39,950 nucleotides of DNA from Chloroflexota bacterium (lineage in GTDB: Bacteria; Chloroflexota; Anaerolineae; Anaerolineales; E44-bin32). The notes beneath the pieces were generated by a model. That model ran no database searches. It saw only the letters and a list, made by a program, of their open reading frames with translations, and had not been told where the DNA came from. This document shows positions 1 to 39,950 of the stretch, one piece after another. Position 1 is the first letter of the stretch, and the number at the start of each line of letters is the position of its first letter. The DNA lies in assembly GCA_027298025.1 (NCBI GenBank), contig JAPUGV010000246.1, forward strand, positions 1 to 39,950, in the 5' to 3' direction. The position numbers were made by a program, and so were the translations under genes.

Positions 1-641
1 CCCAAGCGTCGCCACAAGAGGTAGCGGTCCGCGCGATCCAGAAGGTTGAGATCCCCGCCGGACCCTTCCTTATGAGGAAGGAAAAAGACACCGTCGACGT
101 AGCGGCCTTCCTCATCTCTCGTTATCCCACCACAAACGAAGACTATCTTGCGTTCGTACGGGAGAAGGGGCATCGCGATCCCAAATGGCCTCACAAGGGA
201 TTTCTTCCGGAGCAGGCCAGACATCCGGTGGTCAACGTGAGTTGGGAGGACGCAGAAGCTTACGCCGACTGGGCCGGAGGCCGCCTGCCGAGCGAAGCCG
301 AGTGGGAGAAGGCCGCGCGCGGAACCGACGGGAGACTTTATCCCTGGGGAATGAAGTTCAGTGCGGGCAACTTGAACACGAGCGAAGCGAAAACGGAGGG
401 AACCCACCCGGTGGAAGCCCACCCTGGCGGGGCTTCACCGTACGGTGTTATGGACATGTCCGGCAATGCGTGGGAGTGGACCTCGACCTTATACGAAGAG
501 GGTCAGGAGTGGCGAGTGCTTAAGGGCGGCGCCTGGGATTTCAAGGGATTCAAGGACTCGCGCTGCTCTTACCGGGTCTACTTTTCTCCAACCTTCCGTA
601 ATCATGCGGTGGGCTTCCGATGCTGCTGGGATTCGCTATAG
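1..641 (+). CDS. SUMF1/FGE-fold (formylglycine-generating enzyme-like) protein, 5' end missing
   Basis: The reading frame is open from the left edge (first full codon at position 3), so the gene begins outside the window; the ATG at 72 is internal. The visible part starts with the family's opening strand, VEIPAGPFLM, and continues with PVVNVSWEDAEAYADWAGGRLPSEAE, the run PYGVMDMSGNAWEWT, VLKGGAWDFKG and a closing VGFRC. These are hallmarks of the SUMF1/FGE-sulfatase domain, and about 210 residues are present. True formylglycine-generating enzymes have two catalytic cysteines just after the GG-W motif. Here those places carry Asp and Lys, so sulfatase activation is unlikely; other members of the fold act in ergothioneine-type chemistry or as binding modules. 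It ends 20 nt from the convergent cupredoxin gene. Family call is firm, function unknown. Confidence 0.85.
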   Translation, partial: QASPQEVAVRAIQKVEIPAGPFLMRKEKDTVDVAAFLISRYPTTNEDYLAFVREKGHRDPKWPHKGFLPEQARHPVVNVSWEDAEAYADWAGGRLPSEAEWEKAARGTDGRLYPWGMKFSAGNLNTSEAKTEGTHPVEAHPGGASPYGVMDMSGNAWEWTSTLYEEGQEWRVLKGGAWDFKGFKDSRCSYRVYFSPTFRNHAVGFRCCWDSL

Positions 642-661
642 GCTCTGCCATGAGCCAGGAC

Positions 662-1057
662 CTACGGAACCGTCAAACTAGCCTCCATGCCGGCCTCGAG
701 ATGGCCAGGGATGCTGCAAACCACCTGATAAGTACCCGCCTCTGAAGGTGCGGTGAAGGTGAAGGTGGCCGAATCTCCAGCCGCCAAGCTAGTCTCTGCG
801 AACACCTTCGCCCGATCGGCATCGTCGAAAGGCGTCGTGACCGTATAGCCGGCGTCCATGAGCACCCAATTGTGGTCGACGGTGCCGTCGTTGGTAAGTG
901 TGAGCGTGACCTCACTGCCTGCCGATACGGAACTGCTCGATGGAGTGAACGCGAACTCGGTCATGGCGGTGGATATCTCAGAGGTGCCCGGCCCACCACA
1001 GGCTGCAATCCATCCAGCCCCCAAAACGAGCACGGCAATTATTGGAATTTTTCCCAT
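662..1057 (-). CDS. Cupredoxin (plastocyanin-like) lipoprotein
   Basis: A 131-residue secreted copper protein. Residues 1-20 are a lipoprotein signal ending in the lipobox IAAC, with Cys20 as the predicted lipidated residue, so it should be anchored on the outer face of the membrane. The rest is one cupredoxin domain. The four type-1 copper ligands are visible: His in DHNW near residue 62, then Cys, His and Met in VVCSIPGHLEAGM near residues 112-122. It probably shuttles electrons or holds copper; no oxidase or reductase partner lies next to it. The start is supported by a GGAGGAG ribosome-binding site a few bases upstream. It lies about 210 nt beyond thiO on the same strand and has its own leader, so separate transcription is likely. 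The spacer 1058-1268 shows no other gene. Confidence 0.88.
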   Translation of the reverse strand: MGKIPIIAVLVLGAGWIAACGGPGTSEISTAMTEFAFTPSSSSVSAGSEVTLTLTNDGTVDHNWVLMDAGYTVTTPFDDADRAKVFAETSLAAGDSATFTFTAPSEAGTYQVVCSIPGHLEAGMEASLTVP

Positions 1058-1268
1058 AGATCTCCTCCGTTAAACCGAAAGTCTAAGCCTACTTCTCCGA
1101 AGTCGCAAGGCTCCTGGGGTTGGGCCTGAGTGGAACTGTAGGAACAGCGCCTCAGACAGTGAGCGAGACAACTCTCGATAGAACCAGTCTCCCGATGTCA
1201 ACCCGCGAGATCGCGCAAAAGCTGCGGATCGGTGGCGTTATCAAACCGCCCGCGAAAATCTGGGAGGG

Positions 1269-2369
1269 CTAGCTCACCAGGAATTCCCGAGCGGGGGAGA
1301 AGGGGGAAATGTCGATGGTGGCCGATTCGCTCAAGACGATCTGTCTTACCAGGTCGGCGGTAATCGGTGCAAGCAGGATCCCGTTGCGGAAGTGTCCGGT
1401 GGCGATGACCAGATTGGGGAATTCGGGCAAAGCGCCGATGAAGGGCAAATCGTCCGGGGTGCCGGGACGCAGCCCAGCCCAGGCGCCGGCAAAAGTGGAG
1501 GTCTCAAGTATGGGCGAGATCTCAAATGCTCCCTTCGAGATCGCGCCCAGACCTTCGGGAGTATTGGTGACGTCGAAGCCGACATCCTCAACCGTGGCAC
1601 CCAGCATGGTTTGGGTGCTGCCTTTCGGAACGATGTATGCCCTTGGCGAGTGGATCACGCGCTCGAAATACGAGCCTTCGACAGAATAAGCCTGTCCCCG
1701 GCGCGGCCTAACCGGCAGGCCAGGCACCCCCTCGATCCGCCCCGACCAGGCCCCGGCGGCTAGCACGACCCAGTCTGCTTCATGGAGTGTCTCTCCCGCG
1801 CGGACGCCAATTACGCGTCCGCCGTGACTTTCGACCGAAGTCACCTCGGCCTGCTCAAACGTGGCGCCGGCCTTTTGTGCGGCGCGAACAATAGCTTGGG
1901 TCAACGCTGTGTTATCGACCCATGCACCGTTAGGAGAATAGAGCGCCCCGGCGATCTCGGGATTGAGATTGGGCTCCATGCTCAGGGCTTCTTCGATGGA
2001 AAACTGCTCAAGCACGACCCCGTCCGCGCGATTCACTCGCAAGGTCTCCTCCAGCGAAGCCAGATCGTCATCGTTTATGGCAAGGATGAGCTGGCCCTCC
2101 TGGCGGAAATACACATGCTCCCCAACCGCCTCTTGCAGCTCTTGAATAATGGCTGGGTAGAAATCGCGGCTCATCTGTGCTAGCACCCGAAGCGGTTGGG
2201 GCATCGTGCCGGGCCGGCCGTGGAAGGTGAGCACGCCGAGCGCGGCCTGGGAGGCCTCGCTGCCGGGGGCGGTCCGATCCAAGACCGTTACGCTGAGTCC
2301 GGCCTGGGCCAGCCGCCAGGCACATGCCGCCCCGATGATCCCGGCGCCAATGATTAGAACGTCCGTCAA
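1269..2369 (-). CDS. thiO: Glycine oxidase ThiO-type FAD amine oxidase
   Basis: A 366-residue D-amino-acid-oxidase-family flavoenzyme. The FAD dinucleotide-binding motif IIGAGIIGAACAWRLA is at the very N-terminus. The substrate domain contains GAWVDN, the RPRRGQ segment and the C-terminal signature GHFRNGILLAPITA, which is typical of ThiO. ThiO oxidises glycine to iminoglycine, the nitrogen and carbon donor for the thiazole of thiamine. No other thiamine genes are adjacent, so a related amino-acid oxidase cannot be excluded. The start codon is TTG at 2369, and its last two bases are the first two of the TGA stop of the transglutaminase gene upstream (TTGA overlap). This points to coupled translation in the MoxR-DUF58-transglutaminase transcript. 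Confidence 0.85.
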   Translation of the reverse strand: MTDVLIIGAGIIGAACAWRLAQAGLSVTVLDRTAPGSEASQAALGVLTFHGRPGTMPQPLRVLAQMSRDFYPAIIQELQEAVGEHVYFRQEGQLILAINDDDLASLEETLRVNRADGVVLEQFSIEEALSMEPNLNPEIAGALYSPNGAWVDNTALTQAIVRAAQKAGATFEQAEVTSVESHGGRVIGVRAGETLHEADWVVLAAGAWSGRIEGVPGLPVRPRRGQAYSVEGSYFERVIHSPRAYIVPKGSTQTMLGATVEDVGFDVTNTPEGLGAISKGAFEISPILETSTFAGAWAGLRPGTPDDLPFIGALPEFPNLVIATGHFRNGILLAPITADLVRQIVLSESATIDISPFSPAREFLVS

Positions 2370-4693
2370 GTATCGTCAGTCCTTGAAGCGGGCGTCAGCG
2401 CAAGACGCACTGCCCCGCGATTCAAAGTGCGCGCCAGCCGTTCCATCCAGAGCTTGGAGCTCAATCTTCGCCAGGCGCGGATATGTCGGTCGCTCAGTGC
2501 TCTGTCCACTGGCCCGCGCGCGTAGGTAGCAAGCACGTAGGCATCGATCAGGCTACGCGCCTGTTCCTCAATGTATCCGAGTGGACTCCGGACGATGGCA
2601 GCCCGCAACTCGTAAGGTGTGTCACCGGGTGCGAAGTCAATCCCTAAGTGCTGGGCCTGCCGGCGCAAGCGCTGATAAAGGACGCGAAGGGCTTCTCCTG
2701 GTGGCCGACGCCCAAGACGGAGAGGATCCAGGATCATCACCCAAGTCAACCAGGCGGCCACCAGCCCTAAGAGAGCACCCCCCGCCAATGCCGGTGCGTC
2801 GATCCGGAGCGAGATTCCGGGACGCTGCGCGAGCTCTAGGTTTGGGGTTTCAGAGGAGGCGAGGGCTGGTCCCGCCTCCGTGCGCTCGATCGCAGCCCGT
2901 CCGCCAGTCGGGTCGAATTCCACCCACCCGATTTCAGGATAGTAGACCTCGACCCAAGAGTGGGCTTCCGCCTCGGTGACGACATAGCGAATCGTTCCTT
3001 CCGTGCGTTCAGGAGCTCCTGTGAAGTAGCCCACCACCAGGCGGGCAGGAAGTCCGGCGGCGCGGGCCAGTACGACCATCGAGGAGGCATAATAGTCGCA
3101 GTACCCCTTCTGCAGATCAAACAAGAAGTAATCCACGACGTCTCGATCCAGCGGTGGCTGGGGGACATCTAGGGTGTACGGAAAAGCTCGCAAGTAGGTT
3201 TCTATTGCCAGGGCGCGATCGTACGGAGTGGCGGAGGTGGCCGTGAGGTCTCTTCCCAGCGCCAGCACGCGGCTTGGCACATCTTCCGGGAGCGCCAGAT
3301 AAGTCTCCCGCACCCAATCCGGGTACTCTGTTCCTGCCGCCCGAAGCTCGCGCTGGCTTACCTGCGGAAGGATGGACTCGACTTGATACAACGGCTCTTG
3401 AATAGTGAGGGTGAAAACATCCTGTTGCATATCCCGCCAGGCGACTCGGACCTGCTGATCCAGCACAGCCGGTGAGCCTGCGGAAAATACCAGCCCTCCC
3501 AGGTCCCCGATCTCACGCACCGATTGACGAACCACCTGGTCGGTGCTTGCGCCGGGCTCTGTCACAGGCTCTCCCGCTGCGTAGTCTTGGAGAAGCAGGG
3601 AACTGGTCCGCCATCCGTCTCCTTGATACTTATCGTAGGTCAAGGCCCTCCAGCGAAAGCCCGGGGTGGGTCCCTCAAGTGGAAGGTTCGACACCGTAAC
3701 TTCCATCACAACCTGCTCAGAGAGTTCGGGACCCGATCCGATTAGATGACGGTTTGGAAGTCCAGGAACAAGCACCGATTCGAGTCCGGTCTCTGCTGAA
3801 CTGCCCCGCGAGAGTCCGAGCGAGTCTGCCAGCCCGCCCCCACCTCGCACTCCACCGCCAGCAATGCCTTCGAGGGTATTCACAAGCCGGATAAGCGAAA
3901 AGCTTTGCGTCCACGCCGCGGCAGCCACCAGGACAACGACAATCGGCAGTACGATGATGGCAAGTGAGCCGGTCTTTCCCTCCGGAGAATCAATGCGATC
4001 CTCATCCCACTGGCGAGCGCGCGCATCATGACTCGCGAAGGCCATGAGCAATAACGTACCCCCTAGCGGAATGACGAAGCTTGAGGGTCGGCCTCGAGAG
4101 ATCAGATAGGAGATTCCCAGCAGTGTCAATATCGGGAACACAGAAGCAATCGGCTCCCGACGGCGGCGAACCGCCCAGGCGGCCCAGACGGTCGCCCCCC
4201 ATATGAGGGCCGACCATGCTAGCGCGCTCGCCACCGGGTCCACGATCCCTTGGTCGATGGCAAGCGAACGGAGCCACAGCCACAAACGTCCGTAAAGCAC
4301 GCCCAAGTCCAAAAGCAACTCCGAAACTGCTACGATGACCAGCTCCGGAGGAGCGATCTCCCGCAAGCGGATCGACTCCACCATGAACCCGACCAGCTCA
4401 GCGGGAATCGCTAGCAATTGATTGCCAATGCGGCCGATGCGAATGGTAAGAACGGCTATTCCCGCCAACGATGCAAGAGCGAGCGCTGCCCATCCGCTTA
4501 TTTGCCCCGCGGCCATTACCCAACCGAGTCCAATTGCAATCGTCACGATCATGAGAACCAGGGCCGCGTCGACTCCGTGAGCGATCTCGGCCAAACCAAA
4601 TGCGGCACTCCCTACTACGACTACAAGCAGCGCGATCACCAAGATAATTCGTGTAGGGATATGCGCGTCTGAGCGCGCACTCGTCGCGCTCAC
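2366..4693 (-). CDS. TgpA-like membrane transglutaminase (DUF3488-transglutaminase core-DUF4129)
   Basis: Membrane protein with a block of N-terminal transmembrane helices, an outward-facing transglutaminase-like domain, a further membrane helix and a cytoplasmic DUF4129-like tail. The catalytic triad is intact: Cys in KGYCDYYAS (about 532), His in EAHSWVEVYYP (about 578) and Asp in FDPTGG (about 594), numbered from the start chosen here. I place the start at GTG 4693, whose TG is shared with the TGA stop of the DUF58 gene (GTGA overlap) and which follows a GGGAG. The frame stays open upstream to an ATG at 4915, but that would add 74 residues overlapping DUF58 and not resembling this family. 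From 4693 the protein is 775 residues and enters its first helix almost at once. MoxR, DUF58 and TgpA commonly occur together; the substrate is unknown. Confidence 0.9.
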   Translation of the reverse strand: MSATSARSDAHIPTRIILVIALLVVVVGSAAFGLAEIAHGVDAALVLMIVTIAIGLGWVMAAGQISGWAALALASLAGIAVLTIRIGRIGNQLLAIPAELVGFMVESIRLREIAPPELVIVAVSELLLDLGVLYGRLWLWLRSLAIDQGIVDPVASALAWSALIWGATVWAAWAVRRRREPIASVFPILTLLGISYLISRGRPSSFVIPLGGTLLLMAFASHDARARQWDEDRIDSPEGKTGSLAIIVLPIVVVLVAAAAWTQSFSLIRLVNTLEGIAGGGVRGGGGLADSLGLSRGSSAETGLESVLVPGLPNRHLIGSGPELSEQVVMEVTVSNLPLEGPTPGFRWRALTYDKYQGDGWRTSSLLLQDYAAGEPVTEPGASTDQVVRQSVREIGDLGGLVFSAGSPAVLDQQVRVAWRDMQQDVFTLTIQEPLYQVESILPQVSQRELRAAGTEYPDWVRETYLALPEDVPSRVLALGRDLTATSATPYDRALAIETYLRAFPYTLDVPQPPLDRDVVDYFLFDLQKGYCDYYASSMVVLARAAGLPARLVVGYFTGAPERTEGTIRYVVTEAEAHSWVEVYYPEIGWVEFDPTGGRAAIERTEAGPALASSETPNLELAQRPGISLRIDAPALAGGALLGLVAAWLTWVMILDPLRLGRRPPGEALRVLYQRLRRQAQHLGIDFAPGDTPYELRAAIVRSPLGYIEEQARSLIDAYVLATYARGPVDRALSDRHIRAWRRLSSKLWMERLARTLNRGAVRLALTPASRTDDT

Positions 4694-5946
4694 TTCAGTG
4701 GCTCCCAATTGGTGACCTCCAGCCGCTTTTCCCGCGAATCGGGTGCAAATCGTTCCAGTAGCTCCTTTCGGATGATGTCGTGCCGAATTCCCGCCGTGGA
4801 GAGCGCTGCGACAGCGTTCGATACGGATGCTGATCCGCCAAAGGAGGCCGAATCCAGCAGGAGTACCGTTGGGACGCAGCCGCGCCACATCAGCGGAAGC
4901 AGGTCCCCGACCCACTCACCGCTCGTCGAGGAGGAGATGATGATCAAACTCGAGGAGGCCCGGATGGAATTGCGCAAGCCACGCAGTAGGTCGCCGAGGG
5001 TGGACTCGCTCGTCGAAGCGATCGTTAAGGCAAGCAGGATCTCCCAGCGCTGTGCAGCGTCCGCGCGTGGTGGAAGCCAGATCTTTCCCTCATCTGCTGT
5101 GAGCCCGACCGCTCGCCGCTCGCGGAGGGCCCTATCCGCCAGGGAGGCCGCAATAACGATGGCTGCCTCCTCGGTAGAGTCTTGCTCATGCCCCACTTGC
5201 ACCGCTTGATCGAGATCGAGCACGATCCACCAATCCGCGGCGAGGGTGCTATCGAAACGGCGTACGTAAAGGGAGTCCAAGCGGGCGGAGGTGGGCCAGT
5301 GGATCCATTTCAGACTGTCACCAGGAGCGTATTCCGCCACCCTTGAAGAGCTCACCGTGCGTTCGAGCATGACCGGGCGCGGGCGCCCCTCGCCCGCCCG
5401 GCTGCCAGGCGCTACTTCCACACTGGGAAGCTGCAGGATCGGCGGCATTACCATTAGCGAGGCTGATGACGGATCGTGCACTTCAACTTCGTAGATTCCA
5501 AAGGGATCGCCGGATCGCAGTGTGGTGGGTCCGAGCGTGAAGACCCCCCGCCGGTTACAAATGACCTGCTTATGCCGGCGGAGAGATGAGTGACCCGGAA
5601 TCCCCATGATCACCGTGCTGCCAAAGACGGTTGAATGATCGACCAGCTCGAGCCACTCGGCCGAGGCCCAGCCGTTATTGGTCAGGGTGTAGCGTTCCAA
5701 CAAGGTGTCTCCGACCTGCTTCCAACTGAAGCGTGTTTCACGAGCGACCTGCAATCCGGACGCCAGGGATCGCGCCCACAGTGCCCCTATCAGCCACACA
5801 CCCCCTAATCCGACCAACAGCACGACCCAGCCTCGGTAAGGTACGAGCAGCTCCAGCACAAGCAGTAGCCCGACCGCAATCGGCAGCAGGCGCCGCTTGA
5901 GCTTTATTGAACGGGTGGGTTGAGGGAGGCTCTTCGAGGACCTCAC
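4690..5946 (-). CDS. DUF58 domain membrane protein
   Basis: A 418-residue protein with two hydrophobic helices in the first 60 residues and the DUF58 signature EYAPGDSLKWIHWPTSAR near residues 205-222. A von Willebrand A-like segment (WWIVLDLDQ) follows. DUF58 proteins accompany MoxR ATPases and are thought to be their clients or partners in assembling envelope complexes; that role is family knowledge, not something the sequence proves. The start is GTG at 5946, overlapping the MoxR stop (GTGA), and its own stop overlaps the GTG of the transglutaminase, so the three are tightly coupled. No atypical features were seen. Confidence 0.9.
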   Translation of the reverse strand: MRSSKSLPQPTRSIKLKRRLLPIAVGLLLVLELLVPYRGWVVLLVGLGGVWLIGALWARSLASGLQVARETRFSWKQVGDTLLERYTLTNNGWASAEWLELVDHSTVFGSTVIMGIPGHSSLRRHKQVICNRRGVFTLGPTTLRSGDPFGIYEVEVHDPSSASLMVMPPILQLPSVEVAPGSRAGEGRPRPVMLERTVSSSRVAEYAPGDSLKWIHWPTSARLDSLYVRRFDSTLAADWWIVLDLDQAVQVGHEQDSTEEAAIVIAASLADRALRERRAVGLTADEGKIWLPPRADAAQRWEILLALTIASTSESTLGDLLRGLRNSIRASSSLIIISSSTSGEWVGDLLPLMWRGCVPTVLLLDSASFGGSASVSNAVAALSTAGIRHDIIRKELLERFAPDSREKRLEVTNWEPLK

Positions 5947-6896
5947 GTCGGGATGGGCATCTGCCTCAGCGTTTCGTAGAGAATGTCGGATGGTGACAGC
6001 TCTCGAATGCGAGTTTCGGGCCGCAGGAGGAAGCGATGGGCCACGACCGAATCGGCCAAGGCCTTGATGTCGTCCGGAAGCACGTGGTCTCTGTTTTGGA
6101 TGCCTGCGCGCGCCTGCGCGGTGCGGTAGAGCCCCAGGCTAGCGCGCGCGCTCGGGCCGACGTACACCTCAGGATGATCACGTAGAGCGCGCGTCAGGTT
6201 AACGATGTATCCCTTCACTGCAGGTGAGACGAAAATATCCTTGATAGCGGCCTGCGCGGCGGAGAGCTCATCTGCGGTAGCAATCGCTTTCAAGCTGTCC
6301 AATGGGTGCTCATGCTGCTGACGGTCGAGGATCTCAATCTCCTGCTCGGGTTCGGCGTATCCCAAATGAACCCGCAACATAAAGCGATCGAGTTGAGCCT
6401 CTGGGAGCGGGAAAGTACCTTCATATTCGATGGGATTCTGAGTGGCAAGCACCATAAAGGGGTTTGGCAGCTCATGACTCACTCCATCCACGGTGATCTG
6501 ACGCTCGCCCATGGCCTCCAGCAATGCCGACTGCGTCTTGGGAGTGGCGCGGTTGATCTCGTCGGCCAACACGACCTGTGCCAGCAGCGGGCCGGGTCTG
6601 AACTCAAACTCGCGCGAACGTTGATTGAAGATGTACACGCCGGTCAGGTCGCTTGGCAGCATGTCCGGCGTGAATTGAATCCTGCTGAACGAGCAGCCAA
6701 GCGAGCGGGCCAAACTCCGTGCCAGCATGGTCTTCCCCACGCCAGGCATGTCCTCGATCAAGATATGACCTTCGGCGAGGATTCCGATAACCGCGAGTTC
6801 CACGGCCTCCCGCTTGCCCACGATCACTCGCTCAATGTTAGCGACGATGCGCTCGGCGAAGGTCTTGATCTCGATACCCGTCTGGGATTTCTCCAT
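5943..6896 (-). CDS. MoxR-family AAA+ ATPase
   Basis: A cytoplasmic AAA+ ATPase of 317 residues with Walker A EDMPGVGKTMLA, Walker B VLADEINRA, sensor 1 in LATQNP, and the C-terminal AAA lid ending in a Leu/Pro-rich tail. MoxR proteins act as chaperones for von Willebrand A-type partners, here most likely the DUF58 protein encoded immediately downstream. The open frame reaches back to an ATG at 6959, but that stretch lies inside the OsmC gene and reads as low-complexity arginine/tryptophan sequence. The ATG at 6896, giving MEKSQTG, lies 22 nt after the OsmC stop and is the likelier start. No good ribosome-binding site precedes it, so translation may depend on coupling with the OsmC gene. Confidence 0.9.
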   Translation of the reverse strand: MEKSQTGIEIKTFAERIVANIERVIVGKREAVELAVIGILAEGHILIEDMPGVGKTMLARSLARSLGCSFSRIQFTPDMLPSDLTGVYIFNQRSREFEFRPGPLLAQVVLADEINRATPKTQSALLEAMGERQITVDGVSHELPNPFMVLATQNPIEYEGTFPLPEAQLDRFMLRVHLGYAEPEQEIEILDRQQHEHPLDSLKAIATADELSAAQAAIKDIFVSPAVKGYIVNLTRALRDHPEVYVGPSARASLGLYRTAQARAGIQNRDHVLPDDIKALADSVVAHRFLLRPETRIRELSPSDILYETLRQMPIPT

Positions 6897-6918
6897 AGTT
6901 TGGTGGCCGCTTGAGGCC

Positions 6919-7392
6919 TTAAAGGTCCTCCATCTCCAGCGAGGTGGTGATATCCACACAGTCCCTAATTGTGCGCGCCACGGGGCAGGACTGCGCGTGG
7001 TGTTCGTGCGCCCGCTCGGCGGCCGCGCGCTTCTCCGGATCCAACTTGAGGGTGTATTTCACGTGAATGCGCTTGACCACGAGAATCTTCTCGTCTAGCT
7101 CGATCTCGCCAGTGGCTTCCGATGTCAGCCGGCCTTCGCCGGCGGGGATATCGCGCGCCTCCAGCGCGCCTCCTAGGGTCCCGGTCAGTCAACCGGCGGC
7201 CGCGGCGACTAGATAGTCTAGCGTAGTGGAATGGGCCGGATGGACCCCTGGTTCATGTTTGTAATATTCGGCAATCTCCGAGTGCGTGGAGAAGTAGATC
7301 GGATCCTCCTCCACCGGCATAAACACTCGGCGATAAGGCCCCTTGATTCGTTCCACGCGGATTTCGGATCGATAAACGACTTCATCAGACAT
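6919..7392 (-). CDS. OsmC-family peroxiredoxin-like protein, predicted selenoprotein (TGA = Sec68)
   Basis: An OsmC-fold protein of 157 residues, recovered only if the TGA at 7191-7189 is read as an amino acid. Before it the frame gives MSDEVVYRSEIRVERIKG through TTLDYLVAAAAG; after it, in the same frame, LTGTLGGALEARDIPAG through QSCPVARTIRD and a TAA stop. In OsmC proteins the residue after AAxAG is the peroxidatic Cys, so TGA falls exactly there (residue 68). The second redox cysteine, in QSCPVARTI, is kept as Cys136. A GC-rich hairpin starts 20 nt after the TGA, as expected for a bacterial SECIS. OsmC proteins reduce organic hydroperoxides, and Sec-containing OsmC-like proteins are a known class. 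The start at 7392 has a GGAGGTG ribosome-binding site. A stop mutation or sequencing error is the alternative, but both halves are well conserved. No sel genes are in the window. Confidence 0.82.
7153..7169 (-). promoter_or_regulatory. Candidate bacterial SECIS hairpin for the OsmC selenoprotein
   Basis: On the minus strand, 20 nt after the in-frame TGA, GCGCGC (7169-7164) pairs perfectly with GCGCGC (7158-7153) around the five-base loop UGGAG. The loop begins 26 nt after the TGA, within the roughly 16-37 nt spacing described for bacterial SECIS elements. It has G at its second and third positions, meeting the usual requirement for a G among the first two loop bases. Caution: in GC-rich DNA such stems also arise by chance. 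Confidence 0.65.
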
Positions 7393-7451
7393 GACACCTC
7401 CACACAAATACAGGCGCAATCGGGGGGATGCGGGCCCACACTTTCGATCGC

Positions 7452-8291
7452 CTAGCCTTTGACCGCCCCCATTGTCAATCCGGCGACCAAGCGACTCAGG
7501 AACAAGCTATACACAATTCCAACTGGGATCGCCACAATCACCGCCGCGGCCATCAGCGACTGCCAGAAGAAGACGTCGCCTCGGATCAGCTCGACCGGTA
7601 CGCCCACACTGATCGTGCGTTGGGCCGAGGCGGTGACAAAGGTCAGGGCATAGATGAACTCGTGTAAGGTGAGGGTGAACGTGAAGACGATCACCGCGAT
7701 GATTCCCGAGACCGAAAGCGGGAGCACAACGCGCGTAAACGCCGACAGCCGGCTGTAGCCGTCGACCATTGCCGCTTCCTCGAGGTCGCGCGGGATAGAG
7801 CTGAAGAATCCGGCCAAGAGCCAGGTCGAAAAGGGAATCGTGATGGTCGGGTATACCACAACCAGCGACCAAAGGCTGTTGTTGAGACCTAAGGCCACAA
7901 CGATCCGAAAAAGCGGGATGAAAAGCAGAATCGGGGGCACCAGATAAATCAAGAACATCCCAATGCTGGCCCGCTCGCCCCAGCGCCCAGCTAGGCGAGC
8001 CAAGCTGTATCCGGCGGGGATCGCGAGCAGCAAGGTGATGATCACGACCAACGTGCCGATGAACAGCGAATTGCGAATGAACCCAAGGTAATTGGTGTTG
8101 AGGAACAGGAACTCCAGGTTCTCAAGGGTGGCGGGTTCGTTGTACAGGAAAGGATTGCCTTGAGCCCGGTAGAGGTCGCGGTCGGTCTTAAAGGTAGTGA
8201 GGATCATCCACAGAAAGGGTGCCGCGGAGAAAAAGCTGAAGGCCGCGATGGTCGCATAGAGCGCCACACGCTTCATCCGGGGTCTGGCCAC
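7452..8291 (-). CDS. Carbohydrate ABC transporter permease (MalG/UgpE type)
   Basis: A 279-residue inner-membrane permease with about six hydrophobic helices and the ABC-permease EAA loop, EEAAMVDGYSRLSAFTRVVLP, near residues 170-190, which contacts the ATPase. Length and motif fit the second permease of CUT1-type sugar importers. The start is GTG at 8291, directly abutting the TAG stop of the first permease, so the two are translationally linked; an internal ATG at 8276 is possible. It is the last gene of the importer set. The next gene (OsmC), 59 nt on, has its own ribosome-binding site and could still lie on the same transcript. Confidence 0.92.
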   Translation of the reverse strand: MARPRMKRVALYATIAAFSFFSAAPFLWMILTTFKTDRDLYRAQGNPFLYNEPATLENLEFLFLNTNYLGFIRNSLFIGTLVVIITLLLAIPAGYSLARLAGRWGERASIGMFLIYLVPPILLFIPLFRIVVALGLNNSLWSLVVVYPTITIPFSTWLLAGFFSSIPRDLEEAAMVDGYSRLSAFTRVVLPLSVSGIIAVIVFTFTLTLHEFIYALTFVTASAQRTISVGVPVELIRGDVFFWQSLMAAAVIVAIPVGIVYSLFLSRLVAGLTMGAVKG

Positions 8292-9230
8292 CTAGGTCAC
8301 CTCGATTCTGCGCACGGTGCGAAGGATCAAGATTGCGGCCACAAGCAGAACCGGAGCGAAAAACAGTGCGATCGCCGCCCCTTCCGCGAGCGCACCCCCC
8401 TCAATGCCCTTGTTATACGACCACATAGAAAGCACTTGAGTGAAGTAGATTGGCCCGCCCCGCGTCAGCACAAAAACCACCACCAGGTCGGTGAAGATCA
8501 GGATGAATGCGAAGAGTGACGCAATGGCCATAATTGGGGTGATAAGCGGCAATTTGATTTGAAGGTGGGTACGCAACCCGCTCGCGCCATCTACCTGGGC
8601 TTGATCAATCAATTCCTGATCGATCGAAGTCAGGCCGGCCAGCAAGATCACCGCCGAGAGCGGGACCAGTCGCCACACGTGCACTAAGACCACCGAGCCC
8701 ATCGCCAAATACTCGCGTCCGAGGTAGTTGAGATGAAGTCCGGGTCCCAGGAGCGTATCCGGACCGAGCAGTCCGATCTGCACCAACACATAATCGATGG
8801 GGCTGAATTTCGAATCCAGCAACCAGAGCCAGCCCAGGGTCCCTAAGGATGTTGGAGTAGCCCACGGGAGGATGACCAAGATTCGGGCCAGCCACTTGCC
8901 GCGGAAATCCTGTGTGAACAGCACCGCCAGGATGTTGGCTAGCACAAGGATGATGAGCAGGGCCGCGGTCGTGAATATGAACGTATTGATGACCGCGCGC
9001 TGGAACTGCGGCGTCCGGATGACGCGCCGAAAATTCTCCAGTCCGACGTAGTCCAGGCTGGTGTCTCCGACCGTTACGTCCGACAGACTGAAGGCGATCG
9101 ATATGAGAAGCGGCAGGCCAACAAGAGCCAGGATGAAAAGCACCGCCGGCGCCAGCATCATCGCGCCAAGGAGGCGCTCGTTGTCGGAGAGGAGTCGAAA
9201 TCTAGAGGGCCGAACCGTCTCAACGCTCAT
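8292..9230 (-). CDS. Carbohydrate ABC transporter permease (MalF/UgpA type)
   Basis: A 312-residue membrane permease with about six helices and the EAA loop DQAQVDGASGLRTHLQIKLP near residues 215-235. It is the first permease of a CUT1-family sugar or polyol importer. Its ATG overlaps the stop of the ATPase gene by 4 nt (ATGA), and the next permease begins at its stop. The set ATPase, two permeases and binding lipoprotein is complete and co-oriented. The transported sugar cannot be read from the sequence. Confidence 0.92.
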   Translation of the reverse strand: MSVETVRPSRFRLLSDNERLLGAMMLAPAVLFILALVGLPLLISIAFSLSDVTVGDTSLDYVGLENFRRVIRTPQFQRAVINTFIFTTAALLIILVLANILAVLFTQDFRGKWLARILVILPWATPTSLGTLGWLWLLDSKFSPIDYVLVQIGLLGPDTLLGPGLHLNYLGREYLAMGSVVLVHVWRLVPLSAVILLAGLTSIDQELIDQAQVDGASGLRTHLQIKLPLITPIMAIASLFAFILIFTDLVVVFVLTRGGPIYFTQVLSMWSYNKGIEGGALAEGAAIALFFAPVLLVAAILILRTVRRIEVT

Positions 9231-10249
9231 CGTGCAGCCGGAGTGGTCATGCGCCCGGTTTCTTTGTCGAAATACCGCAAGTGCTCGGTGTTGATGACGA
9301 ACTCCTTTTTTTCTCCAGCCCTGGCAAAGAAGGTTGAGGTAGAGGGGATTTTAGCCACCACTTTAGCGCCCCCGTCCACCGAGCCATAGACCAGCGTGTC
9401 GGCGCCTAGATTTTCCACTCGATCGACGGTGACCATATAGCTTTGACCATTGACCCTTGCATCGTCTGCGGGACGGAAGTGTTCGGGCCGAAATCCCACG
9501 GTGTAGTCCGGCCCCTCGATCAGGTTCATGCCAGGCGATCCCAAAAACGTTGCCACGAAAGTATCTGCGGATTCGCTGTAGATCTCATCCGGCGTTCCAA
9601 CTTGCTTGATCTTGCCCGCGTGCATGACGGCAATGCGATCCCCCAAACCCATGGCCTCGACCTGATCGTGCGTCACGAAAATCGTGGTGATTCCCAGCCG
9701 ACGCTGGAAACGCTGGAGTTCATCACGCGCGGAAGCGCGCAGCTTGGCATCGAGGTTGGAGAGCGGTTCATCGAGCAACAGGAGGTTGGGTTCCTTCACC
9801 ATCGCCCTGGCGAGAGCCACGCGTTGCCGCTCGCCGCCGGAGAGTTGACGCGGTTTTCGGTCTAGCAGGGACTCAATTCCCAGCACACTCGCGGCATGTC
9901 GAACCTTCTCATCAATTTCCCCTTTGGTGAACGCTCCTTGGGCTCTGAGGGGGAAGGCGATGTTCCGATACACCGTCATGTGCGGATAGAGCGCGTAGCT
10001 CTGGAACACCATGGCGATGTTCCGTGCTCGGGGAGGAAGCTGGGTCACCTGCTCTCCGTCGATCAGGATCTCGCCATCGGTTGGAGTTTCGAGTCCCGCG
10101 ATCATGCGCATCAGCGTGGTCTTGCCGCAACCTGAGGGTCCCAGGATGACGAGCAGCTCACCCTCCTGGATGGAAAGGTCAACCCCATCCACGGCCTTCA
10201 CATCCGCAAAGTGCTTTCTAAGTGTTTGAGTTTCTACAAAGGGTGTCAT
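9227..10249 (-). CDS. Carbohydrate ABC transporter ATP-binding protein (MalK/UgpC type)
   Basis: A 340-residue ABC ATPase with Walker A GPSGCGKTT at residues 37-45, Q-loop MVFQSYALYPHM, signature LSGGERQRVALARAM, Walker B LLLLDEPLSNLDA, and the H-loop THDQ. A C-terminal TOBE-type domain contains VGFRPEHF, as in MalK/UgpC proteins that energise sugar importers. It lies between the binding-protein gene and the permeases. A strong hairpin (10258-10291) separates it from the binding protein, which probably lowers expression of the membrane parts relative to the binding protein. Confidence 0.93.
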   Translation of the reverse strand: MTPFVETQTLRKHFADVKAVDGVDLSIQEGELLVILGPSGCGKTTLMRMIAGLETPTDGEILIDGEQVTQLPPRARNIAMVFQSYALYPHMTVYRNIAFPLRAQGAFTKGEIDEKVRHAASVLGIESLLDRKPRQLSGGERQRVALARAMVKEPNLLLLDEPLSNLDAKLRASARDELQRFQRRLGITTIFVTHDQVEAMGLGDRIAVMHAGKIKQVGTPDEIYSESADTFVATFLGSPGMNLIEGPDYTVGFRPEHFRPADDARVNGQSYMVTVDRVENLGADTLVYGSVDGGAKVVAKIPSTSTFFARAGEKKEFVINTEHLRYFDKETGRMTTPAAR

Positions 10250-10257
10250 TGGAGAAC

Positions 10258-10291
10258 TAAGGCCCGCCGAAACGAATTCCGGCGGGCCTTA
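10258..10291 (-). terminator. Intercistronic hairpin after the sugar-binding protein gene
   Basis: A perfect 12-bp inverted repeat, TAAGGCCCGCCG (10258-10269) and CGGCGGGCCTTA (10280-10291), flanks a 10-nt loop. It sits between the solute-binding gene and its ATPase gene, both on the minus strand. Only a short broken U-run follows it, so partial termination or protection of the upstream mRNA is more likely than a full stop. Confidence 0.75.
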
Positions 10292-10347
10292 AGGCGAGCG
10301 TTAATTCGAAATGATATTGCTGCTCTCGCGCGCGCCAAGTACGCTGG

Positions 10348-11808
10348 CTAACCTACCGCACAGTCGGGCGAAGCTTCACCGCCGACCAAGCCATCATCCC
10401 GCCATTTCTGGAAGATATCTTCGATCTGAGCATGCGCTTCACACACCGCCTCGGCGGCGGACAGTTCGCCCAGAGCAGCCTTGCCCATCATGTTTGGGAT
10501 GATGCTGGCCCCGAACACCTCACCGGTGGCCGGGTTGGCCGGGCCGGGAAAGCCGAGATAGACGGTCCAATTGAGCGCGTCCGCCAGCAAAGCCAGCTTG
10601 TCCTGTGGCCGCGAGCCGAACGGGTCTTTATTCACCCAGCCTTCCAGTTGCGGAACGGTGCTCGGAAAAGCCGGGAAATTGTACAGCTCGCTGTTGAAGA
10701 CGGCTTGATTGGCGTTAGCAGTGAGGTGCAGCAGGAAGGCCTTGGCGGCCTCCAGCTCCGCGCCTTCCACGTAGCTGGGAATGACGTAGATACCCCACAC
10801 GTGGGCAGACGCGGCCTGATCGCCGCGCGGTCCAATCAGTGCCGGTCCGAAGCCGATGTTGTCGGCCGCGGCTGGATCGATCTTCTGCAGGCTGCGATAG
10901 GCCGAGATCGAATTGAGAATGTAGGAGAGTTCTCCCGCGATCAACCCCTGATTATTGGAGGCCGGGGTCCAGGCAAAAACTTCCTCGGTCATGGCGTTGT
11001 TGAAAAGCTCGGCCATGAACTCGACCGCCTCGACCACCTCCGGCGAGTCGATCACGACGTTTTCATTCTCGTCCTGGATCGAGCCGCCGTAGGACCAGAT
11101 CAGCGCTCGACCGGCCATGCGCGAGTCGAGCTCGGGAGAAAGCCCAATGCCCAGCGGCACACCAGTCTTATCCTTGATGGCCTTGCCGCCTTCCAACAGG
11201 TCACGCCAGGTCTCAGGGCCGTTTGGGTAGCCTGCGTCGGCCCACAATGCGGAGTCGTAATCGGCTGGGTCGGGTATCCAGGAGTGACAGAAGCCATACC
11301 ACTTATCCACGGCAGGCAAGTACGAGCTGTTGGCGCAGCTGGCGGCCTGCTCACCCCACAGCGCCTGAGCCTGCTCGTTCACATCCGTCAGGTCTTGAAC
11401 CCCGTTTACGAAGGCGGAAGGCGCGAAGAGCACTTCAACCATCGTCGGGCCCTCTCCGGCGTCGATTGACGCCGTTAGGGCAGCAGTTGTGTCGGGGATG
11501 CCGACATGATCGACCGTCGCCTCAACCCCATTGGCGTCACCCCAAGCCTCGAGGAACGGGTCGAACCATATGTCGTACTGCGGGACGAAGTGGCTCCACT
11601 GCACGATGTGTATGGAAGTGCCCTCAGGGAACTCTGGGACCTGCACCTCGACTGGAACTTCTACCTCTACAGGAACCTCGACTTCGACTTGAACCTCGCG
11701 CGTGACTTCGACTTGCTGGATCTCCGGCTCCGCGGGCTGACAGGCGCCTAACAGCAGAGCCAAAAGGGCCAGTGACCCCAGCAGATACCAAAGATTGCGT
11801 TTAGACAT
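10348..11808 (-). CDS. Extracellular sugar-binding lipoprotein of an ABC importer
   Basis: A 486-residue family 1 solute-binding protein. The signal peptide ends in the lipobox LLGAC (Cys23). It is followed by an alternating Val-Glu stretch (about residues 32-58) of the kind often found after the lipobox in Chloroflexota binding proteins, probably a membrane-to-domain spacer. The mature part has the periplasmic-binding-protein pattern, with IHIVQWSHF at the first strand, GIPDTTAALTASIDAG, and a hinge region rich in Trp and Gly. The start at 11808 has a very strong AGGAGGAGAG ribosome-binding site. It leads the importer operon, driven from a promoter at about 11863-11891 overlapped by palindromes. 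The ligand is presumably a sugar or polyol. Confidence 0.92.
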   Translation of the reverse strand: MSKRNLWYLLGSLALLALLLGACQPAEPEIQQVEVTREVQVEVEVPVEVEVPVEVQVPEFPEGTSIHIVQWSHFVPQYDIWFDPFLEAWGDANGVEATVDHVGIPDTTAALTASIDAGEGPTMVEVLFAPSAFVNGVQDLTDVNEQAQALWGEQAASCANSSYLPAVDKWYGFCHSWIPDPADYDSALWADAGYPNGPETWRDLLEGGKAIKDKTGVPLGIGLSPELDSRMAGRALIWSYGGSIQDENENVVIDSPEVVEAVEFMAELFNNAMTEEVFAWTPASNNQGLIAGELSYILNSISAYRSLQKIDPAAADNIGFGPALIGPRGDQAASAHVWGIYVIPSYVEGAELEAAKAFLLHLTANANQAVFNSELYNFPAFPSTVPQLEGWVNKDPFGSRPQDKLALLADALNWTVYLGFPGPANPATGEVFGASIIPNMMGKAALGELSAAEAVCEAHAQIEDIFQKWRDDGLVGGEASPDCAVG

Positions 11809-11856
11809 TACTCTCCTCCTTATGCGGTTTTGCCAGACATGTCGGTAGCGAAGGGG

Positions 11857-11876
11857 GACTACAGTCTAATGTAGTC
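11857..11876. promoter_or_regulatory. Operator-like inverted repeat over the -10 box
   Basis: GACTACA (11857-11863) and TGTAGTC (11870-11876) form perfect 7-bp arms around six bases that contain most of the minus-strand -10 box. A repressor dimer bound here would block the sugar importer promoter. Confidence 0.5.
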
Positions 11877-11891
11877 GATGGGCAACGTCAA
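11863..11891 (-). promoter_or_regulatory. Promoter of the sugar importer operon
   Basis: On the minus strand TTGACG (11891-11886) is followed after 17 nt by TAGACT (11868-11863). It lies about 55 nt upstream of the binding-protein start. Both hexamers are overlapped by inverted repeats (11886-11897 and 11857-11876). Confidence 0.6.
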
Positions 11892-11897
11892 TTGACG
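11886..11897. promoter_or_regulatory. 12-bp perfect palindrome over the -35 box
   Basis: CGTCAATTGACG reads the same on both strands and covers the -35 hexamer of the minus-strand promoter. It lies 33 nt upstream of the plus-strand -35. It could serve a regulator of both divergent units. Confidence 0.5.
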
Positions 11898-11930
11898 CCC
11901 CAGATCTGCCAGTCAGCCCTCGGAAAGGGT

Positions 11931-11959
11931 TTGACGCTCGGCGATCGAGCATACATAAT
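11931..11959 (+). promoter_or_regulatory. Promoter of the SDR gene
   Basis: TTGACG (11931-11936) and CATAAT (11954-11959) are separated by 17 bp. The predicted start of transcription near 11966 leaves a short leader carrying the GGAAGGAG ribosome-binding site before the ATG at 12011. Confidence 0.65.
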
Positions 11960-12010
11960 CATTGCGGTAAGGTGGCATCTAGTATCGCCTTACAGTCGGA
12001 AGGAGAATTC

Positions 12011-12799
12011 ATGGACCTGCAAGTGAAGGATCAAGTGGCCGTAGTCGCTGCGGCCTCGAAGGGGCTGGGCAAATCCGCTGCAATGGCGCTTGCACACGAG
12101 GGAGCCCGCGTTGCCATCTGTGCTCGCGGCGAGGCCCTCGATGCTACGGCGGAAGAGATCCGCTCTGAGACGGGAGCGGAGGTGCTCGCAGTCCGCACGG
12201 ATCTCAGGGAGCGCGATCAAGTCGATGCGTTCATTAAGCAAGCTCTGGACCAATACGGCCACATTGACATCCTGATCGTCAACAGCGGTGGGCCGCCTCC
12301 GGGAAACTTCATGGACCTGACGATTGAAGACTGGGAGGCCGGCATTCGGACCACCGTCATGAGCACGCTCTATCTTTGCTACGCCGTCGTGCCGCACATG
12401 CTCGAGCGCGGGTCGGGAAGCATTGTCTCCACGATCTCCTACAGCGTGAAGCAGCCCCTGGCGCGGCTGATCACCTCGAACTCTCTGCGCTTGGCGGTTA
12501 TTGGGATCATGAAGAGTCTGGCCAATGAGCTTGGCCCGAAAGGCATTCGGGTCAACTCGATCAATCCGGCCTGGACCTGGACCGACCGGATCGAGCAACT
12601 CATGACCGACCGCGCCGAGGCGGCCGGAACATCGATCGAGGAAGAGGCCGCGAAGGCGGCCGCTGCCCTCCCGCTACGGCGCATGGGCACGCTGGACGAG
12701 TACGGAAAGAGCATCGCCTGGCTGGCCTCGCCGGCTGCCAGCTTCGTTCACGGCCACGCGCTGATGTTTGACGGCGGGGGGGTCTCGGCGCCCATCTAG
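12011..12799 (+). CDS. Short-chain dehydrogenase/reductase with altered active site
   Basis: A 262-residue SDR-fold protein. The Rossmann motif AAASKGLGKSAA near residue 15 binds NAD(P), and NSGGPP replaces the usual NNAG. At the place where classical SDRs have Tyr-x-x-x-Lys, alignment over GSIVSTISYSVKQP to KSLANEL puts Ser and Arg (SNSLR). The canonical catalytic pair is therefore missing, although the fold and the C-terminal segment RVNSINPAWTWTDR are intact. A group of FabG-annotated SDRs with the same SN-x-x-R pattern exists, and their reaction is not settled. The frame is open from an ATG at 11972, but the ATG at 12011 has a GGAAGGAG ribosome-binding site at the right distance. It is divergent from, and possibly co-regulated with, the sugar importer, so a sugar or polyol oxidoreductase is a reasonable guess. 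Confidence 0.88.
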   Translation: MDLQVKDQVAVVAAASKGLGKSAAMALAHEGARVAICARGEALDATAEEIRSETGAEVLAVRTDLRERDQVDAFIKQALDQYGHIDILIVNSGGPPPGNFMDLTIEDWEAGIRTTVMSTLYLCYAVVPHMLERGSGSIVSTISYSVKQPLARLITSNSLRLAVIGIMKSLANELGPKGIRVNSINPAWTWTDRIEQLMTDRAEAAGTSIEEEAAKAAAALPLRRMGTLDEYGKSIAWLASPAASFVHGHALMFDGGGVSAPI

Positions 12800-12853
12800 A
12801 ATGCTGGCGTCAGCATCCTCTTATATGCCCACCATAGGTGCTTTCGACCACTA

Positions 12854-12870
12854 ACCGAGCGCTGCTCGGT
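12854..12870 (+). other. Small hairpin upstream of lipA
   Basis: ACCGAGC (12854-12860) and GCTCGGT (12864-12870) form a perfect 7-bp stem with a 3-nt loop, between the SDR stop and lipA. No U-run follows. A TAGAAT hexamer at 12875-12880 lies only 9 nt before the lipA ATG, which would give a nearly leaderless transcript if it is a -10 box. The role is unclear. Confidence 0.4.
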
Positions 12871-12889
12871 GCGGTAGAATCGCCCCGCA

Positions 12890-13813
12890 ATGTCAACCGC
12901 GATCCCTGAAGTCGAGATCCAGAAGCTTCCAGCCCGTCGGCCGGAGTGGATCAAAGTGCGCGCTCCGAGCGGGCCGAGCTACGAACGCGTGCTCGAGATC
13001 ATGCGCTCCAAGCGTTTGCATACCGTTTGTGAGGAAGCGCGCTGCCCTAATCTGGGCGAGTGCTGGGGATCGGGCACCGCGACTTTTCTGCTCATGGGGG
13101 ACACCTGCACGCGCTCCTGCGGCTTCTGCGATATCAAGACCGGACGCCCGGAGACGCTGGACTGGCTGGAGCCCGAGCGGGTGGCAAGGGCGGTTCAGGA
13201 CATGGATTTGCGCCACGCAGTGATTACCAGCGTTAACCGGGATGAGCGCCCGGACGGTGGCGCGCCGATCTTTGCCATGGTCATCCGCAGGATTCGCCAG
13301 CTGCAGCCCGGATGTTCGATCGAAGTCTTGATTCCCGATTTCAAGGGATCGCGAGCGGCTTTACAGATCGTAATGGATGCGCGTCCCGAGATCTTGAACC
13401 ATAACGTCGAGACCGTGCGCAGGCTGTTTAAGGTGGTGCAGCCGCAAGACCAATACGAGTGGGCCCAGGCCACCCTGAGCAACGCCAAATCACTGAATCC
13501 AGACGTACTAACCAAATCCGGAATTATGGTCGGCCTGGGCGAGACAGTGGAGGAAGTCAGGGACACCATGCGCGACCTGCGCGACTGGGAGGTCGATATC
13601 CTGACCATCGGGCAGTATTTACAGCCGACCGTCAAGCATTTGCCGATCGAACGCTACTATCGACCGGAGGAGTTCGAGGAACTGAAGGACTTCGGGATGG
13701 AAATTGGTTTCCAGTGGGTCGAGAGCGGACCGTTGGTGCGCTCCTCCTACCATGCCGAGCGACAAGTACGTGCACTTTCGGTGGTTCACCGAGATCTGTA
13801 CGGTTCCGAATAG
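12890..13813 (+). CDS. lipA: Lipoyl synthase LipA
   Basis: A radical-SAM enzyme that inserts two sulfur atoms into octanoyl chains on lipoyl domains. The 307-residue protein has both iron-sulfur clusters. The auxiliary cluster cysteines are C47, C52 and C58 ([12 protein letters not shown], spacing C-x4-C-x5-C). The SAM-cluster cysteines are C73, C77 and C80 (CTRSCGFC, C-x3-C-x2-C). The C-terminal LVRSSYHAE, whose serine ligates the auxiliary cluster, is present. Length and order match the family. No ribosome-binding site is evident before the ATG at 12890. lipB is not adjacent. A GC-rich terminator follows. Confidence 0.97.
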
Positions 13814-13837
13814 TCTCAATCTCCCGCGCAATCAAAC

Positions 13838-13859
13838 AGCGCCCGGCTCGCCGGGCGCT
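13838..13859 (+). terminator. Rho-independent-like terminator after lipA
   Basis: AGCGCCCGG (13838-13846) pairs with CCGGGCGCT (13851-13859) around CTCG, and GAGCTTT follows. It lies 25 nt past the lipA stop, between convergent genes, so it may stop transcription from both sides. The U-run is short. Confidence 0.7.
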
Positions 13860-13929
13860 GAGCTTTAACTCCTGTGGTCCATCGTAGATGTGCGTCTGAA
13901 GCCACCGGCTGGCGGAGATGAAGTAGGTG

Positions 13930-14541
13930 CTATCGTGCAGGAGGGACCCAGCCTGAGAGCGCAGCGTGACAGGCTTCACAGGCCGCGTTTAATTCGGAGT
14001 TGATCACAAAGCCCTGGTTGGCGAGGGTGTCCAAAGTGTGTGCTTGGTGACAATTCCCGCAGCTGCCGCGTGCGTCCGGCTCGCGAGAGAGCCATTCCGC
14101 AGCATATTCGTGGAAATGGTAATGAGAGCTGGTGACGCCGCCTTCGGTTCGGGCATGAACGCCCAACGAACTAGGCGCGTCGTGGCACTTGGTGCAACCC
14201 ACCTCTCCGACGGGGTTAGTCGTGATCGCGGGCCGGGCATAGGTGCCCGAGAAATAGGCCGCTAGATCGGAAGCCCCCTGCCGCAGGGACACCGAGCGAC
14301 CGAGGAGGCCCTCCCCGCTGTGGCAATCGATGCACCGCACTTCGGCCGGTGCGTGCGCAGAAGCCAGATCAGAGGGATCGGATAGGCTGCGCAGGACGTA
14401 TTCGACCTCGGGCTCGGTGTGACAGGCGGAGCAGAATGGATCGTGCCCCTCAAGCGCCGTGGCAGTGCCGATCGCAACTGCTGGTAGGAGCAGGAGGATT
14501 AACGCGAACCCCCCGAGCCACCGTGGATGCCTTATTTCCAA
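13930..14541 (-). CDS. Membrane-anchored pentaheme cytochrome c (NapC/NirT-like)
   Basis: A 203-residue protein with an N-terminal membrane helix (about residues 8-29) and five CxxCH heme-binding motifs in order: CSACH, CIDCH, CTKCH, CGNCH and CEACH. Spacing and single-anchor topology resemble NapC/NirT quinol dehydrogenases, which pass electrons from the quinol pool to extracytoplasmic reductases. No reductase subunit lies next to it, so the acceptor is unknown. The start is TTG at 14541, overlapping the end of the VapC remnant by 10 nt. The frame is open a little farther upstream without an ATG, so the exact N-terminus is uncertain. Confidence 0.85.
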   Translation of the reverse strand: MEIRHPRWLGGFALILLLLPAVAIGTATALEGHDPFCSACHTEPEVEYVLRSLSDPSDLASAHAPAEVRCIDCHSGEGLLGRSVSLRQGASDLAAYFSGTYARPAITTNPVGEVGCTKCHDAPSSLGVHARTEGGVTSSHYHFHEYAAEWLSREPDARGSCGNCHQAHTLDTLANQGFVINSELNAACEACHAALSGWVPPAR

Positions 14542-14834
14542 ACGACTTCGACGTCGTAGTACCCAATGCGCGCGCCCGACGTATGGATCGGCAGGCCCTC
14601 GATCTGCGATTGAGCGACCAGCATCCGATCAAACGGATCTCGGTGGTGAGAAGGCAGGCTGTATACGTGAAGAGCGTGGCTAATCTGCACCGCCATCTGC
14701 TCCGGTACTAGGATAGCCGGCTCGCCGCTGAGCTCTAGCCTTCCCAAAGCGACCTTCATCGCAATCTCCCAAGCGCTGACTGCGCTGAGGTACAGCGCCT
14801 GCAGGGTAGCCTCAATGAGACAACCCCATTTCAT
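14532..14834 (-). pseudogene. VapC-type PIN-domain toxin remnant, N-terminus lost
   Basis: The 100-residue frame carries the middle and C-terminal parts of a VapC toxin: LSAVSAWEIAMKVALGRLEL, then PSHHRDPFDRMLVAQSQIEG and a closing YYDVEVVW. These fit the PIN-domain ribonuclease family closely. VapC proteins normally begin with an LLDTH-type strand carrying the first catalytic Asp, about 35 residues before SAVSAWEI. Here that part is replaced by unrelated sequence (MKWGCLIEATLQALY), and no antitoxin gene lies upstream; the lipoprotein gene ends 17 nt away. With the first active-site Asp gone the ribonuclease should be dead. I infer an inactive fragment of a former vapBC locus. Confidence 0.75.
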
Positions 14835-14851
14835 TGCGTGCAGGGGTTCCT

Positions 14852-16522
14852 TCAGGATGGGTCGATGACCGTCACCTTTGTTCCGAGAATCTCTAGGTAA
14901 ATCACGACCCCGTTGTTTGTCTCATCTGATTCCCAGATCAGATTGTGGGGATCGGCAGTGGACATCAGCGCATAAGTGCCATCTTCTAGTCCGGTGATAT
15001 CAATGGATTGGCCGGCCAGATAGTATTGATAGACGTCCGTCCAGCCTACGGAAAGACCCTGGCGGACGGGCGAGCAGCTCGTGAAGCCCGCCCGGTCAAT
15101 CCGTTCCGCCTCCGAGCTTCTGCGGATGTCTCTCAGGCAGTAGCTGACTTTGCCGCTCGTGGCGACAACTTGATCCAATGTTCCGTTGGGTTGCAGTGTC
15201 CAGAGCTCGTAGACCGCGAAACTATCCAGGTGCCAGTGATTGTGCCCAGGGTGAAAGATGAGCTCCCCAATCGACTCCTCGCTGTATTCCCCATCGTCTC
15301 TCAAGATACGCTGGACCACAGATTGTGTATCCGACCCGGGATCCACCTCGCCTATCAAGTCCAGAGGGCCGTATCCCCCGTTCCAAACCGAATTGGTCAG
15401 CTTCAGCAGAGTGCTGCCATTGCTCGAGGAATGGGTGATTCGGAGCCCAGAAGGGACTAACGTTCGAAGGTCAGGCAAGAGCAGTGTCGGACCATCCTGG
15501 TCGGCGTCAAACAGGGCAGCCAGCAGCGCTCGTTCGGGCTCCAGGCCCTCCAGGTAAATCTCCCTTATCGCTACACTGCGATCAGGCGCAGGACCGCGCG
15601 TCCTAGATGTCGTGTCCTCTGTGGCGTTTAAGGGGAGCACCATGGTTCCCGTGCCAACGAGCAGCTGGCTCAGTTTAGCGGGTTCTTGGTTCCGATACTG
15701 GTAAGGAAGAAGGATGGTCGGCTCTATGGATCGGGCGATTCCCGCCGCCTGTTCAGGAGATAGCGAAGTTTGATTGTCCAGCGAAAGCAGCGCCACATCC
15801 ACCTTACCAACATCAGCAATATTGGGAATGAACTGGGCTTCGCCGGCTACGAACAGCCGAAAGTCCCCAAAGCTCGCCAGGTAGCTGTTTCCGACGTGCA
15901 ACCGCGGGCCATCCGGCAGCATTTCGGCCCGGTACGCCGGCACCGCCAATAATCCAATTCCGTCAACCATGATAAGGGCATCCGATTTCAAAGGCACAAA
16001 CGAGAGCAGTCCCTCTAAATAGCGAGCGGACTCCGGATCCACAATCAGTTGGGTCGAATCTTTCGAGATCTGGCGGATGGCGTGCACATCGAGATGCTCG
16101 GGGAGCGGATCCGTGATCCAGATTTGGTCCGCCTTGGGTAGCGACGAATAGTCCCCCGCTCCAGACCAGGGGTTGACGTGCACCACCGTCTCACCCAGCT
16201 TCAGGATCAACGACCCAAACCCCGCCTGTCGCAATTTGACCGTCTCTTCTAGGGTTTCGATAACGATGGTCCGCTCCCCCAGCTCACCCTGCCAGTTCAG
16301 GCGGGCCAGCAAACCGGGTGAATGGGCGGTCTGCACAGGGACTGGGGTGGGTTGGAGCTCGAGCACTGGCAGTCGAGACCGGGGAGACGTCTCGGGCGCC
16401 GAGAGCTGGATGGATTGTGGGGGGGCGGGCGGGTCGGGGCTGACCACAGCACAGCTCCCGAGGAGCAATGCAAGAGCAGGGAGCGATCGAGCGAGGTGGA
16501 TCCGGGTCATATTCCTGAGCAT
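14852..16522 (-). CDS. Lipoprotein fusing a degenerate metallo-beta-lactamase fold to a lysyl-oxidase-like domain
   Basis: A 556-residue predicted lipoprotein (lipobox LLGSC, Cys24) with a Pro/Ser-rich spacer to about residue 70. Residues about 98-298 follow the UlaG-like metallo-beta-lactamase pattern strand by strand, but the metal ligands are gone. The usual THxHxDHxD is TDPLPEHLD, the GDT motif is GEAQ, and the late Met-His is Tyr-Gln. Residues about 345-545 match bacterial lysyl-oxidase-like (PF01186) domains, with the copper-binding His cluster HPGHNHWHLD at 424-432, FAVYELW, SYCLRD, and the closing DPHNLIWESDETNN. Lysyl oxidases are copper amine oxidases. The start may be ATG 16522 or ATG 16510; neither has a good ribosome-binding site. 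The combination suggests an extracellular copper protein with a structural or ligand-binding front domain. Confidence 0.75.
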   Translation of the reverse strand: MLRNMTRIHLARSLPALALLLGSCAVVSPDPPAPPQSIQLSAPETSPRSRLPVLELQPTPVPVQTAHSPGLLARLNWQGELGERTIVIETLEETVKLRQAGFGSLILKLGETVVHVNPWSGAGDYSSLPKADQIWITDPLPEHLDVHAIRQISKDSTQLIVDPESARYLEGLLSFVPLKSDALIMVDGIGLLAVPAYRAEMLPDGPRLHVGNSYLASFGDFRLFVAGEAQFIPNIADVGKVDVALLSLDNQTSLSPEQAAGIARSIEPTILLPYQYRNQEPAKLSQLLVGTGTMVLPLNATEDTTSRTRGPAPDRSVAIREIYLEGLEPERALLAALFDADQDGPTLLLPDLRTLVPSGLRITHSSSNGSTLLKLTNSVWNGGYGPLDLIGEVDPGSDTQSVVQRILRDDGEYSEESIGELIFHPGHNHWHLDSFAVYELWTLQPNGTLDQVVATSGKVSYCLRDIRRSSEAERIDRAGFTSCSPVRQGLSVGWTDVYQYYLAGQSIDITGLEDGTYALMSTADPHNLIWESDETNNGVVIYLEILGTKVTVIDPS

Positions 16523-16688
16523 GACTGATTACAACATGGCCGGCAGCCGCTGTGAATAGACCGTGCGTAACAAATAGGGGCTGAGAGCTCGTTGAAAGGT
16601 ATGAACCCAGGCAGGGAGATACGGCGATAACGCGTGGTTAACGCTCAAAGCATTAAGTGTCCTGGACCGAAAATTAGGGACGGGTTCC

Positions 16689-17693
16689 ATGATAGCTTTT
16701 CTGAAACGGACAACGATGGCGGCTACCGTACTTTTCGCCCCGCTCCACGCGGCAGGTGTAATCCTTCTCTGCCTTGCACGTGTTGCGGGCCATGCGGAGC
16801 ATTGGCTGGTCGATTCCCTGAGCTACGGACTGCCAATACTCCTGCTGCTATCTGTCCTACACCTCCCGGGCGCAATCTGGAGACGATCCCCCTATCTCCT
16901 CTCCGCAACCGCGATCCCGCTCGTCGTGTTTGGGTTGTTCTATGGATCGAGCTACGTGCCACGACCGCCCTCCGACGATGTGGCGCCCAGTTTTACGGTC
17001 ATGTCGTACAACGTTTGGGGCGGGAACAATAATTACGACCGCATCGTAGAGGCTATCGAGGAAAAGGCTGCCGACGTGGTCGGCCTGCAAGAGATCACCG
17101 ATCGAATCGCGGACGAGATTCAAGGCGACCTTGCAGATCGCTACCCGTATCAGGCGATCGACGGCGACCAGGCAGTGTTCAGTCGGTATCCCATCGTGGG
17201 CCACGAGGTCCTGCTGATCGGAGACCAGAGAGCCCCCATCACAGTGCAGCACATCGATCTGGATTTGAATGGCACGCAGATTGGGATAGTCAATGTTCAC
17301 ACCCACTCGCCCCAGCTGATGGCCTCTCGCCTTATGGGGCTGCGACTCGGGTACCCCAGTGGTTTCGTCAATCGGTGGCGCGACCTGGAGGTGCGCGAAC
17401 TGATGAAGGCCATCGAAAAGATGGAAGGCCCACTGGTGGTGTTGGGCGACTTCAATCTGACAGAGCTTCAGGCCGTCTATGGAGAACTGACGGGGGTGCT
17501 GCGCGATGCTCACAAAGAAGCCGGCTACGGCCTGGGACTCACGCGCACTCCACTGCGCGGGCTCGGGCCACCACTGTGGCGCATTGACTTTGTGTTCCAT
17601 TCATCGGATCTCGTGGCGCTGGGTACGGATTTCGGTGCCTTCGGTGGGTCGGACCACCGGCCTGTAGTGGCAGAGCTCGCGTTTCGCGACTAG
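16689..17693 (+). CDS. Membrane-anchored endonuclease/exonuclease/phosphatase-family hydrolase
   Basis: A 334-residue protein with about three N-terminal membrane helices (roughly residues 8-30, 42-62 and 68-90) followed by an EEP domain from about residue 100. Motifs in order are VMSYNVWGG (Asn), VGLQEITD (catalytic Glu), VNVHTHSP, VLGDFNLTE (Asp-Asn) and SDHRPVVAEL (Asp-His), so the metal-dependent phosphodiester active site is complete. The domain probably faces outward. Substrates in the family range from nucleic acids to phospholipids, and nothing here decides which. An AGGGA precedes the ATG at 16689. It converges with the DUF1501 gene. Confidence 0.88.
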   Translation: MIAFLKRTTMAATVLFAPLHAAGVILLCLARVAGHAEHWLVDSLSYGLPILLLLSVLHLPGAIWRRSPYLLSATAIPLVVFGLFYGSSYVPRPPSDDVAPSFTVMSYNVWGGNNNYDRIVEAIEEKAADVVGLQEITDRIADEIQGDLADRYPYQAIDGDQAVFSRYPIVGHEVLLIGDQRAPITVQHIDLDLNGTQIGIVNVHTHSPQLMASRLMGLRLGYPSGFVNRWRDLEVRELMKAIEKMEGPLVVLGDFNLTELQAVYGELTGVLRDAHKEAGYGLGLTRTPLRGLGPPLWRIDFVFHSSDLVALGTDFGAFGGSDHRPVVAELAFRD

Positions 17694-17779
17694 CGAAATC
17701 TCGTCGGATCGGACTATGGGCGAGAGCCCGCACAAATAGGGTTCCGAGTGAGAATCGAATCTGCCCAGACAGGCACGAC

Positions 17780-19066
17780 TCAGCTGTTGCGTGGATTTGC
17801 AAGCCCAAGGAATCCGCCGACTCGATAACCCGGGAAGACCTCATCGATACGGTTATTCTTCAGCCGCTTCAGCACAATCTCGGCCAATACTTCGCGGAAG
17901 TCAGTCGTGATCGCCAGGTCGCCGGGACCGTACAAGTTATCTGGAGCTAGCCCGGGCCACTCTCCGTACACTTTCCCGCCGAGAATCCCTCCACCCATCA
18001 CAAACATGACTCCTCCATGTCCATGGTCGGTGCCACCGCCTCCGTTCTCCGCCACCCGCCGGCCAAATTCAGACATCGTCACTACCGTCGCGTCTTTCAT
18101 CTTCTCGCCCATGTCCCGATGGAAGGCCGCAAGACCGCCGGCAACTGAGGCCATGAGCTGCGGCATGCGCCCTTCCTCCGCCCCCTGCTGGATGTGCGTG
18201 TCCCACCCGCCGATGTCGATACAAGCGATCTCAAGCCCCAGCTCGGATTTGGCGAGCAACGCGATCTGGGAGAGACCCCGCCCGAAGTCGTCTTCTGGAT
18301 AATCCGCTCCGCCTGACGGCTGATAACCTGCAGGGTCGAGTCCCGCGAGCAGGTCCATGGCCTCGAAAGTGGTTGCGGCCTGGCTCGACAGTTCCTGAAA
18401 CAGGCTCTCATCACGTTCTGGGAGTTCGTAGAGCGAACTGAGCGTCTGCTGCAGCACGGCCACGCCCTGTGGGTTTCCAGGCAGATGGAACTCCGCCACC
18501 GACTGCAAGGCGGTCGCCGGCACCGGTCCGCGCAGGGAGGCCTGGAGCCCGACGCCAACGCCAATCGCCCGGAAAGGCGACTCATTTTCCCAGGGAGCGG
18601 TGAGCAAGTGGCGCGCGATCCAGCCGCTGGCGATTTGCTTCTCTCCCGGTGTACCGCGTTCCATGTAGTCCATGGCATCAAAGTGGGAATGCGTCGGATC
18701 CGGGGAGCCACAAGCATGCACGATGGCCAGCTCGCCCGCCTGGAACGGATCCAGGAGCGGACGCAGGCTGGGATGCAGGCTGAATCGATCGTCGAGTTCG
18801 ATGGAGCTGACGTCGTTGCCAGCACGAGGTTCTGTAATTGAGAGGTTCGCGCGGGCGCCATAGTACTCTGATTCAAAGTGCGGGATCACGGCGTTTAACC
18901 CATCCATCCCGCCGCGCAGGAACACGCAGACCAGAAGGTCGCCGGAAGGGGCGCTTCCGGGCGGCGCGAAGGCCAAGCGGGGTGCCCAGCCGGGAAGAGC
19001 CAGCGGAGCGGTCGACAGGCCCGCGATGCGTAGGAACTCGCGACGATTGAGGGTCTTGGTGTCCAT
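17780..19066 (-). CDS. Tat-exported DUF1501 protein
   Basis: A 428-residue protein beginning with the twin-arginine signal NRREFLRIAGLSTAP. It then carries the DUF1501 marks: FLRGGMDGLNAVIP, CGSPDPTHSHFDAMDYME, TMSEFGRRVAENG and GTDHGHGGVMFVMGGGI. The fold is related to sulfatase/alkaline-phosphatase-like enzymes, and no reaction is established for the family. It is 12 nt downstream of the DUF1800 gene on the same strand. The two families are found side by side in many bacteria and probably act together outside the membrane. Confidence 0.92.
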   Translation of the reverse strand: MDTKTLNRREFLRIAGLSTAPLALPGWAPRLAFAPPGSAPSGDLLVCVFLRGGMDGLNAVIPHFESEYYGARANLSITEPRAGNDVSSIELDDRFSLHPSLRPLLDPFQAGELAIVHACGSPDPTHSHFDAMDYMERGTPGEKQIASGWIARHLLTAPWENESPFRAIGVGVGLQASLRGPVPATALQSVAEFHLPGNPQGVAVLQQTLSSLYELPERDESLFQELSSQAATTFEAMDLLAGLDPAGYQPSGGADYPEDDFGRGLSQIALLAKSELGLEIACIDIGGWDTHIQQGAEEGRMPQLMASVAGGLAAFHRDMGEKMKDATVVTMSEFGRRVAENGGGGTDHGHGGVMFVMGGGILGGKVYGEWPGLAPDNLYGPGDLAITTDFREVLAEIVLKRLKNNRIDEVFPGYRVGGFLGLANPRNS

Positions 19067-19078
19067 AATTTCACCTCG

Positions 19079-20584
19079 TTACCGGATCTGAAAATGGGGC
19101 GACGCTAGGATCAGGCCCGCCAGCAGCGAAGGCGGACCAACTTCCATAGTTAGATCCGAATCTTGGATCGAATCGCCGAAGCCGATCAGAATGTGGCGGG
19201 CGTCCGAAGGTAGCTGCGCGCCCAGTAGGGCCCGGCTCAGGTCGTCAATCAGGCCCGACATGCTCGAATAGCCCCCGAACTGCTCCAGGAGATCGATGCT
19301 GATCCCCGGGAGCCTGCCGGAGGCAATCATCAGCGCCAGGTTCCACCGGTAGAGGGACTGATTGGTGTTGGCCCAGGCGGAGGCATAATCCGGATACCCG
19401 TCAGGAGTGGGCCAGCCGAAGGGAACCTGGCCGAGGGCCTGCAGGAAGAAGCGCAGGATTCGATCGAGCCTCCCGTCGGCACCGGTCACCCGGATGGCGG
19501 AGACGGCAAAATCCAGCGGGCGCTTGAGCTTCAGCCCGGCCGAGGCCGCGAACTCGTCGGAATAAATGATGGTTCGAAGCATGGCCGGGATGTCGCCATC
19601 CGTCTGGGCATAGGTCTCAGCTACCTGGTCTATCATTGAATCGCCTGGAGCATCCGATACGAACCGTTGGCTCAGCTTTGTGGCGATGAAGCGGGCGGTG
19701 GAAGGATGCTCGGCCAGGATCTCCAACGCTCGATCGCCGTCTCCCTTCCCGCCTGGCAGCTCCTGACCCAATAGGGTTTTAGCGTCGGTATCGTGCCAGT
19801 TCGGTAGATAGATAAATTCGCCCGTGTTTCGGCGAAACCCTCCGACCGACCAGCCCGTGAAGGCCCGCGCTAGGGCCTGGATGTCGGCGTAGGTGTAGCC
19901 ACCGTCCACACCAAGGGTATGCAGCTCGAGGATCTCGCGCGCGTAATTCTCGTTTGGGCTTGGCTGGCGCGATTGCGCGTTATCCAGGTAGACTAGCATT
20001 GCCGGGCTGTGGGCGGAGGCGGTGAGCATGTCCGGTAACTTCCCCAGCGCGTGTGCGCGGATAACTTCTCGGTCGTCCACGCCCTTGAGGAATAGTTCGG
20101 GGGGCGAATAGGCGAAAATGTTGAAGTGATTGGTCCAGAAGTCGACCATCACTTCGAACAGCTGATTGGGGCTGTAGATCTGGCGCGCGACCGCCGATGC
20201 GCCCAGTTCCCGGGCAACCCGGCCGTTTTCTTGCAGATCTCTGAGCTCGATCGGGGACATTTTCAGCGTCTCAAATTCCGCCAGCCGGTCTTCCACATCG
20301 GAAGGGTCTGAGGAATCCGCGGCCAGTTGCTGCTCAAGCCACGCTTCCAGCCCGACGCGTGTTGCGGAATCCAATTCCGTTGCAGTCGGCCCAAAGGTCA
20401 GACGGCGGAGGGTGTGCAGGATCAAGCCCTCCTGATCGAGAATGGGAGCTGCGGGGGGGATCGCCCCGGCGCCGACCTCCAACGTTCGGCCCGGCCGGAG
20501 CGGATTGCAGGCTGCAAGAGCGGCCAGGGTCCCGCCCAGTCCGGAAATACGAAGGAAATCGCGCCTTGAAACGGGGCCGGTCAT
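19079..20584 (-). CDS. Tat-exported DUF1800 protein
   Basis: A 501-residue DUF1800 protein with a twin-arginine signal, SRRDFLRISGLGGTLAALAAC, whose end looks like a lipobox (LAAC), so it may be a Tat-exported lipoprotein. Family features include HTLRRLTFGPT near residue 60, the block MVDFWTNHFNIF, NENYAREILELHTLGVDGGYT, ALARAFTGW and FIATKLSQRFVSD. Function is unknown for the family. It forms an operon with the DUF1501 gene and is divergent from csaA across an 87-nt gap. Confidence 0.92.
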   Translation of the reverse strand: MTGPVSRRDFLRISGLGGTLAALAACNPLRPGRTLEVGAGAIPPAAPILDQEGLILHTLRRLTFGPTATELDSATRVGLEAWLEQQLAADSSDPSDVEDRLAEFETLKMSPIELRDLQENGRVARELGASAVARQIYSPNQLFEVMVDFWTNHFNIFAYSPPELFLKGVDDREVIRAHALGKLPDMLTASAHSPAMLVYLDNAQSRQPSPNENYAREILELHTLGVDGGYTYADIQALARAFTGWSVGGFRRNTGEFIYLPNWHDTDAKTLLGQELPGGKGDGDRALEILAEHPSTARFIATKLSQRFVSDAPGDSMIDQVAETYAQTDGDIPAMLRTIIYSDEFAASAGLKLKRPLDFAVSAIRVTGADGRLDRILRFFLQALGQVPFGWPTPDGYPDYASAWANTNQSLYRWNLALMIASGRLPGISIDLLEQFGGYSSMSGLIDDLSRALLGAQLPSDARHILIGFGDSIQDSDLTMEVGPPSLLAGLILASPHFQIR

Positions 20585-20671
20585 ACACGCATTCTGCGGC
20601 GGCGCTATTGGCGTTCAGTCAGTGTTCTGTAACGGGGAAGTAAAATCAGACCCGACCAACTGGGAGGAGCG

Positions 20672-21010
20672 ATGGGACAGATCGAGTGGGAGGACTTCGA
20701 ACGGGTGGATATGCGGGTCGGCCGGGTGCTTCAAGTCGAGGACTTTGAGGAAGCCCGCAACCCCTCTTATCTCTTGCGGATCGACTTCGGCCCGGAGATT
20801 GGGGCCAAACAGTCGGCAGCCGCAATTCGGGATCTCTACAGCAAGGAAGAGCTTCGGGATCGTCTGGTGGTGGCCGTGGTGAACTTCCCGCCGAAGCAGA
20901 TCGCGAACCATATCTCAGAAGTCCTGGTGCTGGCCGGCGTCAACTCAGACGGCTCCATGCGCTTGCTCCAGCCCGACGCCGAAGTCGAGCTTGGGGCGCG
21001 CGTCCGGTGA
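20672..21010 (+). CDS. csaA: CsaA-type tRNA-binding-domain protein
   Basis: A 112-residue stand-alone OB-fold protein of the tRNA_bind family, closest to CsaA. DMRVGRVLQVEDFEEARNPSY is the family opening, and VVAVVNFPPKQIANHISEVLVLAGV is the conserved core. The whole protein is one domain, the usual length for CsaA. CsaA has been described as a secretion-related chaperone that also binds tRNA. A GGGAGGAG ribosome-binding site precedes the ATG. Confidence 0.9.
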   Translation: MGQIEWEDFERVDMRVGRVLQVEDFEEARNPSYLLRIDFGPEIGAKQSAAAIRDLYSKEELRDRLVVAVVNFPPKQIANHISEVLVLAGVNSDGSMRLLQPDAEVELGARVR

Positions 21011-21096
21011 CTCAGCTTGGGGCGGTACGTGTCCGAAGGGATGATGCATAATACGCATAAGATGAAGAACCTCGCTAACCGTGTTGTCGCCAGCAC

Positions 21097-21507
21097 ATGA
21101 AAATCGATGCGCTGATCGCTCCCTCCTTTATATCTAGCATCCCGGAAGTTGCAAGGAGCGCCGAACAGGCAGGCTTCGAAGCCATTTGGTCCTCAGAGAC
21201 CCAGCATGATCCCTTCCTGCCTCTGGCGCTGGTCTCCGAACATACTGAGCGGATAAGATTTGGCACTTCGGTAGCGATCGGCTTCGCCCGCAGTCCCGCC
21301 ACGCTCGCCTACACGGCCTGGGATCTGGCAGAGGCTTCCAAAGGCAGGTTCATTCTGGGATTGGGTACGCAAGTCAGGCCGCATATCGAGCGATATGAGG
21401 GTTTGGTTGACCGGCTTGCGCTTTACATACCGTACGTTCCGGGCCAGCGAGATGAAGAGTGGAATGAGCTATTGGAGGGTGTTCGAGCGCGACTCGGATC
21501 CGCTTGA
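21097..21507 (+). pseudogene. Luciferase-like F420-dependent oxidoreductase with a large internal in-frame deletion
   Basis: The first 100 residues match the N-terminus of the roughly 320-residue F420-dependent luciferase-like family (WSSETQHDPFLPLALVSEHTERI, RSPATLAYTAWDL, FILGLGTQVRPHIER). The reading then jumps, without leaving frame, into what is normally the extreme C-terminus: RYEGLVDRLALYIPYVPG. About 180-200 residues, including most of the barrel and much of the cofactor pocket, are missing, leaving 136 residues. The junction falls at an Arg shared by both flanks (HIER/RYEG). Such a protein should not fold as a TIM barrel. A real deletion or an assembly join are both possible. Confidence 0.75.
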
Positions 21508-21566
21508 TACAATTCAGGATGTTGAGTAGGCGAGACTGGATCGCATAGAGCGCTAGGAGTAATCCT

Positions 21567-22046
21567 ATGACAGCGGCACCACTTACGAAGAAACAAGCAA
21601 TGGCGGCTCGCGGGTTGATGACGATCGTGTTGATCGGACTGTTCATCTTCATGATCGGAATCTATCCGAACATAATCGGCATGGACCGCAGTCCAGTGGT
21701 GGGATTCGTGCAGATTGGAGTTTGGCTGCTGGGCCTGGGCATCCTGCTCCTAGGATCCACGATGACCGTTAAGGTCATCCGCAACGGCCACCCAAACTCG
21801 CTGAGGTCGGAAGTCGGGCTACGGTTGATCGCAACCGGCTATGTGTTTGCTGTGGCGGCCTCTTTCGCCGATTTTCTGGGAATCGGCTCGCACGCACTTC
21901 CGGGAATATCCTATGGTCCGCTGCAGGTGACCGGCCTTGCGCTCGGTGTGCTGGTCAGCTTATTTGGCGTGATCCTCTATTGGCCCGGGAAGGGAAGCAA
22001 GGCCTCCAGCGAGGAGCAGAGCTCCGCACAACCGGCCACCACGTAA
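21567..22046 (+). CDS. Small four-helix membrane protein, unknown function
   Basis: A 159-residue protein with four predicted membrane helices (about residues 16-34, 44-65, 83-104 and 113-136) and a short polar tail rich in Ser, Gln and Glu. I do not recognise a family. TAGGAG lies 8 nt before the ATG and TACAAT at about 21507-21512 could be a -10 box, so it is probably transcribed on its own. The hairpin at 22143-22168 lies between it and the convergent reductase gene. Confidence 0.75.
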   Translation: MTAAPLTKKQAMAARGLMTIVLIGLFIFMIGIYPNIIGMDRSPVVGFVQIGVWLLGLGILLLGSTMTVKVIRNGHPNSLRSEVGLRLIATGYVFAVAASFADFLGIGSHALPGISYGPLQVTGLALGVLVSLFGVILYWPGKGSKASSEEQSSAQPATT

Positions 22047-22142
22047 TCAACGCAACCCCCTTCCCAAGACCCCGGCAAGCGATTCATCAGCCAACTGCGT
22101 CCAACCTGACCTGAGATCCGGAGTGCGCACAAGAAATGAAAG

Positions 22143-22168
22143 CGGGGCTGCCCGTTCCGGCAGCCCCG
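22143..22168 (-). terminator. Rho-independent terminator of the ferredoxin reductase gene
   Basis: CGGGGCTGCC (22143-22152) and GGCAGCCCCG (22159-22168) form a perfect 10-bp stem with a 6-nt loop. Read on the minus strand it is followed by CTTTCATTTCTT, a U-rich tail, so it fits a terminator about 30 nt after the reductase stop. It may also catch plus-strand transcripts. Confidence 0.85.
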
Positions 22169-22198
22169 TCTGCTCGCTGTTCCGACAGACAGAATTTG

Positions 22199-23242
22199 TT
22201 ACTTATCGGCCATCTTCTCGCTTGAGTGGCCGGGAAAGACCTTCTCGCCAGGCTTGATGGCTACGTAAGCATAGTTCACGGCCACCGTCACCTGACCGTA
22301 GCCGACGACGATGAGGTTGAGCGGTTCCAAATCGTCCTGCAGCGCCAAATCCCCGGCAGCATACACGTTGGGCAGGTTGGTCTCCATCTTGTTGTTCACC
22401 CGGATATAGCGTCGCCCGATGGTCTCCAGGCCCCATTTCCGGATCGGCCCTAAATCGGCCTTGAAACCCAGTGAGAGGACGGTCGCGTCCACGTCGATGG
22501 TGGTTTCCTCGTCGGTCCGATTGTCAAAGATCACTGCCCGTTCGACGTGGCCGTCGCCTTGGATCTCGCGCAGCTCGTGATGAATCTTGACCTCCACGCT
22601 GGATTCGTTCAGCTGGTTCACCGAATTATCGTGGGCGCGAAAGCCCGGCCGCCGGTGAATCAGCGTTACGTGCTCCGCGATGGGCTCGGCAGCCAAGGCC
22701 CAATCGACGGCGCTGTCGCCGCCGCCCACGATCAGGACCCGCTTGTCGGCAAACTTCCCGATATCCCGGACGAAATAGTCCAGGCCCTTTCCTTCGAATT
22801 GATCCACGCTCTCATTTGGCAGCTTGACGGGGCGGAAAGCTCCAATTCCGGCCGCGATGATGACCGCTCTCGAGTAATGATCTCCCTTCGTAGTCCCGAT
22901 GACCCAGCCTTCCTCATCCGGTTCGCCGCCCGGGAGCGGCACGCGACGCAGCGTCTCGGCCCGCTCGCCAAGGGCGAACTTTGTGTCCCATTGACCGGCT
23001 TGCTCGAACAAGTTCTCCACCAGGTCCTTCCCGACGATGGCGGGGAACCCCGGCGTGTCGAAGATTTTCTTCTGGGGATACAAGGCCGTGATCTGACCCC
23101 CCGCCTGCGGGAGTGCGTCGATCAATTTGCAGCTCATCTCGCGCATGCCAGCATAGAATGCGCCAAACATACCGGTCGGCCCGGCCCCTAGGATCGTGAG
23201 ATCGAAAACCTCAGGTTCTGTGCTTTTTCCCATTTGATCCAT
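22199..23242 (-). CDS. Ferredoxin-NADP reductase, thioredoxin-reductase-like (type 2)
   Basis: A 347-residue FAD/NAD(P) flavoprotein. The FAD motif ILGAGPTGMFGAFYAG is near residue 17 and the NADP motif VLIVGGGDSAVDWAL near residue 170. LPQAGGQITALYPQKKIFDTPG and the C-terminal VYAAGDLA complete the pattern. The redox CxxC of thioredoxin reductases is absent, which separates the FNR group (YumC-like) from TrxB. It should pass electrons between NADPH and ferredoxin or flavodoxin in the cytoplasm. The start may be ATG 23242 (AGGG seven bases upstream) or the ATG three codons later. A good terminator follows. Confidence 0.9.
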   Translation of the reverse strand: MDQMGKSTEPEVFDLTILGAGPTGMFGAFYAGMREMSCKLIDALPQAGGQITALYPQKKIFDTPGFPAIVGKDLVENLFEQAGQWDTKFALGERAETLRRVPLPGGEPDEEGWVIGTTKGDHYSRAVIIAAGIGAFRPVKLPNESVDQFEGKGLDYFVRDIGKFADKRVLIVGGGDSAVDWALAAEPIAEHVTLIHRRPGFRAHDNSVNQLNESSVEVKIHHELREIQGDGHVERAVIFDNRTDEETTIDVDATVLSLGFKADLGPIRKWGLETIGRRYIRVNNKMETNLPNVYAAGDLALQDDLEPLNLIVVGYGQVTVAVNYAYVAIKPGEKVFPGHSSEKMADK

Positions 23243-23401
23243 TCAGCCCTATTCGGATGCGTGAAGGCAGCCGCGAGCGGCACCCCCGGGCACGATTTTA
23301 GCAAACCGCCGGCGTCGTTTAGAATAGTCCCCTGGACAGTTTGCGGCCTGAAGGACGTACATATCCTGCGAACTTATACCAGAGCATTGTTAGGATCCCT
23401 T

Positions 23402-23519
23402 CTCACCTGTGCCTTGGGGCATACGGGTAGAGCCAAAAGTTCCACCCGGCGCGGATCGATCTCACCCGTGCCTTAGGGCATAGAGGTGGAGGCTAAAGTT
23501 CCACCCGGCGCGGATCGAT
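23402..23519. repeat. Tandem 59-bp duplication covering the gmk 3' end
   Basis: Units 23402-23460 and 23461-23519 are head-to-tail copies with 52 of 59 bases identical. The right-hand unit contains the last codons and stop of gmk. The left-hand unit is an extra copy lying past the stop, in which the stop codon has been altered. Differences cluster in the middle while the 25-base distal part is identical. Confidence 0.85.
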
Positions 23520-24125
23520 GCGATGGTGTTCGGCCTCAATGATGGCCAGGATCGTATCCACCGCCTTATCGACCTGCGAATCCGCATTTAGGACGAGATA
23601 GTCAAAGATCTTGAGATATCCGAACTCTTCTTTAGCCGTCTCAAGTCTGAGCTGCAGATCCGCTTCCGACTCGGTCCGACGCTTCCGGAGACGGCGAGCA
23701 AGCTCCTCTTCGTCACCGGCGGTCAAAAAGATCAACAAGGCCTCCGGTGCAAGGGCTCGGATCGTTTTGGCTCCCTGCACGTCCACGCGCATCACAACGT
23801 CCTGTGCGCTTTCCATGGCTTCTCGAACCTGTTGCCTCGGGACGCCCTTATGGTCGTTGTAGACGAGGGCGTGCTCGATCAACTCGCCCTTTTCGATCAT
23901 GTCAAGGAACTGCTGTTCCTCGACAAAGAAGTAATCTTCGCCTTCAACTTCGCCGGGTCGCCGGGGGCGGGTGGTCGCCGTAACCACAAAGTGGAACGGT
24001 AGCCCCCGCTGCTTCATATGATCCAGGATGGTGTCCTTGCCGACTCCGGAGGGGCCGGATATTACGACAAGGAGTGGCTCGGTGGGCTGCTCAATCACGG
24101 CTGCGGGCGCTGAGTATAATCCCAT
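23493..24125 (-). CDS. gmk: Guanylate kinase
   Basis: GMP kinase (GMP + ATP to GDP + ADP), 210 residues from the start chosen. Features are the P-loop SGPSGVGKDTI, the GMP-binding TTRPRRPGEVEGEDYFFV, IEHALVYNDHKGVPRQQV, and LIFLTAGDEEELARRLRKRRTE before the lid region. The longest frame begins at 24218, but those 31 extra residues lie in the convergent start region of the FmdB gene and are not family-like. ATG 24125 (MGLYSAPAAV) is the likely start, although no ribosome-binding site is seen. The extreme C-terminus RIDPRRVEL lies in a 59-bp tandem duplication. Confidence 0.95.
   Translation of the reverse strand: MGLYSAPAAVIEQPTEPLLVVISGPSGVGKDTILDHMKQRGLPFHFVVTATTRPRRPGEVEGEDYFFVEEQQFLDMIEKGELIEHALVYNDHKGVPRQQVREAMESAQDVVMRVDVQGAKTIRALAPEALLIFLTAGDEEELARRLRKRRTESEADLQLRLETAKEEFGYLKIFDYLVLNADSQVDKAVDTILAIIEAEHHRIDPRRVEL
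24115..24120 (+). promoter_or_regulatory. Likely -10 box of the FmdB gene
   Basis: A perfect TATAAT lies 20 nt before the FmdB ATG, with GGAGG between them as ribosome-binding site. No good -35 hexamer is seen 17 nt upstream, and the region is inside or beside the gmk start, so the two divergent promoters overlap. Confidence 0.5.
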
Positions 24126-24140
24126 TCGCTGGAGGCCGCG

Positions 24141-24521
24141 ATGCCGAGCTACGATTACCGTTGTGCTAACTGCAGTAAACGATCTGTGATCTATCAAACC
24201 TACGAAGAGTATGGGCAAATGCCGATCGAGTGCCCGTACTGCGGAAGCAAAGACCTGCGCCGAATCATCGGTCGAATCCGCATTGCCAAATCGGAAGATT
24301 CACGGCTTGAGGATCTCTCCGACCCGAGCAGCTGGGGAGATTTCGATGAAAACGACCCTAAGTCCATGGCGAAAATGATGCGCAAGATGGGCAACGAGCT
24401 CGGCGAGGATATGCCGGCCGAATTCGATGAGGTGGTCGATCGTCTAGAGGCTGGTGACGATCCAGAGCAAATCGAGAAGGATATGCCCGATCTCGGGGGC
24501 GGGGACGATTTCGGCTTCTAA
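24141..24521 (+). CDS. FmdB-family zinc ribbon protein
   Basis: A 126-residue protein with an N-terminal FmdB regulatory-type zinc ribbon. Four cysteines, C8 and C11 (YRCANCSK) and C31 and C34 (ECPYCGS), would bind one zinc ion. The remaining 80 residues are very acidic with no recognisable domain, ending in a Gly/Asp/Phe tail. The family is widespread and small, and its role is not settled; some members are annotated as regulators. GGAGG precedes the ATG by 6 nt. It is divergent from gmk and convergent with tmk. Confidence 0.85.
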   Translation: MPSYDYRCANCSKRSVIYQTYEEYGQMPIECPYCGSKDLRRIIGRIRIAKSEDSRLEDLSDPSSWGDFDENDPKSMAKMMRKMGNELGEDMPAEFDEVVDRLEAGDDPEQIEKDMPDLGGGDDFGF

Positions 24522-24593
24522 CAGGAAGGGGATCCGCTGCAGACGCCCCGATTTCATATTATCTGGCGCCTAGGTACGAGAGCACCCGGTACG

Positions 24594-25214
24594 TTACACC
24601 GCTAATCGCCCCGCAACAACTTCCCGTATCTGTTCCTGAATCTGATCCTCGGGTTGGGCCGCGTCGATCCGGGTCCAACGGCCCGGGTCGGCGTCTGCCA
24701 GGTGCAGGTAGCCCTCTCGGACGCGTTCGTGGAAAGCTAGATCGTAGTCGTCGAGGCGATTCCAGCGACCGTCCCGTTTGCGACGCTCCAGTCCCAGCTC
24801 GCTGGTGAGGTCGAGCAGGAAAGTCAAGTCCGGGATCAACCCACCCGTGACGAAGCCGCTTATGGTGCGAAGCAGCTCCAGATCCAACTCGTGACCGTAG
24901 CCTTGGTAGGCCAGAGAGGAGTGGAAGAAACGATCGCAAACAACCATCCCTCCACGCTCGAGATGAGGTTGAATAAGTTCTCGTACTAGTTGCGCCCGCG
25001 AGGCGGAAAACAACAGGAACTCGGCCTCCGGGCTCATGCTCTTGTTCTCGAGCGACATGATCACCCGGCGAATCTGGTCGCCGATTTCTGTGCCGCCGGG
25101 CTCTCGAGTGAATAAGATGTCGTGGCCCTGGCTTTCGAGGTGATTGGCCAATCGCTGAGCTTGAGTTGACTTGCCGCCCCCCTCGGGGCCTTCAAGGGTT
25201 ATGAAGAAACTCAA
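24594..25214 (-). CDS. tmk: Thymidylate kinase
   Basis: dTMP kinase of 206 residues, forming dTDP for DNA synthesis. The P-loop is EGPEGGGKSTQAQRLA (about 8-23), followed by FTREPGGTEIGDQIR, the DR motif in VVCDRFFHSSLAYQGYG, and the LTSELGLERRKRDGRWNRLDD lid region. The ATG overlaps the TGA stop of the SpoIIIAA/R3H gene by 4 nt (ATGA), so it is translated from the same message. It ends about 70 nt from the convergent FmdB gene. Confidence 0.96.
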   Translation of the reverse strand: MSFFITLEGPEGGGKSTQAQRLANHLESQGHDILFTREPGGTEIGDQIRRVIMSLENKSMSPEAEFLLFSASRAQLVRELIQPHLERGGMVVCDRFFHSSLAYQGYGHELDLELLRTISGFVTGGLIPDLTFLLDLTSELGLERRKRDGRWNRLDDYDLAFHERVREGYLHLADADPGRWTRIDAAQPEDQIQEQIREVVAGRLAV

Positions 25215-26806
25215 TCGCGAAAGATCCTGACCCGCCGCCGAGGATCCTTGCCATAGGAATGGGAGACCAGGTCGGCCTGGCGAGCCATCTCGTGCTGCTG
25301 TCGGCGCACGTAGGACGAAGCCGGCCTGAGGTCGACCGAGCGGGTACCGTTTAGCACCTTTTCAATGGCCTCCTGCGCCTCATGCGCGCCCTGCGTCAGC
25401 GTAGGATCGTCGACCGGCTCTCGATCGAGGGCAAAGAGGTCAACCAGGAAGCTCTCCATCTGGCCCACCGTATTCGCCCGCAACACATAGATCGGCATTC
25501 GCCGGTTTTCCGCATCGGCGATCAGCTTGCGATGCCTGCGATAGTAGGAACGGAGGGTGACCATTGCGTCCGCCTGACCGATGTCATCCGCAATCAATAC
25601 CGGCACGTGGATGCGCTTGGCCGCCTGCCGCAGCCGGTTGCGGGCCACTCCGTAGGGGTAAATGCGGATGGTATCCAGCGGCTCCCCGGGAAGCCTGGGG
25701 GCGGTAGGCGAGTACTGCGGGGCAGAATCTTCGGGGGGCTGGGCGCCTGGCACGGCGGACTGTCGCCGGTATCCAGCGGGGCCTCGGCGGGTGGAGCTCG
25801 CGCCTGCGTTAAGTTTGTTGATCTGGATGTCACCCGCTTCGTCGCGGAAGCGCTCTTCTAGGGCGGGTGGGACGTTGCGCAGCAGAGCATCTACCGCGGT
25901 GGATACGTCGTGGTGAACGGCAAGTTTCTCACGATCCTGGATTTCAATAAGTACGTCGAAGGTGGGCGCCGCGCGGCGTTCGAGCACTGTCTTTTGTGTA
26001 CCACGACGGCGGGCTTCCTCATCAGACAAAGTTACCGATTCGATGCCGCCCAGCAGATCGGATAGGGTGGGATTTAAGAGCAGATTCTCGAGCGTGTTGC
26101 CGTGGGCGGTGCCGACGAGCTGCACTCCCCGTTCGGCGATGGTCCGCGCAGCTACGGCTTCCAACTCGCGTCCGATCTCATCAATCACGATCACTTCCGG
26201 GTTATGGTTTTCAACGGCCTCGATCATGACCTCGTGCTGCAAGCTTGGTTTGCGAACCTGCATCCGACGCGCGCGTCCGATAGCCGGATGAGGCACATCA
26301 CCGTCGCCGGCGATCTCGTTCGAGGTGTCAACAATGACCACGCGTTTCTCATCGGCCAGGATGCGGGCCGCCTCGCGCAGCATGGTGGTCTTGCCGACTC
26401 CCGGCCGGCCAAGCAGCAGCAGGCTTTCGCCGTTGCTGATCAAGTCTTGAATGATTTCGATCGTGCCGTAGACTGCCCGACCCACCCGACACGTCAGACC
26501 GACGACGCGAGCGTGCCGGTTGCGGATGGCTGAAATACGATGCAGCGTGCGTTCGATACCCGCACGGTTGTCGGCATCGAAGTCGCCGATGCGTTCTAGG
26601 ACATAGTCGATGTCTTCCCAAACGACCTCCTTGTCGCTCAGGGTCAGCTCTTCGTCTACATAGCGGGCTGTAGGCACTCGCCCGATATCCAAGATGACCT
26701 CGAGCAGATCGTCGGGCCGATTGATCTCATCTAATTTGTTGGTGACGTATGGAGGTAGAACACCTCGCAGGGTGTCTAGGTCGTCGGTGATGCGTCTTCC
26801 CGTCAT
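25211..26806 (-). CDS. SpoIIIAA-like AAA ATPase with R3H nucleic-acid-binding domain
   Basis: A 531-residue cytoplasmic ATPase with Walker A GRPGVGKTTMLREAARIL, Walker B VIVIDEIGRE, GTAHGNTLENLL and an Arg-rich SDEEARRRGTQKT. A Pro-rich linker leads to a C-terminal part ending with RRQQHEMARQADLVSHSYG, which matches the R3H single-stranded nucleic acid-binding domain. The architecture equals the Ycf45/SpoIIIAA-R3H proteins of cyanobacteria and Chloroflexota, whose role is unknown; no sporulation genes are near. The long frame begins at 27010, but ATG 26806 overlaps the TGA of the upstream gene (ATGA) and gives the family-like start MTGRRITDDL. Its own stop overlaps the start of tmk. Confidence 0.9.
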   Translation of the reverse strand: MTGRRITDDLDTLRGVLPPYVTNKLDEINRPDDLLEVILDIGRVPTARYVDEELTLSDKEVVWEDIDYVLERIGDFDADNRAGIERTLHRISAIRNRHARVVGLTCRVGRAVYGTIEIIQDLISNGESLLLLGRPGVGKTTMLREAARILADEKRVVIVDTSNEIAGDGDVPHPAIGRARRMQVRKPSLQHEVMIEAVENHNPEVIVIDEIGRELEAVAARTIAERGVQLVGTAHGNTLENLLLNPTLSDLLGGIESVTLSDEEARRRGTQKTVLERRAAPTFDVLIEIQDREKLAVHHDVSTAVDALLRNVPPALEERFRDEAGDIQINKLNAGASSTRRGPAGYRRQSAVPGAQPPEDSAPQYSPTAPRLPGEPLDTIRIYPYGVARNRLRQAAKRIHVPVLIADDIGQADAMVTLRSYYRRHRKLIADAENRRMPIYVLRANTVGQMESFLVDLFALDREPVDDPTLTQGAHEAQEAIEKVLNGTRSVDLRPASSYVRRQQHEMARQADLVSHSYGKDPRRRVRIFRD

Positions 26807-27792
26807 TTGGAAGCACCGGCCGGATCCTCGATCCGAGCAATCGGTGCGGTTGGCTCCGGGTAAGTTCCTTCGACTGCTGGGAGCGGGCTCGCGGCCTGTC
26901 TGCGAACTCCGATCGCTAAGCGCTTGACCATGACCGCCTGGTCGACGGAGGGTCCAAACCCCATACGCTCCAGTGGTCCACCCATCCAGCTCTGATAGGA
27001 GCGGACGCACACATAGACCGGGCGATCTCTCGGCACCTCTCGGAGATAGTCACCGAGTAATCCTTGAAAATCTTCGACCGCGGGGTGGAAATAGGGCTGG
27101 ACCCAAGTACCGAGCGAGCCGCGCTCGATGTCGAGGTAGCCCAACAATTCCCCCTCACGCCAGTAAACAAGATTATGGCCGGCACGGGTAGGCGGGGATT
27201 CGACCTGTCGAACCAATCCGGGGACGATGTTGTGATAGAGGCTTTGGGCGGCGCTGGCGTCTTTCGAGTTCTCGGCACGCCAGGCGCCCAATTCACCTCC
27301 GACTGGGTCCCCCGGCTGCCTGTCGAGGCTCCATATTCGCTGGCGGGCGTAGACCGCAAAGCCGGCTTGCCTCAGCCGCTCAAAAGCAGCGCTGTCCTCG
27401 ATCACGTCGGCAACCAGATTGTTGGCGCCAGCTTCCCCGGCTGCAGAGGCCAGCGATTCCACCAGCTCGAGGCCGCGATTATTCTCCAACACATCGGCCG
27501 GAGCGATGAAAGTCAGTCGTGCATTGTTGCGGTCACCCCGCCTGGTGAATTGGGCGACGGCGTCAAGTTCCCCGTTGCGCGAAACCAGCGTGACGGCGGA
27601 TTTCCCCGGGATCAGCGGATCGAGCAAGGCGTGCTGAAGGGCGTGGGCGCCGCGCGTGAAGGCCAGTTGGGAATCCAGGCACAGCCCGCGGTCGCGCACA
27701 CGAGCAAGCAGCGCCACATGGCGCCAATCGAAGGTCCGGATAATGCTTGGGCCCATCTGCCTTATGATCTGCGCGGAAGGAAGAGGCCGCAT
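26803..27792 (-). CDS. GNAT-like acyltransferase-fold protein, uncharacterised
   Basis: A 329-residue protein whose segments ADVIEDSAAFERLRQAGFAVYARQ and LGYLDIERGSLGTWVQPYFHP read like the strand-helix pattern of GNAT acetyltransferases, possibly two tandem GNAT-fold halves. The acetyl-CoA-binding loop is not clearly recognisable, so enzymatic activity is uncertain. It heads the run with the SpoIIIAA/R3H ATPase and tmk, joined by an ATGA overlap. The start at ATG 27792 has only a weak ribosome-binding site. Confidence 0.6.
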   Translation of the reverse strand: MRPLPSAQIIRQMGPSIIRTFDWRHVALLARVRDRGLCLDSQLAFTRGAHALQHALLDPLIPGKSAVTLVSRNGELDAVAQFTRRGDRNNARLTFIAPADVLENNRGLELVESLASAAGEAGANNLVADVIEDSAAFERLRQAGFAVYARQRIWSLDRQPGDPVGGELGAWRAENSKDASAAQSLYHNIVPGLVRQVESPPTRAGHNLVYWREGELLGYLDIERGSLGTWVQPYFHPAVEDFQGLLGDYLREVPRDRPVYVCVRSYQSWMGGPLERMGFGPSVDQAVMVKRLAIGVRRQAASPLPAVEGTYPEPTAPIARIEDPAGASK

Positions 27793-27896
27793 AAAGAGTC
27801 CAGGCTTCCCTCCAGGCTCCTTCCTTCAAGTCTATCAAATTCGAGCGCCTCCCGCTCAACCTCCGTGGAGAGCCGCGCTAAGCGATGGGCGGCGGC

Positions 27897-28370
27897 TTAG
27901 TCGCTCAAGCTGGCCGCATTAAGGATGTCTCGCTCCGCACATTCGGCGAACTTTCGTAAGAGCTGCCTGGAAACCGCCTGGATCATGCCACCGCCCAATC
28001 GGGCCAGACGGCCGGCGATGGAGACCTCGGCATGGAGAATGATTTCGGTGCGATCCTCCGCAAGCGGGCGGAGCTGATACCTGATCCGTGCTTGGGCCCG
28101 CCCGGTGGCGCCCTGCTGATCGCCGTGGGCAGCCATCTCCCCCACATAAGCGGTGGAATCTAAGCGCTCAATGATCAGCTTGCCTGCGTACTGCGCCACT
28201 ACGGGACCAACCTGAACACGCACCTTTCCCTCGTAAGTCCTTTCGTCCAGGATCCGGGTAAGTTCTGCGCCGGGCAAGCAAGGAGCCACTCGGGGGGGAT
28301 CGCGGAAATACGCCCAGACCAGCTCAATGGGGGCATCGATCTCGAATTGCAGGTCAATAGGGATGGCCAT
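27897..28370 (-). CDS. CoxG-like SRPBCC protein (CO dehydrogenase subunit G family)
   Basis: A 157-residue SRPBCC/START-fold protein of the CoxG family: IDLQFEIDAPIELVWAYF, VAPCLPGAEL, YEGKVRVQVGPVVAQYAGK and a C-terminal amphipathic stretch rich in Ala and Leu. In aerobic CO-oxidisers CoxG recruits the hydroxylase to the membrane. Here it accompanies a molybdenum hydroxylase that is not CO-specific, so it probably anchors or matures that enzyme. It lies at the downstream end of the catabolic cluster, 182 nt after the hydroxyacyl-CoA dehydrogenase gene, so it may have its own promoter. Confidence 0.85.
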   Translation of the reverse strand: MAIPIDLQFEIDAPIELVWAYFRDPPRVAPCLPGAELTRILDERTYEGKVRVQVGPVVAQYAGKLIIERLDSTAYVGEMAAHGDQQGATGRAQARIRYQLRPLAEDRTEIILHAEVSIAGRLARLGGGMIQAVSRQLLRKFAECAERDILNAASLSD

Positions 28371-28552
28371 GGAGAAACCTTGGTAGGCCCTCGATTCGCG
28401 CGGGTTGTGATGAATCGATTCCCCGATCCTCAGAGGCAGAATGTAGAGCCTTGGACTGAATCGCCATGTTTGGTGTTAACGAGGTCTCGCGGATCTCTGT
28501 CGTAGCCTCCGGGCTCGATGGAAAGATGGAGATTGTTCGCCGAGGGCGCGAT

Positions 28553-29503
28553 CTATTCGCTCTCCGTCAGTGCCCGCTTGGCGTTTAGAAGCAGGCGTAT
28601 TCTCCGCTGCATTAACGCGGGTATCTCATCCGACCGATATTCAAAAAGCCCCTGGCCGGTCTTTATGCCCAATTCTCCCTTGGCAACCTTATCGCGGACA
28701 ATCGAGCTGACCTCGCTCGAGGCGCTCAAGTCGGCATTGAGATAGCTGGCAACGCTGTGATAGATATCCAGGCCGGCCATGTCCAGCAGCTCAAGCGGAC
28801 CGATCACGGATAGCTTATACCCGACCCCCCATTTGACGATGGTGTCGATATCCTCGGCACTCGCAACCTCTTGATCCAGAAGATGAAGCGCCTCGCGCAT
28901 AATGGCATAGAGAATGCGGTTCTCTACGAATCCGGGCACGTCTCGCAGGACATCCACCGGTATCATGTCCAAGCGCTTTATGAGCTCGCGGGTGGCCGCC
29001 ACAGTGGCATCTTCGGTTTTGGCACCCCGGATGACCTCGATCACCGGGATAATGTAGGGCGGATTCGACCAGTGCATGCCGATCACTCGCCCGGGATGGC
29101 GGCAAACCTCGGACAGCTCGGTGATTGGAATCCCCGAGGTGTTGGAGGCCAAGATCGTCTTTTCAGACACTAGCTGCTCGACTTGGCGGAAGAAGGACTG
29201 CTTGACTTCCAAGTCCTCCGGAATCGTCTCGATGACGAAATCGGCCCCCTCCATAGCCTCCTTCTGGTCCAGCGTGAACGCGAGCCCCTCCTTACCCCGC
29301 GCCACTTGATCTTGGGTCAGGAAATCGGCCGCCAGCAGAGTCTCATAGGTCGTTTCCACTGTGCCCCGCGCCCGGTCTAGGACCTCGGGCTTGATGTCGT
29401 AAAGACTGACTTTGAACCCGTGGCTGGCAAGGGTTGCTGCAACGCCGGGACCCATGGTTCCCGCGCCGACGACAGCCACGATTTGCGAATCATTTTCCGG
29501 CAT
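28553..29503 (-). CDS. 3-hydroxyacyl-CoA dehydrogenase family protein
   Basis: A 316-residue NAD-dependent dehydrogenase. The N-terminal Rossmann motif VVGAGTMGPGVAATLASHG (about residues 11-29) is followed by ASNTSGIPITELSEV, the catalytic-His region VIGMHWSNPP, and VIEVIRG. The C-terminal helical 3HCDH domain has VPGFVENRILYAIMREA. Members oxidise 3-hydroxybutyryl-CoA, longer 3-hydroxyacyl-CoAs or related hydroxyacids such as carnitine; the substrate cannot be fixed here. It lies 66 nt after the large hydroxylase subunit, with the same orientation, in the putative catabolic cluster. Confidence 0.9.
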   Translation of the reverse strand: MPENDSQIVAVVGAGTMGPGVAATLASHGFKVSLYDIKPEVLDRARGTVETTYETLLAADFLTQDQVARGKEGLAFTLDQKEAMEGADFVIETIPEDLEVKQSFFRQVEQLVSEKTILASNTSGIPITELSEVCRHPGRVIGMHWSNPPYIIPVIEVIRGAKTEDATVAATRELIKRLDMIPVDVLRDVPGFVENRILYAIMREALHLLDQEVASAEDIDTIVKWGVGYKLSVIGPLELLDMAGLDIYHSVASYLNADLSASSEVSSIVRDKVAKGELGIKTGQGLFEYRSDEIPALMQRRIRLLLNAKRALTESE

Positions 29504-29569
29504 CGGTCCTCCTAGTTTCTAACCTTCCACTGTCCTTGTGAGGGAGCATTGCGTAGGGATATGATTTAA

Positions 29570-31864
29570 TTACGGGGTTGAAGGTGGACCCCAAGCGTCA
29601 TCGCGCTCCCCTTCGGTATCTTTAAGAGCTCGCCATACCCGCTCCGGCGTTATGGGTAACTCTCTTACTGGAACACCGATATCGGCGAGCGCGTTTACGA
29701 TCGCCGCCGGTACCCCGGCCAAGGCTCCCTCTCCCGCGCCCTTGATACCATAAGGACCCGGTCCATCCTCGTTTTCCGCAAGCCGGGAAATAAACTGGTC
29801 TGGCATATCCTCTGTTGTGGGGATGTGATAGTCGAGCAATGTGCCATTCAGGATTTGCCCCTCATCAAAGACCATCTCTTCGAAGAGTGCGTTGCCGAGC
29901 CCTTGCATGGAGGCACCCATTTCTTGAGCTTCCACCAGATGGGGGTTGACCGCCTGACCCACATCGGCCACGCTGACCAATCTCGTGATGTGCAGCCTGC
30001 CGGTGTCTCGGTTGAGCCTCACCTCCGCACCGCCAATGCATACCTCCCAAAAGACCGGTCCTTCAGCGTACGATCCTTTACCGCCTCCGGGGCTGACCTC
30101 ACCACGGCCGATGAGTTCTCCTCCGGTAAACCCGAAATGGAATTGGATAAGCTCCGAGTAGCTGAGGGATTGATCGGCATGCCAAGCCGCGCCGTCTCTC
30201 AATTCGATCGTTCCTGGGGCCACCTCGAAGGCCTGGCTAGCGATTTCCAGGAGCTGATGGCGAATCTCTCGGGCTGCGCGGTGGACTGCCATGCCAGCCA
30301 ACGTAGTAGAGCGACTGGCCCCGGTAGAACGATCATAAGGGGTTATCAAGGTGTCGCCGCCCGGAACCTTGATGTGATCAATTGGAAGCGCAAGCTCCTG
30401 TGAGGCCAGTTGGCTCATCACGGTCCGGACTCCTTGCCCCATCTCCGTACTGCTGACCAATATAGTGGCGTGACCGTCGATTTCCATGCGCACGATGGCG
30501 GTGGAAACCGGTCGGGCGCCGGCCGCAAGCAGGCCGACTCCTATGCCGCGCCCCGTATCAGGTGGTTTTGGGGATCCCCAATCGAGCGCGGTGGCGATTT
30601 TCTGGACATCTCCCACCAGATCGGCATCGAGGAGTTTCCCCCCTGGTCGTACCTCTTCGCCCGGTCGGAGCAAGTTGCGGATGCGGATCTCGACCGGGTC
30701 GGCTCCCGCTTGTCGTGCGATCTCGTCTACTTGACTCTCGCCAATCCATTGCAGATGAGTGGCACCGAAGGCACGGTAGGATCCGGCGGGCGGTCGGTTG
30801 GTGTACACGCAATAGGCATCGATCTGGAAGCTCTTCCAGCGGTACGGACCCGGTGCCGCATCCGCCGCAGTGGCCACCACACGAGGACCGTTGTCGGCGT
30901 ATGCGCCGGTATCCATCCAAAAGCGCACATCGCGGGCAAGCAGCGTCCCGTCAGCCTGTGCGCCGGTGCGCATCCAGCAGCGCATATTGTGACGCCGGGT
31001 GGTCACCATCGCTTCGTCCACGCGGTTGGCGATACGCACCGGGCGGCCGGCTTTTCGCGCCAGGCCGACGGTGATCGGCTCCATTTTGGTGTAGGACTTG
31101 CTGCCGAAACCGCCGCCTAGAAAGGGGACGATGATGCGCACATTGGCGACCGGCATGTCAAACAGATCTGCCAGCTCGGCACGGACAAGATAGGGATGCT
31201 GACATGAGGCCCACACCGTAACGCTCTTGCCTTCCCACGCCGCGATCACTGTGTGGGGCTCCATCGCATATTGGTAGACAGCCGGGAAGGTGTATTCCTG
31301 CTCAACGATGATTTCTGATTGCTTGAAAGCCTCGGCCAGGTCGCCCCGGCTGATAGCATGGTGGTAACAGATATTGCCTTGGGGATGGAGCTCGCCGAGA
31401 CCATGGAAAAGGCCGGGGCGGAGCGTATCGGTTTCATGAAGACGTGGAGCAGCTTCGCTCAAGGCCTCATCCAGCGTGGTTGCGGCGGGCAAGTCTTCGT
31501 ACTCGACCTCGATTAGGGACAACGCCTGCTCCGCTGTGATCTCGTCTTGAGCGGCAACGGCCGCAAGCGGCTCGCCGACGAACCGGACTCGGTCAATGGC
31601 CAGCACGGGTCGATCCTTGATCGAATGCCCGTAATAGGGATCGATGTCCTGCAAGTCCGTGCTGGTAAGAACAGTCATGACCCCGGGCAGCAATGCCGCT
31701 CGATCCGTGTTGATCCGGCGAATGAGTGCGTGAGGATAGGGGCTGCGCAACACCTTGCCATGCAGCAGCCCAGCAAGCTTCAGGTCCCCCGTGAAGAGCG
31801 CCTCCCCGGTTACCTTCGATCGCGCATCCACCCGTGGGACGTTGTGGCCGATGCCGGCAGTCAT
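29570..31864 (-). CDS. Molybdenum hydroxylase large subunit (xanthine dehydrogenase/CoxL family)
   Basis: A 764-residue molybdopterin-cytosine-dinucleotide-type catalytic subunit. Conserved segments are TGEALFTGDLKLAGLLHGKVL, the cofactor loop FLGGGFGSKSYTK, PPAGSYRAFGATHLQW, and the C-terminal GIKGAGEGAL, whose Glu acts as general base. The active-site loop is GSYRAFG, not the Cys-containing AYxCSFR of true CO dehydrogenase, so it should hydroxylate an aldehyde, purine or N-heterocycle instead. Its ATG overlaps the stop of the iron-sulfur subunit (4 nt). The medium, small and large subunit genes form one unit. Confidence 0.93.
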   Translation of the reverse strand: MTAGIGHNVPRVDARSKVTGEALFTGDLKLAGLLHGKVLRSPYPHALIRRINTDRAALLPGVMTVLTSTDLQDIDPYYGHSIKDRPVLAIDRVRFVGEPLAAVAAQDEITAEQALSLIEVEYEDLPAATTLDEALSEAAPRLHETDTLRPGLFHGLGELHPQGNICYHHAISRGDLAEAFKQSEIIVEQEYTFPAVYQYAMEPHTVIAAWEGKSVTVWASCQHPYLVRAELADLFDMPVANVRIIVPFLGGGFGSKSYTKMEPITVGLARKAGRPVRIANRVDEAMVTTRRHNMRCWMRTGAQADGTLLARDVRFWMDTGAYADNGPRVVATAADAAPGPYRWKSFQIDAYCVYTNRPPAGSYRAFGATHLQWIGESQVDEIARQAGADPVEIRIRNLLRPGEEVRPGGKLLDADLVGDVQKIATALDWGSPKPPDTGRGIGVGLLAAGARPVSTAIVRMEIDGHATILVSSTEMGQGVRTVMSQLASQELALPIDHIKVPGGDTLITPYDRSTGASRSTTLAGMAVHRAAREIRHQLLEIASQAFEVAPGTIELRDGAAWHADQSLSYSELIQFHFGFTGGELIGRGEVSPGGGKGSYAEGPVFWEVCIGGAEVRLNRDTGRLHITRLVSVADVGQAVNPHLVEAQEMGASMQGLGNALFEEMVFDEGQILNGTLLDYHIPTTEDMPDQFISRLAENEDGPGPYGIKGAGEGALAGVPAAIVNALADIGVPVRELPITPERVWRALKDTEGERDDAWGPPSTP

Positions 31865-32388
31865 GCTGGACTCTCAGACTGCCCTTCCGGTTGGAGGCGA
31901 CGCGCCGCCTGCTCCACGGCAACCAGGATGTTCCAGTATCCTGTGCAGCGACACAGGTTTCCCTTAAGGTATCGCTGGATCTGCTGCCGAGTCGGATGGG
32001 AGATTTCCTCCAGCAGGCTCTTGGCGGTCAGGATCATCCCAGGCGTGCAAAATCCGCACTGGAGCGCGGTCTGTTCGACGAATGACTGCTGCAGCGGGTG
32101 CAATTCGTCCCCCTTGGCCAGCCCTTCGATCGTAAGCAACTCGCGGTCACGGGCCTCATAGGCGAGTGTGCAGCAGGCGCTGACAGGTCGCCCGTCCAGC
32201 AGCACGGTGCACGTCCCACAGACTTGGACGTCGCAGGACCGTTTGGCGCCCGTAAATCCCAATCGATCTCGTAGGAAGTCGAGAAGCAACTCCCGCGGCT
32301 CGATCGAGGTATCCACCGATTGGCCGTTTACTTTCAGGTTGATGCGGAGGTGTGGCGAGTCATCTCCGTTGGGGATTTCAACCCTCAT
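31861..32388 (-). CDS. Molybdenum hydroxylase small subunit, two [2Fe-2S] clusters
   Basis: A 175-residue electron-transfer subunit. The N-terminal plant-ferredoxin-like domain has CDVQVCGTCTVLLDG followed by a fourth Cys in SACC. The C-terminal domain has CGFCTPGMIL and CRCTGY. All eight cluster ligands are present. It passes electrons from the molybdenum centre to the FAD subunit. It overlaps the medium subunit gene by 11 nt and the large subunit gene by 4 nt. Confidence 0.95.
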   Translation of the reverse strand: MRVEIPNGDDSPHLRINLKVNGQSVDTSIEPRELLLDFLRDRLGFTGAKRSCDVQVCGTCTVLLDGRPVSACCTLAYEARDRELLTIEGLAKGDELHPLQQSFVEQTALQCGFCTPGMILTAKSLLEEISHPTRQQIQRYLKGNLCRCTGYWNILVAVEQAARRLQPEGQSESPA

Positions 32389-33256
32389 TTACCGCTCCTA
32401 CTGCCCGCTTGGCAGCTTGCTCCAGCGCTTGGGTGGTCAGAACTCTGACCAGATGGCGTTTGTACTCAGCCGATCCATGTAGATCGTCTATCGGATCGCT
32501 CGCTGACGCGGCGAGTTCACCAGCTGTGCTGAAGGCGGCTTCTTCTGCTCCTTGCCCCCGCAGCAGCCCCTCCGCCTCCGACGCGCGGATGGGTACCGGT
32601 CCTACGCTGCCAACGGCCAGACGAGCATGCTCGATCATCCCGTCCTTCACCTCCAACAGCGCGGCCACGGTGGCCATCGGCCGTTCGTGGGTGCTGAATT
32701 TCCGGTACGCGCCGGCGGTGTTTTCCGAGAGGAGCGGGAGTCGGATACGGGTCAGGATTTCGTCAGGTTGCCTGGCAGTTTCGAACATACCCAGGGTGAA
32801 ATCGGCCGCTGGCAACTGTCGCTGCGCATCGGCGGAGCTCAACTCCAGTGTGGCTCCCCAGGCCAGCAGCAGGGTCGCCGGGTCGCTGTGAGGCTCGGCG
32901 AAGCACAGGTTCCCACCGATGGTGCCCATCGCGCGCACCCGTGTGTTGGCGACCTGGGACTCGACCTCAGCAAACAGCGGAGCGTGCTTTTTGACAGTTG
33001 GTGATCGCTCCAACTCCCAATGGGTCGCCAGGGGGCCGATCTGCAATTCATCTCCCTCGGTAGATAACGCAATCTCGTCAAGCCCAGGAATGGTCTTGAT
33101 GTTCACCAGGTGGGGGAAATGCGCCAGTCCCTCCTTCATGATTAGGAGCAGCTCGGTGCCACCCGCATAGATCGCTGCATCGAAGCCAAACTGGGCTAAG
33201 AGAACCGAGGCCTCTTCCACTGTCCCGGGCTCATGGATCTCGAATGGTCTCAGCAT
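32378..33256 (-). CDS. Molybdenum hydroxylase medium (FAD-binding) subunit
   Basis: A 292-residue FAD-binding subunit of the CoxM/CutM type. The two flavin motifs are visible: AIYAGGTELLLIMKEG near residue 30, and TIGGNLCFAEPHSDP near residue 110. The C-terminal domain includes RKFSTHERPMATVAALLE and AVGSVGPVPIRASEAE. It starts 9 nt after the aldolase gene and is the first gene of the hydroxylase set. Confidence 0.93.
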   Translation of the reverse strand: MLRPFEIHEPGTVEEASVLLAQFGFDAAIYAGGTELLLIMKEGLAHFPHLVNIKTIPGLDEIALSTEGDELQIGPLATHWELERSPTVKKHAPLFAEVESQVANTRVRAMGTIGGNLCFAEPHSDPATLLLAWGATLELSSADAQRQLPAADFTLGMFETARQPDEILTRIRLPLLSENTAGAYRKFSTHERPMATVAALLEVKDGMIEHARLAVGSVGPVPIRASEAEGLLRGQGAEEAAFSTAGELAASASDPIDDLHGSAEYKRHLVRVLTTQALEQAAKRAVGAVNEG

Positions 33257-33265
33257 CCTAGAGCT

Positions 33266-33988
33266 TTAAGGTTGGGCGGCCTCAGGCATACCATGGTCTA
33301 AGCGCTGGCGCCGTAGCTCGCGGATCAGGTATTGCCAGTAATTGCCCATGTAATGGTCTGGGTACTTATCCGGATGAAGACGTTCTGCCATCTCGAGTGT
33401 CATCGGCCGCAAGCTGCCGAAGGAGACGGCAATGGCCTGGATGTAGGCCGCGCGCTCCAAGGTTAACGTAGAAATTGTCGCCCAGGGGATATCTTTCCCG
33501 ACGACGACAACCCCGTGATTTCGCAGCAGAACCGCCCGCCGCGAGCCTAAAACCCGGGAGACAGCCAGACCTTGCTCGGGTTGGGTGATCAGATCCGCGG
33601 ATTCATCGAAGACGCCGATGCCATCCTTGAAAAGTGCCGCATCATGCCCCAGGAGTGTAAGGTCGGCATCGCTGGCGCCCAGCGCAATGGAGTGGGGCGG
33701 GTGGGTATGGACCACTGAACCCACATCGGGTCGGGCACGATAGAGTTCCGTGTGGATCACCACCTCGCGGTGGACTTGGCCCGCACCTTCTAGCTTGATG
33801 CCTGTCGAATCGATGGCCAGGACATCGTCGGGCGTGACCTCATTTAGCCCAAGCCCGCTGCGCTTCATATAAATAGAATCGCCAGGGCCGCGGGCGCTGA
33901 CATGGCCCAGCGTGAAGTCACCATGGCCACGCATCGCCAAGATTCGGCACGCCCAAGCGACCTGGATCCGGAGATCATGAGCTTCCAT
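33266..33988 (-). CDS. Class II aldolase/adducin family protein
   Basis: A 240-residue protein of the zinc-dependent class II aldolase/adducin family. Zinc-binding histidines are visible in VVHTHPPHSIALG (HxH) and LLRNHGVVVVGKD, with a likely catalytic acidic residue before the HxH. GHVSARGPGDSIYMKRSG is the substrate-binding N-terminal region. The family splits sugar phosphates or decarboxylates aromatic hydroxyacids. In this neighbourhood, with a hydroxylase and a monooxygenase, a decarboxylase or aldol cleavage step of a catabolic pathway is plausible. It is 42 nt after the cupin gene. Confidence 0.9.
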   Translation of the reverse strand: MEAHDLRIQVAWACRILAMRGHGDFTLGHVSARGPGDSIYMKRSGLGLNEVTPDDVLAIDSTGIKLEGAGQVHREVVIHTELYRARPDVGSVVHTHPPHSIALGASDADLTLLGHDAALFKDGIGVFDESADLITQPEQGLAVSRVLGSRRAVLLRNHGVVVVGKDIPWATISTLTLERAAYIQAIAVSFGSLRPMTLEMAERLHPDKYPDHYMGNYWQYLIRELRRQRLDHGMPEAAQP

Positions 33989-34030
33989 CCTAATGGCCCA
34001 TGCTCTTCGTAGATGCGATCCGGCGAGGCT

Positions 34031-34396
34031 TCATCGCCGATCGGTGGGCGGGTAGCCGGGAGACGGGAACGTGAAGACCATCACCATGTCTTCCTTTCCC
34101 GTGTTGGCGACCGCGTGCCAGACGCGGGCCGGTATGTGTAGGGCGTGTCCGGCCCGGAAGGGGAGCGTGTCACCCTCCAGTCTAAGCTCGCCATTGCCGT
34201 CGACTACGAAGGCCAACTCCTCCACCTCATGGGATACCGGATCGGTGACGGTCCCGGGCCGGAAGATCGAGTACCCAAGCGAGCTCCGGATCCCCCCGAT
34301 GTTGGCCGCGCTCAGTACCATCCGGCTCCAGCTGCCACTTGGGAGCGGGATGGCCTCTACGTCCTCGAAATGGACTGCTTGGACGGACGGCTTCAC
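34031..34396 (-). CDS. Single-domain cupin protein
   Basis: A 121-residue cupin barrel. Motif 1 is PVSHEVEELAFVVDGNGEL, with metal-type His and Glu. Motif 2 is AGHALHIPARVWHAVANTG, with the second His. The start is placed at GTG 34396, which shares bases with the TGA of the M29-like gene (GTGA overlap); the frame is open upstream to 34465 but that part lies inside the preceding gene. It may be a small dioxygenase, an isomerase or a ligand-binding protein of the cluster. The sequence does not decide. Confidence 0.85.
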   Translation of the reverse strand: MKPSVQAVHFEDVEAIPLPSGSWSRMVLSAANIGGIRSSLGYSIFRPGTVTDPVSHEVEELAFVVDGNGELRLEGDTLPFRAGHALHIPARVWHAVANTGKEDMVMVFTFPSPGYPPTDRR

Positions 34397-35400
34397 AGCG
34401 CCCACTCTCCATCCTTGACGATGAATTGGCCGGTATCCTCGATCTGCAGCGAAACGCCTAGGCATGCTCCGTCCAGATGCAGGTCGGAAATGTTCTGGCC
34501 GCCAGGGTAGGCGTGGTAGTTGTCTCCGATGGCGAAGTGCACCGTCCCCAAGCGACCCTTCTCGGATGGGGAGCCATATGGGGACTTCTCGCTGGTCCCA
34601 AACGCGAATTCGGCGACCACATCCGCGCCCTCGACCCCTGCGATTGCCTTGCGAAGCCGCTCGGCTTCCTCCCCTCCCTCAATGGAGACCACGCGACCAT
34701 TCTCGATCGTCCAGGTGATCGGCTCTTCCACTTGACCCGCAAGCCCAATGCCGAGCATGATCCCATCGACCACAATCCTTCCCTGTGTTTGATCCTCAAC
34801 AGCGGCGAAGGCGACTTCGGCCCACAGAGGCACCGGCCCCATCATCTGGCCGCGTTTTTTTATTGGGGTAACCTCCAAGGCCTTGCGACCTTCTATCGAC
34901 ACCAGCACATCCGTTCCCGCAGGCGAAGTCACTCGACAGCGCTTGACTCCCTTCAACGCCTCAATCGCGGCAACGGCCCGAGCGGTAGCGTCCTGGATGT
35001 CGGACTCGGTCAGATCCCAGCTGCCCAGGCCCTCTTCAACGGAAGCAATTTTGGCGTTGTTTTCCACGGTTTCTTTGACTGCTGAGACATGGGCAAAGCG
35101 ATTGGCCCATTCCAGGTTGGTGATGATGATAATCTCATCCGAGTTCACCATCGCCTGATGCAGGTTGCGGGGCGGCGCCATGGGGAACCGCAGGTCATCC
35201 AGCCCACGGCGCACTTGATGCTCGTTATTCGCGATCACTGGAAAGCCACCCCGCTCTACAACGATCTGAGCCAAGGCCTCAGCCTGTAAACGATGGCCGT
35301 CGTCGGTGATGATGGTGACGACATCGTCTTTCTCGACCGACATACAGGTATCTACCACCAACTCAACATCGCGGCGCAGTTCTGCTGTTAGCTCATTCAT
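34393..35400 (-). CDS. M29-family metalloenzyme (aminopeptidase/NicX-like)
   Basis: A 335-residue member of the family that holds the M29 thermophilic aminopeptidases and the 2,5-dihydroxypyridine ring-opening dioxygenase NicX. Metal-binding regions are visible: LWAEVAFAAVEDQTQGRIVVDG, EKGRLGTVHFAIGDN, and the closing GGQNISDLHLDGA with the His-x-Asp pair. It is shorter than AmpS-type peptidases (about 410 residues) and close to NicX (about 350). Set among a hydroxylase, a flavin monooxygenase and an aldolase, a ring-cleaving or other non-peptidase role is attractive but unproven. AGGAGG precedes the ATG. It overlaps the cupin gene. Confidence 0.8.
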   Translation of the reverse strand: MNELTAELRRDVELVVDTCMSVEKDDVVTIITDDGHRLQAEALAQIVVERGGFPVIANNEHQVRRGLDDLRFPMAPPRNLHQAMVNSDEIIIITNLEWANRFAHVSAVKETVENNAKIASVEEGLGSWDLTESDIQDATARAVAAIEALKGVKRCRVTSPAGTDVLVSIEGRKALEVTPIKKRGQMMGPVPLWAEVAFAAVEDQTQGRIVVDGIMLGIGLAGQVEEPITWTIENGRVVSIEGGEEAERLRKAIAGVEGADVVAEFAFGTSEKSPYGSPSEKGRLGTVHFAIGDNYHAYPGGQNISDLHLDGACLGVSLQIEDTGQFIVKDGEWAL

Positions 35401-35532
35401 GGTTCATCCTCCTCGTGTTGTCTGCCATGGAGGCAGCCCAGGGTCCCCCCGAGGGGCGATCCGTGGTTTCTCGCCTGTAACGTGCCTAGCCTTCGAGGCT
35501 GCGCGGCAAAAACCGCGGTGGGGTCATAGTTG

Positions 35533-36561
35533 CTAGCTGCCGAAGGCTGGCAGCACCTCGCGCGCGAACCTTTCCACCTGGCCGAACTGATCCAACGCCC
35601 CGAAACGGCAAATGAAGTAGTTTACTCCGGCCTCGGCAAAGGTCCGCATCCAGTCGATGATATCGTCCGGGGTGCCGACGGGCCCCCACTCGCTAAGATC
35701 CATCGCCTTGCTCAGTTCGGGGTAATACTGGCCGATGTATTCACCCATGCTGCGCTGAGCCGCCTCGCGGCTGTCCGCGATATTCATTGTGACCTGATAG
35801 GCCATTGCAAATTCCGTAATTTCGCGTCTGACTTCCCCTACCGCCTCGGCGATCTGGGCATGCTGTTCGCGAAACTCCTCCGGGTGAGAGGCACGGCAAC
35901 AGGTCATCCAGCCATCGCCATGTTCGGCGATCCGGCGCGCCGCCCGGCTGATCACCCGGCTCACTCGCACCTCGTCCTTCACCCCGACCACCAGCCTCGG
36001 ATTGCTGACCACCCAAATGGGCGGAGGGGATTGCAGTGGTTGGAGCGGAGCCATCTCGGTTCCGGAGTGGAAGCTGATCCGCTCGTAATCAAAGTGTTGG
36101 CCGTGGAACGTTACCTCTCCCTCAGTCCATAGTTGGCGAAGCACAGTCAGGCCTTCTTCGAATATCCGCGCTCGACGCTTGAAATCCAGACCCAGTGCAG
36201 CGTACTCACGTTCGACTCCCAGCTCCGGGTTGCCCATGCAAGCGCCAAGGATGGTCCTGCCCTCCGACATATGATCCAGGGTGGCCCACTCGAGGGCCAA
36301 ATAGAGCGGATTTCGAGTTGCGGTGACCAAACAGGCGGTCCCCAGCTTAACGCGAGACGTGCGCTGAGAGATGCCAGCCAAGAGCAGCAGCGGCTCGTGG
36401 CGCGGCTTGGAGAAGAGGCTGTCCCCCACCCAGACAGAGTCGAAGCCGGCCCCTTCTACAGTCTGAGAGAGATCAAGAAGATCAGCCAGGCTGTAGCTTG
36501 GTGCGAGCAGAGGTTCGCGGTTGTTGAGATTGACGCCGAATCGGACCTTGGGCTGGCTCAC
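35533..36561 (-). CDS. LLM-class (luciferase-like) flavin/F420-dependent oxidoreductase
   Basis: A 342-residue TIM-barrel oxidoreductase of the bacterial luciferase-like family: FGVNLNNREPLLAP, GFDSVWVGDSLF, LGTACLVTATRNPLYLALEW, GRTILGACMGNPELG, and the closing WGPVGTPDDIIDWM. It is complete, unlike the deleted relative at 21097-21507. Members are FMN monooxygenases or F420-dependent dehydrogenases, and the cofactor cannot be told with certainty. The start is GTG 36561 with a poor ribosome-binding site. It is the promoter-proximal gene of the catabolic cluster, downstream of the gntR gene after a 231-nt gap (36562-36792) in which I see no gene. Confidence 0.9.
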   Translation of the reverse strand: MSQPKVRFGVNLNNREPLLAPSYSLADLLDLSQTVEGAGFDSVWVGDSLFSKPRHEPLLLLAGISQRTSRVKLGTACLVTATRNPLYLALEWATLDHMSEGRTILGACMGNPELGVEREYAALGLDFKRRARIFEEGLTVLRQLWTEGEVTFHGQHFDYERISFHSGTEMAPLQPLQSPPPIWVVSNPRLVVGVKDEVRVSRVISRAARRIAEHGDGWMTCCRASHPEEFREQHAQIAEAVGEVRREITEFAMAYQVTMNIADSREAAQRSMGEYIGQYYPELSKAMDLSEWGPVGTPDDIIDWMRTFAEAGVNYFICRFGALDQFGQVERFAREVLPAFGS

Positions 36562-36792
36562 CTGGTCACTCTAGAGTCGTTCAAGCGGTACGAATCCTCC
36601 CAAGAAAAATGGCCACGGGAAACGGAAGATGCAGAACACTTAACCTGCCCCAACCCACCCGCGCACTAGGGGCGTGCGTAGCTGGAGCAAGCCGCCCCAA
36701 ATTTCCATCCGGTGGTTAGGGTGGGAAAAGAGCCCAGAGGTGCCTAGCGGATCACCGTGCCGGAACACGAACACCTTATGGGTATCGACAGC

Positions 36793-37548
36793 CTACTCTC
36801 GTTCCTGAAGCACGGTTTCCGGGAGGGCTTCATTCGGCTCTGGACCAGGCGACGCCAAGACCAGTTCGCTGTCTGATTCGAGTATGAGCTGTGGGACACG
36901 TATGTGTTCGCTCAGTAAGCGCGCAGCCCTTTCAGCATCCTTTGCCCGAACCGCATCGAGGATGGCAAGATGTTCCGCGCACGACCGCTGCATGCCTCCC
37001 CTCAGCGAGAGTGAGCGCATTCGGTATCGGTGCATCTGGTTCACCAGCGGGAAATACACCTCCTGCAGCTTCAGATTCCCGGCTTGTTCAACGAAAAGTG
37101 CGTGGAAGTCAGCATTAGCGTCGAAGAATGCGTCTACCTCCTCCCGTGCCGCGTGCTGGAGCATCTCCTGGTGAAGGTATTCAAGTCGTTCGAGATGGTC
37201 GTTCTCGAGCCTGGCGGTTGCCAGCCGTACAGCCAGCACCTCGAGCGCCTCACGCACCCGGTAGGCGTCAAGGAACTCTTCCTGTGAAAGCGATCTGACG
37301 ACAGCCCCCCGCCGAGGAATCAGGCTGATAAGGCCCTCGGCCTCTAACCGGCGGAAGGCCTCGCGCACCGGACCTCGGCTGACCTCAAGCGCCGCGGCGA
37401 TGGTTACCTCCTGCAATGGTGTATCCGGCGGTAGCCGATTAGAGAGGATGTCGTCGCGCAAACTGTGATACACGCGCTCGGTGAGGGTCGCCTTGTCCAG
37501 CGCGCGATGGGGCATATAGCTGTGCTCGGGCGCAGCTTGAGCTTTCAT
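36793..37548 (-). CDS. GntR-family transcription regulator (FadR/FCD subfamily)
   Basis: A 251-residue regulator. The winged helix-turn-helix at about residues 20-85 includes LTERVYHSLRDDILSNRLPP, VSRGPVREAFRRLEAEGLI and RRGAVVRS. The FCD ligand-binding domain follows, with FHALFVEQAGN and HLAILDAVRAKD supplying typical metal-binding Asp/His positions. FCD regulators usually repress catabolic genes and respond to organic acids. It stands between the divergent phn-like transporter and the catabolic cluster, and a perfect palindrome lies just upstream of it. An alternative start at ATG 37515 would trim 11 residues. Confidence 0.92.
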   Translation of the reverse strand: MKAQAAPEHSYMPHRALDKATLTERVYHSLRDDILSNRLPPDTPLQEVTIAAALEVSRGPVREAFRRLEAEGLISLIPRRGAVVRSLSQEEFLDAYRVREALEVLAVRLATARLENDHLERLEYLHQEMLQHAAREEVDAFFDANADFHALFVEQAGNLKLQEVYFPLVNQMHRYRMRSLSLRGGMQRSCAEHLAILDAVRAKDAERAARLLSEHIRVPQLILESDSELVLASPGPEPNEALPETVLQERE

Positions 37549-37587
37549 GCTGAGCCTATTGCCTGGACCATCAGGTAAATGGTTTAC

Positions 37588-37602
37588 TGTTGACAGTCAA
37601 CA
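37588..37602. promoter_or_regulatory. Candidate GntR operator palindrome
   Basis: TGTTGAC and GTCAACA form perfect 7-bp arms around one base (37595). The palindrome covers the -35 hexamer of the phn promoter and lies 40 nt upstream of the gntR start, so one bound dimer could control both directions. Confidence 0.6.
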
Positions 37603-37620
37603 TTCTGTAATGTATATAAT
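37590..37620 (+). promoter_or_regulatory. Promoter of the phnDC(E)-like transporter operon
   Basis: A consensus TTGACA (37590-37595) is followed by TATATA (37613-37618, 17-bp spacing) overlapping TATAAT (37615-37620, 19-bp spacing). Transcription from about 37626 would leave a leader of roughly 310 nt before phnD. Confidence 0.7.
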
Positions 37621-37936
37621 AGACCATCCTGCCAAGGCGTCAATAGAGCCAAATCTGTGCGACACGAGACTTGAACGGGCGCGCGCCCGGGCTCCACGGC
37701 AGGCCACACTCTTGCCCTTGCCAACGACCAGGCGGAGGCGCTTGCGCAGAAGCCAATTGACTTTGTGCCGCATTGCAAGCCAAACAATCGGCTGGTCATC
37801 GATGATGTCGGAAGCCTGCGCTGGTCCGATGTCCGATTGGTCATTTCAATTTATGAAAGGAGGATGAGATATCGGCTAGATTGCTCATACCCTCGCAACT
37901 GTTCCCAAATTGTTTATACCCCTTAGGAGGAGACTC
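37621..37936 (+). other. Long leader of the phn-like operon; no recognised gene
   Basis: About 315 nt lie between the promoter and the phnD ATG. I see no riboswitch or terminator. One plus-strand frame is open from 37675 to a TAG at 37924. It reads like protein (ALANDQAEALAQKPIDFVP, then LVIDDVGSLRWSDVRLV) but has no start at its head and no family I recognise, so it may be a decayed gene piece. A 20-codon frame starts at ATG 37864 inside the same reading. Confidence 0.4.
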
Positions 37937-38842
37937 ATGTTTTCGCACGCAAGAAAATTAGGCGTCCTGGGCGGAACGATCGTGATCGCCCTGGTGTTAG
38001 CCGCCTGTGCTCCAAGCGCCCCCGAGTTGGGTTCACCGGAGAATCCGATCGTCTTTATATTCACGCCATCCGGTCAGCAGGAGGACGTTGTCGCTGGAAT
38101 GGAAGCGGTAGGCGAGCTATTGGAAGAGGCCACGGGCTACACTTTCGAAACTAGGCTGGTGAACTCTTACAACGCCGCCGTGGAGGCCTTATGCTCCGGT
38201 CAAGCGCAGGTAAGCCATCTAGGGAACTTCCCTTACCTCGTCGCCCAAGATAAGTGTGGTGTCCAGGTTGCCGGAGTATTCCTCCGCTTTGGTTCGGACA
38301 CCTACGCCACGCAGATCATCGCTAGGACGGACAGTGATTTTGACGATCTGGCGGCTCTGGCCGGGAAGCGGCCGTGCTGGAATGACCCCCTTTCCGCTTC
38401 TGGCTACGTCGCTCCTATCGGTATCCTAGGCGATGCGGGAGTACTTGATAGCCTACAGGAGCCGGTCTGGGTCGGTTCGCACGCCTCCGTCGTTAGTTCG
38501 CTCTATGAGGGAGGGATCTGCGACTTTGGGGCGACCTGGGTCGACGCTAGAGGCTCAATCGAAGACGACAATCCCGATGTGAAAGAAGTCGTGTCTGTTG
38601 TCTTCACCTCCGACGATTTCCTCCCTAATGACATGTTTGTCACCGTCGCGGACCTAGATCCTGAGATTCGCAAGAACATCGTGGAGGCCCTTGTCGCCAT
38701 CCCTGAAACTGAGGATGGCAAGGCTGCCTACGATCGTTTGTATCAGATCGAGGGTGTGGTGGCGAGGGAGGACGCGTTCTTCGATACCTTCCGTGTCTAC
38801 CTTGAAGCCTCCGGCCTAGATCTCGAAGCGCTGTTCGAGTAG
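37937..38842 (+). CDS. phnD: PhnD-like phosphonate/phosphite-type substrate-binding lipoprotein
   Basis: A 301-residue binding protein of the PhnD/PtxB family. The signal peptide ends in the lipobox VLAAC. ENPIVFIFTPSGQQEDVVAG, FETRLVNSYNAAVEALCSGQAQVSHLGNF and the binding-loop region CWNDPLSASGYVAPIGIL are characteristic. The frame opens at 37910, but the ATG at 37937 has an AGGAGGAG ribosome-binding site six bases upstream and gives a normal signal peptide. Family members bind phosphonates, phosphite or phosphate analogues, and some relatives bind other small acids. Given the gntR-linked catabolic genes on the other strand, the ligand may be that pathway's substrate. Confidence 0.88.
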   Translation: MFSHARKLGVLGGTIVIALVLAACAPSAPELGSPENPIVFIFTPSGQQEDVVAGMEAVGELLEEATGYTFETRLVNSYNAAVEALCSGQAQVSHLGNFPYLVAQDKCGVQVAGVFLRFGSDTYATQIIARTDSDFDDLAALAGKRPCWNDPLSASGYVAPIGILGDAGVLDSLQEPVWVGSHASVVSSLYEGGICDFGATWVDARGSIEDDNPDVKEVVSVVFTSDDFLPNDMFVTVADLDPEIRKNIVEALVAIPETEDGKAAYDRLYQIEGVVAREDAFFDTFRVYLEASGLDLEALFE

Positions 38843-38858
38843 TCAAAGTTCGCTCCAA

Positions 38859-38887
38859 ACAGGGGGAGGGAAACACCCTCCCCCTGT
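38859..38887 (+). terminator. Intercistronic hairpin after phnD
   Basis: ACAGGGGGAGGG (38859-38870) and CCCTCCCCCTGT (38876-38887) form a perfect 12-bp stem with loop AAACA, 16 nt past the phnD stop. Only CTGTTGT follows, so it probably lowers read-through into phnC or shields the phnD mRNA from decay. Confidence 0.75.
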
Positions 38888-38914
38888 CTGTTGTATCCGA
38901 ACCCGGTCCGCACA

Positions 38915-39694
38915 ATGCTCAAGGTCGAACATCTCACCAAGGTCTACGCCAACGGCGTCCTGGCATTGGACGACGTAAGTTTCACCGTCTCGGAGAATGA
39001 GTTCCTGGCCATCATTGGCTTGTCAGGCTCCGGCAAGTCAACCCTTCTGCGATGTATCAATCGCTTGGTGGAGCCCACGTCCGGAAAGATTGAGTGGTAT
39101 GGCAAGGACGTTATCGGCATGGAATCCGCCGAGCTTCGCCAGATTCGCCGTCAGATCGGCATGATTTTCCAGCAGTTCAATCTCGTAAAGCGCTCATCGG
39201 TTCTGACCAACGTGCTGTCCGGAAGATTGGGCTATGTGTCCCCACGCATTAGTTTGCCGGGCATCTGGCCCAAAGATGAGAAGGAGCGCGCCATGCGTGC
39301 GATGCGTCGAATGGGGCTCGAAGATAAGGCGCATAGCCGAGCAGACACGCTATCTGGAGGTCAGCAGCAGCGGGTGGGGATAGCCCGGGCATTGATGCAA
39401 GAGCCAAAGCTGATCCTAGCCGATGAACCTGTCGCAAGCCTCGACCCGGTTCTTGCGCACAGCATACTTAGACACCTCGAGGAACTTAACCAGGACGAAG
39501 GCATCACGATCATGTGCAGCCTGCATTTCCTAGATCTCGTCCACCGATATGCCAAGCGCGTGCTCGCTCTAAAGGACGGGCGGGTCGTATTCGTCGGATC
39601 ACCTCGTGAAATCGACCACGCCCGCTTTAAGGAAATCTACGGTGAGGAAGCTGAAGATGTGCGCGCCACTTTCGTGGATGCCCCATCTCAGTGA
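38915..39694 (+). CDS. phnC: PhnC-like ABC transporter ATP-binding protein
   Basis: A 259-residue ABC ATPase with Walker A GLSGSGKSTLLRCINRL, Q-loop MIFQQFNLVKRSSVLTNVLSGRLGY (the PhnC-type long loop), signature LSGGQQQRVGIARALMQ, Walker B LILADEPVASLDP and the H-loop in CSLHFLDLVHRYAKR. The frame is open from a TTG at 38891, within a few bases of the hairpin. ATG 38915 (MLKVEHLTKVY) is the family-like start, though without a clear ribosome-binding site. Its stop overlaps the GTG of the next gene. Confidence 0.92.
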   Translation: MLKVEHLTKVYANGVLALDDVSFTVSENEFLAIIGLSGSGKSTLLRCINRLVEPTSGKIEWYGKDVIGMESAELRQIRRQIGMIFQQFNLVKRSSVLTNVLSGRLGYVSPRISLPGIWPKDEKERAMRAMRRMGLEDKAHSRADTLSGGQQQRVGIARALMQEPKLILADEPVASLDPVLAHSILRHLEELNQDEGITIMCSLHFLDLVHRYAKRVLALKDGRVVFVGSPREIDHARFKEIYGEEAEDVRATFVDAPSQ

Positions 39695-39950
39695 CCCCTG
39701 ACAAGGCCGACAGCGAATCGCATTCGCCGAAGCTTGCGGCGGTCGGTTCGGCTTTGGTACCCGGGCTTGGCCAGTTTTTCGGTGGTCGGCGGGCTCGTGG
39801 CTGGGGGATATTGGCTGCGGTCGCGGCTTCTGCGGGGCTCGTTTCCTGGTATGGAGAGCAGCCGTTTTGGTATGTCGTGCCGGCCATAATTTGGCTGTGG
39901 GGAGTTTGGGATGCATCGGCGGTTGCTGAGGAATCATCCCGTCCCCTGCT
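39691..39950 (+). CDS. PhnE-like permease, N-terminal part only (runs off the window)
   Basis: A GTG at 39691 overlaps the TGA of phnC (GTGA), and its frame stays open to the right edge, about 86 codons. It begins MTPDKADSESHSPKLAAVG, then SALVPGLGQFFGGRRARGWG and hydrophobic segments (GILAAVAASAGLVSW; YVVPAIIWLWGVWDASAVA). Position and coupling point to the permease of the phn-like importer. The visible part, however, is a PGLGQ-type two-helix module seen in small TM2/DUF5683-like membrane proteins, not the usual PhnE start, so it may be an N-terminal extension before the permease core. The core itself is outside the window. Confidence 0.65.
   Translation, partial: MTPDKADSESHSPKLAAVGSALVPGLGQFFGGRRARGWGILAAVAASAGLVSWYGEQPFWYVVPAIIWLWGVWDASAVAEESSRPL

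Follow-up and report, generated by a model that had tools for sequence, protein, structure and literature searches.

A stop codon seems to interrupt the OsmC gene of this stretch of Chloroflexota DNA, but the gene is very probably intact and codes for a single antioxidant enzyme that contains selenium. Comparative sequence evidence indicates that the TGA of codon 68 is almost certainly decoded as selenocysteine (Sec), because the TGA forms a conserved column among homologues, the genome has the Sec machinery, the codons of a downstream stem are conserved and the full stem is absent from the genes with cysteine. OsmC-like selenoproteins are described in the catalogues and surveys consulted here as one family with the motif UxxT (PMC1088965, PMC2398784, PMC9312934, PMC13188914). 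It is highly probable, from the sequences compared here, both that the codon specifies Sec and that the protein belongs to a family separate from the UxxT family. We further consider it likely that this is a second OsmC selenoprotein family, one that neither NCBIfam nor the 2026 catalogue includes. Nearly all of its members would have Sec, with Cys as the exception, and they would be spread over Actinomycetota and Chloroflexota, the latter with a bin labelled Thermomicrobiales among them, and share a SECIS core of almost constant sequence.

Results

The window, that is, the whole stretch of 39,950 nucleotides that was analysed, comes from a metagenome bin of 2.72 Mb in 283 contigs that is 90% complete, and the gene and its neighbours lie on a single 40-kb contig. 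A plasmid search gave no match, and neither did an Rfam scan of the window at gathering thresholds. The gene is on the minus strand (7392-6919) and has 157 codons, starting with ATG and followed by TAA. Its sole in-frame stop is the TGA at 7191-7189, residue 68, where the protein reads VAAAAG-U-LTGTLGGALEAR. A good ribosome-binding site, the Shine-Dalgarno-like GGAGGTG (7398-7404, minus strand; sequence TGGAGGTGTCATG), is located 5-6 nt 5' of the ATG.

The original prediction was that two short frames join into one OsmC protein, and the Pfam OsmC model (PF02566) bears this out, since its match covers both flanks of the TGA (residues 58-150; 51.5 bits against a gathering score of 27.5). An AlphaFold2 model, built with 28 homologues and with Cys in place of Sec, has a pLDDT of 92.7 and shows a helix [57-78] that is continuous across residue 68. 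Among solved structures, Foldseek ranks OsmC and Ohr proteins highest. In a profile alignment to the Thermus OsmC structure 1ukk, residue 68 corresponds to the Cys of AAHAGC, in agreement with the proposal that the TGA replaces the catalytic Cys that follows AAxAG, the peroxidatic position of OsmC proteins. The second 1ukk Cys, in CPVSR, aligns with Cys136, the predicted resolving Cys (codon at 6985-6987, minus strand), which sits in SCPVAR, at the start of CPVARTI, and is invariant in alignments A1 and A3. This residue is thus retained, as predicted, and with the frame read through there is no second disruption in the 157 codons. When solved structures were searched by sequence, the narrow profile A1 found nothing, and the broader profile A3 gave 2onf as the best relative (E = 1.4e-4). 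By profile, fold and two redox positions, the protein is a member of the OsmC/Ohr superfamily (PF02566).

With 67 codons before the TGA and 89 after it, the frame could also be read as two separate overlapping genes, or as a deliberate 67-residue product and a re-initiated downstream product. This arrangement is very improbable: the two halves constitute a single OsmC domain, with the Pfam match and the modelled helix both running through residue 68, and seven homologues have an uninterrupted frame with Cys.

Homologues were collected from a scan of named genomes, from 396 genomes of the window's class, from a phylum-wide search and from the phylum of a Rubrobacter match. The named-genome scan gave 12 loci, the nearest of which is in a Chloroflexi metagenome bin and is 94% identical. 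In the class search, 37 further genomes gave a strong match, and in each of them the matched frame carries a TGA. Of 95 loci from Chloroflexota and Actinomycetota, 87 have TGA at residue 68, 7 have a Cys codon there and 1 has a Trp codon, and the TGA-bearing loci span many families of two phyla, single-contig genomes included. Both halves of the gene are under purifying selection; 3' of the TGA, dN/dS is about 0.08-0.16, with pairs beyond the nearest sibling near saturation.

The distribution of the TGA bears on whether it is a nonsense mutation or a miscall in an ordinary Cys-OsmC gene. A lone stop in a metagenome-assembled contig would fit such an error, and decayed copies of the family do exist. 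One of these, L083 (G661:C49:15837-16208), has TGG (Trp) at the Sec codon in a genome that keeps SelA, and it is probably decaying because the conserved Arg80 is lost and the start, at its N-terminus, is broken. Another, L047, has an additional TAA in frame. Against a mutation or an error at codon 68 stand the sharing of the TGA by nearly all loci across both phyla, the purifying selection downstream of it and the conservation of silent sites in the hairpin described below. We regard a pseudogene or a sequencing error as very unlikely.

Every intact homologue with a sense codon at residue 68 has Cys there (7 of 7; TGC or TGT). These Cys members share the residue-68 position and the second Cys with the Sec members, and differ from them by the Cys codon and by lacking the conserved 7-bp stem. 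Six of them (L137-L140, L144 and L145) come from the phylum of the Rubrobacter match and have a GCLIGTF-type motif, and two genomes, G822 and G887, have two Cys forms each. The seventh, L084 (G724:C243:10704-11159), is a Chloroflexota protein from a genome that keeps SelA, and it pairs with the Sec protein L082 (91/92). The Cys forms thus occupy two places among the Sec rows of the tree, the six together and L084 by L082. This placement, in a tree without a firm root, hints at Sec-to-Cys changes within the family; L084 possibly represents one.

The source genome encodes a tRNA-Sec (72.3 bits, anticodon TCA), SelA (550 bits), SelB (356 bits) and SelD (360 bits), the last with an in-frame TGA of its own. 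The absence of sel genes or of tRNA-Sec had been named beforehand as the outcome that would speak against the prediction; SelA, SelB, SelD and tRNA-Sec were all found. Among the genomes of the class, SelA is present in 37 of the 38 with the OsmC-Sec gene and in 281 of the 358 without it (Fisher p = 0.0017, with kinship ignored). The one genome with the gene and no SelA match, G335, is a draft assembly. It is also the exception in a further test of 19 genomes with a homologue, in which 18 were positive for SelA, the Cys-form and Trp-form genomes among them.

Two observations concern the machinery itself. The SelD of the source genome (L018, G000:C47:16012-16941) is a predicted selenoprotein with the motif SCAGUASK and a GUU-loop hairpin 3' of its TGA. 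In genus g136 (G236:C1:3959807-3961237 and others), the SelA match falls in two pieces within one open frame, which suggests an insertion of about 32 residues.

The TGA could also be read as a residue other than Sec, through a reassigned code or near-cognate readthrough, and the Trp codon of the decayed homologue L083 would agree with this. TGA is an ordinary stop here, where it terminates many long frames of the window and 20 genes of the new OsmC family itself. Furthermore, the intact sense replacement is always Cys, and both a SECIS element and the full Sec machinery are present. Decoding as another residue is accordingly given very little weight.

The predicted SECIS apical hairpin, GCGCGCU-GGA-GGCGCGC, is located at 7169-7153 (minus strand). 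It can be drawn with 7 bp and the 3-nt loop GGA, or with 6 bp and the loop UGGAG; the latter is the G-containing five-base loop of the original prediction, found at exactly the positions given there. The published bacterial SECIS model (PMC13188914), which was used as a test of this hairpin, has a loop of 3-9 nt with G in the first two positions, a stem of 4-16 bp, a distance of 16-37 nt from the UGA and an energy of at most -7.5 kcal/mol. The window hairpin, whose GGA loop begins 26 nt 3' of the TGA above a 7-bp stem and whose energy is -11.2 kcal/mol, lies within all of these limits.

Some loci possibly derive from one organism, so the hairpin statistics were restricted to 62 non-redundant Sec genes that are less than 85% identical. 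In this set, stem codons 75, 76, 77 and 79 have a same-codon rate of 0.80-0.87, against 0.45 expected, and at no other codon of the gene does synonymous conservation exceed expectation by as much. The complete 7-bp stem occurs in 52 of the 62 genes, while synonymous-codon resampling predicts 2.6 and the maximum in 500 resamplings was 8. None of the seven Cys genes retains all seven stem pairs. The conserved TGA column and the conserved stem are far beyond chance.

The stem in the same register is imperfect in about 10 of the 62 Sec genes, most clearly in L141 and L142, which need another hairpin. These two belong, with L086-L089, to a deeper Sec subclade that has the motif UM(Y/M)GTLA and different hairpin sequences. 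In L086-L088 the letters of the stem have changed, yet these genes still have a hairpin at a nearly equal distance, with GUU or GUC as its loop.

The original prediction assigned the protein to the described marine class of OsmC-like selenoproteins, and this assignment does not hold. The NCBIfam model NF041052 (OsmC_like_Se) appears, from its name and the shared UxxT motif, to represent the OsmC-like family of the Sargasso Sea and GOS surveys. That family (PMC1088965, PMC2398784, PMC13188914) resembles the new one in its OsmC fold, in Sec at the position of the peroxidatic Cys and in bacterial SECIS decoding. However, its motif is FUxxTQ (UxxT; FULLTQ in members), whereas the new family has GU[LM]xGT (UxxGT; ULTGT in the window protein). 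The window protein scores 18.4 bits with NF041052, for which the cut-off is 95, and the source genome has no NF041052 match at E 1e-6. Over 301 Chloroflexota genomes, the same model found 18 members above its cut-off, mostly with FUxxTQ-type motifs; 17 have TGA and one, L093 (G652:C8:95038-95463), is a Cys form of that known family. In a tree of 89 proteins, the new family and the NF041052 set form two separate clades, each with 100/100 support, on very long stem branches. The two families occur together in two genomes, G428 and G459. Membership of the window protein in the known UxxT family is ruled out by the NF041052 score, the search of the phylum and the tree.

The OsmC/Ohr peroxidases (PF02566; TIGR03562, TIGR03563; E. 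coli OsmC 1nye/1qwi and Thermus 1ukk) share with the new family the fold and both redox positions, but have Cys where the new family has Sec. The window protein is also below the cut-offs of the OsmC model (23.8 against 85.8) and of the SACOL1771 model (24.6 against 166). None of the NCBIfam models covers the new family, and we found no report of a UxxGT family in the literature on OsmC with selenocysteine. According to a 2026 review, a shared domain combined with a different Sec motif defines a distinct subfamily. By this rule, the predicted selenoprotein and its relatives are a new subfamily, and by the tree they are a separate lineage.

Upstream of the OsmC gene, on the minus strand, the window has a complete sugar-type ABC importer, with a binding protein, an ATPase and two permeases (7452-11808). 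The nearest permease gene (7452-8291; Pfam BPD_transp_1) is separated from the OsmC gene by 59 nt, and the importer and the Sec-OsmC gene are possibly in one transcript. A related importer gene is found 5' of the OsmC gene in five loci. Downstream, also on the minus strand, there is a MoxR-type AAA ATPase (5943-6896; Pfam AAA_3). The position upstream of a MoxR-DUF58-TgpA operon had been thought to matter, but a MoxR neighbour is confined to the window genome and one sibling, L021. We reject a functional tie to MoxR-DUF58-TgpA, because the only locus that shares it is this sibling, which is 94% identical over the OsmC protein. Elsewhere the neighbours are varied and include SDR, aldo/keto reductase, mannonate dehydratase-like and ABC importer genes. 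Among Rubrobacter-type loci, four have a DsbA-like gene after the Sec-OsmC gene (L030, L118, L119 and L126) and three have a CMD/AhpD-like gene before it (L122, L125 and L126), neighbours that would loosely fit a redox role.

Discussion

On the comparative sequence evidence, UGA68 is almost certainly read as selenocysteine by the SelB/tRNA-Sec pathway, directed by the hairpin directly downstream, and this reading is about as firm as sequence data allow. Sec68 occupies the site of the peroxidatic cysteine of OsmC-family peroxidases. In the mechanism that we propose, its selenolate could be activated by conserved neighbours such as Arg21, Glu39 or Asp59, candidates that are put forward from their conservation. 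The selenolate would reduce a hydroperoxide, the oxidised Sec68 would form a selenenyl-sulfide with Cys136, and a dithiol reductant would reset this bond, as in OsmC/Ohr proteins. In the latter, the reductant is dihydrolipoamide. The peroxidase step, which is modelled on the chemistry of the OsmC/Ohr family, is reasonably likely.

A less likely, though still serious, alternative is that the Sec protein is not a peroxidase and takes part in selenenyl-sulfide exchange with DsbA- or AhpD-like partners, or handles sulfur or persulfide substrates. The DsbA-like and CMD/AhpD-like genes of the Rubrobacter-type loci point in this direction, as do the varied neighbours elsewhere and the distance of the family from characterised Ohr/OsmC enzymes, reflected in the E value of its best solved relative. 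The retention of both redox positions of OsmC peroxidases argues for the peroxidase instead, and the nearest named models are OsmC-superfamily peroxiredoxins.

The original prediction placed the novelty in the occurrence of the gene and in its neighbourhood. This was misplaced, because the protein falls outside the described marine class; it is the family itself that is new, and not the neighbourhood. The finding brings to light a selenoprotein family of wide distribution that escapes present curated models, so that in many genomes the gene would probably be split or lost by annotation pipelines. The motif GU[LM]xGT followed by CP, together with the SECIS core, provides a simple handle to detect further members. 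Since Sec is found in 87 of the 95 loci, selenium appears to be important for the chemistry of this family, and a direct comparison of Sec with Cys on the OsmC fold could use the few Cys forms as natural controls.
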